Assembly: GCA_003218375.1 (NCBI GenBank)
Contig: QHNH01000010.1
Location: 187,887-251,886, forward strand
From: Verrucomicrobiota bacterium
GTDB lineage: Bacteria; Verrucomicrobiota; Verrucomicrobiia; Chthoniobacterales; UBA10450
DNA length: 64,000 nt
Reading direction: 5' to 3'
Part shown: in pieces, positions 1 through 64,000 of the stretch
Layout of the letters: each line of letters starts with the position of its first letter
Position numbering within the stretch: position 1 is the stretch's first letter
Notes under the pieces: generated by a model
The model's database searches: none
What the model was told of the DNA's origin: nothing
Seen by the model: only the letters and a program-made list of their open reading frames with translations
Program-made: the position numbers and the translations under genes

Positions 1-225
1 AACGGGCTGATGTGCCGCAATACCATTAATGTTAGTTGGCAGGGCGAAGTGTTCGATTGCGACTTCAACCAAATGCTCAAGATGCAATGGCGTGAGGGCG
101 AACACGGCTTGCATCTGTGGGACGTCGATCCCGCGCTGGTGGAAAACCGGGAGATCGCGACGGGCGACCATTGCTTCGGCTGCACCGCCGGCGCCGGCTC
201 GAGCTGCGGCGGCGCGCTGCTCTAG
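1..225 (+). CDS. arsS: ArsS-like radical SAM/Cys-rich protein, C-terminal fragment
   Basis: The frame is open from the first base, so the gene begins before the window and only about 74 C-terminal residues are seen. They contain a CRNTINVSW segment, a YDC/FDCDFNQML-type motif and the ending HCFGCTAGAGSSCGGALL. This Cys-rich tail is typical of the DUF3641 domain that follows the radical SAM core in ArsS-type proteins, which act in arsenosugar synthesis. The catalytic CxxxCxxC cluster lies outside the window, so the assignment rests on the tail alone. A palindromic repeat follows directly after the stop codon. Confidence 0.75.
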   Translation, partial: NGLMCRNTINVSWQGEVFDCDFNQMLKMQWREGEHGLHLWDVDPALVENREIATGDHCFGCTAGAGSSCGGALL

Positions 226-226
226 C

Positions 227-303
227 TGTTGTAGCCGGGATCGGTGATCCCGGTCGGGTCAGCGGAATTTTGCGCGGGCGGGATCAACGATCCGGCTACA
301 ACA
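227..303. repeat. Palindromic intergenic element (GTAGCCGG type)
   Basis: A 12-base terminal inverted repeat, TGTTGTAGCCGG at 227-238 and CCGGCTACAACA at 292-303, encloses an inner hairpin CCGGGATC-GGT-GATCCCGG at 235-253 with a 3-base loop. The element lies between two convergent genes, overlaps the last codons of the gene at 296-619 and could also act as a terminator. A closely related hairpin is at 39178-39198. Confidence 0.7.
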
Positions 304-619
304 AATCCTTTGGCGCTTTGTTCCGCCACGCGATTTCCATCGCCCGCTTCAACGTCGTCCTATCAACCGCTTCGAGGTGAACTGTCGTGCTCCCTCTCTT
401 TCCCCACGCTCCTTTGGCCGGCGCGAAGACCTTCGGATAGCTCTGCCTGAAACGCGCTTGTTCCTCCGGGGGCAGAATGACCATGCCGTGGTCTTTGTCC
501 GGATAACCGAGCGTAACGAAGATCTTTCCGCCCACCCGAAAATCGGGGTGGTTCATGTGCGCGCTTTCCTCGACCTCCGGCAGACTCAGCGCAATGGGGC
601 GAAAGTCGGCGGCGATCAT
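296..619 (-). CDS. MmcQ/YjbR family protein
   Basis: A 107-residue protein of the MmcQ/YjbR (double wing) family. The sequence has the family layout: an N-terminal LSLPEVEES helix, then HPDFRVGGKIFVTLGYPD and a C-terminal AWRNKAPKDL helix, and the length is normal. The fold resembles DNA-binding double-wing proteins, but the cellular role of these stand-alone members is not established. The start overlaps the stop of the acetyltransferase gene by 4 bases, so the two are probably translated together. Confidence 0.85.
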   Translation of the reverse strand: MIAADFRPIALSLPEVEESAHMNHPDFRVGGKIFVTLGYPDKDHGMVILPPEEQARFRQSYPKVFAPAKGAWGKRGSTTVHLEAVDRTTLKRAMEIAWRNKAPKDLL

Positions 620-1089
620 TGTCTTGATGGTGTGGGAGAGTAAGTCATGATGACAACGTTTTGTTCACGGTAGTTGGTGTGTTCGTCCAAAGCCCAGCCG
701 AGCGCAGCATAAAATTTTTCACTGTGGACAGTGTACAAGTACAGGAGTGGTACCTCCAGTTTGCCGGCTTCGGCCATGATACGTTGGACCAGTTCAGCAC
801 CGATTCCTTTCCGTCGATGTGGTTCGCCGACAAAGACGCCTGCCAGCCACGGCGTCAATTCCATCCGCGTCTCCATGTCATGAGCCACGAGACTCGCAGA
901 GCCGAGGACCTCGCTGTCGTCAAGCGCAACAACGGTGAGCGGAATCCGATCGCGATTGGAAAAACCTTCGAGGCGGGCCCTTCGCTTTTCAACAGTGTCG
1001 CCCGGGCGGGTATGGCCCCACTCGCGGTGTTGCCATTCCGCGAGCGTGGAAAGCACGCTCGGATGGTCGGCGAGGTATTCGATCGTCAT
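616..1089 (-). CDS. GNAT family N-acetyltransferase
   Basis: A 157-residue acetyltransferase of the GNAT fold. The acetyl-CoA loop is visible as GVFVGEPHRRKGIGAELV (R/Q-x-x-G-x-G/A type), followed by LYTVHSEKFYAALGW, the usual beta5-alpha4 region. The substrate cannot be told from sequence. The ATG at 1089 is preferred over an in-frame TTG 24 bases upstream. The stop overlaps the start of the YjbR-type gene downstream by 4 bases, which indicates a two-gene operon. Confidence 0.85.
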   Translation of the reverse strand: MTIEYLADHPSVLSTLAEWQHREWGHTRPGDTVEKRRARLEGFSNRDRIPLTVVALDDSEVLGSASLVAHDMETRMELTPWLAGVFVGEPHRRKGIGAELVQRIMAEAGKLEVPLLYLYTVHSEKFYAALGWALDEHTNYREQNVVIMTYSPTPSRQ

Positions 1090-1155
1090 AGGATCTTCAT
1101 TCGAATCTAGCAACTGTCATTGACCCACGCTGTCATTTCTTTCACGCTCCCCGCC

Positions 1156-2535
1156 ATGAAATCTTTGGTCCTGGTTTTCCTGCTTGCTCTCTCGCTCCTG
1201 GCAGTGTTGCCCTCGGCGCTCGCCCAGGGCACACCCCCTTCCCCAACGGCCGCGCCCGCTCCATCCATCGCGCCCGGGACCGATCCCGCAACCGCCACCC
1301 GCGCCTGGCTCGACACCGTTCCGCCGGACAAAAAGGCCAGATCCGACGCTTACTTCGAAGGCGGCTACTGGCTGATCCTCTGGAATTTCCTGGTCGCGGC
1401 CGCGATTTCCATCTTTCTCCTGGCCTCACGCATTTCGGCGCGGATGCGCGATTTCGCCGAGCGAACAACGCGGTTCAAGGCGTTGCAAGTCATCATCTAC
1501 GGCATCCTCTTCCTCCTCGTTACCTACGTGCTCGGATTTCCGCTCAACGTTTACGAGCGCTTCATCCGGGAGCACGCCTACGGCATGGCGACGCAGAATT
1601 TTTCCCAGTGGTTTACCGAACAACTGATCATGGTCGCCGTGAATCTCGTCGTAACGAGCCTGCTTCTGGTCGGGCTTTACGCGGTGTTTCGCCGCGCGCC
1701 GCGGACCTGGTGGGTCTGGGGGACCATCGTCTCGATCGTCTTCACGGTGCTTGGCCTCATTCTCGCCCCGGTTTACATCGAGCCACTCTTCAACACCTAC
1801 AAGCCGCTCAACGATCCGGCCGTCAGCGAACCGATCCTTGCCATGGCCCGGGCCAATGAAATCCCGGTGACGCAGGTGTTCGAAGTGGACGCCTCGCGGC
1901 AAACGAAACGCGTCAGCGCGAATGTCGCCGGTTTCATGGGCACCACCCGGATCGCGCTCAACGATAATCTGCTGAAGCAATGCACCCTGCCGGAGATCCG
2001 CGAAGTCATGGCCCACGAGATGGGGCACTACATCCTCAATCATAGTTTCAAGCTCGTGACCTATTTCAGCCTTTTCTTTTTGATCGGCTTCGCTGTCGCG
2101 AAAGCCTTTTTCGACGGAGCGGTGCGGCGCTGGGGCGCCGGCTGGGGTTTGCGTATGCCACCAGTGCTGGAGAGCGCCACCCCGGTCGAAGGAGCGACTA
2201 GTTCGGTTGAGTCACGCGGCGGTGCGTACGGAATTGCGGACGTAGCCAGTCTGCCTCTGCTCTCCCTGATCTTTAGTACCGTATTTTTTCTTCTAACGCC
2301 GGTGATCCACACCGCCATCCGCGTGACCGAGCGCGAAGCGGACGCGTTCAGCATCAACACCGCGCGCGAACCCGATGGGATGGCAAAGGTGGCGCTGAAA
2401 TTGGGCGAGTATCGCAAACTCGATCCTTCGCCGCTGGAAGAATTCATCTTCTTCGATCACCCGAGTGGTCGCGCCCGGATTCGGATGGCGATGGATTGGA
2501 AGGCCGCGCATTTGCCCGCCGGCGGAACGGAGTGA
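1156..2535 (+). CDS. M48 family CAAX-protease-like membrane metallopeptidase
   Basis: A 459-residue Ste24/M48-type zinc protease in the inner membrane. An N-terminal signal or membrane anchor (MKSLVLVFLLALSLLAVL) is followed by a Pro/Ala-rich spacer and several membrane segments. The zinc motif HEMGH is at residues 287-291, and a downstream TEREADAF segment supplies the third Glu ligand. Eukaryotic Ste24 trims prenylated proteins, while bacterial homologues are thought to act in membrane protein quality control. The ATG at 1156 is chosen over an upstream in-frame ATG at 1120 because it begins the hydrophobic signal directly. Confidence 0.9.
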   Translation: MKSLVLVFLLALSLLAVLPSALAQGTPPSPTAAPAPSIAPGTDPATATRAWLDTVPPDKKARSDAYFEGGYWLILWNFLVAAAISIFLLASRISARMRDFAERTTRFKALQVIIYGILFLLVTYVLGFPLNVYERFIREHAYGMATQNFSQWFTEQLIMVAVNLVVTSLLLVGLYAVFRRAPRTWWVWGTIVSIVFTVLGLILAPVYIEPLFNTYKPLNDPAVSEPILAMARANEIPVTQVFEVDASRQTKRVSANVAGFMGTTRIALNDNLLKQCTLPEIREVMAHEMGHYILNHSFKLVTYFSLFFLIGFAVAKAFFDGAVRRWGAGWGLRMPPVLESATPVEGATSSVESRGGAYGIADVASLPLLSLIFSTVFFLLTPVIHTAIRVTEREADAFSINTAREPDGMAKVALKLGEYRKLDPSPLEEFIFFDHPSGRARIRMAMDWKAAHLPAGGTE

Positions 2536-2541
2536 TCTCTT

Positions 2542-2572
2542 CTGTAGCGGCGGCCAGAGGCCGCCGCTACAG
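2542..2572. repeat. Perfect hairpin, 14-bp stem and 3-base loop
   Basis: CTGTAGCGGCGGCC and its exact complement are separated by AGA. It sits 7 bases after the stop of the M48 gene and could serve as its terminator, although no U-tract follows. It belongs to the GTAGC...GCTAC hairpin family seen elsewhere in the window. Confidence 0.75.
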
Positions 2573-2619
2573 GTAAAAGCGTTGCATGGCTTCTCGAACC
2601 ATCTTATCGGTTTGTTCCT

Positions 2620-4740
2620 ATGAAACGCACCTTGTTGACTTTTGCCGCTGCCTCGCTCGTCGCCACGCTGCTCCTCGCCGCGGACAAACCTTTCGTTTAT
2701 CCGCAACCGCCGAAGAGCGACCAGGTCGACGATTTTTTCGGCATCAAGGTGGCCGATCCCTACCGGGACCTGGAGAACGCCGACTCCGAGCCGACGAAAA
2801 AATGGATTGAGGCGGAAAACAAACTGACCTTCGATTATCTCGCCGCGATCCCGGAACGGAAGAAGATCAACGAAAAGCTGACCGCTCTCTGGAACTACGA
2901 GAAGTATACCGTCCCGTTCCACGAAGGCGGCCGCTATTTCTTTTCGAAAAACACCGGCCTGCAAAATCAAAACGTGCTCTTCACCGGCGCGACGTTGCCG
3001 GGCGAGGCGAAGGTCCTGCTCGATCCAAACACGCTTTCGAAAGATGGCACCGTGGCGCTGAGCGGCACCAATATTACCGACGACGGCAAACTGATGGCCT
3101 ACGGCCTCGCGGTCGCAGGCTCCGATTGGCAGGAATGGAAAGTCCGCGAGATCGAGACTGGCAAAGACTTATCCGACGACGTGCAATGGGTGAAGTTCTC
3201 CGCGGCGTCGTGGAAGAAGGACGGGAGCGGGTTCTTCTACAGCCGCTACGACGCCCCGGCCTCGGCCGACCAGCTCAAGCAAACGAACTACTTTCACAAA
3301 CTCTATTTCCACAAGCTCGGCACGATCCAGGACAAGGACCCGCTGGTTTACGAGCGAAAGGACCACAAGGATTGGAACTTCAACGGCCAGGTGACCGAGG
3401 ACGGCCGGTTCCTCATCCTCAACGTCTCCCAAGGCACCGAGCAGAAGAATCGCATCTTCTACAAGGACCTCCAGAAAGCCGACTCACCGGTGGTCGAGCT
3501 GTTGAACAAGCAGGACGCGCATTACGGTTTCCTCGGCTGCGAAGGCAATGTGTTCTGGTTCCGGACGGATCTCGGCGCGCCCAAGTGCCGGATCGTAGCC
3601 ATCGATATTACGAAGCCGGATAACATCACGACGCTGGTCCCAGAAGCGCCGGACCCGCTGGAGAACGCGGAAGTCGTCGGCGACCGTTTCATCGCGAGTT
3701 ACCTTAAGGACGCGCATTCCGCCGTAAAGCTCTTCGAGCTTTCTGGAAAAGCCGCCGGCGAAATTAAGCTGCCCGGGCTCGGAACGGCGAGCGGCTTCCA
3801 AGGCAAGCGCAAGGACACCGAGACCTTTTATTCCTATGTCAGTTTCACGGAACCGTTGACTATTTACCGCTACGATCTCAAGACCGGACAAAGCAGCGTC
3901 CTCTTCCAGCCGAAGGTCGATTTCAAATCGGACGATTACGCGACCGAGCAGGTCTTCTATCCGAGCAAGGACGGAACGAAAGTGCCGGTGTTCATTACCT
4001 ATCGCAAAGGCCTCGAGAAAAACGGGAACAATCCCACGATGCTTTATGCTTACGGCGGTTTCGACATCTCTATCACGCCCTCCTTTTCACCGGCCGTCGC
4101 GACCTGGCTCCAGATGGGCGGTGTCTACGCGGTCGCGAACCTCCGTGGTGGCGGCGAGTATGGCGAAGAATGGCACCTGGCCGGGACGAAGCTGAGGAAA
4201 CAGAATGTGTTCGACGATTTCATCGCCGCCGGCGAATGGCTGATCGCGAACAAGTACACTTCCACTCCGAAGCTCGCGATCAGTGGACGGAGCAACGGCG
4301 GCCTTCTTGTCGGCGCGGCCCTGACCCAGCGACCGGACTTGTGGGGCGCGACCCTGCCGGCCGTTGGCGTCATGGACATGCTCCGGTTCCAGAAGTTCAC
4401 CATCGGCTGGGCCTGGACTTCCGATTTCGGCTCGTCCGAGAACAAGGACGAGTTCGCCGCGATCTATAAGTATTCACCGCTGCACAACATCAAACCGGGA
4501 ACCAAGTATCCGCCGACGCTGGTTACCACCGCCGACCACGACGACCGCGTCTTCCCCGGCCACAGCTTCAAGTTCGCCGCCACCTTACAAGCCGCCCAGG
4601 CCGGCCCCGCCCCGACCCTGATCCGGATCGAGACGCGCGCCGGTCACGGCGCCGGCAAACCCACCAGCAAAATCATCGAAGAAACCGCCGACCAATGGAC
4701 CTTCTTGTTCAAGAATCTTCAGATGAAGCTTCCGTTTTAG
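2620..4740 (+). CDS. Prolyl oligopeptidase (S9A), secreted
   Basis: A 706-residue serine peptidase of family S9A that cleaves short peptides after proline. A signal peptide (about residues 1-20) is followed by the N-terminal cap typical of the family (YPQPPKSDQVDDFFGIKVAD), a seven-blade propeller and the C-terminal alpha/beta hydrolase domain. The triad is visible: Ser558 in GRSNGG, Asp642 in DHDDRV and His676 in RAGHGAGK. The length is normal and all motifs are intact. A decayed second copy of its last codons lies 1.2 kb downstream. Confidence 0.96.
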   Translation: MKRTLLTFAAASLVATLLLAADKPFVYPQPPKSDQVDDFFGIKVADPYRDLENADSEPTKKWIEAENKLTFDYLAAIPERKKINEKLTALWNYEKYTVPFHEGGRYFFSKNTGLQNQNVLFTGATLPGEAKVLLDPNTLSKDGTVALSGTNITDDGKLMAYGLAVAGSDWQEWKVREIETGKDLSDDVQWVKFSAASWKKDGSGFFYSRYDAPASADQLKQTNYFHKLYFHKLGTIQDKDPLVYERKDHKDWNFNGQVTEDGRFLILNVSQGTEQKNRIFYKDLQKADSPVVELLNKQDAHYGFLGCEGNVFWFRTDLGAPKCRIVAIDITKPDNITTLVPEAPDPLENAEVVGDRFIASYLKDAHSAVKLFELSGKAAGEIKLPGLGTASGFQGKRKDTETFYSYVSFTEPLTIYRYDLKTGQSSVLFQPKVDFKSDDYATEQVFYPSKDGTKVPVFITYRKGLEKNGNNPTMLYAYGGFDISITPSFSPAVATWLQMGGVYAVANLRGGGEYGEEWHLAGTKLRKQNVFDDFIAAGEWLIANKYTSTPKLAISGRSNGGLLVGAALTQRPDLWGATLPAVGVMDMLRFQKFTIGWAWTSDFGSSENKDEFAAIYKYSPLHNIKPGTKYPPTLVTTADHDDRVFPGHSFKFAATLQAAQAGPAPTLIRIETRAGHGAGKPTSKIIEETADQWTFLFKNLQMKLPF

Positions 4741-4827
4741 GCCCGAATTGAAAAGGCTTCCGGCGGTCGAAAAATTCAACGTCGCTGGCGGAGTCGCTGT
4801 AGTTTCAGCAAAACGCGGGGTGGATGC

Positions 4828-5040
4828 CTATTCTTCCCCAGTGAATTCGGCTTCGAGCGGATGATCTTTTCGGAATCTGCTTACGCCGAACACGCTGAAA
4901 CCAATGATACGGCCTTGCTCATCCACGCGCTTCATCACCGCATCGCTTCTCGTCGGCCGCATTTTACCGGGCCCGTCAGAAAAGGTCACTTCGAGGTAAT
5001 CAACCTCAGAGTCAAACCACAGTTTTACTTTATCGGCCAT
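4828..5040 (-). CDS. DUF2283 domain protein
   Basis: A 70-residue protein that matches the DUF2283 pattern: KLWFDSEVDYLEVTF, then a short variable stretch and VDEQGRIIGFSVFGVSRF. Such proteins are small, of unknown function, and are sometimes found next to toxin-like partners. No partner is evident here: the next gene upstream on the same strand is the unrecognised reading frame at 5104-5463. Confidence 0.75.
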   Translation of the reverse strand: MADKVKLWFDSEVDYLEVTFSDGPGKMRPTRSDAVMKRVDEQGRIIGFSVFGVSRFRKDHPLEAEFTGEE

Positions 5041-5103
5041 AATGTTTCTCCGCAGCTGTTAGTTAATTTGCAGTTCCTCCGGTCTGTCGCCTCTGGTTAC
5101 GTG

Positions 5104-5463
5104 TTATGATGAAGGACCAGTGAAGCGCCCGGTCCCTGCAATCACATTCCATGCCGGTACGCCGCGCTCCAGATCAACGGTCCACGACCCCAATCGTGTC
5201 CTTCCATTGACCGTGATGGCGAAGACCTCATTCTTCGCTGTCGCCGGCCCGATCACACGGCCCCCCAGCCGTTGGAGCGCGGCGCTTGCGGAGCACCCAT
5301 CATTGGGTTCCGTCTCCGGTATCGGCGACCCCGAAACCACGCGCACATGAAACTCATTCGATAGCTCGCTCCGGCGGTGAAGGAAGGCGCGTCCATATCT
5401 ACTCCCGTCGGCCTCGATTAGCGGCAGTATTCCTTTGCGGAGGCCGCGCGGTTCTAATCTCAC
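5104..5463 (-). CDS. Hypothetical protein downstream of an RHH gene
   Basis: A possible 119-residue protein that I do not recognise. Its first 65 bases overlap the end of the ribbon-helix-helix gene at 5399-5599, so the true start may be further in, or the frame may not be used. A start that avoids the overlap would give about 100 residues. If real it is the second gene of an RHH-led operon, a position often held by a toxin, but no toxin motif is visible. Confidence 0.3.
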   Translation of the reverse strand: MRLEPRGLRKGILPLIEADGSRYGRAFLHRRSELSNEFHVRVVSGSPIPETEPNDGCSASAALQRLGGRVIGPATAKNEVFAITVNGRTRLGSWTVDLERGVPAWNVIAGTGRFTGPSS

Positions 5464-5599
5464 GTCGCAAGGCGCGACGTATCAATTCGGCGAAGCTCAT
5501 CTCTTCGCGTCGCGCTTTATCGAGCAGGAGTCGTTGGACGTCTCGCGGCAGTCGGAACGTCACCGGCACACTGCCTTTTGGCAGCTTCGTTCTGGGCAT
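5399..5599 (-). CDS. Ribbon-helix-helix (CopG/Arc-type) DNA-binding protein
   Basis: A 66-residue protein with the RHH pattern: a beta strand VPVTFRLP, helix 1 RDVQRLLLDKARREEM and helix 2 SFAELIRRALRREI, followed by a basic tail. RHH proteins of this size usually repress their own promoters, often as antitoxins. It is divergent from a second RHH gene at 5684, and the space between them holds an inverted repeat that could be its operator. Confidence 0.75.
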   Translation of the reverse strand: MPRTKLPKGSVPVTFRLPRDVQRLLLDKARREEMSFAELIRRALRREIRTARPPQRNTAANRGRRE

Positions 5600-5602
5600 G
5601 GA

Positions 5603-5627
5603 GTATGTGTATTATTGTATCATACAC
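5603..5627. promoter_or_regulatory. Inverted repeat between divergent RHH genes, candidate operator
   Basis: GTGTAT at 5607-5612 pairs with ATACAC at 5622-5627, and GTATG at 5603-5607 pairs with CATAC at 5621-5625. The stretch is AT-rich within a GC-rich region and ends 4 bases before the ATG of the minus-strand RHH gene. Short AT-rich palindromes are normal RHH targets. Which of the two proteins binds is inference. Confidence 0.45.
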
Positions 5628-5683
5628 CATGTCAAGATTGATTTTTCTTGCCCTGTCATATTCGATGTGACACGGTCGGCGGC

Positions 5684-5929
5684 GTGAGAGACAAGGAATC
5701 CACCGCCATTACGATTACCCTTCCTCTTGCCCTCGACCGCGCCCTCCAGGCGCTCGCCGATCAAAAACACTGCGGGAATAAGTCGGCCGCGATCCGGGAA
5801 GTGCTTTACAAAGAAGCCGGAATGCAAGCCAAGCTTCGAATCCGCGAAAAGAAGGATAGCGATTCGGTGACCAAAGCCGAGCGCCGCTCTGTCAAATACG
5901 GATCTCGCAAAAGGAAAAGCAGAAAATAA
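5684..5929 (+). CDS. Ribbon-helix-helix domain protein with basic tail
   Basis: An 81-residue protein with strand AITITLPLALDRALQAL and helices ADQKHCG and NKSAAIREVLYKEAG, which is the RHH pattern. It ends in a strongly basic tail (SRKRKSRK). The GTG at 5684 is chosen because it puts the predicted beta strand near the N-terminus, as in the family. An in-frame ATG lies at 5648, inside the operator-side spacer. It is divergent from the RHH gene at 5399-5599. Confidence 0.65.
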   Translation: MRDKESTAITITLPLALDRALQALADQKHCGNKSAAIREVLYKEAGMQAKLRIREKKDSDSVTKAERRSVKYGSRKRKSRK

Positions 5930-5938
5930 GAGTCCTCC

Positions 5939-6116
5939 CGCCTGTTCTCACCCGGTCACAACCTCAGACAAGCCGCCGTCCTGCAAGCCGCCTCTGATCC
6001 CCATCGAGACTCGCGCCGGCCACGGCGCTGGCAAACCCACCAGCAAGATCATTGAAGAAACCGCCGACCAATGGACCTGCCTGGTCAAGAACCTCGACAT
6101 GAAACTCCCGTTCTAG
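5939..6116 (+). pseudogene. Decayed C-terminal remnant of a prolyl oligopeptidase
   Basis: From 6003 to 6116 the frame encodes a near copy of the last 37 residues of the enzyme at 2620-4740 (IETRAGHGAGKPTSKI through DMKLPF, then stop), with only a few changes. Upstream, at about 5939-5990, the similarity continues in another frame as FSPGHN...AAVLQAA, matching FPGHSFKFAATLQAA, so a frameshift separates the two parts. No catalytic Ser or Asp region remains. It is the end of a lost second copy. Confidence 0.85.
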
Positions 6117-6130
6117 TTACGAGCGAGCTT

Positions 6131-6379
6131 TGAGTCGCGCTTTCAGCGCCAATGACAATATGGGGATTGCATCGCACCCCTGGGGCGCTGCCCCAGGTTG
6201 GCAATGATCAACGCGCCGTTGGCGCGAAGCCCTTACAGCATCGTTCGGTCAGCTGCCGCATCAATTGCCATGCTACCGGATGGCGACATCTGTCGCGCCG
6301 AAGGCGCAACTCATTACAGCCTGGGGCAACGTCCCAGGGAAAAATGCTCTCCAAAAACAAGCGCTGAAAGCGCGACTCA
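6131..6379. repeat. Hairpin-cluster element with perfect 19-bp terminal inverted repeats
   Basis: TGAGTCGCGCTTTCAGCGC at 6131-6149 is the exact complement of 6361-6379. Between the ends are further hairpins: CCTGGGGC-GCT-GCCCCAGG at 6179-6197, CGCGCC-GTT-GGCGCG at 6212-6226, GCGCC-GAA-GGCGC at 6295-6307 and CCTGGG...CCCAGG at 6320-6338. Each terminal repeat also folds on itself (GCGCT-GAA-AGCGC). Nearly all have 3-base loops. No transposase frame lies inside, so it looks like a non-autonomous repeat or a structured RNA. Confidence 0.8.
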
Positions 6380-6402
6380 CCGTTCAGAGAACAAGCGATA
6401 CA

Positions 6403-6615
6403 TCAACCGCTCCGTTCCATCTCGAAGGTTACTTTTGCGTTCACGCGGTAGCTGGTGATTTTGTCGTTCTCGACCGCGGCGGTGAATTCCTTCACGTAAA
6501 CGGAGCGGATATTGCGCAGGGTTTTCGACGCTTCGCTCACCACGTTCTGGGTCGCTTCCTCCCAACTGCTCGGCGATTCCGACATTATCTCGATAACTTT
6601 GACGATCTTGGCCAT
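6403..6615 (-). CDS. Dodecin family flavin-binding protein
   Basis: A 70-residue dodecin. The family pattern is clear: AKIVKVIEIMSESPSSWEEA, then AVSEAS-type NVVSEASKTLRNIRSVYVKEF and ITSYRVNAKVTFEME. Dodecins form hollow 12-mers that store or buffer flavins in the cytoplasm. The gene is the last of a minus-strand series after chrA (75 bases apart), so it may be cotranscribed with the chromate genes, though its link to that function is not established. Confidence 0.9.
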   Translation of the reverse strand: MAKIVKVIEIMSESPSSWEEATQNVVSEASKTLRNIRSVYVKEFTAAVENDKITSYRVNAKVTFEMERSG

Positions 6616-6690
6616 GATGTTGATCTCCTTCCCTTAGACATCGCGCCGCGAGCGATCGGCGGTCTCATTCATCGAATTTGTCGCCCGAAG

Positions 6691-8091
6691 TCACCGAAGG
6701 AACGAAATGATCAGGCCAATCACTCCGCCGGCGAGGATCACGGGGATGACGCCGAGTTTCCAGCGGAGCATCGCGATCAGGGCAGCGACGCCGAGCGCGA
6801 TGGCAAGCCAGTCGAAGCCGATCTCGGGATGAATGACGTGGAGCGCGAACCAGACGGCGAGGTTGAGCACCACGCCGACGACGGCGGCGGTCACGGCGGA
6901 GAGGGTCATGGCGATACGTTTGTTGCCGCGGAGTTGCTCGATGTGCGGACCGCCAAGGAAGACCCAGAGGAAACAGGGAGTGAATGTGACCCAGGTGGTG
7001 ATGAGAGCGCCAAGGGTCGCGGCCACGAGAGGCGATAACTGGCCGGGCTGGTTCCAGCCGCCCATGAAGCCGACGAATTGCAGGACCATGATGAGCGGGC
7101 CGGGTGTGGTTTCGGCGAGGCCCAGGCCGTCCATCATCTGGCCCGGCTTCAGCCAATGGAATGGTTCGACCGCGTGTTGGGCCACGTACGGCAGCACCGC
7201 GTATGCTCCGCCGAACGTGACGACGGCGGCTTTACTAAAAAAAATTCCTTCGCGGAAAATCGTGTGACCGGTACCGAACAAAACTCCCGCCACTAATACC
7301 GGCGTCCACCAGATTGCGAGCCAGAGGATCGCGACGCGGGCGGCACGGCCAATGGACGGTCGCGTATGTTCGGGCGGCGCGTGGGCGTCATCGATCACCG
7401 AGTTTTCGGTCTCGGGCTTGTTACTGCCGTGATCCGTCGAGATAACATCGAACTTCGCCGGCCAGAACTTTCCCCCGACCAGACCGAGCAGGCCGGCGCC
7501 GATGATGATCGCGGGAAAGGGCGCGCCGAAAAAGAAAATGGAGATGAAAGCCAGCGCGGCGATGGCCCACATGACTTCGTTCTTCAAGGTCTTGCGACCA
7601 ATCCGAATCACAGCAGCGGTGACGATGGCGACCACCACCGGCTTCAAGCCGTAAAAGATCGCCGCAATCCAGGGAACGCTGCCATAGGCCGCGTAGATGT
7701 AACTCAGCGTCCACAAGACAAAGATGGATGGGATAACAAACAAAGCGCCGGCCACGATGCCGCCCGCGGTTTTATGCAAGAGCCAGCCGATGTAAGTCGC
7801 CAGTTGTTGCGCTTCAGGGCCGGGCAGCAACATGCAGTAGTTGAGGGCGTGGAGAAAACGCGACTGGCTGATCCAGCGTTTGCGATCGACCAGCTCGGTT
7901 TGCATGATCGCGATCTGTCCGGTAGGTCCACCGAACGAGATCAACCCGAGCTTGAGCCAGAAGCGGAAGGCTTCAGCGAAGGAAGGATTGGGTGTTCTCT
8001 TCGAATCCCCATCGGTGGCGGAACTGCTTGTGTCAGAACTGCTCTGCCGTACCGGGCCATCCTCTCTTTGTTGGTCGATCATATCTGGCAT
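6691..8091 (-). CDS. chrA: Chromate transporter ChrA (CHR family, bidomain)
   Basis: A 466-residue membrane protein with two homologous CHR domains. The first begins FRFWLKLGLISFGGPTGQIA and the second begins ILWLAIWWTPVLVAGV, with an FFSKAAVVTFGGAYAVLPYV signature. Bidomain ChrA proteins export chromate. It lies 28 bases after the MFS gene and is led by chrB, a standard chromate-resistance setting. The N-terminal 35 residues are polar and poorly conserved, so a slightly later start is possible. Confidence 0.93.
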   Translation of the reverse strand: MPDMIDQQREDGPVRQSSSDTSSSATDGDSKRTPNPSFAEAFRFWLKLGLISFGGPTGQIAIMQTELVDRKRWISQSRFLHALNYCMLLPGPEAQQLATYIGWLLHKTAGGIVAGALFVIPSIFVLWTLSYIYAAYGSVPWIAAIFYGLKPVVVAIVTAAVIRIGRKTLKNEVMWAIAALAFISIFFFGAPFPAIIIGAGLLGLVGGKFWPAKFDVISTDHGSNKPETENSVIDDAHAPPEHTRPSIGRAARVAILWLAIWWTPVLVAGVLFGTGHTIFREGIFFSKAAVVTFGGAYAVLPYVAQHAVEPFHWLKPGQMMDGLGLAETTPGPLIMVLQFVGFMGGWNQPGQLSPLVAATLGALITTWVTFTPCFLWVFLGGPHIEQLRGNKRIAMTLSAVTAAVVGVVLNLAVWFALHVIHPEIGFDWLAIALGVAALIAMLRWKLGVIPVILAGGVIGLIISFLR

Positions 8092-8119
8092 CGTTACTTC
8101 GCTACGAAAGGATAGCGCC

Positions 8120-9340
8120 CTATTCCCGTCGCACTGTCGTTACATAGAACGCAAGACCAACCGCGCTGAGGGCACCGCCGAGCCAGAAAGGAGCCGCATG
8201 GTTCCAACTCCAGAGGGCACCCGCCGCGACCCCGACTGGCACAATTGTAAGGCTTCGGGCGGCATAATAGGCACCCACAGTTCGACCGCGTTGTTGCGCT
8301 TGCTCAGCCGCGTCAATGATGGTCGCTTTCCGTGCCGGCTCGCCGATTTCCTTGAGGCCCGCGATTACGAAGGCCAGGAGTAGTAAGGGGAAGGACCGGG
8401 CTAGAAGAATGGCAATGGGAAAGAGGCCAAAGAACAGAAACGTCAAGGCGACCCATAGCTTGCGACCGTGCAAGTCAGCAGCACGCGCGGCGGGGATGTA
8501 GACTAGGAGGCTAACGACAGTCTGGAGCGCAATCATTAGGCCGAAGACATAGTCCGTATAGCCGAGAATCATCACGACATATAGAACGATGAAGACCTTG
8601 GTGGCCGATTCGCCCATGCGAATGAGGATGTCTGAGAACAGCAAGTGCCGAAGCCGCGGCGGGAAGTTACGCAACGAGTAGCGGACTGGCAGTTCGGCAG
8701 TTTTGGGAGGGGAGCGGTAGTATTTGACCTGAAGGGCCAGGGCAACTCCGGTAAGGACGAAGGCTGCTATCAAACCGGCTCGGACACCACCGACGATGCC
8801 TAGGCGGCCGGTGATGACGTAGCCGGCGGCTGGCACTCCAAGGAGAACGGGCAGGCGCTTGAAGGCGCTTTGGACGACGAAACCCATGGCGCGGTTTTCC
8901 TTAGGGAGCGCGTCGCCAATAACAGCGAAGGTCGCGGGCTGTGCATACGCTTGGTTGGCCATATACAGAACCAACCCAAGAAGGACGACAGGCCAATAGG
9001 GGATGAGAAAAACCAAGAGGCCTATCAGCGTTAGGCCTGTGAGCAGGAGAAGCGTCCGTTTACGTCCGATGCGGTCAGCCAGGATGCCTCCCGGGATTTG
9101 CCAAGCGGAGTCCAACAGGTCTTGCAGGCTTCCCCAGAGGCCAATGATCAAGGCTGAGGCGCCCAGGGCATCGAGGTAGCGTGGCGCAAAGCGGAACCAA
9201 AGTCCCTCGCCGAGGGCTAGCAAGAACGTGGCAAAGCCGACGAGAACGACGTTGCCTTCTAATGCACCCCATCCGGGTACCTTACCAGGCGAACCGCGCG
9301 CGGATGAAGGCGCGGCCGCGACGTCACTGACCGATTTCAT
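8120..9340 (-). CDS. MFS transporter in the chr operon
   Basis: A 406-residue major facilitator protein with about twelve hydrophobic segments. The loop 2-3 motif is GGILADRIGRKRTLLL, and a related repeat is near AADLHGRKLWVAL in the second half. The ATG at 9340 overlaps the chrB stop as ATGA, which fixes the start and argues for translational coupling. Similar MFS genes accompany chrB and chrA in other bacteria. Its substrate is unknown, and a role in chromate efflux is inference from context. Confidence 0.88.
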   Translation of the reverse strand: MKSVSDVAAAPSSARGSPGKVPGWGALEGNVVLVGFATFLLALGEGLWFRFAPRYLDALGASALIIGLWGSLQDLLDSAWQIPGGILADRIGRKRTLLLLTGLTLIGLLVFLIPYWPVVLLGLVLYMANQAYAQPATFAVIGDALPKENRAMGFVVQSAFKRLPVLLGVPAAGYVITGRLGIVGGVRAGLIAAFVLTGVALALQVKYYRSPPKTAELPVRYSLRNFPPRLRHLLFSDILIRMGESATKVFIVLYVVMILGYTDYVFGLMIALQTVVSLLVYIPAARAADLHGRKLWVALTFLFFGLFPIAILLARSFPLLLLAFVIAGLKEIGEPARKATIIDAAEQAQQRGRTVGAYYAARSLTIVPVGVAAGALWSWNHAAPFWLGGALSAVGLAFYVTTVRRE

Positions 9341-10251
9341 CGCCGTTGGAGAAATTCGTAGAGGCCGTCGAAGCATTTGAAGCCATGCAACAGGATCTCT
9401 TCGTTCGTCATTCCACTTTTCCCCCACCCCTTCAGGACACGATCGATCCCGACGCATTCCGAGCGCTGAAATTTCTGATCTTCCAGATCCGCATCGTGGA
9501 TCATCTCCGCGATTATTCTGGCCACTTTGTCATTGATCGAGAAACGCTGAACCAGCGTTTCAAACGTGCAGCGATCGCCATGATGAGAGAACTCCACATC
9601 GACCATGTCGAAGGGGATTCCTTCAGATTTCGAAGGAGGTGTGGCGCTAAAGATAAAGTTGGCTTCCGGATCGATAAACTTCCTGATCAACCATGCCGAG
9701 CCCACCCGATCGATCTCGGGCCGGGGTCGTGTCGCCCATGTTTTGCCACGATAATTCTTCGTATCGAGGCGGGATGGTTTCTTCGCTGGCCCTCGTTCGG
9801 CCCGGCGCAGGAGCATTTGCACCTCCTGGCCGCGCGCGCTCTGAAAGAAATCGACCTCGCTAATTTCGCGAAACTGCCGGGTCAAGCGTTCCAGCTCCGC
9901 GGCGGCATTCTCCGGGGCAATCTTTCTGCGGCGAGTGAGAAAAGCCTGAAGCGCTTTTTTCACCTCGCCAAATTCCTGGTCTCGATCGCGATTGAAAAGC
10001 GCGATGAGTTTTTCGGTGGGCATGCCTTCGATCTCTTGCGCCCGGACCAGGGTGGCATCGCCGCCGTAGTCACGAACCTGTTGAGCGAGCCACTGAAAAT
10101 GTTCGTACTGGGCCGGTTGGTCGGGCAGCAGATACGTGGAGCTCTTGATCTGGATGGCGCCGATTTTCCTGAACTTCCGCCAGACGGCCACCCGCGCCGT
10201 GTTCTGGCGAGTGGGCAGGCTGTAGAGAAAAAGAAGCCATGAAGCGGTCAT
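9337..10251 (-). CDS. chrB: Chromate resistance protein ChrB
   Basis: A 304-residue ChrB. The N-terminal domain starts with WLLFLYSLPTRQNTARVAVWRKFRKIGA, characteristic of ChrB. The C-terminal domain has the WATRPRPEIDRVGSAWLIRKFIDP signature and the EFSHHGDRCTFETL segment. ChrB proteins are reported as chromate-responsive regulators or accessory resistance factors. It heads the operon chrB-MFS-chrA. Two overlapping palindromes lie just upstream. Confidence 0.93.
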   Translation of the reverse strand: MTASWLLFLYSLPTRQNTARVAVWRKFRKIGAIQIKSSTYLLPDQPAQYEHFQWLAQQVRDYGGDATLVRAQEIEGMPTEKLIALFNRDRDQEFGEVKKALQAFLTRRRKIAPENAAAELERLTRQFREISEVDFFQSARGQEVQMLLRRAERGPAKKPSRLDTKNYRGKTWATRPRPEIDRVGSAWLIRKFIDPEANFIFSATPPSKSEGIPFDMVDVEFSHHGDRCTFETLVQRFSINDKVARIIAEMIHDADLEDQKFQRSECVGIDRVLKGWGKSGMTNEEILLHGFKCFDGLYEFLQRR

Positions 10252-10266
10252 AATCAGATTAATTGA

Positions 10267-10283
10267 AATACGTATTGCGCAAT
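10267..10283. promoter_or_regulatory. Overlapping palindromes upstream of chrB, candidate operator
   Basis: AATACGTATT at 10267-10276 and ATTGCGCAAT at 10274-10283 are each perfect 10-base palindromes that share three bases. They lie 16 bases upstream of the chrB start and within the 93-base space shared with the divergent PepSY gene. Position and symmetry suggest an operator. The binding protein (ChrB itself or another regulator) is not known. Confidence 0.4.
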
Positions 10284-10344
10284 CGTGTTGCGCTTACATC
10301 CGCGCGGATTATCGTTTTCGAATCCCTACCGCAACAAACAACAC

Positions 10345-10659
10345 ATGAAAACAAAACTCACAATCGTATTGGCGGTCGGATGCGCCCTGGCGCTTCCGGC
10401 CTTTTCATTCGCAAAGGAACACGAGGAAAAAGAGCTGAAGAGCTCGGATGTGCCGGCGGCGGTGCAGAAAGCCGCGGAGAAAGAAGCGACCGGCGGCAAG
10501 ATCGTCCGCTGGGAAAAAGAAGGCGCGAATTACGAAGCCGTTATCGAGAAGAACGGCAAGCAATGGGGCTTCAAGATCGATGCGACTGGCAAGATCCTGA
10601 GCAAGCACGACGAGAGCAAGGAAAAGGGAGAGCACAAAGAGAAGAACGAGAAATATTGA
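10345..10659 (+). CDS. Secreted PepSY-like small protein
   Basis: A 104-residue secreted protein with a signal peptide (residues 1 to about 24, ending SFAKEHEE). The mature part carries VPAAVQKAAEKEATGGKIVRWEKEG and YEAVIEKNGKQWGFKIDATGKIL, a PepSY-like beta-alpha-beta repeat, then a highly charged Lys/Glu/His tail that could bind metal ions. PepSY-like domains are thought to inhibit or modulate peptidases. The ATG at 10345 starts the signal peptide directly. Confidence 0.75.
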   Translation: MKTKLTIVLAVGCALALPAFSFAKEHEEKELKSSDVPAAVQKAAEKEATGGKIVRWEKEGANYEAVIEKNGKQWGFKIDATGKILSKHDESKEKGEHKEKNEKY

Positions 10660-10716
10660 TCGGGACCATGCGGTTCTGCCCCGAAAGCATTCGGGGCAGA
10701 GCCCGATACCCTACAA

Positions 10717-11643
10717 ATGAAAAAATATTTAATCGCAACGGCGATTCTTGTCGTCGCCGCTCTCACCGCTCGCGCAGACCTCGATACTGCAAAGATCGAC
10801 CAGATTACCGGACTCAAGGGGAAAATGAACCAGGCAGAAGGCGTTTATAAAGTCACGTTCCCTCGCGACGATGTGAAAGTTTCGGTGGCGGGCTGGCAGA
10901 TGCCGCCGTTCATGGGGCTGGGGACATGGGCCGCCTTCCAAGGCACGAACGAGAAAGCCATGATGATGGGCGACACCGTGATTTTTGAAGATGAGGTCAA
11001 TCCGGTCATGTCCGCCGCGCTCGACAGTGGGTTGACCGTGACCGCGCTTCATAACCATTTCTTCTTCGATGAGCCGAAGGTTTATTTCATGCACATCGGT
11101 GGCGAAGGCAGCATCGAGAAATTGGCTGGAGGGGTAAGAAAAGTTTACGACACGATCAAGACGATCCGGGGACCAAACGCGAAACCGACTGCTGCCTTTG
11201 ATCAAGCGACGGCAGAGAAAGGCAAATTACCGGAGAAAAGTTCAATCACTGCGGCTCCGCTGAATGAAATCTTTGCGATGCAGGGCGAAGCGAAAGACGG
11301 GATGTTGAAGTTCACTATCGGGAAGAAATCGAAGATGGGCGGGATGGAGATCGGCAAGGAAATCGGCGTGAACACCTGGGCAGCGTTTGCCGGGACGGAC
11401 GATAACGCGGTTGTCGATGGTGATTTCGCCGTCACCGAGGACGAATTGCAACCTGCTCTCAAGACGCTACGCAAGGCTGGGATCAACATCGTCGCGATTC
11501 ATTCGCACATGACGCACGAGAACCCGCGCATTCTCTTCCTCCATTACTGGGGGAGAGGTTCCGCGAAAGATCTGGCGAACGCGATCAAGGGCGCGCTTCT
11601 GGTAACCGGATTGTCTGGCGTGACCACATCCGCGTCCAATTGA
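10717..11643 (+). CDS. Secreted DUF1259 protein (LppY/LpqO-like), two domains
   Basis: A 308-residue protein with a signal peptide (residues 1 to about 20, ending TARAD) and two DUF1259 repeats. Each repeat has TWAAFQGT or TWAAFAGT, a GD...F-DE segment, then LHNHFF or IHSHMT followed by FMHIGGEG or FLHYWGRG. The paired histidines look like a metal site. The family has no established function. It lies 57 bases after the PepSY gene and before another secreted protein, so the three may form an operon. Confidence 0.88.
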   Translation: MKKYLIATAILVVAALTARADLDTAKIDQITGLKGKMNQAEGVYKVTFPRDDVKVSVAGWQMPPFMGLGTWAAFQGTNEKAMMMGDTVIFEDEVNPVMSAALDSGLTVTALHNHFFFDEPKVYFMHIGGEGSIEKLAGGVRKVYDTIKTIRGPNAKPTAAFDQATAEKGKLPEKSSITAAPLNEIFAMQGEAKDGMLKFTIGKKSKMGGMEIGKEIGVNTWAAFAGTDDNAVVDGDFAVTEDELQPALKTLRKAGINIVAIHSHMTHENPRILFLHYWGRGSAKDLANAIKGALLVTGLSGVTTSASN

Positions 11644-11664
11644 AGCCAAGCCCGCGAACCTCAA

Positions 11665-12285
11665 ATGAAAACATTGCTCTTTGCATCGCTCATAAGCATC
11701 GCGATGACAGCATCCGCATCGGCCGACACGGTGAACTTTGATAACCTTAAAACTGGCGCAGCACCTCCCGGATGGACCGCGGCGCAAACTGGCAGCGGCT
11801 CCGCGAAATGGAGTGTCGAGAAAGATGATTCGGCCCCGAGTCAACCGAACGTCTTGAAGCAATCAGGCGAAGCGACCTTTCCGGTCTGCTTCAAGAACGA
11901 CACGAGTCTCAAGGATGGTTTCGTTGAAGTGAAGTTCAAGCCGGTTGCGGGAAAGGAAGACCAAGCGGGCGGCGTCATCTGGCGGGTGCAGGACGCGAAC
12001 AACTACTACATCGCGCGCGCGAACGCCCTGGAGGACAACGTCACGATCTATCATACGATTAACGGCAAGCGCGTCGCGTTCAAAAACATCAACACAAAAG
12101 TTACCTCCGGCGTCTGGCATACGCTTCGCGTGGAATTCGCGGGCAATAAATTCGCCGTCACCTTCGACGGGAACAAAGTAATCGAGGCAACGGACGAGAG
12201 CTTCGCGAATGCGGGAAAAGTTGGGGTCTGGACGAAGGCCGATAGCGTGACGCTGTTCGATAATTTCACCTACGGCCCAAGGTGA
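11665..12285 (+). CDS. Secreted LamG/DUF1080-like concanavalin-fold protein
   Basis: A 206-residue exported protein with a signal peptide (ending SASAD). The mature sequence shows a jelly-roll pattern of the 3-keto-disaccharide hydrolase/LamG type: FKNDTSLKDGFVEVKFKPV, AGGVIWRVQDANNYYIARAN, WHTLRVEFAGNKFAVTFDGN and KVGVWTKADSVTLFDNF. It may bind or cleave a sugar, but catalytic residues cannot be assigned by eye. Its stop overlaps the next start as GTGA. Confidence 0.75.
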   Translation: MKTLLFASLISIAMTASASADTVNFDNLKTGAAPPGWTAAQTGSGSAKWSVEKDDSAPSQPNVLKQSGEATFPVCFKNDTSLKDGFVEVKFKPVAGKEDQAGGVIWRVQDANNYYIARANALEDNVTIYHTINGKRVAFKNINTKVTSGVWHTLRVEFAGNKFAVTFDGNKVIEATDESFANAGKVGVWTKADSVTLFDNFTYGPR

Positions 12286-13271
12286 AGCGTCGAGCGCTGA
12301 CGGTGGTTATTGCTGTTCTCACTCGTCACCTCATCGCCGCTGAACCTGAAAACGCGGGGCTTGAACTGAAGCAAACGATCCCGCTGCCCGGAGTGGAAGG
12401 GCGGATCGATCACCTCGATCTCGACGCCGCGGGCGAACGATTGTTCGTCTGCGCGCTGGGTAACAACACGGCTGAAGTGCTCGACTTGCGCAAAGGCGAG
12501 CGTGTCCACTCGATCACCGGCCTCGGAGCGCCCCAAGGTCTCGTTTATATTCCCGAACTCAACCGGCTCTTCGTCGCAAACGATAAAGGCGGGCTGTGCA
12601 ATTTTTATGACGCCAAATCCTGGCAGCTTACCGGCACGGTGGATTTCAAGGATGACGCCGACAACGTCCGTTACGACGGCGCCACGAAGCAGATTTATGT
12701 CGGCTTCGGCGCGGGCGGAATCGGCGTAATCAACGCGAGCGACCGGAAACGCATCCGCTCGATCAAACTCGCGGCGCATCCAGAAGCGTTTGAGTTGGAA
12801 AAAAACGGGCGACGGATCTTCGTGAATGTGCCAAACGCCGGGCAGGTGGCGGTAATCGACCGCGATAAAGGCGAAGCAACCGCGACGTGGAAGCCAGAGG
12901 GAGCCTCGGCAAATTTTCCGATGGCATTCGACGAAGCCAACCACCGGCTTTTCATCGTGTGCCGAAGTCCGGCGAAACTGATTGTCCTTAACACTGACTC
13001 AGGAAACACAGTCACGACACTCGATGTTTCCGGCGACGCCGACGACGTTTTCTACGACGCAAAACGACGACGTCTTTACGCGATCTGTGGCGAGGGCTAT
13101 CTCGACATCATCGAGCAAACCGATTCGGATCATTACAAACGCCTCACGAAAGTACCTACGGCCAGCGGCGCTCGTACCGGTCTCTTCGTGCCGGAGCGGG
13201 ACAGCATATTTGTCGCTGTTCCACATCACGGCGGTCAGAAGGCGGAGATTCGCTGTTACCAGGTCAAATAG
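12282..13271 (+). CDS. Secreted YncE/YVTN-type beta-propeller protein
   Basis: A 329-residue propeller protein with a short hydrophobic leader and repeating blades. The blades include DHLDLDAAGERLFVCALGNN, QGLVYIPELNRLFVAND, DNVRYDGATKQIYVGFG and FPMAFDEANHRLFIVCR, the YVTN-like pattern. Such proteins are periplasmic and often of unknown ligand. The GTG start overlaps the stop of the preceding gene by 4 bases (GTGA), so the two are translationally coupled. Confidence 0.85.
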   Translation: MKRRALTVVIAVLTRHLIAAEPENAGLELKQTIPLPGVEGRIDHLDLDAAGERLFVCALGNNTAEVLDLRKGERVHSITGLGAPQGLVYIPELNRLFVANDKGGLCNFYDAKSWQLTGTVDFKDDADNVRYDGATKQIYVGFGAGGIGVINASDRKRIRSIKLAAHPEAFELEKNGRRIFVNVPNAGQVAVIDRDKGEATATWKPEGASANFPMAFDEANHRLFIVCRSPAKLIVLNTDSGNTVTTLDVSGDADDVFYDAKRRRLYAICGEGYLDIIEQTDSDHYKRLTKVPTASGARTGLFVPERDSIFVAVPHHGGQKAEIRCYQVK

Positions 13272-13308
13272 TTCGCCGGGAGTCTTCACCTCTCTGAGAG
13301 AGCAAAGG

Positions 13309-15708
13309 TTAGAGACTGCGAATCTCAATAGTTCTGAATTGGACGCGCGATCCGTCGTGATGATTTTGCAAACCAATGTGCCCGCGGGGCGGCCGTGATC
13401 CGTCCGTCGCATAATCGGTCACAGCCTGGCCGTTCAGGGTGACTTTGATCCTCGTGCTCGTAGCCTCAATCTCATAGAGATTCCATTCGCCAACCGGCTT
13501 CGATGCGATGTGCGAAGAGGGCGCAAACGTGTAGATCGCGCCCGTTTGGTGCAACGGGTCGTTAAGCGTATTTGTGTCCGGGTTGAAGCCGGTGTCGTCG
13601 ATTTGCACTTCGTAGCCGCGATCAACCGGGAGAAGCCAGTCATTCGCCGGGTCACTGCTGTTGACGCTCGGGAAACGCAAGAACACGCCGGAATTGTCCG
13701 TCTGCGAAGACGCGCGCCATTCAACTTTGAGCAGGAAATTCTCGAACTCTTCGCGCGTATACCACAGAAGCCCGATCCCACCGAACGACTCCATCACATT
13801 GCCGAAAACGTTGAACCCACCGCGACCTGCCATCTGCCATCCGGCAAGCGACCCGGTGAAGAGCGGCTTGAAGGCCGCACTCGGCGCGATGGTAAATTGC
13901 TTCACGATCGCGTCGGCGGTCCTCCGCGCCAGCGCGGTAGCGGTCAATGAAGGATTTGCCGACCCCATTTGCGGAAAGAGCGCTGGCCCGGCGACGTAGG
14001 CATTGTCGACGTGATGAAACCGCCCGCCGATGTCTGTCACCGAGCTGCCAGCCGCGCCCATCCACAGCGTGCCGGACTCGTGATGGGTCGAACCGATTTT
14101 GTCGCGGACTTTATTGTCCGAGCCATACGGATCAGTGCTCGGCGGCGGTGGCACGCTTTGCCATTTGCCGTCCCAAAGGAACTGAATGTTATCGATGTTG
14201 ATCAGCTTGGTCGGATCAGTTGGATCAGGCTTAACGCCTGCCAGATTTTGCGCCAGTTGAATGGCGGCGTCATCCATCGCGCGCCACACAGTGCGATTCG
14301 CCGCCGTGTCCCAAACGAGGTTGACCCACGCGCGCGCCGTACCGGTCCGCTGCTCAAAGCTGTCCGGCGATTTCGCGAGGTTCACCCAGTTCTTCGACGG
14401 ATCCTTCGGGCCATCAGGAAGCGTGAACGCCTGATCCGGCCCAATCTCTCCAATGCCGCGGAGAATGATCACGATCCAATCTTTCGACTGGCCGGCTTTG
14501 ATTTGGCCGAGCTGATCGAAGTCCGGAATCTGCGCGAACATGTTCTTTTCGGGATTGCTCCCACTCGTAGCCGCAGCGGTTACTTGCAAGTGATACTGCC
14601 GTTTTTTGCCGTCTCCGACATTGGCGGCGCCACGAACAATCAGTGCGCCGGTCTCGAGATCGGACACTGGGGCAGGCAATCCGGTGAAGACAGAGCGTTT
14701 GATGCGCACTGTGGTATTGCTGCGCAGATGCGCCATTAAGTTTGAACCCATCCCCTCCGCGGGAAATGAAGTAAGCGCCAGGCGGGTTGATTCGATCGTG
14801 CTGAGTGCAAGCACCACGCGAAAGTTGGAGGCGAGCTCCTTTCCGGCAAAGAGCGACTTCGGCTGTCCGTTCCAGGAAAGCTGGATCTCCCTCACGGCGC
14901 TTCCGCTGCGCACGAGCCGCGTGACTTGAGCGCGCGGCACCAGGATCAGCCGCCGTCGCGAGTCGTCATTGAATGTCCATCGGCGTTGCACGTCCTCGCG
15001 CGCAGCATCGATCAGGAGGTTGGCGCTGCTATATTTGTCGAAACTGAAGAGCGCACCTTCGGGCGGAGTGCCTTGTACTGCCAGCGGTGCTTCGTCGACG
15101 ATCAAGCCGAATGACGCGCCCGCAGTTGCGAATGCAGATTTCAAAACCGGATTGAGCCGCAGATACTTTGTCGAATTCGTAACGGCCAACTCATCCTGAA
15201 TCTCTTGGTAATTGGCATTCAGGTACGTAACAACATCAGCTGGCCATTGCGCCAGGTCGTCGGGCGTAAGTGTTGGAGACCATCCGCCCCAGAAAACCGA
15301 TTTGCCGCCGATGCAATACGCCAGCCCGGGGAAATCCTCGTTGCCGTGCCACGGGTAACCCCAGACCGCACTTTGCGGTCCCGGATCGTCTTGATTGCGC
15401 GTCACACGCTTTAGCGGCGCCGGGTTCAGATCGATCTTTGGCAGGTTCTGAAGATGGGTGGTCACGAGAAAGCTGCCGGCATCCAGAACGAGAACGCGCA
15501 GATTGATTGCATCGCTGAAACGATAGAGTTTTTCAGCACAATACCCGCCGAACATGCCGGCGCCGATCACGACAATATCGAAAGGCAATCCGCCATTGTT
15601 AATCGCCTCATCCCAAGTGCTGCAGGCAAAGCGTCCGACAGCGTCGGTTGAAAGAGTGCTTTCCTGAAAGGTTGTAGGGATGGAAGTATCTTGTAGTCGG
15701 TTAAGCAT
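13309..15708 (-). CDS. GMC oxidoreductase fused to a C-terminal DUF1080 (3-keto-disaccharide hydrolase) domain
   Basis: A 799-residue two-domain protein. Residues 1 to about 600 are a GMC-type FAD oxidoreductase: the dinucleotide motif GAGMFGG is at about 49-55, and the C-terminal active-site segment GSTHHESGTLWMG is near residue 540. From about 612 to the end is a DUF1080 jelly-roll (FKPLFTGSLAGWQM, FLLKVEWRAS, GYEVQIDDTG, GHIGLQNHHDGSRVQFRTIEIR). The ATG at 15708 is preferred because a strong AGGAGG lies just upstream; an in-frame ATG 225 bases earlier lacks this. GMC enzymes can make 3-keto sugars and DUF1080 enzymes cleave 3-keto-glycosides, so one polypeptide may do both steps. Confidence 0.92.
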   Translation of the reverse strand: MLNRLQDTSIPTTFQESTLSTDAVGRFACSTWDEAINNGGLPFDIVVIGAGMFGGYCAEKLYRFSDAINLRVLVLDAGSFLVTTHLQNLPKIDLNPAPLKRVTRNQDDPGPQSAVWGYPWHGNEDFPGLAYCIGGKSVFWGGWSPTLTPDDLAQWPADVVTYLNANYQEIQDELAVTNSTKYLRLNPVLKSAFATAGASFGLIVDEAPLAVQGTPPEGALFSFDKYSSANLLIDAAREDVQRRWTFNDDSRRRLILVPRAQVTRLVRSGSAVREIQLSWNGQPKSLFAGKELASNFRVVLALSTIESTRLALTSFPAEGMGSNLMAHLRSNTTVRIKRSVFTGLPAPVSDLETGALIVRGAANVGDGKKRQYHLQVTAAATSGSNPEKNMFAQIPDFDQLGQIKAGQSKDWIVIILRGIGEIGPDQAFTLPDGPKDPSKNWVNLAKSPDSFEQRTGTARAWVNLVWDTAANRTVWRAMDDAAIQLAQNLAGVKPDPTDPTKLINIDNIQFLWDGKWQSVPPPPSTDPYGSDNKVRDKIGSTHHESGTLWMGAAGSSVTDIGGRFHHVDNAYVAGPALFPQMGSANPSLTATALARRTADAIVKQFTIAPSAAFKPLFTGSLAGWQMAGRGGFNVFGNVMESFGGIGLLWYTREEFENFLLKVEWRASSQTDNSGVFLRFPSVNSSDPANDWLLPVDRGYEVQIDDTGFNPDTNTLNDPLHQTGAIYTFAPSSHIASKPVGEWNLYEIEATSTRIKVTLNGQAVTDYATDGSRPPRGHIGLQNHHDGSRVQFRTIEIRSL

Positions 15709-15935
15709 AAATGCTCCTCCTTGTGTTGAGCTTCCTCTCTGAGGAAGCAGGGGCTCACATATCGGATTGAGCCTGAAATGTAGCCCGAAGACAAGAGCAA
15801 AATTCATCGCTGGCTTGATGACGTCTCTCTCTCTCTGTTCACCGACGTAACTTAAGAGAGACTCCGGTTTCATGGCCGAAAAAATCGCTGGCGCACCGAC
15901 AGTTGCTTTCTGTCTGATTCGGTCAACGGTCATCC

Positions 15936-16361
15936 ATGGCCGGCTGGTTCTGGTACGCGCTCGTCGCCGCGATTCTTTACGGCGCCCACCAAATTTTCAC
16001 CAAGCTGGCGTCGGACCGGATCAGCGATGGGTTGGGCGGTTTCGTCGTGGAAGCGTCAGCGGCCCTCACGATTTTGGTCTACCTGCTTTTTCTGCGCTTC
16101 TCTGGTCGCTGGAATCAGTCCGCGTCGATGCCGGGAATTAACTACTCTATTCTCACTGGATTGTGCGTCGGAGCGGGCACGATTGCTTTCTTTCTCCTTT
16201 TTCAGAAAGGCGGGCCCCTTTCCGCCGTCCCAGCGATTCTTGCCGTTGGCGCGGCGATGATGGCCCTGGCAGGCATCCTGTTTTTCAAGGAACCCGCCTC
16301 ACCCCTTCGGTTGCTCGGTGTCGCGATGTCGATCGCCGGCCTGCTTTTGCTGCGTCGCTAA
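15936..16361 (+). CDS. Small EamA/DMT-type membrane protein
   Basis: A 141-residue protein with four to five hydrophobic segments and one EamA half. It has GAHQIFTKLASDRIS near the start, and PAILAVGAAMMALAGILFFKEP followed by GVAMSIAGLLLLRR at the end. Most DMT transporters have two such halves; single-half members act as dimers. The substrate is unknown. It is divergent from the GMC fusion gene, with about 230 bases between them. Confidence 0.8.
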   Translation: MAGWFWYALVAAILYGAHQIFTKLASDRISDGLGGFVVEASAALTILVYLLFLRFSGRWNQSASMPGINYSILTGLCVGAGTIAFFLLFQKGGPLSAVPAILAVGAAMMALAGILFFKEPASPLRLLGVAMSIAGLLLLRR

Positions 16362-16424
16362 AGACATTGTCCGGCTGGCAGCAGACCTAGAGCCAATGGG
16401 ATTATCATCGCTGTGCGAATGCTC

Positions 16425-16497
16425 TGGAGCCTAGGGGATTCGAACCCCTGACCCCCACAATGCCATTGTGGTGCTCTACCAACTGAGCTAAGACCCC
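16425..16497 (-). tRNA. tRNA-Ala (anticodon GGC)
   Basis: The minus strand folds as a full tRNA. The acceptor GGGGTCT pairs with AGGCTCC and includes the G3:U70 wobble pair that marks alanine tRNAs. There is a D-arm with AGCTCAGTTGGTAGAGC, an anticodon stem CCACA/TGTGG with loop ATGGCAT (anticodon GGC), and a T-arm GGGTTCGAATCCC. The discriminator base is A, and CCA is not encoded, so it must be added. Confidence 0.97.
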
Positions 16498-16616
16498 GTC
16501 GAGAAGTCCGATTTTCGCTCTGACAGTTTCATTTGCAACGGGAAAATTCGGCCAGACAGAAAAGCCGCGCCAACGGTCACGATTCTTCGCAGCTTCCAGC
16601 AGTCGGCGATCAACCG

Positions 16617-17444
16617 CTACTTCGTATCGAATCCGCCATTGCTCTGCGCTTTAAGTTTTTCCATCGCCCCATTGAGAATGGGCGAGAACACTTCTGCATC
16701 GTTGAATTTAGTCGCCAGGATTTTTCGTATCTCGACGGCGTAGTCGGCACACTGTTTGAGCTGCCGGTAGGCAAGCTCCTTCTTGAATTCATGCGCCTTG
16801 ACCTTCGCTTCCAAGGAAGCGTGAATTGCTTCCAACCGTTGCGTGGCCCCTTCCTGGTAGCTCAAAACCGCCTGGCGCTTCGACTCGACAACCTCGCGCT
16901 CCTGATTCACCAAAGATACTTCCTGGTCCAGCTGGCCTTTACTAGCGCTAACGCGATCGGCCCAGGCATTGATTTGCGCGACGGTTGCCGGATTTCGTTT
17001 TTCCGGGGCCAGGCTATTTGAAGCCGCCGCAGCTGTTCGCTCCCTGGCCGCGTCTGCATCATGGACGCGTCTGCGCTCGTCATAGGCGCGAAGCCTTTCG
17101 AGATATTGTTTTTGGGCCAAGGCAAAACGCGTGTCGAGGCTGCTCACTATGGCCTTTTCTTCCGCCTGTTTCTTCTCGAATGCTTCGATCTCGTCTTTCA
17201 GAGGTTTCTCTTTTTTTTCCAAGTCCGCCGCTTGCGCGATCGACTCGCTCATCCCGATCTCCGCGATCCGCAAACCTTGTCGGAGCGCGTTTTCGGTCGT
17301 CAAAGTCTCGAGAGGCGCCAAGGTGAGAGTGCTTTTGCTTTTGATTTCTGCCCCCGATGCGACAGACATTGTCGCAAGGGCGACAACCAAGAGTAATCGG
17401 CGCCAGGCCACAGGAACTGATGAGGTTGATAGCTGAGTCTTCAC
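16617..17444 (-). CDS. Secreted coiled-coil hypothetical protein
   Basis: A 275-residue protein with an Ala-rich signal peptide (ending SVASGAE), followed by long Glu/Lys/Ala/Arg-rich helices suggestive of coiled coil (for example DLEKKEKPLKDEIEAFEKKQAEEKA and LAQKQYLERLRAYDERRR). No catalytic domain is recognised. The C-terminus ends NGGFDTK. It is probably a periplasmic structural protein, but this is inference from composition only. Confidence 0.65.
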   Translation of the reverse strand: MKTQLSTSSVPVAWRRLLLVVALATMSVASGAEIKSKSTLTLAPLETLTTENALRQGLRIAEIGMSESIAQAADLEKKEKPLKDEIEAFEKKQAEEKAIVSSLDTRFALAQKQYLERLRAYDERRRVHDADAARERTAAAASNSLAPEKRNPATVAQINAWADRVSASKGQLDQEVSLVNQEREVVESKRQAVLSYQEGATQRLEAIHASLEAKVKAHEFKKELAYRQLKQCADYAVEIRKILATKFNDAEVFSPILNGAMEKLKAQSNGGFDTK

Positions 17445-17609
17445 TTTTTTGCGTCCTTTCGTTTTGGATTCTCTGAGTCGTCATAAGGGTCTACGGGAAT
17501 TCGCCCGTTAAGGTCTCAAAAAACAATTTGCTGGCTCGGCTTGAGACGACCGGGGCGGGAGATCAAAAGAGGGGACTGGCCGAAACTTCAGATCGGGACC
17601 GCCGTAGTC

Positions 17610-17966
17610 ATGAGTACTATGAAGACTATTTTCCCGCGAAATGTCCTTCGTGCCCTCCGTACGCAGGTTGCCCTGGGGTTGTGCTGTAGCGGCTTGGCGA
17701 TTGGGTTGGTTTGCCTAAGCAGCGACGCTCAATCGCCACCGCGCACCTTTGCTCAAAACGACTCGTCCGATTGCCAGCCGTGGCAGTACAAAGATAGCAA
17801 TGGTATTTGCCGAAACAGATCCGACGCCACGTTCAACTCCCCTGGTTACCAACCGCACGGCGGGGAGCAGTGCTGGGAATGGTGCCTGTGCCAGAAAGGA
17901 ACGTATCCCTCTGGTAACGGTTGCTCACCTTGTTCCCATCAAAATACCATCTGCGTTCCGTACTAG
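17610..17966 (+). CDS. Small secreted cysteine-rich hypothetical protein
   Basis: A 118-residue protein with a signal-like N-terminus (residues 1 to about 41) and a mature region holding about eight cysteines in short spacing (DCQPW, GICRN, QCWEWCLC, GCSPC, TICVPY). The pattern suggests a disulphide-rich exported domain, but I recognise no family. The start at 17610 is chosen because it places the hydrophobic signal near the N-terminus; a longer in-frame version exists upstream. Confidence 0.5.
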   Translation: MSTMKTIFPRNVLRALRTQVALGLCCSGLAIGLVCLSSDAQSPPRTFAQNDSSDCQPWQYKDSNGICRNRSDATFNSPGYQPHGGEQCWEWCLCQKGTYPSGNGCSPCSHQNTICVPY

Positions 17967-18025
17967 TCGTCGGAGGGTGGCGTAGCCAGTTGTAACAAAT
18001 CCGGGCCTGACACTGCGGTGACGTC

Positions 18026-18259
18026 ATGCCGGGATTTCATCTTATCGTTCTTCTACCCGCCATCGCAATCATCGGCGCCCTTTCGGCGATGGCGGCCGAT
18101 AACACGGTCCCCATCTGGAGCGACGGCCATACATCGGCGATCACCGACAAGAAGCTGATGCGAAATGGTCTCAGCTCGCCCAAGCCGGCCTATCCGGAGG
18201 AAGCGCAAAAGGCGAAGGCGACAGGCAGCGGCGTGTATGAGCTTCAGATCGGCATGTGA
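18026..18259 (+). pseudogene. Truncated TonB-like protein, paralogue of 21817-22200
   Basis: It encodes 77 residues: a signal peptide, then WSDGHTSAITDKKLMRNGL and YPEEAQKAKATGSGVYELQIGM before the stop. The first 76 residues align closely with the intact gene at 21817-22200 (WSDGHTSALSDEELMRYAL, YPEEAQKAKVTGSGLYELQI). The copy stops where the second half of the TonB C-terminal fold should begin (VDQAARSAF-type helix and final strand). Without that half it is unlikely to fold as TonB-C, so it is probably a broken duplicate. Confidence 0.7.
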
Positions 18260-18302
18260 ACCGCTTCTTTGATTTCTATTTTTAGTTTCTCTGTTTGACC
18301 AT

Positions 18303-18362
18303 GGCGTTTCACAGAAACGCCCTACAATTCTCGGGCCCTGGAGGGCGGCTGTGTCAGCCGCC
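18303..18362. repeat. Two intergenic hairpins
   Basis: GGCGTTT-CACAG-AAACGCC at 18303-18321 and GGCGGCT-GTGTC-AGCCGCC at 18344-18362. They lie between the truncated TonB gene and the sugar porter. The first follows CCATGG and is followed by CCTACA, which resembles the GTAGG-edged hairpins in other gaps. They could end transcription of the upstream genes. Confidence 0.6.
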
Positions 18363-18464
18363 ACCGACTACACTGATGCTTCCGAAAAAAGCGAGGAAAC
18401 AGTGATTCATTAGGCCAACATTAATCTGGCGTGGCCCCGTTCGCTCTCTGAAACTCGCGGCAAC

Positions 18465-19847
18465 GTGAGGAGCAACCGGTTTTACGTCATCGCGATTTCT
18501 GCGGTTGCGGCTCTCGGTGGTTTTCTCTTTGGTTTCGACAGCGGCGTCATCAATGGAACGGTGAACGCGCTCAACCGGGCGTTTCACACTTCGAATCTCG
18601 GTTCAGGGTTCAACGTGGCCTCGATTCTCCTCGGCTGTGCGGTGGGTGCGTTTATCGCCGGAGCGCTGGCCGACAAAATCGGGCGCCGCGCGGTGCTGAT
18701 TGTCGCTGCCATTCTCTTTGTCTGGGGCTCGTGGGGCACCGGAATAGCGCACGGCTCGCTCGAGTTCATCAGCTATCGCGTGATGGGCGGGCTCGCGGTC
18801 GGCGCGGCCAGTATCATCTGTCCGGCTTATATCAGCGAGATTGCTCCCGCACGGATTCGGGGGCGCCTGGCCTCGTTACAGCAACTGGCGATCGTTCTCG
18901 GATTGTTCTTCGCGTTCCTGAGCAATTATTTTCTCGCCGGCGCCGCCGGAGGCGCGAGCGCTTCCTTTTGGCTGGGATTCAAAGCATGGCAATGGATGTT
19001 TTGGGTCGAGATTATTCCATCGCTGATTTTCCTTCTGGGCTTACTGCTCATCCCGGAATCGCCGCGGTTCCTCGTGGCAGCTCGCCGCGCTCACGCGGCG
19101 CGCAAAGTCCTGACGCGTTTGGGCGAACCGCACGTCGATGTACGACTGCGCGACATCCAGGACAGTTTGGATCGCGGACACAAACCGCGGATGAGCGATC
19201 TCTACGATCCGGACGCGAAGAAAATTCATCCGGTGCTCTGGATCGGCATCGGGCTGGCGGCGTTCCAACAGCTCGTCGGCATCAACGTTGTCTTTTATTA
19301 CGGCGAAGTTCTCTGGCGGGCCGCCGGTTTTTCCGAGAGCAGTGCGCTCCTTCAAAACGTGATCAGCGGCACCGTCAACGTCGGCTCGACCTTTGTCGCC
19401 ATTGCTTTGATCGACAAAGTCGGCCGCAAACCGCTCCTGATTTTCGGTTCCATCGGAATGGCAGTCATCCTCGCGGTGCTAGCCTGGATCTTTGCTTCGT
19501 CGCCGCTCGACCCGCACGGCAAACTCGCCATGACCAGTTCCACCGGCCTCGCCGCCCTGATCGCAGCGAACGCCTACATTTTCTGTTTCGGCGTTTCCTG
19601 GGGCCCGGTCATGTGGGTCATGCTCGGCGAAATGTTTCCAAATCAATTCCGCGGCGCCGCACTTTCCGTGAGCGGCTTCGTCCAATGGATCTCGAACTTC
19701 GCCATTACCATGACGTTCCCGATTCTCCTCGGTTCCTTCGGCCTCGGCGGCGCCTACAGTCTCTACGCCGCCTTCGCCGCCATCTCGATCTGGTTTGTCA
19801 TGAAACGCGTCCGCGAAACCAAAGGCAAAACCCTCGAAGATATGTAG
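18465..19847 (+). CDS. MFS sugar porter family transporter
   Basis: A 460-residue sugar transporter with twelve membrane segments. Family signatures are GFLFGFDSGVINGTV in helix 1, GALADKIGRRAVLI in loop 2-3, RVMGGLAVGAASIICPAYISEIAPARIRG (the PxYxxEIAPxxxRG motif), PESPRFL after helix 6, QQLVGINVVFYYGE in helix 7 and a C-terminal RETKGKTLEDM. This is typical of proton-coupled hexose or pentose importers. The start is GTG. It is followed by the TIR cassette. Confidence 0.95.
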   Translation: MRSNRFYVIAISAVAALGGFLFGFDSGVINGTVNALNRAFHTSNLGSGFNVASILLGCAVGAFIAGALADKIGRRAVLIVAAILFVWGSWGTGIAHGSLEFISYRVMGGLAVGAASIICPAYISEIAPARIRGRLASLQQLAIVLGLFFAFLSNYFLAGAAGGASASFWLGFKAWQWMFWVEIIPSLIFLLGLLLIPESPRFLVAARRAHAARKVLTRLGEPHVDVRLRDIQDSLDRGHKPRMSDLYDPDAKKIHPVLWIGIGLAAFQQLVGINVVFYYGEVLWRAAGFSESSALLQNVISGTVNVGSTFVAIALIDKVGRKPLLIFGSIGMAVILAVLAWIFASSPLDPHGKLAMTSSTGLAALIAANAYIFCFGVSWGPVMWVMLGEMFPNQFRGAALSVSGFVQWISNFAITMTFPILLGSFGLGGAYSLYAAFAAISIWFVMKRVRETKGKTLEDM

Positions 19848-19991
19848 CCGACGCAGCTGATTCGGTGGCGGAACTGATCTGGGATTAACAAGCAAAATCC
19901 GTTTCACAGAGCAATACCTCATTTACTGATCAATTAGATGTGAGGAAGTTGACGTTTGTGCGGATTAGTGCTTTGGTAGTCCATAAAGGCT

Positions 19992-20954
19992 ATGGTGAAG
20001 TCCGCCAAACACAATCCCGCGCGAGGCCACCGAACCACGTCAGAAAGATCGACCGTGCTGGGTAGAGCCTTTAGGATTGAGCCGATCAACGTTGACTCGG
20101 TGTTCTCAGTTCTCGACGCTGTTTCGTGGCTCGGCGATGCAGACGTTGGCCGAATCGCGCAATTTGCCGGGGTTGATGCCCGTACCGCGGGCAAGGTCGT
20201 TAAGAATTGCGTATTATTTCGATTAGTGAATCGGAAGAACGCGAACTTCTCGATGGCTGTTCCATATCCTTTCAAAGGCAGCAAGGATGAGAAGAAGGCG
20301 GTGATCCGCGAGGCTCTCTTGAAGCTGCCACTCGTGTTCCACTTACGACAGTTTCTTTCATTCGGCGAAAATTCCGCTGTCGCGTTGCGGAAGGCTGCGA
20401 CAATGATCGGCATTGAGCCATACGACGAAGGAGCAGTCAGCCCCATTTTGAAGTGGGCGCGGGAATTGGAAGTCCTTGAAGCATCTGTGACGACGGAGGC
20501 TTTAGTCGATGCAGCTACTGAAACGAAAGAGCGACGACATCGCGGCCACGACGAACGTATCGTCGCATTCCTCTCGCACAGCTCTGCCGACAAAGTGTTC
20601 GCTCGTCGGCTAGCCGCAGACCTAACGGCTCAGGGAATAACAATTTGGCTCGACGAAGAGAACATTCTGGTAGGTGATTCCATCACCGAAAAAATCGGCC
20701 AGGGACTCGCTCAATCCGATTTCTTTCTGATTGTTCTAAGCGCGAATGCACTCGCCTCAGAATGGGTGAAAAAGGAGTTGAACCAAGCGCTCATTGCAGA
20801 AGTCGAGAAACGCAAAGTGCATATCTTGCCCGTACGTATCGATGCCAGTGAGATTCCACCGTTGCTGAAGGACAAACATTTTGCCGATTTCGCGAAGTCG
20901 TACACGGAGGGGTTTGAGAAGTTATTAACGGCAATGAAACGAAGGGACACTTGA
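19992..20954 (+). CDS. TIR-domain protein with N-terminal DUF5343-like domain
   Basis: A 320-residue protein. Residues 188-310 form a TIR domain: IVAFLSHSSADKVFARRLAADL, GITIWLDEENILVGDSI, QSDFFLIVLSANALASEWVKKEL, with Glu262 in the WVKKE position that is catalytic in NAD-cleaving TIRs such as SARM1. Residues about 30-165 form a helical, winged-helix-like domain (VDSVFSVLDAVSWLGDADVGRIAQFAG, then KLPLVFHLRQFLSF) that resembles the partner protein encoded one base downstream. TIR proteins in bacteria often act in antiphage defence by NAD depletion. A defence role here is inference. By eye the gene has lower GC than its neighbours. Confidence 0.85.
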   Translation: MVKSAKHNPARGHRTTSERSTVLGRAFRIEPINVDSVFSVLDAVSWLGDADVGRIAQFAGVDARTAGKVVKNCVLFRLVNRKNANFSMAVPYPFKGSKDEKKAVIREALLKLPLVFHLRQFLSFGENSAVALRKAATMIGIEPYDEGAVSPILKWARELEVLEASVTTEALVDAATETKERRHRGHDERIVAFLSHSSADKVFARRLAADLTAQGITIWLDEENILVGDSITEKIGQGLAQSDFFLIVLSANALASEWVKKELNQALIAEVEKRKVHILPVRIDASEIPPLLKDKHFADFAKSYTEGFEKLLTAMKRRDT

Positions 20955-20955
20955 A

Positions 20956-21741
20956 ATGACGCAAGCAAGTAAAGCAAAACCGCCCGGAGGGCGAAAAGGA
21001 GGTACGCGATTCCCACAGATTCCACTTGGGAAAGCGGTGGAATACGCAAAGAAGCTAGTGGCGAAAACACATTCAGGTCCACAACCGCAGGACCAAATTC
21101 TCGGAGGTGTATTCAACAGTCTCAGCTGGGTCGGCGACGTAAAGCTTTCTGCTGTGAAGCAGTTCGGATTGCTCCAAGGAGATCGCGCGGGTTACGAAGC
21201 TACAGAGCTCGCGAAACAGATTGCTGCCGCGCCCGATGAAGAGCTACCTCCATTGTTGCAGCGGGCGTGTCTGACGCCGCCGATCTTCAAGGCGTTGTTT
21301 GAGACGTTTCACAACGACGAAGTGTCGCTCGCGAAAATCCGCCAAGTAGCCGCACACCAAAAGGTGCACATCGATTCCGCAGATAAATGCGTAGATTTAT
21401 TCGTCGCCTCTACCGAATTCGCGGGTTTAGGATCACGTAACGGCGAGACGGTAAAGTTTTCAGCCCGCGATTCGGGATCGTCAGATTCGGAGAACGCACC
21501 ATCAAATGAGGACGAGGGCGGTGCAGCAAACGTTCAAGGCGAACGCGACAGTGATGATAATACGAACAAGCGCCGTTCCAGCAAAGATGTTCAGGCAATG
21601 GCAGCGACCACAGAATTACCGCCGCCCAGCAGCCGCAGCCGAGTCAATCCTGTCCAAGTAAATATCACGATTGATCCGACTATGGATCCCGAGAAGCTTG
21701 AGAGACACCTTAAGCTCCTGCGAGGTTACGGAATTTGTTGA
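20956..21741 (+). CDS. DUF5343-like partner protein of the TIR gene
   Basis: A 261-residue protein that starts one base after the TIR stop. Residues 46-160 (DQILGGVFNSLSWVGDVKLSAVKQFG, then PPIFKALFETFHNDEVSLAKIRQVA and CVDLFVASTEFAGL) resemble DUF5343, a winged-helix-type domain of unknown role, and align with the N-terminal half of the TIR protein. A long polar, acidic linker (about 168-220) leads to a short C-terminal segment VNITIDPTMDPEKLERHLKLLR, similar to endings of DUF5343 proteins. It has no TIR or nuclease motif, so it may be a sensor or regulator. Confidence 0.7.
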   Translation: MTQASKAKPPGGRKGGTRFPQIPLGKAVEYAKKLVAKTHSGPQPQDQILGGVFNSLSWVGDVKLSAVKQFGLLQGDRAGYEATELAKQIAAAPDEELPPLLQRACLTPPIFKALFETFHNDEVSLAKIRQVAAHQKVHIDSADKCVDLFVASTEFAGLGSRNGETVKFSARDSGSSDSENAPSNEDEGGAANVQGERDSDDNTNKRRSSKDVQAMAATTELPPPSSRSRVNPVQVNITIDPTMDPEKLERHLKLLRGYGIC

Positions 21742-21816
21742 ACGTCATCTAGTCTTCTTACTCGATCCCAGAATGCAATCGGTTGAAACTGAGATCCGGG
21801 AAAATTAGGGTGGTAA

Positions 21817-22200
21817 ATGAGCATGCGGCTAGCCACTTTCATAATCGTAGTGTGGGCGTTCACTTCTTCGTGCCTTATAGCGGCGGAAAAGACGACGGCG
21901 GTTTGGAGTGATGGGCATACTTCGGCGTTGAGCGATGAAGAGCTGATGCGGTATGCGCTGGCGTCGCCGAGCGCGGGATATCCGGAGGAGGCGCAGAAGG
22001 CGAAAGTGACTGGCAGTGGGCTGTACGAGTTGCAGATCAACAAGGCCGGCACAACGACGAGCGTTGCGATCGTGAAGAGCAGTGGGAGCGCAGTGCTGGA
22101 TCAGGCGGCGCGGAGCGCGTTTCTGAAGTGGCGGTTCAAGCCGGGAGTGTTGAGTCGCGTCCGGGTACCGGTGATCTGGTCGGTGAATCGGGTGCGGTAG
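21817..22200 (+). CDS. Secreted TonB C-terminal domain protein
   Basis: A 127-residue protein with a signal peptide (ending LIAAEK) and a TonB-C-type domain: YPEEAQKAKVTGSGLYELQINKAGTTTSVAIVKSSGSAVLDQAARSAFLKWRFKPG. It lacks the usual N-terminal membrane anchor plus Pro-rich linker of TonB, so it may act alone in the periplasm. The first half is duplicated at 18026-18259. It is followed after 9 bases by the nucleoside hydrolase gene. Confidence 0.8.
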   Translation: MSMRLATFIIVVWAFTSSCLIAAEKTTAVWSDGHTSALSDEELMRYALASPSAGYPEEAQKAKVTGSGLYELQINKAGTTTSVAIVKSSGSAVLDQAARSAFLKWRFKPGVLSRVRVPVIWSVNRVR

Positions 22201-22209
22201 CGAGCGGCG

Positions 22210-23154
22210 ATGCGCAGGCTGGCGTTGTTCGGCGCAGTGTTGGGATTCGTCCGGGTCGCGGCAGCCGGCACGGTATGGATCGACACCGATGTTTCGATCG
22301 GGTCGCCGATTCGGGAGGTGGATGATGCGTATGCGCTCGTGCTGGCGTTTCATTCGCCGGAAATCCGGATCGCGGGAGTGAGCACGACGTACGGGAACGC
22401 GTCGGTGGTTGCTACCACCCGGGCGGCGAAAGATTTGGTGACGCGATTCGGCGCGGCCGCAGGATTGAAGGCGGATCAGGTTTTTCCCGGGGCGAGATCA
22501 GCCGCTGACTTCGGACGTCGCAGCGAGGCGAGCGAGGCGCTGGCGGCAGCGGTGGCGAAAGGTTCGGTGACGTATGTCGCGCTTGGGCCACTTACGAATC
22601 TCGCCACCTTTCTCCGGCTTCATCCAGGGAGCGCGCGGAAAATTGAGCGCGTGATCTTCGTCGGTGGCCAGGCACGAGGCACGACGCTGAGCCTTGGTCC
22701 GCGCCGATCTTTTCACATTCACGACGCGAATGTCTTCAAGGACCCGGCCGCGGCGGAAGCCGTCGTGCGGTCGAGGATTCCGCTTACGCTGGTTCCGATC
22801 GCGACCGGCTCGGCCCTGGCGCTCAGCGAAGAGAACTTGCGGGAGCTCGAACGAAATGGAGGCGCGGGAAGTTATCTTGAGCGTCGCAGCAAGGTCTGGC
22901 TTTGGTTCTGGACGCACTTGGTCAAAACGAACGGCGGCCCGATCTTCGACGCGCTGGCGATCGTGACCGCAGTGAGGCCGGAGCTGGTTTCGACGAAGAA
23001 ACGCTCCGCGAAGATGGATGCCGCGGGCAATTTGATCGTCACAGGTCGCCTAACGAGTGGAGCGCGGCCCGTAAGTTATTGCTCACAGGTTGGGACTCGA
23101 ACGAAGAGCTTTGTTCTTCGACGATTGGTGAGGCGTTCAGCGGGCCACGATTGA
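22210..23154 (+). CDS. Secreted nucleoside hydrolase-like protein
   Basis: A 314-residue member of the inosine-uridine nucleoside hydrolase fold. It has a signal peptide, then WIDTDVSIGSP...DDAYALVLAFHSPEI, LGPLTNLATFLR and the late HIHDANVFKDPAAAEAVV region. The usual calcium-binding DTDPGxDDA motif is altered: an insertion separates DTD from DDAYAL, so activity is uncertain. Family enzymes cleave the N-glycosidic bond of ribonucleosides. Its last 18 bases overlap the convergent lpxI gene. Confidence 0.85.
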   Translation: MRRLALFGAVLGFVRVAAAGTVWIDTDVSIGSPIREVDDAYALVLAFHSPEIRIAGVSTTYGNASVVATTRAAKDLVTRFGAAAGLKADQVFPGARSAADFGRRSEASEALAAAVAKGSVTYVALGPLTNLATFLRLHPGSARKIERVIFVGGQARGTTLSLGPRRSFHIHDANVFKDPAAAEAVVRSRIPLTLVPIATGSALALSEENLRELERNGGAGSYLERRSKVWLWFWTHLVKTNGGPIFDALAIVTAVRPELVSTKKRSAKMDAAGNLIVTGRLTSGARPVSYCSQVGTRTKSFVLRRLVRRSAGHD

Positions 23155-23946
23155 AAGGTTCGCCTTCGCGGCCGCTTCGACCAGCGTCTCTTTCTCCAAC
23201 AACAACGTGCGTCCCGCTTCGATGGCGATCACGCGCAAATGCGCGTCCGTCGCCACGTCGACGGTGGCGACGCCGATCACCGGGACATCGAAACGCATGT
23301 CCTGGTCCGGCTTCGCGACTTTCACCATGATCGCGTTCTTCCCGCCAAGCGTCCCGCCGCGCTTGATCGTCTCGTTCGTGCCTTCGAAACCTTCGACCGC
23401 CAGGACCGTCCCGTTTTTCACGATAATGGTCTGCCCGATATCGAGCCGGCTTACTTCGCGTGCGATCTCGAAGCCGAATGTGACGTCGTCTTCTTCGCGA
23501 TGGGTCAACTTTCGGCCCGCGATGAGTCCAGCCGGCGCGAGACAATCCTCGAGAAAGGAGGTCGCGGGCAAGAGTCTGATTCCGGCGCGCGCCAGCTCAT
23601 CGCCGATGGCTGCAAAGATCGATTCCGCGTTGCGCCGCTTCAATCGCGCCAGGAGCAACAACGTTTTCCAATCAGGGCGCAAGTCGAACAGATTCTTTGG
23701 CGCGATTTGGCCGGCCATGATCGCGTTTGCGACGCCGTTGTCGCGGAAACAGGCCATGAGTTTTCCTAACTGGCCGACGCGCATCCAGTGAATCTCGTCC
23801 ACCATGCTGGCAAGCCGATCGTCGGTCTCATCGCTGAACGCGGCCGCGACGATCTTCTTTACTCCGGCGCGGCGGGCGGCATCGGCGAGAAGACGCGGGT
23901 AAACACCGTTGCCGGCGATGATCCCAAGAATATCTAGCGTTTGCAC
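23137..23946 (-). CDS. lpxI: UDP-2,3-diacylglucosamine diphosphatase LpxI
   Basis: A 269-residue LpxI (DUF1009) enzyme that hydrolyses UDP-2,3-diacylglucosamine to lipid X in lipid A synthesis. Signatures are LGIIAGNGVYPRLLADAAR, IMAGQIAPKNLF, the VKNGTVLAVEGFEGTNETIKRGG segment and KVAKPDQDMRFDVPVIGVATV. The GTG at 23946 is chosen because it begins with the conserved IIAGNG region and leaves a 17-base gap to atpC; an upstream ATG at 24039 would overlap atpC by 76 bases. It supports a Gram-negative outer membrane with lipid A. Confidence 0.92.
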   Translation of the reverse strand: MQTLDILGIIAGNGVYPRLLADAARRAGVKKIVAAAFSDETDDRLASMVDEIHWMRVGQLGKLMACFRDNGVANAIMAGQIAPKNLFDLRPDWKTLLLLARLKRRNAESIFAAIGDELARAGIRLLPATSFLEDCLAPAGLIAGRKLTHREEDDVTFGFEIAREVSRLDIGQTIIVKNGTVLAVEGFEGTNETIKRGGTLGGKNAIMVKVAKPDQDMRFDVPVIGVATVDVATDAHLRVIAIEAGRTLLLEKETLVEAAAKANLSIVAR

Positions 23947-23963
23947 CGCGAGACGCGCGCGCG

Positions 23964-24377
23964 CTACCCGTGATGGCGGCGCCGCTTCACGTGCAATTGC
24001 GCCAGCGCTTTCTGGAGCGACGCCGTCACGGCCGCACATTCTTCCTTGCCGAGATCTTCTTTCATCGCGGCTTGCGCCCGCGCGACGGCAGCTTCGGCCG
24101 CGGACTCATCGATCGCGGCCGGCTTGAGCGCCATGTCTGTAAGCACTGAAACCGATGAGCCGGTGATTTCGACGAAGCCTTCTCCGATAGCCAAAAATGT
24201 CTCCTTCCCGCCTTTGAGCACGCGCAGTTCGCCGGGGTTCAAGGTCGTGAGCAATGGAACGTGATTCGGATAAACCCCGAGCTCACCTTCCGAGCCTGGC
24301 AGCGTCACCATCTCGACGTCCTCGGAGTAGGCCGTCGTTTCCGGCGTTACGATTTCAAGCTTCAATGTCGTTGCCAC
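23964..24377 (-). CDS. atpC: ATP synthase F1 epsilon subunit
   Basis: A 137-residue epsilon subunit. The beta-sandwich domain shows LEIVTPETTAYSEDVEMVTLPGSEGELGVYPNHVPLLTTLNPGEL, followed by the EGFVEITGSSVSVLTD strand pair and a C-terminal helical region with several charged residues. It is the last subunit gene of the atp operon, 34 bases after atpD, and lpxI follows. The C-terminal helices inhibit ATP hydrolysis in homologues. Confidence 0.96.
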   Translation of the reverse strand: MATTLKLEIVTPETTAYSEDVEMVTLPGSEGELGVYPNHVPLLTTLNPGELRVLKGGKETFLAIGEGFVEITGSSVSVLTDMALKPAAIDESAAEAAVARAQAAMKEDLGKEECAAVTASLQKALAQLHVKRRRHHG

Positions 24378-24411
24378 GATTCTCCTTGTAACGATTCCAC
24401 GCTTTAACGCT

Positions 24412-26708
<2,297 letters not shown>

Positions 26709-26711
26709 GGG

Positions 26712-27289
26712 TTAGAGTCTGCGCTTTGTCCGATAACAGGCGTCCCGTTCGCGGACATGGAAACCGATTTCGCGTTTCGGCTTCGCTTCCGGCTCAAGCA
26801 ACTGCTTCAAGACAGCGAAGAGCTCTATGATCGCCTCATCATGCGAATCCAACCGCCGTTCCAAGTCATTTAACTTTGCCGCTAACTGCGCGTTAGCTGC
26901 GACCATTTCTCGCAGGCAGACGAACGCACGAACAACCCGCACGCTGGCTTGAACCGCAACCTGACTATTCAAACAGCTCGCGAGCATGATCGCGCCATGC
27001 TCCGTGAAGACCCATGGGAGTTTCCGGCGCCCACCTCTCCCCTTTTTTGATATCGCAATTTGCGATATCAAACGTTTGAACTCCTCGGAAGTAAGCTGGA
27101 ACGCGAAATCCTCGGGGAATCGCTGGCGATTGCGGCGAAATTGCTCGTTCAGACGCATCGTGCTGGTTCCGTAGAGCGCCGCCAGATCCGAATCCAGCAT
27201 GACCCGTTGCCCGCGGACCAAATAGATGGCGGATTCGACGTTATCGAGACGAGCTGAGGGAGAAGATTTGGGCATCACCAGCGAGATCA

Positions 27290-27290
<1 letters not shown>
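26712..27290 (-). CDS. ORF6N domain DNA-binding protein inside the atp operon
   Basis: A 192-residue protein with an N-terminal ORF6N domain: VESAIYLVRGQRVMLDSDLAALYGTSTMRLNEQFRRNRQRFPEDFAFQLT, then WVFTEHGAIMLASCLNS, followed by a coiled-coil-like tail. ORF6N proteins occur in phages and mobile elements. The stop of atpA and its start share a base (TAATG), and atpG starts three bases after its stop, so it is translated as part of the ATP synthase operon. It is likely a lineage-specific insertion that kept reading-frame coupling. Function is unknown. Confidence 0.88.
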
Positions 27291-28828
<1,538 letters not shown>

Positions 28829-28840
28829 AATAGATAAGGG

Positions 28841-29233
28841 TTAAAGCTGCTGCTGGAGGCGATGGAGACGGTTGCGCACGCTGCTGTCCCAGACATCGCT
28901 GCCCACGCGGATGCGCATTCCGCCGAGCAAATCCTGGTTGACGACGAAATTCGCCGCCAGGTCACTGCCGTACTTTCGTTTCAGGTTGGCGACGATTTGT
29001 CCGCCCGCATCCGGCGAGAGTTCGGTCGCGGTCTCGATGGTGGCAGTCCGCTTTTCCACTTCGAGGCGAAGTAAACGTTTGTATGCTTCAAGGACCTGGA
29101 TGTAATGGCGCGGCTTTTTTTCGATCAACGATTTCACCAGCGACGCGATCCGTCCGCCATCGAGCTGGCGGTCGGTAAAGCTCGCGCGAACGAGTTCTTT
29201 CGAAAGCTGCCGGGTCTCTTTGTTGATCTTCAT
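28841..29233 (-). CDS. atpH: ATP synthase delta subunit, short form
   Basis: A 130-residue delta (OSCP) subunit. The C-terminal domain is clear: EKRTATIETATELSPDAGGQIVANLKRKYG, then NQDLLGGMRIRVGSDVWDSSVRNRLHRLQQQL. The usual length is about 175-180, and here the N-terminal helical bundle that binds alpha is about 50 residues short. Position between atpF and atpA is standard. The shortening may be a lineage trait, since no frameshift is evident. Confidence 0.9.
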   Translation of the reverse strand: MKINKETRQLSKELVRASFTDRQLDGGRIASLVKSLIEKKPRHYIQVLEAYKRLLRLEVEKRTATIETATELSPDAGGQIVANLKRKYGSDLAANFVVNQDLLGGMRIRVGSDVWDSSVRNRLHRLQQQL

Positions 29234-29257
29234 CGCCGCGTAAGTCCTATCCGCATG

Positions 29258-29377
29258 ACCCTCACCCCAGCCCTCTCCCTCAGGGAGAGGGAGTTCGCCA
29301 AATCCTCAAAACCAAAAGACCGCGCGCAACGCAGGGCCAGTTCCTTCTCCCTGAGAGAGAAGGTTAGGATGAGGGTG
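29258..29377. repeat. Inverted-repeat element between atpF and atpH
   Basis: ACCCTCACCCCAGCC near 29259 matches the complement of GGTTAGGATGAGGGT near 29376 with few mismatches. Inside are CTCTCCC-TCA-GGGAGAG at 29273-29289 and CTTCTC...GAGAAG at 29344-29362. It fills most of the 166 bases between two atp genes. A related half element is at 62487-62546. It looks like a small non-autonomous mobile repeat. Confidence 0.7.
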
Positions 29378-29399
29378 CCTTTGAGCGTGGGATTCATTG

Positions 29400-29939
29400 T
29401 TAAGATGCGATCTGCCGCGAGGCTTCTTCCTGCAAACGACGTTGATCATCGGAGGTGAGAACCTTGCCGGTGACTTTCGCGGTGGTATCCACAACCAGCC
29501 GCCCGAGTTCCCGCTTCAACTCCGTCATCACCCGCTCGTGCTCGATCGCGCTCGCTTCGCGCGCTTTCGCCACGATTTGCTCCGCGGCCGCGATCGCCTC
29601 CTGCTGCTTGCGCTCGGCCACGTGAGCGGCGCTATCGCGCGCCTCGTCGATCATCTTCTGCGCCTGCGCGTTCGCCTTCGAGAGAATCTCCGCATGGCGC
29701 TGTTCCGCTTCGGCAAGCTGCTGCTTGATCTTCTCCGCGTTCAATTGCGCTTCCGCGATTTGCTGACGACGTTTCTCGAGCACAGCGAGAACCGGTTTGT
29801 AGGCAAACTTTCGCAGCAACCAGGCGACGATGACGAAGCTGATGACCTGTGAAAGAAACAACTGGAGATTCCAGCCGAACGTCTCGAGCGTTTCGCGCGC
29901 CGAGTCGAGCGCACTGGCTGCCAGGAAAATCGCGACCAT
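29400..29939 (-). CDS. atpF: ATP synthase Fo b subunit
   Basis: A 179-residue b subunit with one N-terminal membrane helix (LFLSQVISFVIVAWLLRKFAYKPVL) and a long charged helix (EKRRQQIAEAQLNAEKIKQQLAEAEQRHAEIL) that forms the peripheral stalk. It lies 9 bases after atpE. Only one b-type gene is present. Confidence 0.96.
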   Translation of the reverse strand: MVAIFLAASALDSARETLETFGWNLQLFLSQVISFVIVAWLLRKFAYKPVLAVLEKRRQQIAEAQLNAEKIKQQLAEAEQRHAEILSKANAQAQKMIDEARDSAAHVAERKQQEAIAAAEQIVAKAREASAIEHERVMTELKRELGRLVVDTTAKVTGKVLTSDDQRRLQEEASRQIAS

Positions 29940-29948
29940 TATCGACCC

Positions 29949-30164
29949 TTATTTCGGCGCGAGGTAAAGCGCGTAGAACACGATCGCTTCCGCAAACGCG
30001 ATCGCGAGAATCGCCTGCACGAGAATCGGAGTCGCCGCGCCGGGATTGCGACCGACCGCGGACGAAGCGCCCATGCCGATCAGGCCGACGCCGATGGCCG
30101 CGCCCAGCGCCGCCAAACCGATGTGAATACTTCCGCTCATTTCTGCTAACAGTGGTAACAACAT
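29949..30164 (-). CDS. atpE: ATP synthase Fo c subunit
   Basis: A 71-residue c subunit with two membrane helices joined by the polar loop GRNPGAA (RNP at 39-41). The ion-binding carboxylate is Glu59 in AIAFAEAIVFYAL. The residue after it is Ala rather than Ser or Thr, so the sequence fits proton rather than sodium coupling (inference). A second in-frame Met at residue 9 could be the true start. Confidence 0.96.
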   Translation of the reverse strand: MLLPLLAEMSGSIHIGLAALGAAIGVGLIGMGASSAVGRNPGAATPILVQAILAIAFAEAIVFYALYLAPK

Positions 30165-30233
30165 ATTTGTCTTTCTGGTTTGTGTTTTCGTCAGCGGCCT
30201 CCGCGGAAATCACGGTCATAGCCGCCGAAATTT

Positions 30234-31145
30234 TTAGTGATGAGCCTCATGTCCCGGGTCGTGCTGCGCGATCAACAAGGTGAAGACCGCAGTCAAAAGC
30301 ATGAAAACCATGGCCTGCACCAAACCAACGAGCAGCTCCATGAAATAAAATGGAATCGGAATCAACCACGCGAGAGACGGCACCATCGTGGACATCGAGG
30401 CGAGAATCGTTTCGCCCGCGTAGACGTTTCCATAAAGTCGGAAGCTCAACGAAATCGGCCGGAACAAAATCGAAACGACTTCGAGAATTCCGACGACGAA
30501 GAAAATCCCGATCATGGCGATTTTCATAAGGCCTTTGCTTTCGCCTTTCGGCCCAAAAATGTGCACGAGAACGCCGCCGAAACCCTGAGCTTGAACGGCC
30601 CAGAATAACCACAAGGCGAAAAACATTATCGCCATCGCGCTGGTCATGTTCAGGTCCGCATTGCCGCCGCGCAATAATGGGCGATCAAGATGAAACCCCC
30701 CGTCGGCGAGGCGATGTCCCCAACCAATCGTCCCCACGCCGGGTAGGAGACCAAACCAGTTTACGAACAAGATGAAGATAAAAAGGGTGGCGAAAAACCA
30801 AAACGTTTTTCGCACCAAATCGGCGCCGATGATATTTTGCAAAAAGTTGTAGAGACTTTCGACAAGCCATTCCAAAAAATTTTGCTTCCCGGTTGGGATC
30901 GCTTTGATGTTACGCGTGGCTGCTTGCGCGAAAACGATGATCCCAATGGCTACAATCCAGGTGACGAGCATGGAATTCGTCACCGCGAACCGCCCCACTT
31001 CAAAAAGGACTTCGGGTTTTAGTGGGAGATGATGTTCTTCCGCGGTGGCGTGCGGCGGTTCCGCGCCCAAGGCTGCCGTCGCGAACCCGCCGGCGGCGAG
31101 AACCGCGACGATCACGATGAGCAGCAATGGAAAAAAACGGCACAT
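30234..31145 (-). CDS. atpB: ATP synthase Fo a subunit
   Basis: A 303-residue a subunit, first gene of the operon. After an N-terminal hydrophobic leader and a His-rich segment come five to six membrane segments. The essential arginine is in ISLSFRLYGNVYAGE, and the C-terminal LVGLVQAMVFMLLTAVFTLLI helix is normal. No atpI-like gene lies upstream. A run of 142 bases without a clear gene separates it from the glycosyltransferase. Confidence 0.97.
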   Translation of the reverse strand: MCRFFPLLLIVIVAVLAAGGFATAALGAEPPHATAEEHHLPLKPEVLFEVGRFAVTNSMLVTWIVAIGIIVFAQAATRNIKAIPTGKQNFLEWLVESLYNFLQNIIGADLVRKTFWFFATLFIFILFVNWFGLLPGVGTIGWGHRLADGGFHLDRPLLRGGNADLNMTSAMAIMFFALWLFWAVQAQGFGGVLVHIFGPKGESKGLMKIAMIGIFFVVGILEVVSILFRPISLSFRLYGNVYAGETILASMSTMVPSLAWLIPIPFYFMELLVGLVQAMVFMLLTAVFTLLIAQHDPGHEAHH

Positions 31146-31287
31146 TTAAATCAGGGTAAGAGGCAGCAGCCCAGTGCTTCCCGGAGGTTGCGGCGCCGCG
31201 GAAGCGGAGCCCACAACGGGCGTTTGCGTCGCGGCTACAAAAGCGCGTTTTGTCGCGATGACAAGAGTGAAATTTCGCGAATTCCGA

Positions 31288-32544
31288 TCAGCGACTGCTC
31301 GCCGCGATCCGCTCTTTCACTTTCACCGGAATCTGCTCGGCAAAACGGTGCTCGACGAGATCGCGCGCCGGCGCCGGCACGCGCTCGTCCACCCCGGCCA
31401 GCGCAATCGCTTCATCGTAGTGCGACTCGAGCTGGCGGATTTGCTCGCGCTGTTCGAAGTTCGCCGCGACCGATTCGCTGGCGAGCGCGCCCATCTCGCG
31501 AAAGGCAAAGGGCGCGCGGATCAGGTTTTTCATCGCGGCGGCCAGCGCTTCGAAATCGCGCTCCTCGACGAGCATTCCGCTCCGGCCTTCCTCGACAGCT
31601 TCCGGAATTCCACCGTGTCTGGTGGCGAGAACCGCGAGACCGGTCGCCATCGCCTCGAGGATGGAATTGGGGATCCCTTCCTGATTTTGATCGGGCGGCG
31701 TTTCGCTGGGATGGAGGAAGCAATGCGAGCTGCCGTAGAGATCGAACAACTCCTTCTGGGAAAGGAACCCGCGGAAATGGACCTTGCTTACGATGCCAAG
31801 TTCTTCCGCGAGTTCTTCGAGGTGCGGTTGCAACGGCCCCTTGCCCGCGATGATCAACTCGGCGTTGGGAAATTCCTTCTGGAAAATGGCGAAGGCGCAG
31901 AGAGAAGTGGCCACGCCTTTTTTGGGAATCAACCGGCAGGCCTGCATGAAGCGCCAGCGGCCGTCGGTGGGCGCGTCACGGCGGATGAAGGGAAATTCGT
32001 GGAGCGGAACGCCGGTGCGATTGATGCGCAAACGCTCGGGCGGACAGCCGAGGGTGAGCAGCCGTTCCGCGAGTGACTTCGAGCGGGCCAGGACCAGCGG
32101 CACCGCGTCGAAAAGATTCTTCAGCTTCCGTCCATAATCGCGGATGTCCTTTTTCTCGGCGACATCGGCGCCGTGAAATGAGACGACACACGGCTTGTGC
32201 CAGCGCTCGATGAACGGCAGCAGGTGGACGCCGGTATGCCCGAAATAGATGTGCATCAGATCGGCGCCGCGGCGTTCCAGCAGTTTCGACAACATTTGGT
32301 ACTCGCCGCGGTAGACGATTGCCGGCTTCTGTTTCACCCACTTGAGCCAGCCGTGCCGGAGCGGATTGGTCCGCGGTGTTGGGATCAGCTCAATGTCGCG
32401 AAACGGGAAGCGCTCGATGTTCTGGAGCGCCTTGGTCATGACGAACGTGTCGAATTCGTGCAGAGAACGGACCTGCCGGTAGATGTGGAGCATCTCCGGT
32501 TTCAGGAAGGTGGTGCAGTAGCTGGCTACGACGCGTTTGGCCAT
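31288..32544 (-). CDS. GT4-family glycosyltransferase
   Basis: A 418-residue GT-B fold glycosyltransferase. The C-terminal nucleotide-sugar domain has FMQACRLIPKKGVATSLCAF, GKGPLQPHLEELAEELGI, VHFRGFLSQKEL and the PSETPPDQNQEGIPNSILEAMATGLAVLATRHGGIPE segment, whose EGIPNSILEAMA matches the GT4 E-x7-E motif. This resembles colanic-acid-type glycosyltransferases that build exopolysaccharide. Its first 39 codons lie inside a 313-bp tandem duplication. Confidence 0.92.
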   Translation of the reverse strand: MAKRVVASYCTTFLKPEMLHIYRQVRSLHEFDTFVMTKALQNIERFPFRDIELIPTPRTNPLRHGWLKWVKQKPAIVYRGEYQMLSKLLERRGADLMHIYFGHTGVHLLPFIERWHKPCVVSFHGADVAEKKDIRDYGRKLKNLFDAVPLVLARSKSLAERLLTLGCPPERLRINRTGVPLHEFPFIRRDAPTDGRWRFMQACRLIPKKGVATSLCAFAIFQKEFPNAELIIAGKGPLQPHLEELAEELGIVSKVHFRGFLSQKELFDLYGSSHCFLHPSETPPDQNQEGIPNSILEAMATGLAVLATRHGGIPEAVEEGRSGMLVEERDFEALAAAMKNLIRAPFAFREMGALASESVAANFEQREQIRQLESHYDEAIALAGVDERVPAPARDLVEHRFAEQIPVKVKERIAASSR

Positions 32545-33053
32545 GAGAGGTCGGATTGTCCTAGAGGTGGCGTAAGTTGTCCAACTGTTATTCGTAAACC
32601 GCGACCACTGGAGCCGTGGCTTCCGAATGGCTTTCCGCAGCGGGCGCTTCTTCGAAAAGCCAGCGCTCGAGGCGATCTTTCAACTCGTCCAGTCCCCCGG
32701 ATTGCGCTGCGGAAATGGCGACGGTCTCGATGTTCGGAAACGCCTTGGTCATGACGAACGTGTCGAATTCGTGCAGAGAACGGACCTGCCGGTAGATGTG
32801 GAGCATCTCCGGTTTCAGGAAGGTGGTGCAGTAGCTGGCTACGACGCGTTTGGCCATGAGAGGTCGGATTGTCCTAGAGGTGGCGTAAGTTGTCCAACTG
32901 TTATTCGTAAACCGCGACCACTGGAGCCGTGGCTTCCGAATGGCTTTCCGCAGCGGGCGCTTCTTCGAAAAGCCAGCGCTCGAGGCGATCTTTCAACTCG
33001 TCCAGTCCCCCGGATTGCGCTGCGGAAATGGCGACGGTCTCGATGTTCGGAAA
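32428..33053. repeat. Perfect tandem duplication, two 313-bp units
   Basis: The unit CGCCTTGGTCATGACGAACG... at 32428-32740 is repeated at 32741-33053, with no difference seen by eye. It contains the first 39 codons of the GT4 gene, the intergenic spacer and the last codons of obg. The sequence before the first unit and after the second differ, so the duplication ends are exact. Either a very recent event or an assembly artefact can explain it. Confidence 0.9.
32588..32857 (-). pseudogene. Chimeric ORF made by tandem duplication (GT4 start + Obg end)
   Basis: It encodes 89 residues. The first 39 are identical to the start of the GT4 gene (MAKRVVASYCTTFLKPEM...FVMTKA), and the rest are identical to the end of Obg (PNIETVAISAAQ...). 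The join arises where the first duplication unit meets the second. The protein has no complete domain and is not expected to be functional. Confidence 0.85.
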
Positions 33054-34016
33054 ACGTTGTTGTAAGGCGCGGAGATTTTCGGCCGCGCCCGGCAGGTCCA
33101 TCTTGTTGGCGATGATATGCCAGGGCCGCTGGGAAAGGCGCGGATCGTAAAGGTCGATCTCGCGCCGCAGATTCTGGAGGTCCTCGATCGGGTGACGTCC
33201 TTCGCTTCCGGCGATATCGAGCACGAAAAGCAACAACCGGCAGCGGGTGATATGGCGGAGAAAATCGTGGCCGAGCCCGACGTTGCGATGCGCTCCTTCG
33301 ATGAGTCCCGGAACGTCCGCGATCGACGCCCGGCGGTAGCCGTCGAATTCGATCACGCCCACAACGGGATGAAGGGTGGTGAACGGATACGGCGCCACTT
33401 TCGGATGCGCCGCGGAAATTTTTCCCAGCAAGGTCGACTTGCCCGCGTTGGGATAACCGACGAGCGCCGCGTCTGCCATCGTGCGCAGCTCGAGAAGAAA
33501 GTGGCCCTGCTCTCCTTCCTCGCCTTCCGTATATTGAATGGGTGCGCGATTCTTCGAACTTTTGAAGTGGACGTTGCCCTTGCCGCCTTTGCCGCCCTCG
33601 CAGAGAACGAACTCTTCTCCGTCGTGGGTGAGATCGGAGAGCGGGGGAAAGGATGAAGGATGAAGGATGAGGGATGAAACGGAATCCCCTCTCCCCCTTT
33701 CATCCTTCATCCCTCCTCCTTCATCCTTATAAACGACTGTTCCCACCGGCACCTTCACCACTTTCGGCACCGCGCCGCGGCCGTGCATCTTCTTCCCCAT
33801 TCCGTGCCCGCCGTTCTTCGCCTTGAGAATCGGCTCGTAGAACAGGCTCGAGAGATTATCGACGTGCACGTCGGCCCGGAGAATCACGTCCCCGCCGCGG
33901 CCGCCATCGCCGCCATCCGGCCCGCCCTTCGGCACGAACTTTTCGCGACGAAAACTTACGCTGCCACGGCCACCGTTGCCGGCTTGGGCTTGAACTTTGA
34001 TTCGATCGACAAACAT
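32901..34016 (-). CDS. obg: GTPase Obg/CgtA with in-frame insertion in the Obg domain
   Basis: A 371-residue ribosome-assembly GTPase. The N-terminal Gly-rich Obg fold (GNGGRGSVSFRREKFVPKGG, GGDGGRGGDV) is followed by the G domain: GYPNAGKST (G1), DVPGLIEGAH (G3), NKMD (G4) and a SAAQ-type G5. Between VVYKDEG and LSDLTHDGEEFV lie about 26 extra residues (about 99-125), encoded by a GGATGAA-type inverted repeat. The family has only a short loop there. The frame stays open, so the protein is probably still made. Confidence 0.95.
   Translation of the reverse strand: MFVDRIKVQAQAGNGGRGSVSFRREKFVPKGGPDGGDGGRGGDVILRADVHVDNLSSLFYEPILKAKNGGHGMGKKMHGRGAVPKVVKVPVGTVVYKDEGGGMKDERGRGDSVSSLILHPSSFPPLSDLTHDGEEFVLCEGGKGGKGNVHFKSSKNRAPIQYTEGEEGEQGHFLLELRTMADAALVGYPNAGKSTLLGKISAAHPKVAPYPFTTLHPVVGVIEFDGYRRASIADVPGLIEGAHRNVGLGHDFLRHITRCRLLLFVLDIAGSEGRHPIEDLQNLRREIDLYDPRLSQRPWHIIANKMDLPGAAENLRALQQRFPNIETVAISAAQSGGLDELKDRLERWLFEEAPAAESHSEATAPVVAVYE
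33648..33728. repeat. GGATGAA/TTCATCC repeat inserted in obg
   Basis: Runs of (A)GGATGAAGGATGAAGG are followed after about 20 bases by the inverted TTTCATCCTTCATCCCTCC and TTCATCCTT. The repeat lies wholly within the Obg coding frame and adds a low-complexity segment rich in Asp, Gly, Ser and Pro. It resembles microsatellite-like palindromes that spread between genes. Confidence 0.8.
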
Positions 34017-34026
34017 GGGGCAGAGG

Positions 34027-34140
34027 AAAGTGAAGCGTTGAAGCGTTAAAGGGTTGAAGCGTTGAAGCGAGGAGAGCGCCGACCGCTGTAACGCTTTAAC
34101 TCTTCATCGTTTCAACGCTCTAACTCTTCATCGCTTCAAC
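34027..34140. repeat. GTTGAAGCG-type inverted repeat between obg and the GT4 synthase gene
   Basis: Copies of GAAGCGTTGAAGCGTTAAAG at 34032-34070 are answered by inverted CTTTAACTCTTCATCG and CGTTTCAACGCTCTAACTCTTC at 34094-34140. The right arm includes the last codons (SLKR) and stop of the downstream gene. It has the same design as the obg repeat but a different core. A possible further trace, CGCTTTAACGCTTTAAC, is between atpC and atpD. Confidence 0.65.
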
Positions 34141-35324
34141 GAATCGTAAAGCGCTTTTGTCTCCAGCGCGATCGCCGGCCAGCCGAATTTTTCTTCCGCG
34201 CGCTTCCTCCCGGCGCGGCCGAATTTATCGCAGAGCGCGGGATTGGCCATCAACTGATTGATTCGCACCGCCAGATCGTGGGCGAATTTCTCCGGGTCCC
34301 GCGCCTCGAACGGGCTCTCCTTCATCTGGTCGATGGGAACCAGGAAACCGGTTTCGCCATCGACCACGACTTCCTTGATCCCGCCGACGGCTGTGGCGAC
34401 GACCGCGGTCTCACACGCCATTGCTTCAAGATTGATGATCCCAAACGGCTCGTAAATCGACGGACAACAAAAGACCGAGGCGTGGGAGTAAAGTTCGCGA
34501 ACCGTGTTCTTATCGACCATCTCATCGATCCAGATGACGCCGCCATGCTCTGCCTGGACCTTCGCGACAGCTTCTTTCATTTCCCGCCCGATCTCGGGCG
34601 TGTCCGGCGCGCCGGCACAAAGCACGATCTGAAAACCCGCGTCCATATATTGAACGGCGCGGACGAGATGGATGATCCCCTTTTGCCGCGTGATCCGGCC
34701 GACGAAGAGCACGAACGGTTTTCGGATTCCGTAGCGCGTCAGCGCCACGGTCGATTCGGTCTTTCGATATTCCTCAAGATCGATCCCGTTATAAATCACG
34801 TGCAAGCGCTCCGGCTTGACGTTGAATAGCCGTTCGATATCTCCCTTGGTTTGGCGGGAAACCGCGATGACTGCGTCCGCCATTTCCAACGCCGTCTTCT
34901 CCACCCAGACGGAAAAGTCGTAGCCGCCGGCGAGCTGCTCGCGTTTCCAGGGACGCAACGGCTCGAGCGAATGAGTCGTGATCACCAGCGGCAAGCCGTA
35001 ATTCATTTTCGCCAGGATGCCGCCGAGATGGCTGTACCAAGTGTGGCAGTGGACGAGGTCCGCATCGATGCCCGCGGTGTTGAAGTCGGTGCAGCGGCGA
35101 ACGGCGCCGAAGACGGAACGCAGCGGCTTCGGGCAGCTGAAAGTTTCCGCGTCCACATCGAAACCCCGGACCGATAGGTTCCCCTTCTCCCATTTCTGAT
35201 CCCCGAAGCATCGCACTTCGATCGGCATCAATTTCGCCAGCTCGCGCGACAAATAATCGACATGGACGCCGGCGCCCCCGTAGACGTTCGGCGGATATTC
35301 GTTCGTGAGGAAGAGAGCCTTCAC
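34128..35324 (-). CDS. GT4 glycogen synthase-like (GlgA/GlgM type)
   Basis: A 398-residue GT-B enzyme. The N-terminal MKALFLTNEYPPNVYGGAGVHVDYLSREL has the actinobacterial-type GlgA/GlgM signature. The C-terminal domain has FVGRITRQKGIIHLVRA, the APDTPEIGREM segment and PSIYEPFGIINLEAMACETAVVATAVGGIKEVV. Such enzymes extend alpha-1,4-glucan or make maltose-1-phosphate. Which reaction applies cannot be told here. The gene is 47 bases after the universal stress protein gene on the same side. Confidence 0.93.
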   Translation of the reverse strand: MKALFLTNEYPPNVYGGAGVHVDYLSRELAKLMPIEVRCFGDQKWEKGNLSVRGFDVDAETFSCPKPLRSVFGAVRRCTDFNTAGIDADLVHCHTWYSHLGGILAKMNYGLPLVITTHSLEPLRPWKREQLAGGYDFSVWVEKTALEMADAVIAVSRQTKGDIERLFNVKPERLHVIYNGIDLEEYRKTESTVALTRYGIRKPFVLFVGRITRQKGIIHLVRAVQYMDAGFQIVLCAGAPDTPEIGREMKEAVAKVQAEHGGVIWIDEMVDKNTVRELYSHASVFCCPSIYEPFGIINLEAMACETAVVATAVGGIKEVVVDGETGFLVPIDQMKESPFEARDPEKFAHDLAVRINQLMANPALCDKFGRAGRKRAEEKFGWPAIALETKALYDSLKR

Positions 35325-35370
35325 TCCGGTTCCTTAATACCTCACCGTCAATCCGACAAATGAGCGCAGC

Positions 35371-35796
35371 TCATTTCTTGACCTTCAACAGCAGGACGGG
35401 GACATCCACCTGATGGCGGACTTCGTCGGCGGTGCTGCCATGGAGCAAATCGGCGACGAGCCGGTGGCCGTGCGTCGTCATGGCGATAAGATCGATTGGT
35501 TCGGTCCGCGCCAGTTTTATGATTTCGGTCGCCGGATCTCCCATCGCGAGCACGGCTTTCACTTCGTATCCTTCCGAGCGCAGCTCCTCCGAAAGCGCGG
35601 CGAGATATTCGCGGTCCTGTTTCATCTCTTCGCTTTCCTGGAGCTGAAAGCGTTCGAAGTTCCGCGCCGCCCAGCCGTCCGCGACATGAACGAGCATTAG
35701 TTTCGCATTGGTCAGCCGCGCCAGGGAGCGAATATGGTGGAGGATCGTTTGATCGGTCTCGCGGTTTTCGACAGGGACAAGGATGGTGTTGTACAT
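35371..35796 (-). CDS. Universal stress protein (UspA) family
   Basis: A 141-residue UspA-fold protein: MYNTILVPVENRETDQTIL, LMLVHVADG, then the nucleotide loop GDPATEIIKLARTEPIDLIAMTTHGHRLVADLLHGSTADEVRH and VPVLLLKVKK. The G-x2-G-x9-G-S/T motif is THGHRLVADLLHGST, so ATP binding is possible. The ATG at 35796 starts 7 bases after the mntH stop, making it part of that operon. Longer upstream starts would overlap mntH. Confidence 0.92.
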   Translation of the reverse strand: MYNTILVPVENRETDQTILHHIRSLARLTNAKLMLVHVADGWAARNFERFQLQESEEMKQDREYLAALSEELRSEGYEVKAVLAMGDPATEIIKLARTEPIDLIAMTTHGHRLVADLLHGSTADEVRHQVDVPVLLLKVKK

Positions 35797-35803
35797 CGTC
35801 TGA

Positions 35804-37168
35804 TTAAGCGGCGAACCAGTTTCGGAAAGTCTGCAGGAGAAGCCAGGCGTTGAGCAATGCAATGATCGTGGCGACAGACCAGGCAAGCCATTTCACGATT
35901 GGACCGTTGACGAACTCGCCCATCTTCACTTTGTCGCCGGTGAACAGGACAAGCGGGAAAACCGCGAAGCTCAATTGGAGGCTCAGGATCACCTGGCTGA
36001 GGACGAGCAGATTCGTCGTCCCTTTTTCGCCGGAGATGACGGTGACGATCACAGCCGGGATGATAGCGATGAGACGGGTGATGAGACGGCGGAGCCAGGG
36101 CCGGAGCCGAATGTTGAGGAAACCTTCCATCACGATCTGGCCCGCCAGCGTTCCGGTGAGGGTGGAGTTTTGACCCGAAGCCAAAAGGGCGATAGCGAAG
36201 AGCGCGCTCGCGCCGGTCACGCCGAGAAGCGGCGTGAGTAATTTGTAGGCGTCCTGGATTTCGGCGATGTCGTTGCGCCCACGCGTGTAGAACGTCGCCG
36301 CCGCCACGATCAGGATGGCGGCGTTGATGAACAACGCAAACATGAGCGCGACGGTGGAATCGATCGTGGCGAATTTGATCGCTTCGCGTTTTCCCAAGGC
36401 GGTCAGCTCGTAACGCCGCGTCTGCACGATCGAAGAATGAAGGTAAAGATTGTGGGGCATCACAGTGGCGCCAAGAATGCCGATGGCGATGTAAAGCATG
36501 CCGGGATCGGCCACGATTTGCGGAGTCGGCAGGAAGCCTTTTGCGATCCCGGCCAGGTTCGGTTGCGAGGCGATGATCTCCCAGGCGAAACAACCGCCGA
36601 TGATGATGATGAGGGTGATGACCAGCGCCTCGATATAACGAAATCCCTTGTTTTGAAGAAACAGGACGAACAACACATCGAGCGACGTGATGCAGACACC
36701 GGCGAGGAGCGGGAGGCCGAAAAGCAGATTCAGAGCGATGGCGGAACCGATGACCTCCGCGAGGTCGCAGGCGGCAATCGCGATCTCGCAGATGACCCAG
36801 AGAAAGAACGAGACCGGCTGGCTGTAATGATCCCGGCAGGCTTGGGCGAGGTCCCGTCCGGTGGCGATGCCGAGCTTCAACGAAAGCGCCTGGAGAAGAA
36901 TCGCCATCAGGTTGGACATCATGATGACGGCGAGGAGCGAGTAATTGTATTTCGAACCGCCGGCCAGGTCGGTCGCCCAATTTCCCGGGTCCATGTAGCC
37001 GACCGCGACCAGGAACCCCGGTCCGGCAAAGGCGAGCAGCTTGCGGAAAAAACTGGCCGAAGGCGGAATCACCAGGCTGCGGTGGACCTCAGACAAACTC
37101 GGCAGCTCCGGCGTCGTCCGCCATCCCGACGTGGAATGAGCCACCTCGGGGCCGCTGATATTAGGCAT
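35804..37168 (-). CDS. mntH: NRAMP family manganese/iron transporter MntH
   Basis: A 454-residue divalent metal importer with eleven to twelve helices. The metal-site motif DPGNWATDL is in helix 1, and MPHNLYLHSSIVQTR is the helix 6 motif. The first about 45 residues are cytoplasmic and poorly conserved. It is divergent from a DtxR/MntR-type regulator, and a candidate operator overlaps its promoter. It imports Mn2+ when the regulator is not metal-bound (inference from family). Confidence 0.96.
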   Translation of the reverse strand: MPNISGPEVAHSTSGWRTTPELPSLSEVHRSLVIPPSASFFRKLLAFAGPGFLVAVGYMDPGNWATDLAGGSKYNYSLLAVIMMSNLMAILLQALSLKLGIATGRDLAQACRDHYSQPVSFFLWVICEIAIAACDLAEVIGSAIALNLLFGLPLLAGVCITSLDVLFVLFLQNKGFRYIEALVITLIIIIGGCFAWEIIASQPNLAGIAKGFLPTPQIVADPGMLYIAIGILGATVMPHNLYLHSSIVQTRRYELTALGKREAIKFATIDSTVALMFALFINAAILIVAAATFYTRGRNDIAEIQDAYKLLTPLLGVTGASALFAIALLASGQNSTLTGTLAGQIVMEGFLNIRLRPWLRRLITRLIAIIPAVIVTVISGEKGTTNLLVLSQVILSLQLSFAVFPLVLFTGDKVKMGEFVNGPIVKWLAWSVATIIALLNAWLLLQTFRNWFAA

Positions 37169-37194
37169 GACTAACTTATTTGCTCCTTACTAAC

Positions 37195-37214
37195 TATTTG
37201 TCAATCGGCAAATA
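37195..37214. promoter_or_regulatory. Candidate MntR operator overlapping the mntH -35 box
   Basis: TATTTG at 37195-37200 and CAAATA at 37209-37214 form an inverted repeat with an 8-base spacer. On the minus strand TTGACA (37204-37199), a consensus -35 hexamer for mntH, falls inside it, and an AT-rich AAATAA lies 17 bases further on as a possible -10. A DtxR-type repressor bound here would block mntH. The regulator is encoded next to it on the plus strand. Confidence 0.6.
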
Positions 37215-37259
37215 TTTTTATTTTGACCTGGAGCCGCCTCCCGCTACGTTCCTTCCGCC

Positions 37260-37679
37260 GTGCCGACTTCCAAGAAAACCCGCCGGAACTCCTCCGCGGT
37301 TGAAGATTACCTCGAGAGGATTCTCGAATTGATCGACTCGAAGGGGTACGCCCGGGTGGTCGACATCGCCACCAGTCTCAAAATATCGCAGGCTAGTGTC
37401 ACCAACATGGTGCAGCGGCTCGATGGCGATGGGCTCCTGAAATACGAAAAGTATCGCGGGCTGGTCCTGACCGCGGCCGGGGAGGCGCTCGCGCGCAACA
37501 TCACCCGTCGCCACCAGCTTCTGACCGATTTTCTGACATTGCTCCGACTCGACAAGCAGGTGATCCATCACGACGTGGAAGGGATGGAGCACCACATTAG
37601 TCCGCCGACTTTGCGCGCGATCGAGGCGCTCACCGCTCAATTGAAACGCCGCCCGGCCCTGCTCGCGCAGCTGAAATAG
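37260..37679 (+). CDS. mntR: DtxR/MntR-type metal-dependent transcriptional regulator
   Basis: A 139-residue regulator with GTG start. The winged helix is SAVEDYLERILELIDSKGYARVVDIATSLKISQASVTNMVQRLDGDGLLKYEKYRGLVLT. A metal-binding and dimerisation helix with RRHQLLTDFLTLLRLD and DVEGMEHHISPPTLRAIEAL follows. There is no SH3-like C-terminal domain, as in MntR. It is divergent from mntH, so it likely represses mntH with Mn2+ bound. Confidence 0.93.
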   Translation: MPTSKKTRRNSSAVEDYLERILELIDSKGYARVVDIATSLKISQASVTNMVQRLDGDGLLKYEKYRGLVLTAAGEALARNITRRHQLLTDFLTLLRLDKQVIHHDVEGMEHHISPPTLRAIEALTAQLKRRPALLAQLK

Positions 37680-39170
37680 GTGGATCGCATGCGGCGACGT
37701 GCAGCGGAGTTCCTCGTTCTCGCGATAGATATTGGCAGTTCATCGACGCGGTCCGCGCTTTTCGACGACAAGGCGCGGATGGTGAACGGCACGGACGCGC
37801 GTCGAGAATATGCGGTCGAGTATTCGGCGGATGGGGGAGCGGAACTGTCTCCTTTCCGGCTGCGACAGGCGGCGCGGAATTGTGTGCGGGAAACATTGCA
37901 GGCGCATCGTGCTTCAGGTTTTCGCAAGGTCCCGGTCATCGGAGTCTCTGGGAGCGCTTTCTGGCACAGCCTGCTCGGCCTCGATGGAAATGGGCGGCCG
38001 CTGACGCCGATTTTTACCTGGGCGGATTCGCGTTGCGCCCGCGACGCTATCCAGTTGCGCGAACAATTCGACGAGCGAAAAATTCACGCACAGACGGGCT
38101 GCATGCTGCGCGCCTCCTTTTGGCCGGCGAAACTGTGCTGGTTCCGCCGCACGAACGGAAACCTTTTCCGGAAAGTCGTGCGTTGGGTTTCGCCGGCCGA
38201 CTGGATCTTCGAAGAGATTTTCGGAACCGGCGCGTCGAGCCCATCGATGGCCAGCGGAACCGGGCTCTACGATCTCCGAACGAAAAAGTGGCACGAGGAT
38301 TTACGGCAAGCATGCGAGGTCGGCATCGAAAAGCTGACCGTAATTACAGAAACACCACGACGCGCGATCTCGTTTCCCGGCTTGCGCGAAGCGCAGGTTT
38401 TTACCGCGGTGGGCGACGGCGCCGCCGGCAATCTCGGATGCGGCGCCAATGGCGGAGGCCGGATCGCGATCAACCTCGGCACCAGCGCCGCCGTGCGAAT
38501 AATGGAAGGCCCGCGCACGGCGCGAATCCCGATCCCGTTCGGCTTATTTCGTTATGCCGTCGACGGCGAGCGCACGGTGATGGGTGGCGCGATCAGCAAC
38601 GCGGGAAACCTGCGGCGCTGGTGTGCGCGCGAACTTCGGCTCGACGAAAATGAGGAGAACTCGTTAGGCCGAAAGGCCGCGGCCGGCGACAGGTTGATCG
38701 TCCTGCCGTTCTGGATCGCCGAACGCGCCCCGACCTGGCCGGAAAAACTTCGCGGGACGATCGTGGGCCTGACCCAATCCACCGATAGCGCTGCAATTTT
38801 CCGGGCGACGACTACCGCGGTCTTCTATCGGCTGGCGGAAATCCTGGCGCTCATCGAAAAAACCAGGGGCCGCGCAACCGAGATCATCGTCTCCGGCGGG
38901 GCGGTACACTCCGCGGCGACTCTGGCGCTCCTGGCGGATGCGCTCGGGCGCGACCTTTGCGTTTCGCGGGACGCCGAAGCCTCGCTGCGCGGGGCCGCGC
39001 GTTATGTCCTGGAAAAACTCGGCTCTCAATCCGGCCCGGGGCGAAAACCCAGGAGAGTGCGCCACGACCGGCGGCTCGCCGAAAAGCATCGCGTCCGACG
39101 TGCCCGGCAGGCGGCGCTCGAATCGATGTTCTCGAAGAATGGAGCGGCGTTCGAGTCGCTGAGCGGCTGA
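37680..39170 (+). CDS. FGGY-family carbohydrate kinase (gluconokinase-like)
   Basis: A 496-residue kinase of the FGGY actin-like fold. LAIDIGSSSTRSALFD is the phosphate 1 motif, and ISVSG-type VIGVSGSAFWHSL, AINLGTSAAVRIM (phosphate 2) and EIIVSGGAVHSA (adenosine motif) follow. This matches gluconate or xylulose kinases; which sugar is uncertain. The start codon (GTG at 37680, or ATG at 37689) abuts the mntR stop. The tail after about residue 450 is basic and non-conserved. Confidence 0.85.
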   Translation: MDRMRRRAAEFLVLAIDIGSSSTRSALFDDKARMVNGTDARREYAVEYSADGGAELSPFRLRQAARNCVRETLQAHRASGFRKVPVIGVSGSAFWHSLLGLDGNGRPLTPIFTWADSRCARDAIQLREQFDERKIHAQTGCMLRASFWPAKLCWFRRTNGNLFRKVVRWVSPADWIFEEIFGTGASSPSMASGTGLYDLRTKKWHEDLRQACEVGIEKLTVITETPRRAISFPGLREAQVFTAVGDGAAGNLGCGANGGGRIAINLGTSAAVRIMEGPRTARIPIPFGLFRYAVDGERTVMGGAISNAGNLRRWCARELRLDENEENSLGRKAAAGDRLIVLPFWIAERAPTWPEKLRGTIVGLTQSTDSAAIFRATTTAVFYRLAEILALIEKTRGRATEIIVSGGAVHSAATLALLADALGRDLCVSRDAEASLRGAARYVLEKLGSQSGPGRKPRRVRHDRRLAEKHRVRRARQAALESMFSKNGAAFESLSG

Positions 39171-39177
39171 CGAAGCG

Positions 39178-39198
39178 GCCGGGATCAGCGATCCCGGC
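39178..39198. terminator. Hairpin with 9-bp stem between convergent genes
   Basis: GCCGGGATC-AGC-GATCCCGGC is a perfect stem with a 3-base loop, 8 bases after the FGGY kinase stop and just before the convergent gene's stop. It could terminate transcription from both sides. The same core occurs in the element at 227-303. Confidence 0.6.
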
Positions 39199-39203
39199 TC
39201 CGA

Positions 39204-39629
39204 TTATTTCTTGTGCGATTTCCTGGGCCCGGAGTGCGAAGGCCCTTTCGCTTTCACAGACTGGGGACGTGCAGATCGGATCGATTGCACTCTGGGACGC
39301 TTCACCCTGGGTTCCGGCGGCGGCGGAGTTACGGCTTCCTCCCGCGCCTGGGCCGCAGCGGCGTTTGCGTTCGCCCGCGAGATCTGGAGCGATGTCGGCA
39401 TGCTGCTATCAATCGGGAGGTCGTTGTTTTGCCCTTTGGCCTGGGAATGCAGGGTGGCCGCGTAGTTGGATGAAGCGGGCAAATGATAGATCACCTGCGG
39501 CTTCGGATGCGCCACCGGCTTCTTCGTGGAAGAAATGTCGGGCGGCTGGGCCGAAACGGCGACGGTCAGGGCGAGCAAAGCCGCCCCACAAAGCCGAACC
39601 GATTTGTGTTGGAACCCGGGGTTGTTCAT
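39204..39629 (-). CDS. Secreted hypothetical protein, Pro/Ala/Lys-rich
   Basis: A 141-residue protein with a signal peptide (ending VSAQPP) and a low-complexity mature part rich in Ala, Pro, Ser, Lys and Arg (for example PPPPEPRVKRPRVQSIRS, and a C-terminus of Lys/His/Ser). No domain is recognised. The basic tail suggests interaction with a polyanion or the cell wall, which is inference. Confidence 0.5.
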   Translation of the reverse strand: MNNPGFQHKSVRLCGAALLALTVAVSAQPPDISSTKKPVAHPKPQVIYHLPASSNYAATLHSQAKGQNNDLPIDSSMPTSLQISRANANAAAAQAREEAVTPPPPEPRVKRPRVQSIRSARPQSVKAKGPSHSGPRKSHKK

Positions 39630-39807
39630 ACGCCGCGGTAGCGCAGCCGCGTGAAGGAAATATAAGATACCTCAACCCAGAATCGGTCGAAACAGGAAAA
39701 ACGCGTGTCCCGGGAAGAAAGAAAACGCTTGTCACCCGGCAACGCCACTCTCCAGAATGGCCTCTCGCGCCACCCGTTAACGGCGCTTGACGCACGGAGG
39801 ACATCCC

Positions 39808-42800
39808 ATGAACACAGAGAATCCTATCAACAAAATTGGTGCGAGCCTGCTGATCACACTCGCCCTCATTACCCTGACTTATCTGCTCCTGCCAAATGGA
39901 CGGTCGGTCGGGGCCGCGCCTCAGTTGCAGCCACCCGGAACGACGCTCGCCGCTTCTGTGCGCGCCGACCAGAAGCACATGCGCATGGCCCTCGGACAAT
40001 TGCCGCTCTCCTTCGAGATGAACCGCGGCCAATTCGACCCGCAGGTCCGCTTCGCTTCGCGCGGCGCGGGCTTCAAGGCGTTCTTCACCCAAAGCGAGAT
40101 GGTCTTCGTCCTGAGAAAGCCGGCGTCGAACAGCGCTGCCCAGGGAAATACGAATGCGTCGAAACCGGCGAGTCCACAGACCGCGGCGCAGGCGAAACAA
40201 GCGAGAGAAGAGCGAGCGGCACAACGCGCGGCCTCGAGAGCCGTGGTGCGAATGAGTCTCGTCGGCGCAAATGCCGCGTCCACCGTGACTGGCGTGGAAG
40301 CATTAGCCGGCAAGATCAATTACTTTCGCGGGAACAACGAGCAGAAGTGGATCACCGGCGTCCCGACATTTCGTCGCGTTTCGTTTGCGGGAATTTATCC
40401 TGGAATCGACCTGATCTATTACGGCAAGGGCCGGCAACTGGAGTACGATCTGGTCGTCGCGCCCGGCGTTAATCCGAACCAAATCGCCTTCGACTTTGAC
40501 GGAGCTGAGCGTGTCGAGGTGGATGCCGCCTCCGGCGCGCTGATCATACACGCGGCGGGCGGCGCGCAAATGCGGCAAGGCAAGCCTTTGATTTACCAGG
40601 AAGTCAACGGGATGAAGCGCGCTGTCTCCGGCGGTTTCACGACAAACGGTAACCGCGCTGGGTTCAGCGTGGGTGATTACGATCGTTCCCGCCCGCTGGT
40701 GATCGATCCGGCCATCATTACTTATTCGACTTACCTCGCCGGGGAGGACAATGACCGCGTCCACGATATCGCGGCCGATGCCGACGGCGATGCTTACGCT
40801 GTGGGCTGGACGGAATCGGAAACATTCCCGGTGAAGGATGCGTATCAATCGGGACAGAACAACAACACCGACGAAGCGTTTGTTACCAAGTTCAATCCGG
40901 ATGGAACGGAACTCATCTGGTCGACTTACCTCGGTGGTGGCCAGGGCCAAATCGACTTTAATACCGAAGGCACCGCTACCGCTGACGACGGAGCTTATGG
41001 GGTGGCGTTGGACGCGGACCGGAATGTTTATGTAACCGGTTGGGCCTACTCGGTGGATTTCCCCACCCGAAACGCGATGCAGCCGCATTTGGCCGATGCG
41101 TGCTGTGGGTCCGACAGCTTCATCACCAAGCTAAACGCCGCGGGCGATCAGCTCGTTTTCTCGACTTTCTTCGGAGGCGCGGACGGAACCGACGTCGGTC
41201 GCGGGATCGCGCTCGACAGCAAGAATAATGTTTACGTGGTCGGCTACACCGATTCGTTCGCTTTCCCGACAACCAAACCGATCCAGGGCGAGATCGACGG
41301 ACGGACGGCCCACATTCATACGACTAACGAACATTTCGACGGCTATCTGGCGAAGATTGATTCGTCGGGCCAGTTCCGCGTCTATTCCACTTACATCGGC
41401 GGCAGTCTCGATGACGTAGCTCTCGGGGTGAAGGTGGATCGCGAGGGCAATGCTTACGTGACCGGCTGGACGGACTCGACTGAGGCGCCACCACTTTTCC
41501 CGACGACAAGCGGAGCGTTCCAGACAAGTCCTGGCGGCAATGGTACTACCCGGGACGCTTTCGTTACCAAGGTAGACGCGGCCGGCTCTCAATACCTTTA
41601 CTCGACCTTTCTCGGCGGCAATGGATCTGACGCCGCCTGGGGTATTGCCCTTGGTACCGATGAGAGCGCCTACGTGACGGGATACACCGATTCAAGCGAC
41701 AATCGAGACGCGCCCGCAGCGGTGACAACACAGAACGATTTTCCCACGACGGCAAGCGCGTTCCAAAAGCAGAACAATGGCGGATTCGATGCCTTCCTGA
41801 CAAGACTCGCTCCCGACGGATCGACTCTCCTTTATTCCACTTACATCGGTGGCGCCGCTAACGAGGGAGATGGGGGCAGCCAATGCCTTTCCTGCCCCGA
41901 CCGCAATGATGGCGCAGCCGTCGCGGTAGATCTCTTCGGCAACGCCTACATCACGGGCTGGACGGAATCCACTTTCGTGCCTCCCCCACCTGGAGGGGGC
42001 AACGCGCCGGCGGTGGCGCCCGGTAACTTCCCGACCAAAGATGCGTTTCAACCTAATCCCGGCAGCAGCCCGGGGAGTTCGCCCCCTGCTTCACGCGATG
42101 CTTTCGTGTCGATGTTCAACACCAACGCGAGCGGTAATAATTCGCTGGTTTACTCGTCGTTTCTCGGCGGCAGCCGTCAGGACGAAGGCGAGGCCATCGC
42201 ACTGGATCCCGCCGGCAATCTTTTCGTCGCCGGCTGGACGAAATCAGACTGCCAGTGCCAAGCACCCATTGGCTCCGGCGTATTGACCGCAGCGAATGAT
42301 TTCCCAACGACAGCCGGAGCGTTTCAGGAAGAACCGAGTTCTGGCGATGACGGCTTTGTGGTCGCTTTTGTCGGTGGCTCGAATGTCATCGGTCAGAATC
42401 AGGGTTTCATGATCTCTGGCCAGGTTACGGACCAGGATGGCAACCCGGTTCAAGGCGTGACTATTACGTTGACCAAACCAGACAACACTACCGCGGTGAC
42501 CACGACCGACGCACAGGGCCTCTATTCCTTCCCGAACCTTCCGCCTTTTCCGGAAGACCCTTACACGGTCACTCCATCCGGTCTCGGTTTCGTCTACACA
42601 CCGCCGAGCCAGGAGGTGATCATTACTAATAAGAACGAGCGGGCAGATTTCGTCGCGAGTTTCCCAGAACCGGAGCCGTCGCCTACGCCTAGCCCCACAC
42701 CCACGGCTACCGCAACCGCCACGGCAACGCCCACGGCTACTCCGGCATCGCAGGCGGTTAATCTTTCGACCCGCCTTCATGTCCTGACCGGCGACCAGGT

Positions 42801-43539
42801 GGGCATCGGCGGTTTCATCGTCACCGGCAGCGGACCCAAGCATGTGATCGTGCGGGCGATCGGACCCTCGCTGACGCGCTTTGGAATTCCAAATCCGCTT
42901 CCGGATCCGGTCCTCGAATTGCATGGCCCGGGCGCATTCGCGACCATCACGAATAATGACTGGCGTGACACCCAGGAAACCCAAATCAAGGCGACCGGCC
43001 TCGCGCCGACCAACGATCTCGAATCGGCGATCGACGCCATCCTGTCGCCCGGCAATTACACTGGAATTATTCGCGGAAACGGCGGCTCCACCGGCATAGG
43101 GCTGATCGAAGTTTACGATCTCGACACGGCCGCTTCATCGAAGTTGAGCAACATCAGCACCAGAGGTTTCGTGGGGAGCACCCCCGGCGATGCTATCATT
43201 GCCGGCTTCATTCTTGGGAACCAGAGCGCGCCCGATCGGATCGTGATTCGCGGGCTCGGGCCAAGCTTGACCGCACTTGGCGTTCCTAACGTTTTGCAGA
43301 ACCCGACCCTGGAACTGCATAATGGCGATGGCGTGCTGCTCTTCACCAACAACGATTGGCAAGACAATCCGAGCCAGGCCGCCGAGATTGCAGCTGCCGG
43401 CCTGGCGCCGGGCAACAGCCTCGAATCCGCCATCGCCGTCACCCTTCCGCCCGGAGCGTACACGGCGATCCTCGCCGGACTCGGCAACACCACCGGAAAC
43501 GGTCTTGTTGAAATCTACGACCGCGGCAATGGGCCGTAG
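39808..43539 (+). CDS. Large secreted SBBP-repeat beta-propeller protein
   Basis: A 1243-residue exported protein. A signal anchor (about 1-40) leads to a DUF7948-type domain (LPLSFEMNRGQFDPQVRFASRG), then about ten SBBP repeats of the type ITYSTYLAG, DAYAVGWTES, AFVTKFNPDG. A carboxypeptidase-regulatory-like domain follows (GQVTDQDGNPVQGVTITLTKPD), then a Pro/Thr linker (PSPTPSPTPTATATATATPT) and two copies of a domain with HVIVRAIGPSL or RIVIRGLGPSLTALGV and NNDW. The start at 39808 has GGAGGA just upstream. The role is unknown; surface location is likely. Confidence 0.9.
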   Translation: MNTENPINKIGASLLITLALITLTYLLLPNGRSVGAAPQLQPPGTTLAASVRADQKHMRMALGQLPLSFEMNRGQFDPQVRFASRGAGFKAFFTQSEMVFVLRKPASNSAAQGNTNASKPASPQTAAQAKQAREERAAQRAASRAVVRMSLVGANAASTVTGVEALAGKINYFRGNNEQKWITGVPTFRRVSFAGIYPGIDLIYYGKGRQLEYDLVVAPGVNPNQIAFDFDGAERVEVDAASGALIIHAAGGAQMRQGKPLIYQEVNGMKRAVSGGFTTNGNRAGFSVGDYDRSRPLVIDPAIITYSTYLAGEDNDRVHDIAADADGDAYAVGWTESETFPVKDAYQSGQNNNTDEAFVTKFNPDGTELIWSTYLGGGQGQIDFNTEGTATADDGAYGVALDADRNVYVTGWAYSVDFPTRNAMQPHLADACCGSDSFITKLNAAGDQLVFSTFFGGADGTDVGRGIALDSKNNVYVVGYTDSFAFPTTKPIQGEIDGRTAHIHTTNEHFDGYLAKIDSSGQFRVYSTYIGGSLDDVALGVKVDREGNAYVTGWTDSTEAPPLFPTTSGAFQTSPGGNGTTRDAFVTKVDAAGSQYLYSTFLGGNGSDAAWGIALGTDESAYVTGYTDSSDNRDAPAAVTTQNDFPTTASAFQKQNNGGFDAFLTRLAPDGSTLLYSTYIGGAANEGDGGSQCLSCPDRNDGAAVAVDLFGNAYITGWTESTFVPPPPGGGNAPAVAPGNFPTKDAFQPNPGSSPGSSPPASRDAFVSMFNTNASGNNSLVYSSFLGGSRQDEGEAIALDPAGNLFVAGWTKSDCQCQAPIGSGVLTAANDFPTTAGAFQEEPSSGDDGFVVAFVGGSNVIGQNQGFMISGQVTDQDGNPVQGVTITLTKPDNTTAVTTTDAQGLYSFPNLPPFPEDPYTVTPSGLGFVYTPPSQEVIITNKNERADFVASFPEPEPSPTPSPTPTATATATATPTATPASQAVNLSTRLHVLTGDQVGIGGFIVTGSGPKHVIVRAIGPSLTRFGIPNPLPDPVLELHGPGAFATITNNDWRDTQETQIKATGLAPTNDLESAIDAILSPGNYTGIIRGNGGSTGIGLIEVYDLDTAASSKLSNISTRGFVGSTPGDAIIAGFILGNQSAPDRIVIRGLGPSLTALGVPNVLQNPTLELHNGDGVLLFTNNDWQDNPSQAAEIAAAGLAPGNSLESAIAVTLPPGAYTAILAGLGNTTGNGLVEIYDRGNGP

Positions 43540-43572
43540 AAAAAGAATGCATCGATAACCTGTTCCTGGAGC

Positions 43573-43641
43573 CGCTTCGCTTTGCGAAGCGCGAGAGCGA
43601 CGCACTTATCACACGAAATCTCGCGTCGCCCATAGGGCGAC
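43573..43641. repeat. Two intergenic hairpins with 3-base loops
   Basis: CGCTTCGC-TTT-GCGAAGCG at 43573-43591 and GTCGCCC-ATA-GGGCGAC at 43625-43641, the second followed by GGCTACAG. They lie in the 178-base space between the SBBP gene and gspF; no other feature is seen there. They match the GCTAC-edged hairpin family of this window. Confidence 0.65.
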
Positions 43642-43717
43642 GGCTACAGAAAACGGCTCTTGCTAGACGACCTCGCAACGGCGCGATAAGGTTCCGCGCA
43701 ACGCAGCTGTTTTTCGC

Positions 43718-45007
43718 ATGCCACAATTTTCTTATCGGGCGCGGAATGCCCAGGGCGGTCTAGTGGAAGGAGTGCTCGATTGCCCGGACCGCGCGGTGGC
43801 GATCCGGCAAATCGAGCAATTGCATTACATGCCGGTGCGCATCGAGCTGGTCGCCAGCGCACCCGCGGTGGCGAGCAAGAGCCAAAAGAATGGCGCGCCA
43901 GCGCCCGTAGCGGCCGCGCCGATCACAGCCGCAGCGCCCACAACGCCGCCGCAAAAACTGAAACTCTCGCACAACCAATTGCTCATCTTCACCGAGCAAC
44001 TCGCCCATCTGCTCAGGGCGGGCATGACCCTCGACGAAGGCCTGTCCATCCTGGAAAAACGCCTCAAGCAACCCCGCCTGCAGCAAATGACCCACGGCCT
44101 GCACCAGGCGCTCGTCGACGGGCGCAGTTTTTCCCAGGCGCTTCGTGATTTTCCCCGCGTCTTCCCGCCGATTTACATTAACCTCGTCGCAGCCGGTGAA
44201 GCGAGTGGCGCGCTGCCCGAAATCCTGACCCGATTGGTCGAGCATCTTACCCAGATGAAAAATCTGCGCGACCGCGTCCAGCAGGCGCTGATTTATCCGG
44301 CCTTTTTGGCGCTGGCTGGATTGGGCCTGATCGTAATTTTTATCACGTTCATGGTGCCGCAACTGGTCGGGTTCATGGAAAAAACGGGCGGCACTCTCCC
44401 CGCGGCGACGCGAATTTTGCTGGGCGTAAATCATATTCTGACGACGTATTGGTGGCTCGGCATCGTGATCGCGCTCGGGCTCCTGGTCGCGTTTCGCGCT
44501 TTTGTTCGCACCGATGAAGGAAGAATCGCGTGGGACCGCTTTCGCCTGATGATCCCGGGATACAGCCGGGTGGTGTTGCACCGATATTACGCGCAATTCT
44601 CACGCACTCTCGGGACGCTGATGGAAAACGGAGTTCCGTTGTTGCGGGGGATCGATCTGGTGACCGAAATCGCCGGCAACCGCTATCTCGAACTCAAGAT
44701 GATCGAAGCGCGCCGCGCTGTGATCGACGGCGCCACGCTCTCCGCGGCGCTCACCGCGCAGGATCTGTTTCCCGATTTGTTTACCGACATGATGGCGGTG
44801 GGCGAACAAACCGGCCACTTCGCCCAAACCATGCAGACGATCGCGGACATTTACGAGCGCGAGCTGGACCGAACGGTCAACACCGTCTCGACCTTGATCC
44901 CACCGGTAATCATCGTGCTCATCGCGCTCGTGGTAGGGCTCGTCGTTTACAGCATTCTCTCGGCGGTCTTCGAAATGACGCATAGTTTGCAGGTTAAGCC
45001 GAATTGA
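43718..45007 (+). CDS. gspF: Type II secretion/pilus inner membrane protein GspF
   Basis: A 429-residue GspF/PilC-type protein with two homologous halves and three membrane segments. The N-terminal QFSYRARNAQGGLVEGVLDCPDRAVAIRQIEQL is typical, followed by an Ala/Pro linker (about 50-80). The first half has LSHNQLLIFTEQLAHLLRAGMTLDEGL and ALRDFPRVFPPIYINLVAAGEASGALPEIL; the second has QDLFPDLFTDMMAVGEQTGHFAQTM. It is the inner membrane platform. gspG lies two genes downstream. Confidence 0.93.
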   Translation: MPQFSYRARNAQGGLVEGVLDCPDRAVAIRQIEQLHYMPVRIELVASAPAVASKSQKNGAPAPVAAAPITAAAPTTPPQKLKLSHNQLLIFTEQLAHLLRAGMTLDEGLSILEKRLKQPRLQQMTHGLHQALVDGRSFSQALRDFPRVFPPIYINLVAAGEASGALPEILTRLVEHLTQMKNLRDRVQQALIYPAFLALAGLGLIVIFITFMVPQLVGFMEKTGGTLPAATRILLGVNHILTTYWWLGIVIALGLLVAFRAFVRTDEGRIAWDRFRLMIPGYSRVVLHRYYAQFSRTLGTLMENGVPLLRGIDLVTEIAGNRYLELKMIEARRAVIDGATLSAALTAQDLFPDLFTDMMAVGEQTGHFAQTMQTIADIYERELDRTVNTVSTLIPPVIIVLIALVVGLVVYSILSAVFEMTHSLQVKPN

Positions 45008-45025
45008 GGTAATCTCGGGCCGCAA

Positions 45026-46090
45026 ATGCTTTCACGGGTTGCCGCGCTTTTCCTCCTGGTGTTCGCGGTCTCGTCGACTCGCGGGCAGGAAGTTTTCGCC
45101 GACTCGCTCGCGAAAACGGCGTCGAAAAAATCCGCCCGAGTCGAAAGCACCTGGCTCGATCTGCGCCAAATCCCGGCCGCCAGCTCCAAGCCGCAGGCGA
45201 GTCCCGACTGGGTGGAAGCGATTTCGATTGTGCCGTCCGTAAAAACACCGGGCGTTCCCGAGAAAACCGTCTTCCGAATTCGCCTCGCCCGCCCGAACGC
45301 GGAAGCGCAGGTACTTTTCTGCCGTCTCTTCTTTGACGATAACGCCGAGCAGAAACCGCAGTTGATCGCGTGGGACGAGTCCGGCACGGTGGTGATGCAA
45401 TCCGGCCCGCTCGGAGCGGGAATCGGATTGCCAACCTCCGAAAGCGTGATGATTCCGATGGTCGCAGCGTCCACCATCGACATTGAAGTTCCGGGCGACG
45501 GAAAAACGGTGCGCGGTGCCTATCTCGATTGGATGGCAAGCGCGGAGGTGCTTCATCCCTTGAGCGCCGAGCATCGCGATCTGATCCCGGAGCCGTTCGC
45601 GGCGATGGCGCCGCTTCACCCCGCCACCCAGGATAGCGAACGATTCGGCACGGTGACGGCCTCGCTGGCAGACGAGACGATCCGCATCGGCGCGAGCGTA
45701 TCGCAAGGCGCCGCGTTTCAGTTCGGCCTCGAATCGCAACCGCTCGTCGCGTTGGTGACCTTCGAGGTGGCCAGCCCGAACATTACCTCGCCGCCGGAAA
45801 TTTTCGTCAACAGCGAAAATCTCGGCCCCGCCACAGTCACGCTTCCCGACCTGGCCGATCCGGCTTATCGTGGACAAACTGCTTCGCTTCTGCGCGGGAT
45901 GCGGTTCCAATACACGGGCTGGCTGCGGGCGCAGAAACTGATTCCAGCAGCCAATTTGAAAGCTGGAACGAACGATATCCTGATCATCGGCGGCGCCGGC
46001 ACCCCGGCCTCGGCGATTCGGGCCACCCAGATTCAGTTGAAGTATCTCTGGGATAAAACAGATTACCAACTGCAGACTGAGATTAAATGA
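45026..46090 (+). CDS. Secreted hypothetical protein between gspF and gspG
   Basis: A 354-residue exported protein with a signal peptide (ending STRGQEV) and a beta-rich mature part (for example VPEKTVFRIRLARPNAEAQVLFCRLFFDD). I recognise no domain. It lies 18 bases after gspF and its stop overlaps the gspG start as ATGA, so it is made with the secretion machinery and may serve it. No GspD, GspE or GspC signature is seen in it. Confidence 0.6.
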   Translation: MLSRVAALFLLVFAVSSTRGQEVFADSLAKTASKKSARVESTWLDLRQIPAASSKPQASPDWVEAISIVPSVKTPGVPEKTVFRIRLARPNAEAQVLFCRLFFDDNAEQKPQLIAWDESGTVVMQSGPLGAGIGLPTSESVMIPMVAASTIDIEVPGDGKTVRGAYLDWMASAEVLHPLSAEHRDLIPEPFAAMAPLHPATQDSERFGTVTASLADETIRIGASVSQGAAFQFGLESQPLVALVTFEVASPNITSPPEIFVNSENLGPATVTLPDLADPAYRGQTASLLRGMRFQYTGWLRAQKLIPAANLKAGTNDILIIGGAGTPASAIRATQIQLKYLWDKTDYQLQTEIK

Positions 46091-46506
46091 AAAGACCAAA
46101 CCGACAGAGCGCGTTCACCCTTTTGGAAATCATGCTGGTGGTCAGCATCATCGTGATCCTTCTGGGGGTAGCGATCAGCCGGATTGGAGATCCCGGTGGC
46201 ATGGTCAAAAGCGAAGTGGCCGTGAAGTCCGACATCCAGGGAATCACGAGCCAGCTCCGGCTTTACGAAAGCATCAACGGATTTTTGCCCACGACCGAAC
46301 AGGGGCTGCAAGCGCTGGTGACTCAACCGAGCACCGAGCCGCGGCCGACCCGCTGGTATCAACTTTTTAAAAAGGTCCCCAAAGATCCTTACGGCAGCAA
46401 TTACATCTATCTTTGCCCGGGCCGCAGAAATCCGAACGGATTCGATCTCTACTCCGCCGGTCCCGACCGCAAGCCGGATACGGCTGACGATAATTGGGGC
46501 GAATAA
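46087..46506 (+). CDS. gspG: Type II secretion major pseudopilin GspG
   Basis: A 139-residue pseudopilin. The class III signal SAFTLLEIMLVVSIIVILLGVAISRI has the conserved Glu at position 5 of the mature protein. The C-terminal KDPYGSNYIYLCPGRRNPNGFDLYSAGPDRKPDTADDNWGE carries the GspG calcium-loop pattern. It is the last gene of the plus-strand set gspF-X-gspG. Confidence 0.95.
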   Translation: MKRPNRQSAFTLLEIMLVVSIIVILLGVAISRIGDPGGMVKSEVAVKSDIQGITSQLRLYESINGFLPTTEQGLQALVTQPSTEPRPTRWYQLFKKVPKDPYGSNYIYLCPGRRNPNGFDLYSAGPDRKPDTADDNWGE

Positions 46507-46545
46507 CGCCCGGGGCGTTCGCAAGACCCGCGAGCGGCTAGTCCG

Positions 46546-47199
46546 TTACAATTCCACTTCCGGTGTCGGCGCCTGGTAGGGCGTCACGGCCGGATTTTTC
46601 GGAATGACTCCACGGACGCGGGGCGGCGGTGTGGGCAGCTGCGGGATCGGCGCCGGACGCTGCTGCTGAATAACCGTCGATTGCTGTGGCACGACCGTCG
46701 TGGGCGGCGGGACGATGGGCTGCGCCTGGGTCTGTGGCTGGGGTATCTGCTGTTGCGGCATCTGGCCGGTCACGACAGTTTTCAAGAGCGCCTCGTTGAA
46801 GGCCAGCGTCGCCGTCTGTCCATCTTTCGAAATCGTGACTTTGGTCGCGCCGATTTTGTCCGACCACTCGATGCTGGTGATGGCGTATCCGTCCTCGGAG
46901 CCTTTGGTGGAAAGATACTTCTTGAAATTCTTGTCCGCGCTCGAGGCGATTGTTACGAAATCGCCGTCCTTGGAATGCGCGGCGTTCGCGACGTAAAGGT
47001 CCTTCGCAAAATTTGGGGTCGCAGCGGGCGCGGCGACCGCGGTGGCCACGGCAAACGGCGAGCGGTCCATCATCGCCTGGTAACGGGCGAAGGTATACGG
47101 CTTCGGCACATCGTCAGCGGTCAGCAGGCGCAATGGGACTGCCGCGAGGAGAACGAGCGCGAGATTCCTGGTCTTCATTTTTTCCGAGAAGGTTTTCAA
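46546..47199 (-). CDS. Hypothetical secreted protein with Pro/Gln-rich tail
   Basis: A 217-residue protein with a hydrophobic N-terminus (LALVLLAAVPLRLLTADD), a central alpha/beta stretch (SKDGDFVTIASSADKNFKKYLSTKG) and a tail rich in Gln and Pro (PQQQIPQPQTQAQPIVPPPT). It is at the end of the gspH-M series, a place where a GspC-like or periplasmic part of the machine would fit, but no such domain is recognised. A later Met at residue 8 is an alternative start. Confidence 0.55.
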   Translation of the reverse strand: MKTFSEKMKTRNLALVLLAAVPLRLLTADDVPKPYTFARYQAMMDRSPFAVATAVAAPAATPNFAKDLYVANAAHSKDGDFVTIASSADKNFKKYLSTKGSEDGYAITSIEWSDKIGATKVTISKDGQTATLAFNEALLKTVVTGQMPQQQIPQPQTQAQPIVPPPTTVVPQQSTVIQQQRPAPIPQLPTPPPRVRGVIPKNPAVTPYQAPTPEVEL

Positions 47200-47236
47200 T
47201 TAGGACAATAACGAAACGCGTCCTGTTCGAACATCG

Positions 47237-47785
47237 TTATTTTCCCGCAGGCGCAAACCAGCGCGCGAGCTTCATCTTGCCGCGCATCGCCGTGGGGTCG
47301 GCGGGGTCGATATTGAGGGTGATGCTTTCGAAGACCACGAACGATTCCGGCTGCTGGACGTCGTAAAGAAAACGAACGAGCGGCGGCCACGGGCTCTTCA
47401 CTTCGAAGGAGGCGAAGACCGCCTGGTGCTCGGGGGTGGCGTCGCTCGTGCCGATCGCGGGGTTCTCGATCACGACGTTATGTTTGCCAGCGACTTGTTT
47501 AATCTGGTCCAGAAGCGTCGAGGCTTCGCCGGGGCCTTTCAAAGCGGGCTGATGTTGCGTGAGCCATTGGGCCCGCTTCTCCCAAAGGGTGCGCTCGCGG
47601 ATGAAGACTTCCTGCACTTTGCGCGTGTCGCGCCGCGCGGCGAGATCGGTGCGGGCATGGTCGAGGGCGCCCAGGAGTTTGCTCCAGATGATCCAATTCA
47701 GGAGCAGAAAAACGACCCCGGCCACGACGGCGCTCAGGATGCGCTCCCGTTGATTCAGGCGCTGATACCAACCGGCGATCGTCAT
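47237..47785 (-). CDS. GspM-like type II secretion protein
   Basis: A 182-residue bitopic protein: LNQRERILSAVVAGVVFLLLNWIIW gives a single membrane helix, followed by a coiled-coil stretch and a ferredoxin-like C-terminal domain (PLVRFLYDVQQPESFVVFESITLNI). This is the GspM/PilO plan. Its start overlaps the gspL-like stop by 4 bases. Sequence conservation in this family is low, so the name rests on order and topology. Confidence 0.65.
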   Translation of the reverse strand: MTIAGWYQRLNQRERILSAVVAGVVFLLLNWIIWSKLLGALDHARTDLAARRDTRKVQEVFIRERTLWEKRAQWLTQHQPALKGPGEASTLLDQIKQVAGKHNVVIENPAIGTSDATPEHQAVFASFEVKSPWPPLVRFLYDVQQPESFVVFESITLNIDPADPTAMRGKMKLARWFAPAGK

Positions 47786-48960
47786 TTCGGTTTTCCTTCC
47801 AGGCGGAATTGCGCGTGATCGTTCGGCAACAGTTTCGGTGCGCCCAGCTCGAACTGGAACGTTTGCAGGTCCGGGTTCTTTTTCACCTTGTCGGCAAACT
47901 GGTAGGCAAGCGCGGCGGAGTTGGCTTCGCCGTCCACGGAAATTTGTCGGGCGGATTGATTGAAGATCGTGATGCGGACGTCCGCCGACGGCAGGCTATC
48001 GAACAAGTGGAGGATGACTTCGATCGGGTAATAATGCGGGTCGATTGCCGGGGCCAGCGCTCTCCATTTTCCTTCCGTCGCGCGAACAAACTCCGTTTTC
48101 GGCGCGTCGGTCGAGATTTTGCGATCGAGCCGCCGAATCTGAAACCGGAGGATGAGGAGGTAGGCGAAAAAGAGGAACAGCAGCGCGGCGTAAGCGGCGG
48201 CGCCGATCAACAGGCGCTTGCGCCATTGTTTTAGCCTAACGAGTTGAGCGCGGCGGGCGCGCCAGCTTTCCGGCAAAAGATTCAGCCGAGTCTCCGCCGG
48301 CGGCACCTCCACGGCGATGAGCTCGGCGTTGGTGGCGAAAATTCCTTCCACCGTGTCGCGAAACTCGTAGAGGCTTTCGGCGAGCAACACGCGCGGCGCG
48401 GAAGTGTTAATTCCCTGCAGCTCGGCACTCAAGGTCAATTGCGGCAGGTCTCGCTGCAGTTGAAGCGCGTCCGCGCCATCGAGGCTGTGGGTGAAACTGA
48501 CTTTTCCTTCCTCCGCGATCGCGCAGACGATCGACTCGTTCTCTGGATAAATGAAAAGCGAGGTGCCTTCCGGGCTGTGGGTCGCCGCGCGATGCCCGGC
48601 GTAAACCGTCACCTGGCTCGGAATCAATCCGCGCGCGATGAGCGGCGCCGCCAGCTCATTCAATTTCTCGTTGTTGACCGCCACCGCCGAAATGACGCTT
48701 CCCTCCTCGCTCTGGGAGATCAGTTCGGAATCGGTCGTCATTTCCTCCGGCGAATACGGCATCGCCTTTTCGATTTGGATGCGCACCATCTCGACGAATT
48801 CCGCCGGGTCGGTGGTGGGCAGGCGCATTCGTTGCGCGAGCACGAGCTCGACCGGCAACGCCAGGACGATGTCGTCCTCCGGTTGCAGCGTTTCGGCCGC
48901 TTCCTCGATGTTCGTCACGCCTCGCACTTCCCAAGCGCCGCTATGCTCGGCGAAGCGCAC
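47782..48960 (-). CDS. GspL/PilM-like type II secretion protein
   Basis: A 392-residue protein with an actin-like cytoplasmic region, one membrane helix (LIGAAAYAALLFLFFAYLLIL, near residue 250) and a short periplasmic ferredoxin-like domain with VEGEA-type VDGEANSAALAYQFADKVKKNP. This is the GspL layout (PilM plus PilN). The first start codon is GTG at 48960, but the frame is open further upstream to 49017, where the only candidate is an ATC just after GGAG in the gspK end. That upstream part (KRVYVIPSANGWDLV) looks like real protein. Confidence 0.75.
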   Translation of the reverse strand: MRFAEHSGAWEVRGVTNIEEAAETLQPEDDIVLALPVELVLAQRMRLPTTDPAEFVEMVRIQIEKAMPYSPEEMTTDSELISQSEEGSVISAVAVNNEKLNELAAPLIARGLIPSQVTVYAGHRAATHSPEGTSLFIYPENESIVCAIAEEGKVSFTHSLDGADALQLQRDLPQLTLSAELQGINTSAPRVLLAESLYEFRDTVEGIFATNAELIAVEVPPAETRLNLLPESWRARRAQLVRLKQWRKRLLIGAAAYAALLFLFFAYLLILRFQIRRLDRKISTDAPKTEFVRATEGKWRALAPAIDPHYYPIEVILHLFDSLPSADVRITIFNQSARQISVDGEANSAALAYQFADKVKKNPDLQTFQFELGAPKLLPNDHAQFRLEGKPK

Positions 48961-49018
48961 CAGGTCCCAGCCGTTGGCGGAAGGAATTACGTAAACGCGT
49001 TTCGTCGCCGGCTCGATA

Positions 49019-49942
49019 TTAAAGCTCCTTCCACGAAATTAATCGGATCCCGCCGCCTTGTTTAAAAATCACCATTCGCACGGTTCGAGTCACCGGGCCG
49101 GATTTGCCGACACTGACTACTCGCACCACGGAATCATTGACCGTGATCAAATTGGCAAGCTGATTAAACTGATCCGCCCGAAAGCCAAGCGCAATTTGCA
49201 CCTCCTGGAGATTGGTAAATTTCAAATCGTCCTCGGTCCCTTCGACGCCGTCCGGCCCGCGGCGCATGTCGATCAAGCGATCCGCGAGTCCTTCCGTGAA
49301 TCCCGGCAACGCCAGGAGCACATCGCGAGAAGCCCAGTTGATGTTGATCCTCGCGTCGGTGCTGCTGAGCGTGAAATCCTCGTCCCAATCCGCGCGCGCC
49401 GTGAAATCCTCCCATCCCCGCACTCGTTTCAGCTCGTCCAAGGTTCTCAGGTTGCCGTTCGCAGGCTTGTAACCCGGTTCGTCTTCCGCACCATTCAAGC
49501 GAACGAGGTTATCCGGATCGATCCAATCCAGCAGGCAATCGATCATCCGGTCGCGCTCGTTCAGATCGACGCCTTTCACTTCCAGATACTTTCGCAGCAA
49601 CTCGAGGTTCGCGGGATTCTCCCCGGCCAGGAGCAGGTTCAGATTCAACCGTCCTCCTTCTCCGGTGATGCGCGCACTAAAATTTTGATTGGGCGGAAAC
49701 GAACCGTGCAGGACCGCGGAACCAGGCTTCACCGACGGATGCATAGCGACCTCGGCGCCCGAACACGCCATCGCCATCGCCTCGAGTGCGCGATTCGCGT
49801 TGCCGGAATTCGCCAGCCGCGTGTTGATATCGAGCGCCCACGAAATCACCATTGCGCTCAAGAGAAAAATCGCCCAGAGCGCCAGCATGATCGCAGCGGC
49901 GCGAGCCCGGCTCTTTCTTGTCAGGTAAGGCGCAATCATCAC
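49019..49942 (-). CDS. gspK: Type II secretion minor pseudopilin GspK
   Basis: A 307-residue GspK. The N-terminal prepilin-like RARAAAIMLALWAIFLLSAMVISWALDINTR is followed by the large globular part with LLDWIDPDNLVRLNGAEDEPGY and LRTLDELKRVRGW, both characteristic of GspK. It overlaps gspJ by 4 bases. GspK caps the pseudopilus tip with GspI and GspJ. Confidence 0.9.
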   Translation of the reverse strand: MMIAPYLTRKSRARAAAIMLALWAIFLLSAMVISWALDINTRLANSGNANRALEAMAMACSGAEVAMHPSVKPGSAVLHGSFPPNQNFSARITGEGGRLNLNLLLAGENPANLELLRKYLEVKGVDLNERDRMIDCLLDWIDPDNLVRLNGAEDEPGYKPANGNLRTLDELKRVRGWEDFTARADWDEDFTLSSTDARININWASRDVLLALPGFTEGLADRLIDMRRGPDGVEGTEDDLKFTNLQEVQIALGFRADQFNQLANLITVNDSVVRVVSVGKSGPVTRTVRMVIFKQGGGIRLISWKEL

Positions 49943-50565
49943 AGAGGCGTTCGGCCGAGGGCCACGACCGCGCGCCAGTCGGCCCGGTTTGGACGCTGAA
50001 TGATCAGCTCGATCAGGCGCGGCAGCGTCCCGCTATCGGTCCATCGCTCCACCCAGGCGTTGAGCCGCGTGTCGAAATAACGGATCCGCAAGCCGGAGAC
50101 GTCATCGATCAGCGGCACCCAGGTTTCCTTTTCATCCGCTCCTTCCGCTTCATCGCGCGGTTTGCGATAACAACCGAGCTGCAGCCGGTCGCTGCCTTCT
50201 TTCATCGGCCGAAGGCGCATCCGGACCGTGAATTCGCCTCCGGCATAACGAGTCAGTAATCCAGGGCCGGCGCCGCAGGCCCAGACGATTTCATCGCGGG
50301 GTCGGTCGTTGAATTTGTAGGTGTCGCCGGCGAGGGCGCCCACGCCGGTCGGGAGGCTCTGCCATTGCGAGGTAAGCAAATCGAGCAACCCGGTGTAGCG
50401 CGCGTCCTCCTGGATTTGCGCCGAGGAAATTTGGAGCACGGTGATGTTGGTTTGGACGAAACGATAAACCGCCATCGACATCAGCCCCAAAATCGCCGCG
50501 GCCAGCGTGATCTCGATCAGCGTGAATCCGCCTCGTCTTGCGCCCTTAACCACTGCGGTAAACAT
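49939..50565 (-). CDS. gspJ: Type II secretion minor pseudopilin GspJ
   Basis: A 208-residue pseudopilin with the signal GGFTLIEITLAAAILGLMSMAVYRF and a beta-rich C-terminal domain (DVSGLRIRYFDTRLNAWVERW, a GspJ-like segment). The ATG at 50565 begins close to the signal and overlaps gspI by 20 bases. An upstream start is possible but would add residues unlike a prepilin leader. Confidence 0.85.
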   Translation of the reverse strand: MFTAVVKGARRGGFTLIEITLAAAILGLMSMAVYRFVQTNITVLQISSAQIQEDARYTGLLDLLTSQWQSLPTGVGALAGDTYKFNDRPRDEIVWACGAGPGLLTRYAGGEFTVRMRLRPMKEGSDRLQLGCYRKPRDEAEGADEKETWVPLIDDVSGLRIRYFDTRLNAWVERWTDSGTLPRLIELIIQRPNRADWRAVVALGRTPL

Positions 50566-50947
50566 AAAATTGAATCTTCCGCGATTGCGGCACGCCGTTG
50601 CGTTTCCATTCCGCACTCAGCGTTACCAGGTTGATGCCGCTGATCTCGGTGTTCGCGTCCACTTTCAGGTTCGCGGGGACCGATCGCTGCACGACGACCA
50701 CCTCGCCGTAACCGGTGGCCACTTTTGTTTCCTTCTTGGTGTCGGGAAATCCGGGCGTGGCCTGGACCTCGGCCATGCGATCGGAAAGAATTTGGCGCAC
50801 CCGATCGTCCTCGGCGCCGAGGGCGCTGGCGTTCAGACAATTTTGGATGGACCATCCGAGCGAGAGGATGCCGGCCGTAAAAATCGCCACCCCGATCAAA
50901 ACCTCGTAAAGCGCGAAGGCCGCGCGCGCGTTTTTATTTCGCCACAT
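50546..50947 (-). CDS. gspI: Type II secretion minor pseudopilin GspI
   Basis: A 133-residue GspI. The signal RAAFALYEVLIGVAIFTAGILSLG has Phe and Glu in the expected places, although the Thr-Leu of the usual FTLxE is Ala-Leu. The rest has a short beta domain. The ATG at 50947 overlaps the gspH end by 14 bases, which fits an operon read from gspH onward. Confidence 0.82.
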   Translation of the reverse strand: MWRNKNARAAFALYEVLIGVAIFTAGILSLGWSIQNCLNASALGAEDDRVRQILSDRMAEVQATPGFPDTKKETKVATGYGEVVVVQRSVPANLKVDANTEISGINLVTLSAEWKRNGVPQSRKIQFYVYRSG

Positions 50948-51419
50948 AAGCCACGATCTGAGCGCGCGCCGTGAGCGCGGAGTAACTCGCCGTCCAGTTG
51001 CCATTTCTTCCGGAATATTTTACCACCGCCGGTTCGCAGTTCCCCGATGGCCAGAAAATCCATTCCGCGGGCGGTTTCTCCACGAGGGCCGCGGGGAAGG
51101 AAACCTTGAGCGATTCGTTTCTCGCCAACTTCAACTTCACCGCCGGCTCCGGATCTTCTCCCCTCGCCAATCCTTCAGAGCGCATGCCCACCTTGCCATC
51201 GTACCAGACAATCAGGTAAGGCCGCCGCTCGGCGATGCTGCGCTCCTGCGCTTCCCGCACAATCTTATTGAACTCATCAAGCGAGCGGCGCAGCCGGCGA
51301 TCGGCCAGGACGCCCTCCATGCTGGGCACGGCCAGCATCATGAGGAGCATCAGAATCATTACCGCGACTGTTAGCTCGACCAGGGTGAAACCGGTCGTTC
51401 GATGAATCCGCCGTCGCAT
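50934..51419 (-). CDS. gspH: Type II secretion minor pseudopilin GspH
   Basis: A 161-residue pseudopilin with a clear class III signal TTGFTLVELTVAVMILMLLMMLAVPSM. The mature part has RRSLDEFNKIVREAQERSIAERRPYLI, typical of GspH. It is the first gene of the minus-strand set gspH-I-J-K-L-M. No gspD or gspE gene lies in the window, so those parts must be elsewhere. Confidence 0.88.
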   Translation of the reverse strand: MRRRIHRTTGFTLVELTVAVMILMLLMMLAVPSMEGVLADRRLRRSLDEFNKIVREAQERSIAERRPYLIVWYDGKVGMRSEGLARGEDPEPAVKLKLARNESLKVSFPAALVEKPPAEWIFWPSGNCEPAVVKYSGRNGNWTASYSALTARAQIVAYVAK

Positions 51420-51559
51420 TTAGAAAAGTTACGCCCTCGGCGGCAAATCACAAGACAGCGACTGCGACCGCCGCTCTTGATCCGGATCGTGCGGCTAGGG
51501 ATCCCTTCAAGCGCCTTCTTCTTCGGCCTCTTGGTTTCTCGATTCTTGCCTGACAATAG

Positions 51560-51579
51560 CCCAGCGCTTTAGCGCTGGG
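51560..51579. repeat. Hairpin CCCAGCGCT-TT-AGCGCTGGG
   Basis: A perfect 9-base stem lies upstream of gspH, followed at about 51600 by AGTCCTGTTAGGGACGAAAG. That combination looks like a dispersed repeat. It borders the 21-bp tandem array. Confidence 0.6.
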
Positions 51580-51629
51580 ACAACAGATTATTTCCGCTCC
51601 CAAGTCCTGTTAGGGACGAAAGCGCCGCT

Positions 51630-51923
51630 GTGCAGAATCGAAACGCCGTCATGCAACAGCCATGGAATCCTGTCGCGCGTTCAACCCCGGCCGTGCACCG
51701 CCAAAGCCCGGCCGCTTCCTGTCCGAGCCCGATCACGCATCGACAAGATCGGTCCAACGATTGCCCAAAACGCGCTGTGCACCGCTCAAATTCCATTGTG
51801 CAGCGCCAGAGTTGCCTTGTGCACAAGCAAGCTCCCCCTGTGCAGCATTCAAATCCGCCCGTACTCCGCCCAAAACGCTCGGCCGACCATGCAAAGAGGC
51901 AAACGCGCTTGGCGATGCTGAAT
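51630..51923. repeat. Degenerate 21-bp tandem array, about 14 units
   Basis: Units start at 51630 and repeat every 21 bases, for example GTGCACCGCCAAAGCCCGGCC at 51693 (first 20 shared bases GTGCACCGCCAAAGCCCGGC) and similar ones at 51777, 51798, 51819 and 51840. GTGCA heads most units. The period is a multiple of three, so plus-strand translation gives a heptad (VHRQSPA-like) and the minus strand also stays open. I see no start or ribosome site, and composition looks repeat-driven rather than coding. Confidence 0.75.
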
Positions 51924-52053
51924 GAATCGCTAAAGTAGATCGCGAAATGCCAGCCAAACCCTCGATGCTCGTCGATACGCATGTCATTTACTGCACTGTT
52001 GTCATGTTGAGTAACGTCGAAACATCTCTAACCCTGCCGACATCGAAGCCGTC

Positions 52054-52209
52054 ATGATGCGGGAAGAACGGATGCTCGGCTATTTCGTCGGCTTCGAATT
52101 CACCGGCGACGCGCTCTTCGAGATCGATCGGTTCCGGCGCAAAGAAGGCCGAGAGATTAAGCCGCTTACTGTACGTGAGATTCTAGACGAAGAGATCGAC
52201 GTTGCATAG
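52054..52209 (+). pseudogene. C-terminal remnant of a DNA methyltransferase
   Basis: It encodes MMREERMLGYFVGFEFTGDA through GREIKPLTVREILDEEIDVA. The ending, with YF-V-F-FT-DAL-EI-RF--K-GREIKPLTV-EILDE, resembles the C-termini of site-specific DNA methyltransferases. The frame is open back to about 52024 and closes at a TAA near 52012, so the catalytic part is gone. It lies 14 bases before the HEPN-like gene, which hints at a former restriction-modification or defence locus. Confidence 0.55.
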
Positions 52210-52223
52210 GAGATACCCGTTCA

Positions 52224-53153
52224 ATGATCACAAAATGGGTGTCGTTCGAAGAGTATTCCAAATGGGTCGAACCGATTTACCTGCGCAAGGGATTGTACAA
52301 TACGCGGGCGTCTGAGAGTTTGCTTCGGCAGATCTGTAGAATGGAAGCGGACGTTCAATCCCTGTGGCACGCTACTGAACAACTCCGCGACAGTGGGTAT
52401 GACGGAAAAACGAGAAAACCGAAGCTTGGTTCAAGTGACGCCGATAAGCATTACGCCTACGTGCACGGCGTGTGCGTGCATCTCGGGCAGCTTGGCGAGT
52501 CGATTTTCGCTGCCAACAAGTCGCTAGCGAAGAGCCCCCAAGGAATGGACTTCCTCGAGTTGCGCGACTTGCAAACCGATTGGGATAGTTACAAAACATC
52601 CGGGCGAATAGATCAGGGAATAAATGATCTATTAGGGGAAGCCGAGCGATTGAACGCAGCTTATTACGATACGGTTAACGATAGCGATGAATTCCTGATA
52701 GGGCAACTTAGTGAAGATCTCCCGGTATTCTTAAGACGCGATTTCGAGACAGCGCGCGATCAATTCTCCGTCGGACTACAAGAGGCCGGTTTCCTTAGCG
52801 CGGGTCGAGGGCTTGAGGGAGTATTGCGGGCGTTTGCTCAAAAGAAGGGTATCTGGATCGACCGCAAAGGATCGACTACGCCCGCTGGTGAAGCCGATTT
52901 CTTCGATCTCATTGAAGTATTGGCGAAGGTGCGCTGGCGGAGCGACAAACGACCTGTCCTTGACACAGCGACAAAAACACTGCTTCACCATTTACGTACG
53001 GCACGGAACGCTGCCGCCCACCCGAACGCGCATTTAACGGAAGAAAATTGGCGGGAACTTGCGGTCGTAGTTGCAGGCCACGCCGGTCGATTGTGGAAGT
53101 TAGCGCAACGACGATATGCAGGTTTAGTGGAGAAAAAAATCTCTCGAGCATAG
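52224..53153 (+). CDS. HEPN-like hypothetical protein
   Basis: A 309-residue protein. The N-terminal half is helical and unrecognised. Near the C-terminus is LLHHLRTARNAAAHPNAHLTEENWREL, with R261-NAAA-H266, an RX4H motif of the HEPN type that in many toxins forms an RNase active site. HEPN/DUF4145-like domains occur in defence and toxin genes. The fold and activity are inferred from the motif and need structural comparison. A decayed methyltransferase end lies just upstream. Confidence 0.55.
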   Translation: MITKWVSFEEYSKWVEPIYLRKGLYNTRASESLLRQICRMEADVQSLWHATEQLRDSGYDGKTRKPKLGSSDADKHYAYVHGVCVHLGQLGESIFAANKSLAKSPQGMDFLELRDLQTDWDSYKTSGRIDQGINDLLGEAERLNAAYYDTVNDSDEFLIGQLSEDLPVFLRRDFETARDQFSVGLQEAGFLSAGRGLEGVLRAFAQKKGIWIDRKGSTTPAGEADFFDLIEVLAKVRWRSDKRPVLDTATKTLLHHLRTARNAAAHPNAHLTEENWRELAVVVAGHAGRLWKLAQRRYAGLVEKKISRA

Positions 53154-53179
53154 CTCCCAGTTGAATGCTTCTTCGACCT

Positions 53180-53872
53180 TTATCCCGACACCCACCAGTT
53201 CGGCGGCTGCGGTAAAGTCTGGTAGTTCTCTATTAACGGGGCGACGTTTGATGCGATCGATCGAACAATATTTGCGAGCCATTCGATGTGGAAATGAATA
53301 AGCCGTCTGCTGAGTTCCATCCCAGCTGGATCAGCTCTATTAACGTAACTGACATTAGCCTGTAGCCGAGTGGCGAAGTGGCTCGCGGCATCTTCGGAAA
53401 GTTTGTATTCGTGCACGAGATTCGATCGAATGTGCTTGTAGAATAAGGACGGATACGAATACACGCGAAATTCTTTCCGGTCCGCTTTCGGCAGCACCGT
53501 CAGCAATTCCGCTTCCGTCATGTCGACACGATCTCCGACGAGAACTAAGCAACCGTTGCCAAGCCCGAACATTTCCCGTCTTGCTTCTTCCAGTGCAGTC
53601 ACATCGGCTAAGCGGCCTGCATCGCGGAACGACCGCCGAAGTAGCGGGACGCTTATGAGAGAGGGTACAAGCTTCGGATCCGCAAACCGAACCCATAGTT
53701 CAACGAATCTTCGCCGATCAAATCCTTCACCCGGCCACAATTCGGCAGCGATTCCGCTGAGCAGCGCGGAGAGCAGCACGCAGGCGTCGGGACACGACCC
53801 ATTGCACTCGCCTTGATCGAGCATCAACGCAGTGCCAATCTTTCGATTAAGGAATTGAAGCCAATCGCTCAA
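53180..53872 (-). CDS. Hypothetical protein with RX4H motif
   Basis: A 230-residue protein that I do not recognise. It has two Cys in GECNGSCPDAC, Trp-rich ends and an FYKHIRSNLVHEYKLSEDAASH segment in which R149-SNLV-H154 again has RX4H spacing. This could be a HEPN-like feature or chance. The best start is TTG at 53872. It converges with the HEPN-like gene with only 26 bases between them. Confidence 0.5.
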   Translation of the reverse strand: MSDWLQFLNRKIGTALMLDQGECNGSCPDACVLLSALLSGIAAELWPGEGFDRRRFVELWVRFADPKLVPSLISVPLLRRSFRDAGRLADVTALEEARREMFGLGNGCLVLVGDRVDMTEAELLTVLPKADRKEFRVYSYPSLFYKHIRSNLVHEYKLSEDAASHFATRLQANVSYVNRADPAGMELSRRLIHFHIEWLANIVRSIASNVAPLIENYQTLPQPPNWWVSG

Positions 53873-53898
53873 CGCATGCAGCTATAGGTCAATACGCC

Positions 53899-54708
53899 TC
53901 AAAAGTCCTTAATTCGTTCCTCTGCCGCGCGATCTTTTGATCTGTCATGCGCGTCCTTGAGCTTGCGCAGGTGTGCAGTGTAAGCGGGTGCCTCGAATGT
54001 AACGTCTAACGTGGTATTGCTCGCGTGGTGACGAGGAATACCCATATGTAGAGTGGCTACCAAACCGGTGTCCGACCGGCGAAATACGCTGGTCGTGTGG
54101 TATCCCCACGAGAACATATCGCCGCCATTCTGCTCGGACACCTTCTGCCACTCCGCGCCATCACCATACTTCTTGAGGATGGCGAAGGCATCCTCTGTCT
54201 CTTTAATGCCGCTCAGCTGATAATAGACACATGTGCCTCGCAAAAATCGAAACTCCAAGCCTGGGCCCTCAGTGGTGACAGCGAAACAGCTAAGCCCAGA
54301 CGGGCAATCATATGCCTCTACTCGGGGATAAAGCTTAAACTTATCTGTCACGTCTTGCTCGGATGCACCGATGATCGGGAAATTGGACTGCGCTGAATGC
54401 TTGCGCGCCGCCTCGAGCGGAGCGGCGGGTGCACTCGGCGGAGCAGCTGAAAGCGCGGCTGCCGGAACGGCAGCTGCGCTATAGCCGAGCGTCGCTCGAA
54501 GCTGGTCAGGTATTTCAGACCAAGGGAGAGTTGCCGCGCCAGTCTTGTGGATGATGCGGACTCCGCTGGAATCAGCTGCGGTGACGACAACGTCAGTGAA
54601 GGTTCCGCCCGTCGTCGTTGTGAGTCGCGCTAGGCGTACGTCGGCGGCGGCGAAAACGCAGCAAGCTGCGCATGCGAGAAGTGCAGCGATGTAATTTGTG
54701 GTCGTCAC
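53899..54708 (-). CDS. Secreted hypothetical protein after the attC site
   Basis: A 269-residue exported protein. A hydrophobic segment (YIAALLACAACCVFAAADV) is followed by a small domain found in Verrucomicrobia exported proteins (DVRLARLTTTTGGTFTDVVV, DSSGVRIIHKTGAATLPWSEIPDQLRATLGY), an Ala/Pro linker and a C-terminal domain with FRFLRGTCVYYQLSGIKETEDAFAILKKYGDG. The GTG at 54708 is chosen because it lies just after the attC recombination site; upstream ATG codons lie inside attC or overlap the next gene. Confidence 0.6.
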   Translation of the reverse strand: MTTTNYIAALLACAACCVFAAADVRLARLTTTTGGTFTDVVVTAADSSGVRIIHKTGAATLPWSEIPDQLRATLGYSAAAVPAAALSAAPPSAPAAPLEAARKHSAQSNFPIIGASEQDVTDKFKLYPRVEAYDCPSGLSCFAVTTEGPGLEFRFLRGTCVYYQLSGIKETEDAFAILKKYGDGAEWQKVSEQNGGDMFSWGYHTTSVFRRSDTGLVATLHMGIPRHHASNTTLDVTFEAPAYTAHLRKLKDAHDRSKDRAAEERIKDF

Positions 54709-54722
54709 AAAGCGCGTAGCTA

Positions 54723-54787
54723 CCCTAACGAGAATAAGATGAGCGACTCCGAAAGCTTTCGGAGTTCGCTCCATCGCTTGGTTAGGT
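54723..54787 (-). other. attC recombination site of an integron gene cassette
   Basis: Read on the minus strand, R-double-prime is ACCTAAC (54787-54781) and R-prime is GTTAGGG (54729-54723). Between them GAGCGAACTCCGAAAG pairs with CTTTCGGAGTCGCTC, with one extra A and a further unpaired G, the extrahelical bases typical of attC. The 65-base length is normal. The last R-prime base is not the usual pyrimidine. It lies 9 bases after the stop of the gene at 54797-55234. Confidence 0.85.
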
Positions 54788-54796
54788 CTGTGCGTC

Positions 54797-55234
54797 TCAG
54801 TGAAGAACTTCGAAATACGAGTAAATCCTGGCGCCAGCTCGTCGCCAGCCAATTGAGACAATGCTTCCATCGTCGTGGAAGAAGTTTGATTCCGGGTGTT
54901 TTTCGCCTTCCCAAGGAATTTCGCGGTATGCAAACCTGCCATTGCCCGACCCCGCCTGATACCAAATGTGGATATCCCCTGAAAGCGTGCCGTTAGCGGC
55001 AACTTTCAAGGGATCGACCTTAGCGAGATTTAGTATGTTCACGAGCTGATTTTCGTCGTGCGAGGTGTCGTGCGTCCAGACAGCGTTCGTTGCGGGAGGC
55101 GGTGGTCCAGAAACGATCGGCGACGGATGTATCGTCTGCCAAAGCTCCTTTGCGCGATCCAAATTTGTAACAATGGCTGTGAGAAGGCCAACTATCGCTA
55201 GCGCAAGTCCGTATTTTCCTTTGGATGATGTCAT
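54797..55234 (-). CDS. Cassette-encoded membrane-anchored hypothetical protein
   Basis: A 145-residue protein with an N-terminal membrane helix (GLALAIVGLLTAIVTNL), a Pro-rich spacer (PSPIVSGPPPPATNAV) and a small C-terminal domain (GTLSGDIHIWYQAGSGNGRFAYREIPWEGEK, then SIVSIGWRRAGARIYSYFEVLH). I recognise no family. It is the only gene of the integron-type cassette and reads in the direction expected for cassette genes, with the attC site following its stop. Confidence 0.65.
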   Translation of the reverse strand: MTSSKGKYGLALAIVGLLTAIVTNLDRAKELWQTIHPSPIVSGPPPPATNAVWTHDTSHDENQLVNILNLAKVDPLKVAANGTLSGDIHIWYQAGSGNGRFAYREIPWEGEKHPESNFFHDDGSIVSIGWRRAGARIYSYFEVLH

Positions 55235-55260
55235 TGTAGTTATGGGTGGTGCGTGATGAG

Positions 55261-55267
55261 ACCTAAC
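55261..55267 (-). other. Cassette boundary GTTAGGT
   Basis: On the minus strand this is GTTAGGT (the GTTRRRY consensus), 27 bases before the cassette gene start. When the cassette circularises, this TTAGGT would join the G of the attC R-prime, giving GTTAGGT, which pairs perfectly with ACCTAAC at 54787-54781. That match marks it as the left cassette end. A further GCCTAAC on the plus strand is at 55311-55317. Confidence 0.75.
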
Positions 55268-55745
55268 GAGATTTAGACGAAAGTTCGTCTTTAAAGGCGA
55301 AGATTTTTTCGCCTAACACGACGAGATGGTCGGTCACGAAGCCGGGAGGGCTGGTTGCGATCGAACTAGCCAGATGGATCGGGGCGGAGTTTTTCATGGC
55401 AGGAACTGGGGGAGTTGCGACTGGGCGCCGGAACCTGGAGGGGTTTTTGGCACCCAATCGCGTGTTCCCCCCAGAACAATGCCGTTGTAATCGGTCGGCT
55501 GAGCGGAGGCGAGAAGAAAATCGGCTGAAGCCACGTCGAGAAAGTCCGTCCAAAAAGAAACCGGCGACGCCACCGCCACCGCCGAGCCCGTAGCCCGGCC
55601 GGCTTTGGCAGGAACGGTGACTCAGGAGAAGCGGCGACACAGCGCCGCTGCTACAGGGGGAGCGCCGTTTCACGGGCGCAAGGCTCCGCTAAAAAAAGGC
55701 AAGCGACCGGCAGCAGCGCCGCCCGTCGTATGATAGCTTCCCCTT
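55268..55745. other. Intergenic region without a supported gene
   Basis: About 480 bases between the cassette and the FTR1 gene. A minus-strand frame from 55397 to 55263 would encode 44 residues (MKNSAPIHLASSIATSPP...); nothing supports its use. GGCGAA...TTCGCC at 55296-55313 and GCGGCG...CGCCGC near 55631-55648 are small hairpins. No transposase or integrase is seen. Confidence 0.5.
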
Positions 55746-56771
55746 GTGAACGCGGTGCCGCGACGACATTCGACGATCCTCGCTCTTATCCTGTCGGTGG
55801 CCGCTGCGACCGTCGCGGCGATTCTCATTTGGCAAGGTCTAACCGAGCACGGCGCGCCGGATCCGATGCGGCCGAACACCAGCCCAACGGTCGCGTTCCT
55901 CGATATCGGCGTGCTCGTTTTCCGCGAGGGCCTTGAATGCATCCTGGTCCTGGCCGCCATCACCGCGAGCATGGTCGGCGCGAGACAAGCGCATCGCCGG
56001 CCGGTCGCGCTCGGCGCCGGGATCGCCTTCGGCGCGACTCTTGTCACGTGGCTGATCGCGGTGCGCATCGTCGGTTCGCTCATGGATAACGTCCCGGCGC
56101 TCGATCTCCAGGCGGCGACCGGACTGCTCGCCGTCATCGTGTTGCTCGTGATCATGAACTGGTTCTTCCATAAAATTTACTGGGGCGGCTGGATTCGCGC
56201 CCACAATCGCCGCCGCAAATCCCTCCTCGCCACGGACCCGGCGAAAAAGAACGGTCACTCCCGCATGTGGTGGGGATTGCTCCTCCTCGGCTTCACCTCG
56301 CTCTATCGCGAAGGCTTTGAGGTCGTGCTCTTCCTCCAGAGTTATAATTTGCGTCTCGGCGGCGGCGTAGTTTTGAAGGGCGCCCTTCTCGGTCTTCTCC
56401 TTTCCGGAATGGTGGCGCTGCTCACTTTCGTGCTCCAACAGCGGCTGCCGTATCGGAAAATGCTCATCACCACCGGCGTTCTTCTCGGCGTGGTTTTGCT
56501 GGTGATGGTGGGCGAGCAAGCGCAGGAGATGCAGCTGGCCCATTGGATTTCGCGAACGGAAATCCCGTGGCTGGCGCATGCCTTGCCAGCGTGGCTGGGA
56601 ATGTGGTTCGCGGTTTTCCCCACTTACGAAACGTTGATCGCGCAGGGGCTGGCGGCCGTTCTTGTGATCGGTTCGTATTACGCCGCGCGGCACATGGGCG
56701 CGACGACCGACGCCGCGATCGTCCCGGAAGCCGATGCCGCCATTGTCCGGCGGCTCGAAACTGCTCCCTGA
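55746..56771 (+). CDS. FTR1 family iron permease
   Basis: A 341-residue membrane protein with about seven helices. It carries two REGLE-type iron motifs: R60-EGLE64 in GVLVFREGLECILVL and R188-EGFE192 in TSLYREGFEVVLFL. FTR1/EfeU permeases carry ferric or ferrous iron across the inner membrane. The start is GTG. The next two genes (an outer membrane-type protein and a c-type cytochrome) follow at 21 bases and 1 base, so a three-gene operon is likely. Confidence 0.93.
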   Translation: MNAVPRRHSTILALILSVAAATVAAILIWQGLTEHGAPDPMRPNTSPTVAFLDIGVLVFREGLECILVLAAITASMVGARQAHRRPVALGAGIAFGATLVTWLIAVRIVGSLMDNVPALDLQAATGLLAVIVLLVIMNWFFHKIYWGGWIRAHNRRRKSLLATDPAKKNGHSRMWWGLLLLGFTSLYREGFEVVLFLQSYNLRLGGGVVLKGALLGLLLSGMVALLTFVLQQRLPYRKMLITTGVLLGVVLLVMVGEQAQEMQLAHWISRTEIPWLAHALPAWLGMWFAVFPTYETLIAQGLAAVLVIGSYYAARHMGATTDAAIVPEADAAIVRRLETAP

Positions 56772-56792
56772 TCGCAGAGCCGATCCGCTTCG

Positions 56793-57551
56793 ATGAAACT
56801 GATCGCGCTCAGTTTATCCTTGCTGCTTCCAATCCTGGCGGCGGCTTCGGCGTTCGCCGGCTCGCGCCGGTTCACCTACGTCTACGAAGTGACGACCTCA
56901 CCGCCGGGCGATGTGGAAGTCGAGAACTGGATAACTTGGAAGACGCGCCGGCCGGACGATCGCGGCTTCGACCAGGTCGAGTTTCGGCACGAACTCGAGT
57001 TCGGCATCACGGACAAATTCCAGGCGGCAATTTATATCGCCGATTGGAACTACCACCGCGGCCTCTCCACAGGCGAACGCGGTTTAACCTTGTCCGGCTC
57101 CGCGCTCGAGTTGATCTACGACCTCACCAACCCCGTTGCCGATTCGGTCGGCCTCGCCGTTTACCAGGAATTTCAGGGCGGTTACCGCCGCTTCGAATCC
57201 GAAACGAAACTGCTCGCCCAAAAAAACTTTGGAAAATTTGTCGCCGCCTACAACGCCACCCTCGAAGCGGAATGGGAGGGCGAAGGACTCGAAGAACGGC
57301 AAGGCGAATTCCAGCAGTCGTTAGGCCTGAGCTACGAAGTGAGCCCGCGGCTGCTCTTCGGCGCGGAGTTCGTGCACGAAGTTGCTTTCCCGGATTGGTC
57401 GAACACCGAGCGCGGGAAATTTTTCGCCGGTCCAAACATTTCCATTCGCCATCGCACTAATTGGGTAACCGTTACCGCGCTGGCACAGATCACGAGGGCG
57501 GGCGACGAGCCCGACTTCCAGTTGCGGACGGTCTTCGGATTCTCTTTCTGA
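56793..57551 (+). CDS. Secreted DUF6662-like outer membrane beta protein
   Basis: A 252-residue protein with a signal peptide (ending SAFAGS) and alternating beta strands (FTYVYEVTTSPPGDVEVENWITWKT, VEFRHELEFGITDKFQAAIY, LAVYQEFQGGYRRFESETKL), ending with an aromatic C-terminal FGFSF as in outer membrane barrels. It resembles DUF6662. It sits between FTR1 and cytochrome c genes, so it may form the outer membrane part of an iron system (inference). Confidence 0.7.
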   Translation: MKLIALSLSLLLPILAAASAFAGSRRFTYVYEVTTSPPGDVEVENWITWKTRRPDDRGFDQVEFRHELEFGITDKFQAAIYIADWNYHRGLSTGERGLTLSGSALELIYDLTNPVADSVGLAVYQEFQGGYRRFESETKLLAQKNFGKFVAAYNATLEAEWEGEGLEERQGEFQQSLGLSYEVSPRLLFGAEFVHEVAFPDWSNTERGKFFAGPNISIRHRTNWVTVTALAQITRAGDEPDFQLRTVFGFSF

Positions 57552-57552
57552 G

Positions 57553-57894
57553 ATGAAACTTATCGTTGGCGCGGCCGCGCTGTCCATTTTCGCCGTCATT
57601 ATAACAAGCTGCGAAACCGCTTTGAAATCGGCGCCGCCGGTCACGGCAGCGTTCATCCAGGCCGGTCGCCGCGAAAAGGCTGATGCCCGCACGCTGGAGG
57701 CCGGCCGCAAGGTTTTCCTGAACCGGTGCATCAGCTGTCACGCCCTGCCCGAAATCGCGCGCTACGATTCAGCCCGCATTCCGGGCATCGTTAGCTGGAT
57801 GTCCTACCGTGCTCACCTCACGCCAGAACAGCGCGAAGCGCTGGTGAAATATCTGCTGACGGTGCGGGCGAATAGCCGGCCGCCCGGAACATAG
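57553..57894 (+). CDS. c-type cytochrome, putative lipoprotein
   Basis: A 113-residue protein. The N-terminal hydrophobic region ends with SC at residue 20 (weak lipobox, VIITSC). The heme motif is C59-ISC-H63 (LNRCISCHALPE), and the SWMSYRAHL segment supplies a likely distal Met (83). The start is one base after the previous stop. In FTR1-type systems a cytochrome or peroxidase-like partner handles the electron step; that link is inferred from context. Confidence 0.85.
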   Translation: MKLIVGAAALSIFAVIITSCETALKSAPPVTAAFIQAGRREKADARTLEAGRKVFLNRCISCHALPEIARYDSARIPGIVSWMSYRAHLTPEQREALVKYLLTVRANSRPPGT

Positions 57895-57904
57895 ACTTTC
57901 AGTC

Positions 57905-57990
57905 TGTGCGCCCAGCGGAATTTCATTCCGCTGATTCAGGGCAAAAAGGCAGCGGATAAAATATCCGCTGGGCACACAGGCCAAAGGCCT
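57905..57990. repeat. Composite hairpin element
   Basis: An outer pair TGTGCGCCCAGCGGA and TCCGCTGGGCACACA (one mismatch) encloses CAGCGGAA-TTTCA-TTCCGCTG at 57913-57933 and AGCGGATA-AAA-TATCCGCT at 57951-57969. AGGCC-AAA-GGCCT follows at 57978-57990. It fills the gap between the cytochrome gene and pilT and could terminate the iron operon. Confidence 0.75.
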
Positions 57991-58030
57991 ATGTTCCAAG
58001 GGCACGATCCTAGCTTTCCTTTCGGCACGC

Positions 58031-59248
58031 ATGGACCGCCAAACTGTTGATGCCTTGCTGACGGGAATGCTCGAAAGCACCGACGGAGTCTCCGACCTGC
58101 TTTTTATCACGGGCAAGCCGCCGCTCGTTGAGGTCCACGGCCGCTTGGGCGATTTCCCGATCGACACGCCCGAAAATGTCCTTACGCCGGCGTTGATCGA
58201 ACAGCTCGCGGACCAGATCATGAACGGCAGCGAACGGCTCCGCCTGGAATTTTCCACCACGGGCTCGTGTGATTGCAGTTACGCGATCGAGAACCTGGCG
58301 CGCTTTCGCGTGAACATTTACAAACAGAACGGCCGCCACGCGATCGTGATGCGGAAGTTGCAATCGCAAATCCCGACCCTCGACGGGCTGAGCCTGCCGC
58401 CAGTCTTCCGCGAAATCGTGAAGGAAAAGGACGGCATCATCCTGCTCACAGGCGGCACCGGCACGGGCAAGACCACCACCCTGGCCGCGATGTTAAATGA
58501 GCTGAACGAGACCCAGGAAATCCACATCGTCACTCTCGAGGACCCGATCGAATTCTTTCACACCCATCGCAAAGCCGCGATCAGCCAGCGCGAGCTGGGC
58601 AAGGATTTCCCTAACTTCGCCGACGGTTTGCGCGCGGCCTTGCGGCAGGCGCCCAAGGCGATCCTGGTGGGCGAGATTCGCGACCGCGAGACGCTTGAGA
58701 TCGCCATGACCGCATCGGAAACGGGCCACATCGTTTTCAGCACGCTGCACACGGTCAACGCCGGCCAGACCATTAATCGTATTCTCGGGATGTTTTCCCG
58801 CGAGGAAGAACAACAGGTCCGTCAGCGTCTCGCCGCGACTTTACGTTATGTGGTAAGCCAGCGGCTAGTCCACAAGGTCGGCGGCGGCCGTCTCCTCGTG
58901 ACCGAGATCATGGGCAGCAGCCTGCGCACACGCGAAACGATTGTTTACGGCGAATCGGAGAACAAATCGTTCCACGAAATCATCGAGGCCGGGTCGAGCC
59001 TCGGTTGGCATACGTTCGACCAATCGATCCTGGAAGCCTGCAAAGCGGGAATCATCGCGGAAGAAACCGCGCTCGTTTCCTGCACGAACAAGGGAAAAAT
59101 GCGGCGAGAGCTGGACCTGCTCCAGAAACAACGCGGCGTGGCGAATGAGCAGGCGCCGTCTGGATTGAAACTGCACATCCCGGAGCCGATCCGGATTATC
59201 GAAGAAGACCCGGCCGCTACGGCCGCCGTTCCCGCCGCGAAGCATTAA
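58031..59248 (+). CDS. pilT: PilT-type secretion/pilus retraction ATPase
   Basis: A 405-residue ATPase. The Walker A motif is GGTGTGKTTT, the Asp box is HIVTLEDPIEF, Walker B is AILVGEIRDRET, and the His box is GHIVFSTLHTVNAGQTINRI, all characteristic of PilT/PilU. Members retract type IV pili, and some act with type II systems. The C-terminal 40 residues are variable. It is not adjacent to the gsp genes. Confidence 0.95.
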   Translation: MDRQTVDALLTGMLESTDGVSDLLFITGKPPLVEVHGRLGDFPIDTPENVLTPALIEQLADQIMNGSERLRLEFSTTGSCDCSYAIENLARFRVNIYKQNGRHAIVMRKLQSQIPTLDGLSLPPVFREIVKEKDGIILLTGGTGTGKTTTLAAMLNELNETQEIHIVTLEDPIEFFHTHRKAAISQRELGKDFPNFADGLRAALRQAPKAILVGEIRDRETLEIAMTASETGHIVFSTLHTVNAGQTINRILGMFSREEEQQVRQRLAATLRYVVSQRLVHKVGGGRLLVTEIMGSSLRTRETIVYGESENKSFHEIIEAGSSLGWHTFDQSILEACKAGIIAEETALVSCTNKGKMRRELDLLQKQRGVANEQAPSGLKLHIPEPIRIIEEDPAATAAVPAAKH

Positions 59249-59292
59249 CACATTCTGATTGAGCGGAGGCGTCCCCTCGCCCAATCTACGGA

Positions 59293-62200
59293 ATGTCGCT
59301 TCGAATCGTCTCGCGCTTCGTCCTCTCCTTCTTCTTCCTTTTTCTTTTCCTCTTCGATCGGGACGCCATTCGGGCGGCCGATCCTTCTCCTTCGCCCACT
59401 CCGGCCGGCGCGATCGACGAAAAACTTTTCCGCGGCATTCAATGGCGCCAGGTCGGTCCCTTCCGGGGCGGCCGGGCGCTCGCGATCGAAGGCATTTCGA
59501 ATGAGCCGAGCGTTTATTATTTCGGTGCGGTCGCGGGCGGCGTTTGGAAAACCACCGACGGCGGCGCGAACTGGGCGCCGCTCTTCGATAAAGAAACCAT
59601 CTCGTCAATCGGTGCGATCGCAGTAGCGCCTTCGGATCATAACGTCGTTTACGCCGGCACCGGCGAAGCAGCCGTGCGCGGAAATATTTCCTATGGCGCC
59701 GGCGTCTATAAATCGGTCGATGCCGGGAAGAGCTGGAAGAACATCGGGTTGAAAGACTCGCGGCATATCGGCGCGCTGATCGTCGATCCGAAGAACGCCG
59801 ACATCGCGCTGGTCGCCGCGCTCGGTCACATCTTTGGTCAGAACCAGGAGCGCGGAATTTTCCGGACAACGGACGGCGGAAAGACGTGGGCCAAAGTCTT
59901 GAGCAAAGACCAGGACACGGGCGGGATCGACGTCGTCTTCGATCCGCAAAATTCGAACATTGTTTTCGCGGCGCTCTGGCAGGCGCGCCGGCAGCCCTGG
60001 AACTTCTCGAGCGGCGGACCGGGCAGCGGTCTGTATCGGTCCGACGATGGCGGCGTAACCTGGAAGCGCCTCGAAGGAAATGGTCTGCCGGAGGGGATCC
60101 TCGGCCGGATCGGCGTGAGTGTTTCGGGCGCGGACTCAAATCGCGTCTACGCGATGATCGAAGCGAAAGAAGGCGGGCTCTTTCGCTCCGAGGATGGTGG
60201 AACGAAATGGACGCGGGTGAATGAAGATGGCCGCTTCCGCCAGCGCGCCTGGTATTTCAGCAAAGTTTACGCGGACCCGAAATCGGCGGACACGGTTTAC
60301 GTTTTAAATACCGGGCTGTTCCGCTCGGTCGATGGCGGGAAATCCTTCACGCTCCTGCCCGCCCGGCACGGAGACCATCACGGTCTCTGGATCGATCCGC
60401 AAAATCCGCAACGGATCGCAAACGTGAACGACGGCGGCGCCGCAGTCTCAACCGATGGAGGCAAGACCTGGACGACCCAGAACAATCAGCCGACCGCGCA
60501 GTTTTATCACGTCGCGGTCGACAACGCGTTCCCGTACCACATCTACGGCGCGCAGCAGGACAATTCGAATGTTGGCATCGCCAGCCGCACGGATTCCGGC
60601 GTCATCACGGCGCAGGATTGGTTCCAGGCGGGCGGCGGCGAATGCGGTTTCGTCATTCCCGATCCGCGGGACTGGCACATCATCTATTCCAACAGCGAAG
60701 GTTACCTGAGCTATTACGACAAGAACCGGGAGCACGGGCACGATGCGAGCGTGGTGCCGCTGGATAATTCCGGGCACGGCGCGGTCGATCTCATCCATCG
60801 TTTCCAATGGGTCTCGCCGCTCATGATCTCGCCGCACAATCCCGATGTCCTCTACACCGGCGCCGAAAGCGTCTTTAAAACGACCGACAAGGGAAACACG
60901 TGGACGCAGATCAGCGGTGACCTGACCCGCAACGATAAAACCAAACAACAACCGAGCGGCGGTCCCCTCACCCTCGACATCACGTCAGTCGAATATTACG
61001 ACACCGTTTTCGCACTCGCGGAATCGCCGAAAAAACAGGGGACGCTCTGGGCCGGGACCGACGACGGATTCGTTCACCTAACGACTGATGAAGGCCAGCA
61101 TTGGACGAACGTTTCGCCGAAGATGCCGGAGGCGACCGTGAGCCTGATCGATCCATCGCCGCATGACGCCGCCGTCGCCTACGTCGTTTTCGATCGGCAC
61201 AAGCTCGACGATTTCAAGCCTTACATTTTCAAGACCAACGATTCGGGAAAGAGTTGGACGGCGATCACGACCGGCATTCCGGAAGGCGCTTATGTGCACG
61301 CAGTCCGCGAAGATCCGAAGAAGCGCGGTTTGCTTTACGCCGGAACCGAAACCGGCATGTATGTCTCGTTCGACGACGGCGCGCACTGGCAATTGCTGCA
61401 ATTGAATCTGCCGGTCACGCCGGTTCACGATCTCGTGGTGAAAGATGACGATCTCGTTGTCGCGACCCACGGCCGTTCGTTCTGGGTCCTCGACGACATC
61501 ACGCCGTTGCGCCAGGTCACGGCGCAATCCGCCCAAATGGATGCGCTCCTCTACCAGCCACAGACTGCGTTGCGCCTGCATTACCCGACGGACGTCGACA
61601 AACGACAGCCGGTCGGCGACAACCCGCCCGCTGGCGCGATCATCGATTATTATCTCAAAGTCGCCGCGAAGGATGAAGTGACTATCGACATTCTCGACGC
61701 CCAGGGAAAAGTCGTCCGCCATCTTTCGAGCAAGGAAAAGAAGAAGAACGATCAGCCGCCGGAATGGCCGGACCAGGTCGAAACCCCGCGAACGATTCCA
61801 GCGGCGGAAGGAATGAACCGTTTCCCCTGGGACCTCCATTACGATGATCCGATTGAAACGCCGGGCGCTTTTTATTATGGCGAAGGTCCGCGGGGCCCGC
61901 TCGCTTTGCCGGGTGAATATCAAGTGAAGCTAACCGTGGCCGGAAAAACCCAGGCGGCGCCGCTCCATCTGGTGATCGATCCGCGAATCAAAGACGCGGA
62001 GCCGCTGATTTCCAAACAGTTCGATCTTTCGTCAAAGGTGGCGAACCGGATCGGGGAATTGCATCAGGCGATCAATGAAATTCGCAACGTGAAGACGCAG
62101 ATCCAGGGATTGCACAAGCGCTTCGGAGACGACGAGCGTTTGAAGCCGGCCCTCAGCGCCGCGGACGATCTCGCGAAGAAAATGGCCGCCGTGGAAGAGC

Positions 62201-62469
62201 AGTTGATCCAGGTGAACATGAAAGGCTCGGAGGGCAACCTCGCTTTCCCGAACATGCTGAACGAAGCCTACTACTCGTTCAGCCGCACAATTGAGTACGC
62301 CGACTACGGGCCGACCCAGCCGCAATACGAAGTGCTCAAGTCGCTCGAGACGCGGCTCGACGAACAGTTGAAAAAGTGGACCCAACTCAAGACCGAGGAA
62401 GTGCCGAAGATCGCGGCGTTGATCCGGCAGGTCGAGTTACCTGCGATCTCAATCGGGGAAAAACCTTGA
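59293..62469 (+). CDS. Secreted VPS10/BNR-repeat beta-propeller protein
   Basis: A 1058-residue exported protein: a signal peptide (FVLSFFFLFLFLF), then many BNR/sortilin repeats of the form SxDGGxTW (GVWKTTDGGANWAPLF, GIFRTTDGGKTWAKV, GLYRSDDGGVTWKRL, GVFKTTDKGNTWTQI). The propeller covers about residues 40-760. A C-terminal beta-sandwich and a helical end (NEIRNVKTQIQGLHKRF) follow. This matches the VPS10-domain proteins that are common in soil bacteria. Function unknown. Confidence 0.9.
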   Translation: MSLRIVSRFVLSFFFLFLFLFDRDAIRAADPSPSPTPAGAIDEKLFRGIQWRQVGPFRGGRALAIEGISNEPSVYYFGAVAGGVWKTTDGGANWAPLFDKETISSIGAIAVAPSDHNVVYAGTGEAAVRGNISYGAGVYKSVDAGKSWKNIGLKDSRHIGALIVDPKNADIALVAALGHIFGQNQERGIFRTTDGGKTWAKVLSKDQDTGGIDVVFDPQNSNIVFAALWQARRQPWNFSSGGPGSGLYRSDDGGVTWKRLEGNGLPEGILGRIGVSVSGADSNRVYAMIEAKEGGLFRSEDGGTKWTRVNEDGRFRQRAWYFSKVYADPKSADTVYVLNTGLFRSVDGGKSFTLLPARHGDHHGLWIDPQNPQRIANVNDGGAAVSTDGGKTWTTQNNQPTAQFYHVAVDNAFPYHIYGAQQDNSNVGIASRTDSGVITAQDWFQAGGGECGFVIPDPRDWHIIYSNSEGYLSYYDKNREHGHDASVVPLDNSGHGAVDLIHRFQWVSPLMISPHNPDVLYTGAESVFKTTDKGNTWTQISGDLTRNDKTKQQPSGGPLTLDITSVEYYDTVFALAESPKKQGTLWAGTDDGFVHLTTDEGQHWTNVSPKMPEATVSLIDPSPHDAAVAYVVFDRHKLDDFKPYIFKTNDSGKSWTAITTGIPEGAYVHAVREDPKKRGLLYAGTETGMYVSFDDGAHWQLLQLNLPVTPVHDLVVKDDDLVVATHGRSFWVLDDITPLRQVTAQSAQMDALLYQPQTALRLHYPTDVDKRQPVGDNPPAGAIIDYYLKVAAKDEVTIDILDAQGKVVRHLSSKEKKKNDQPPEWPDQVETPRTIPAAEGMNRFPWDLHYDDPIETPGAFYYGEGPRGPLALPGEYQVKLTVAGKTQAAPLHLVIDPRIKDAEPLISKQFDLSSKVANRIGELHQAINEIRNVKTQIQGLHKRFGDDERLKPALSAADDLAKKMAAVEEQLIQVNMKGSEGNLAFPNMLNEAYYSFSRTIEYADYGPTQPQYEVLKSLETRLDEQLKKWTQLKTEEVPKIAALIRQVELPAISIGEKP

Positions 62470-62486
62470 ATGCCGCCCCGCGAAGG

Positions 62487-62546
62487 ACCCTCATCCTAAC
62501 CTTCTCCCTCGGGGAGAAGGAACTTCCCCTCCCACTCGGAGAGGGC
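62487..62546. repeat. Palindromic repeat half, related to the atpF-atpH element
   Basis: ACCCTCATCCTAACC at 62487-62501 is followed by CTTCTCCC-TCG-GGGAGAAG at 62501-62519 and CCCCTCCCACTCGGAGAGGG. The same first segment, in inverted form, closes the repeat at 29258-29377. It lies between the VPS10 gene and the convergent DoxX gene. Confidence 0.65.
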
Positions 62547-62948
62547 TCAGGTTTTGTCGACGCTGTATTTGCCGGGACCGACGAAAAGAATGCCGGCGAG
62601 CACGAAGCACATTTCGATCGACGGCAACGCGGTGCGGAAGCCGCTTCCGTGTTTCACGCCGATAGCGTGCGCGATGGCCAGAACGAGAAGGACCAGGATC
62701 CCCGGCCGAAAGAACAAACCGAAAATGACGAGCACGCCGCCGATGCAACCGAGGAGCGCGGCGAGAAAACCCCACACTTGAAAATGCGAGTGAATGCCCC
62801 AGCTGCGCATGCCCGCGCCGAACTGCGCCCAGGCCGATGTCCCGCCCATTAGCGCCGGAGCAGTGTAGAGAATGAAGAGGATGCCGATGCTAAGCCGAAG
62901 CAGGAGAAGGCCGAAGTCAGAGTATTTCGCGAGGAATGCCATTCGCAT
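62547..62948 (-). CDS. DoxX family membrane protein
   Basis: A 133-residue protein with four hydrophobic segments, including DFGLLLLRLSIGILFILYTAPAL, VWGFLAALLGCIGGVLVIFGLF and ILVLLVLAIAHAIGVKHGS. This is the DoxX layout. Members act in quinone or thiol-linked redox systems, but here no partner is seen. The start at 62948 (MRMAF) is chosen; a Met six bases later is equally possible, and longer versions overlap the divergent gene. Confidence 0.85.
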   Translation of the reverse strand: MRMAFLAKYSDFGLLLLRLSIGILFILYTAPALMGGTSAWAQFGAGMRSWGIHSHFQVWGFLAALLGCIGGVLVIFGLFFRPGILVLLVLAIAHAIGVKHGSGFRTALPSIEMCFVLAGILFVGPGKYSVDKT

Positions 62949-62977
62949 GGCCGGAGGTTGATTAGGCCGGCTTTCAA

Positions 62978-63694
62978 ATGCAAACGAACATTGCCAAGGC
63001 AGTTCTTCTCGCCGCGGGCCGCGGAACACGGATGCGCGATCTCACTGAAGCGCTTCCGAAACCGATGCTCGACGTGCGCGGCAAGCCGGTCCTGCAGCAC
63101 ATCGTCGAAGGTTTGCGCGACACTGGCCTAACGAATCTCTTGATCGTCGTTGGCTGGCGGGCGGAAGTGGTAAAAGAATTTTTCGGCGACGGCACAAAGC
63201 TCGGCGTGCGCATCCAATACGAAACCCAAACGGTTCAGGACGGCACCGGCAGAGTCGTGGCGCTCGCGCGCACTTTCGTTGCCGGCGATCCGTTTCTCCT
63301 GAGCTATGGCGACATTCTCGTCGCGCCGGAGAATTACCAGCGCCTCGGCGCGACCCTAGGCGATGCGGAGGCGGTCCTGACGGTGAAGCGGAGCGACGAT
63401 GTCAGCCAAGGGGGCGCCGTTTTCCTGAACGAAAAGTTCGAGCTGACCGATCTGCGCGAGAAACCGAAGCCGGGAGAGCCGAGGAGCCCGTGGTACAACG
63501 CCGGCATCTACGCTTTTCGACCGAGCATCTTCGATTACATCGCGAAGCTCCGCCCATCGCCGCGCGGCGAATATGAATTGACCGACGCCCTTCGCGATCT
63601 CGCCCTGGCCGGGAAAAAAGTTCGGGCGCTCGAGATTACCGGCGATTGGGCCGACGTCCGCGATCCGGAAATCCTCGCCCAGCTCAACCGATAG
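62978..63694 (+). CDS. Sugar-nucleotidyltransferase (mannose-1-phosphate guanylyltransferase-like)
   Basis: A 238-residue nucleotidyltransferase. The N-terminal AVLLAAGRGTRMRDLTEALPKPML is the family nucleotide motif (GxGTRxxxxTxxxPKP), and LLSYGDILV holds the metal-binding Asp. Length fits single-domain family members that make GDP- or UDP-sugars. The C-terminal WADVRDPEILAQLNR replaces a left-handed helix domain. It is divergent from DoxX. Confidence 0.9.
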   Translation: MQTNIAKAVLLAAGRGTRMRDLTEALPKPMLDVRGKPVLQHIVEGLRDTGLTNLLIVVGWRAEVVKEFFGDGTKLGVRIQYETQTVQDGTGRVVALARTFVAGDPFLLSYGDILVAPENYQRLGATLGDAEAVLTVKRSDDVSQGGAVFLNEKFELTDLREKPKPGEPRSPWYNAGIYAFRPSIFDYIAKLRPSPRGEYELTDALRDLALAGKKVRALEITGDWADVRDPEILAQLNR

Positions 63695-64000
63695 TTTCCG
63701 GGGATTCCTCCGCGGTCTCGGATCGCGGTTGTTCGCCAATCTCCTCTTCGATCTCGCGCTGCCAGGTTTTCGATACCCAGGGCCGCACCAATCCGTAGAG
63801 CAGATAAACAAGGAACAGAACCGCGGGCATCCATTCGTAGTTGAGCACGGTGAAAAGGAGCACGACCGCGATCACGAGAAAGCGGGAAAGGGAACGCGTC
63901 GTTCGCCAGGTGACCGCCTTGAAACTGGGGTAACGGAGCCGGCTGAACATCATCACCGAAAGGAAGAGCATCAGCGGCGGCAGGACCCATTTGAACTGAC
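63684..64000 (-). CDS. pssA: CDP-diacylglycerol-serine O-phosphatidyltransferase, C-terminal part
   Basis: The frame stays open to the window edge, so the gene continues beyond it. The visible 105 residues have two or three membrane helices (KWVLPPLMLFLSVMMFSRLRYPSFK, then FLVIAVVLLFTVLNYEWMPAVLFLVYLLYGLVRPWV) and a charged Glu-rich end. This matches the C-termini of PssA-type CDP-alcohol phosphatidyltransferases; the active site lies outside the window. Its stop overlaps the convergent nucleotidyltransferase by 11 bases. Confidence 0.75.
   Translation of the reverse strand, partial: QFKWVLPPLMLFLSVMMFSRLRYPSFKAVTWRTTRSLSRFLVIAVVLLFTVLNYEWMPAVLFLVYLLYGLVRPWVSKTWQREIEEEIGEQPRSETAEESPETIG

Follow-up and report, generated by a model that had tools for sequence, protein, structure and literature searches.

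The window, a stretch of 64,000 nucleotides from a Verrucomicrobiota bacterium (contig QHNH01000010.1), contains a pair of neighbouring open reading frames (ORFs), which lie on the same strand and together take up 1.75 kb. The first encodes a TIR protein and the second a partner protein, and 1 base lies between the TIR stop codon and the partner start (TGA-a-ATG). The lengths of 320 and 261 aa and the single-base spacing, which had been given in an earlier note on this DNA, were verified for both ORFs. A profile of the N-terminal region of the TIR protein, searched in about 85,000 species genomes, reached four loci, i.e. those of Hydrogenophilales (L008), Aquimarina litoralis (L009) and the Kiritimatiellaeota and Verrucomicrobia MAGs from Lake Pavin (L010 and L011). 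The features of the pair are as follows (positions in the window):

19992..20954, + strand: TIR effector gene (ORF, 320 aa; full-length homologues 39-50% identical in L008, L009, L010 and L011)
20067..20480, + strand: predicted N-terminal winged-helix-plus-helices domain, residues 26-163 of the TIR protein (AlphaFold model H-H-H-E-E-H-H-H-H)
20559..20945, + strand: TIR domain, residues 190-318 (Pfam TIR_2 E=5e-31; AbTir E=1e-12; SPARTA TIR-APAZ Z 15.5)
20775..20777, + strand: codon of E262, the putative catalytic Glu (WVKKE, aligned to AbTir WTNYE)
20956..21741, + strand: partner gene (ORF, 261 aa; homologues in L008, 46%, and L009, 48%, frameshifted)
20998..21465, + strand: predicted tandem winged-helix domain, partner residues 15-170, after the basic GGRKGG arm (AlphaFold pLDDT mostly >90)
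21466..21654, + strand: acidic linker predicted to be disordered, partner residues 171-233 (pLDDT <50; net charge -4)
21655..21738, + strand: conserved C-terminal tail (VNITIDPTMDPEKLERHLKLLRGYG) with a predicted helix at 245-258 (kept in the L008 and L009 partners)

The pair had been judged by eye to be lower in GC than its surroundings, and the figures agree with this: the GC content of the TIR and partner genes is 0.522 and 0.532, respectively, versus 0.59-0.62 in four flanking genes, and the GC3 values are 0.58 and 0.52 versus 0.66-0.75. The neighbours are sugar transporter, TonB, nucleoside hydrolase, LpxI and ATP synthase genes; an ORF6N-domain gene (window 26712-27290, - strand, E=4.7e-33) lies inside the atp operon, between the genes of the ATP synthase gamma and alpha subunits. 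The search for repeats or terminators delimiting an inserted element gave nothing exceeding chance. The survey for nearby defence genes proposed in the earlier note had a divided outcome, since no recognised defence gene was seen among the genes flanking the window's pair, whereas the Aquimarina copy adjoins another TIR-like gene. The latter (L009 6003-7748) encodes a ThsB_TIR-like + FGE-sulfatase protein and directly follows the Aquimarina pair.

The TIR protein was matched by the curated HMM PF13676 (TIR_2) over residues 193-312, with 108 bits against a cut-off of 28. The sequence search gave AbTir, BtpA/TcpB and Cat1 as relatives of the TIR domain (E 1e-12 to 4e-10 for AbTir/BtpA/TcpB). When the full TIR model was searched by fold, TIR domains filled the list, with SPARTA TIR-APAZ nearest (Z 15.5, rmsd 2.6, 133 residues, 26% identity). 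The segment W258-V-K-K-E262 aligns with W-T-N-Y-E of AbTir, i.e. with the WxxxE position, the Glu being located on helix C, and the proposal that Glu262 is of the catalytic type is borne out to this extent. The residue is kept in 4 of the 5 homologues, including L010, and is replaced by Gly in L011. Membership in this family strongly suggests that the TIR protein would act as an NADase. Its N-terminal domain had no family match in Pfam, NCBIfam, PHROGs or PADLOC, and the motifs YPxKGS, RQFL and ALRKAAT were invariant in this domain when the homologues were compared. The model of the domain was built from five sequences only, with pLDDT of about 75-93.

The partner likewise gave no credible match in Pfam, PHROGs, NCBIfam or PADLOC, and a profile search with both N-terminal domains against the sequences of solved structures yielded nothing credible. 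The AlphaFold model of the partner is confident for residues 21-170 and shows disorder for 173-233, and the first 22 residues, with the basic GGRKGG arm, carry a net charge of +5. Foldseek and VIA-align searches with the predicted model, covering 145-171 residues, found FokI (Z 10.2), N.BspD6I (9.3), BrxA (9.2), SspB (9.2) and BpuJI (8.3) as the folds nearest to the first 170 residues, and the BrxA relative 3bhw was also among them. Z scores of 8-10 are moderate, but the top rows are taken by different restriction or defence proteins aligned across the entire domain; lower down, most rows cover one winged helix only. At these moderate scores, the predicted model has the recognition-domain fold of the FokI/BrxA/SspB type. 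The two HTH motifs of BrxA can be superposed on the DNA-bound forms of FokI and BpuJI, and BrxA was tested on phage lambda DNA by EMSA (PMC9240713). Two later surveys group BrxA, FokI and SspB (PMC12839542) and, separately, DndG, FokI and SspB (PMC10853773) as tandem HTH/winged-helix recognition modules. Judged by its model, the partner is a probable DNA-binding protein. The long acidic linker and conserved-looking tail described for it in the earlier note were found as net acidic, predicted disordered sequence and as a tail retained in the homologues; a similar tail is present in the distant relative L017.

The partner profile also picked up remote proteins that share the shape of the partner, from Pseudomonadota and Bacteroidota (L015, L016, L017, L018 and L020; E 3e-7 to 8e-4). 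L015, L017, L018 and L020 are free-standing relatives with a winged-helix domain, an acidic linker and a strand-helix tail, and no curated family matched them above the cut-off. L016 (1030-2418, - strand) is a 463-aa protein, in which a partner-like tandem winged-helix domain is followed by a C-terminal NDT/TIR-like domain matching the PADLOC model 'Effector, TIR' (E=1.9e-8). In L016, judged by its sequence matches, the two parts have been fused independently, and they therefore also occur in a single gene. The candidate matches L002, L019 and L027 were rejected as chance, judged by composition and context.

The partner is found at 3 of the 5 intact TIR loci, so that the TIR gene is not always alone, and the co-occurrence expected in the earlier note is seen in part, as two loci have no partner. 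The order of the genes is the same at the paired loci of three phyla and the tight coupling noted earlier recurs there: besides the 1-base gap of the window, the Hydrogenophilales partner (274 aa, 46% identical to the window's partner) overlaps the TIR gene by 4 bases and the Aquimarina partner by about 11 bases. The Aquimarina partner is interrupted by a single frameshift, perhaps an error of sequencing, and the two parts of it share 44-55% identity with the window's partner. All three known paired loci were reached via the TIR protein and the co-occurrence count is thus biased. In both Lake Pavin genomes the TIR gene is present and the partner was not found anywhere; the TIR gene overlaps an ABC1/UbiB-type kinase gene in its place (L010 5989-8701, L011 5977-8674). 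These two TIR copies form one clade and are 87% identical. A genuine pairing exists in three phyla, although it is not universal.

An unannotated, decayed fragment of the TIR family adjoins a fimbrial cluster on a plasmid of Salmonella Birkenhead (L005 4968-5335) and shares 82% identity with the Hydrogenophilales protein over 83 residues; no intact E. coli copies of this fragment were found. Relatives of the partner and of the TIR N-terminal domain were not found in viral contigs, nor were relatives of the partner found in plasmids. The TIR N-terminal domain was not found in seven congeners of the window's genome. In the five congeners with a readable region, the downstream nucleoside hydrolase-LpxI block is conserved, together with TonB in two of them, and the upstream side varies between species. 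The low GC, the absence from the seven congeners, the variable upstream junction and the 82%-identical plasmid fragment all point to horizontal transfer, and the picture is one of a rare pair of scattered occurrence that has spread horizontally.

The earlier note proposed that the effector and the partner share a related N-terminal domain, which stands for the order of the predicted fold and does not stand for sequence significance. BLASTP of the two N-terminal halves gave a weak similarity (E=0.002 in a single comparison, 23% over 79 aa), and the score of the profile-profile comparison, 15.5, was equalled by 11 of 100 column shuffles and is not significant. The structural comparison suggested in that note was run on the secondary-structure strings of the two AlphaFold models, not by superposition, and the similarity held: 133 residues could be aligned with 92% in the same state and 13 identities (10%), and none of 300 block-shuffled controls reached this score. 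The alignments behind the two models have no sequence in common. Nine consecutive elements match in order, type and spacing between the two models, and the last beta wing of the partner is absent from the TIR half. As the predicted elements match but the sequence comparison is not significant, the idea of a shared domain is supported at the level of the fold, not of the sequence. The motif pair PLVFHLRQF and PPIFKALFETF, which had been adduced for the relationship, is in register with the secondary-structure alignment. In contrast, the pair SWLGDADVGRIAQFAG and SWVGDVKLSAVKQFG does not keep this register, as TIR residue 40 is paired with partner residue 30 and not 52, and this resemblance was a coincidence. 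The suggested likeness of both proteins to DUF5343 was not confirmed by the HMM search, in which PF17278 matches neither of them at E<=1.

A shared fold of the two N-terminal halves is likely according to the models, and their common ancestry is plausible but unproven. It is quite possible, if somewhat short of probable, that the likeness reflects convergence on the common winged-helix topology and not shared ancestry, in which case the proteins need not interact through it. The non-significant profile comparison, the identity of 13 among 133 residues and the unlike conserved motifs of the two families agree with convergence, but the agreement of nine consecutive elements in type, order and spacing exceeds a single winged helix and the HMM alignment landed in the same register unguided. 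Convergence would be compatible with the functional readings considered below. In animal immunity, TIR or death domains are common to receptor and adaptor. That a sensor and an effector arose here from one duplicated tandem winged-helix domain, a DNA-sensing TIR system being assembled in a like manner by the pairing of homologous domains, is a doubtful possibility.

As the most economical account, we tentatively read the pair, with not quite even confidence, as a mobile two-component system of abortive infection, in which an NADase is joined to a nucleic-acid-binding sensor. The TIR protein would be a latent NAD+ hydrolase, the C-terminal TIR domain of which stays off until several copies gather, and its N-terminal winged-helix/helical domain would be the regulatory, docking half. 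The partner, with its basic arm and tandem winged helices of the FokI/BrxA/SspB recognition type, would serve as the nucleic-acid sensor, whereas its flexible acidic linker and short strand-helix tail could oligomerise or touch the TIR protein. Binding of the partner to invader DNA (or to phage nucleoprotein) would cluster the TIR proteins and NAD+ would be depleted. The reading is based on the TIR domain with its WxxxE Glu aligned to the NADase AbTir and its fold nearest to SPARTA TIR-APAZ, on the partner fold nearest to the recognition domains of restriction enzymes, SspB and BrxA, on the gene order and coupling maintained in three phyla, and on the L016 fusion of winged-helix and TIR-like parts. 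From these observations we infer the NADase activity, the DNA binding, the contact between the TIR protein and the partner, the trigger and the role in defence, and a sensor-effector role in defence is plausible. There are precedents for such a mechanism: the NADase of SPARTA is unleashed by tetramerisation upon nucleic-acid binding (PMC11156904) and the N-terminal sensing domain of SpbK clusters the C-terminal TIR (PMC12847820).

Several observations count against the sensor reading. The window's pair is not flanked by recognised defence genes, two Lake Pavin TIR genes are partnerless, one of them minus the catalytic Glu, and only three paired loci are known, with ascertainment based on the TIR protein. 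Moreover, the partner model reached moderate fold scores, and contacts between proteins, too, can be made by winged helices. The case for an obligatory role of the partner as a sensor and, equally, as an antidote is weakened by the TIR genes that stand without it.

The strongest competing reading is that of a toxin-antitoxin-like pair: the winged-helix partner would repress the operon and/or inhibit the TIR NADase through hetero-association of the similar N-terminal domains, and loss or titration of the partner would free the toxin. We consider this not very likely, although a small putative DNA-binding partner is translated together with the toxin gene and the like folds of the two N-terminal halves could hetero-associate. 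The partner linker is also acidic and disordered, resembling many labile antitoxins, which contain such a segment. The toxin-then-antitoxin order is, however, the rarer one, and the TIR gene persists in L010 and L011 with no partner in the genome; since the L010 protein has nevertheless kept its Glu, the need for the partner as an antidote is not general. The same partnerless genes would fit a TIR protein which senses a phage protein itself via its N-terminal domain, as SpbK does (PMC12847820), the partner being an auxiliary regulator or enhancer that the core function does not require. The strong conservation of the YPxKGS, RQFL and ALRKAAT motifs in that domain is in agreement with this. Such self-sensing is nonetheless unlikely, since the partnerless copies are a single close clade, one member of which has lost the catalytic Glu, and the partner has been retained across three distant phyla. 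Thoeris-like signalling, with a cyclic ADP-ribose signal made by the TIR protein and the partner or a distant gene as the receptor, is highly improbable even though ThsB TIR models match weakly by sequence and TIRs of this class can make cyclic ADPR (SpbK, PMC12847820), because the partner, a predicted tandem winged helix, contains no SLOG, macro, effector or membrane domain and no ThsA-like gene lies beside the pair.

TIR NADase defence systems are already well known. Known bacterial TIR systems detect invaders by capturing phage proteins directly or via Argonaute, cyclic-nucleotide receptors or NLR-type ATPases. A two-gene system of TIR and winged-helix proteins was not found in the open-access literature or in the defence and family libraries searched. 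Judged largely from predicted models, the operon that joins a TIR protein bearing such an N-terminal half to a tandem winged-helix protein resembling FokI and BrxA seems to represent a form of antiviral defence in bacteria that has not been described before. If the two-component sensor reading is true, the joining of a TIR NADase with a FokI/BrxA-like recognition protein would be a minimal, guide-free coupling of DNA recognition to NAD+ depletion, and restriction-type recognition modules would have been reused as a trigger of cell suicide.

The pair could not be assigned to Thoeris, the ThsB HMMs of which match the TIR region only and weakly, or to BREX, as metabolic and ATP synthase genes are found in place of BrxC, PglX and PglZ neighbours. 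The partner resembles BrxA of BREX, SspB and FokI/BpuJI/N.BspD6I in the tandem winged-helix/HTH recognition fold (Z 8-10 over 145-171 residues, with no detectable sequence similarity), but it is coupled to a TIR protein and no BREX, phosphorothioate or restriction genes are nearby. AbTir and BtpA/TcpB are relatives of the TIR domain at the sequence level (E 1e-12 to 4e-10) and share the WxxxE Glu, but they are TIR proteins of bacterial pathogens which have neither the N-terminal domain nor the partner. The best PADLOC match, the candidate PDC-S66, covers the TIR region alone (residues 177-281, E=3e-25); about 135 residues precede its TIR domain, but the N-terminal region of our protein is unmatched and no two-gene layout was found described for PDC-S66. 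SpbK of Bacillus subtilis is similar in that its TIR NADase is C-terminal and is preceded by a sensing/regulatory domain at the N-terminus (PMC12847820), but it is a single gene, the 94-residue N-terminal domain of which binds the phage portal protein, and PADLOC spbK matches the TIR protein weakly (E=0.03 over 43 residues), so that membership was rejected. The pair is not a SPARTA system (short pAgo + TIR-APAZ) either, since the short pAgo gene and the APAZ domain are absent, as are MID and PIWI, the partner is a predicted tandem winged helix with no family match, and the TIR domain is C-terminal here and N-terminal in SPARTA. What the two have in common is the two-gene arrangement, the TIR fold (Z 15.5, 26% identity) and, as the logic proposed for our pair, a partner that senses nucleic acid.
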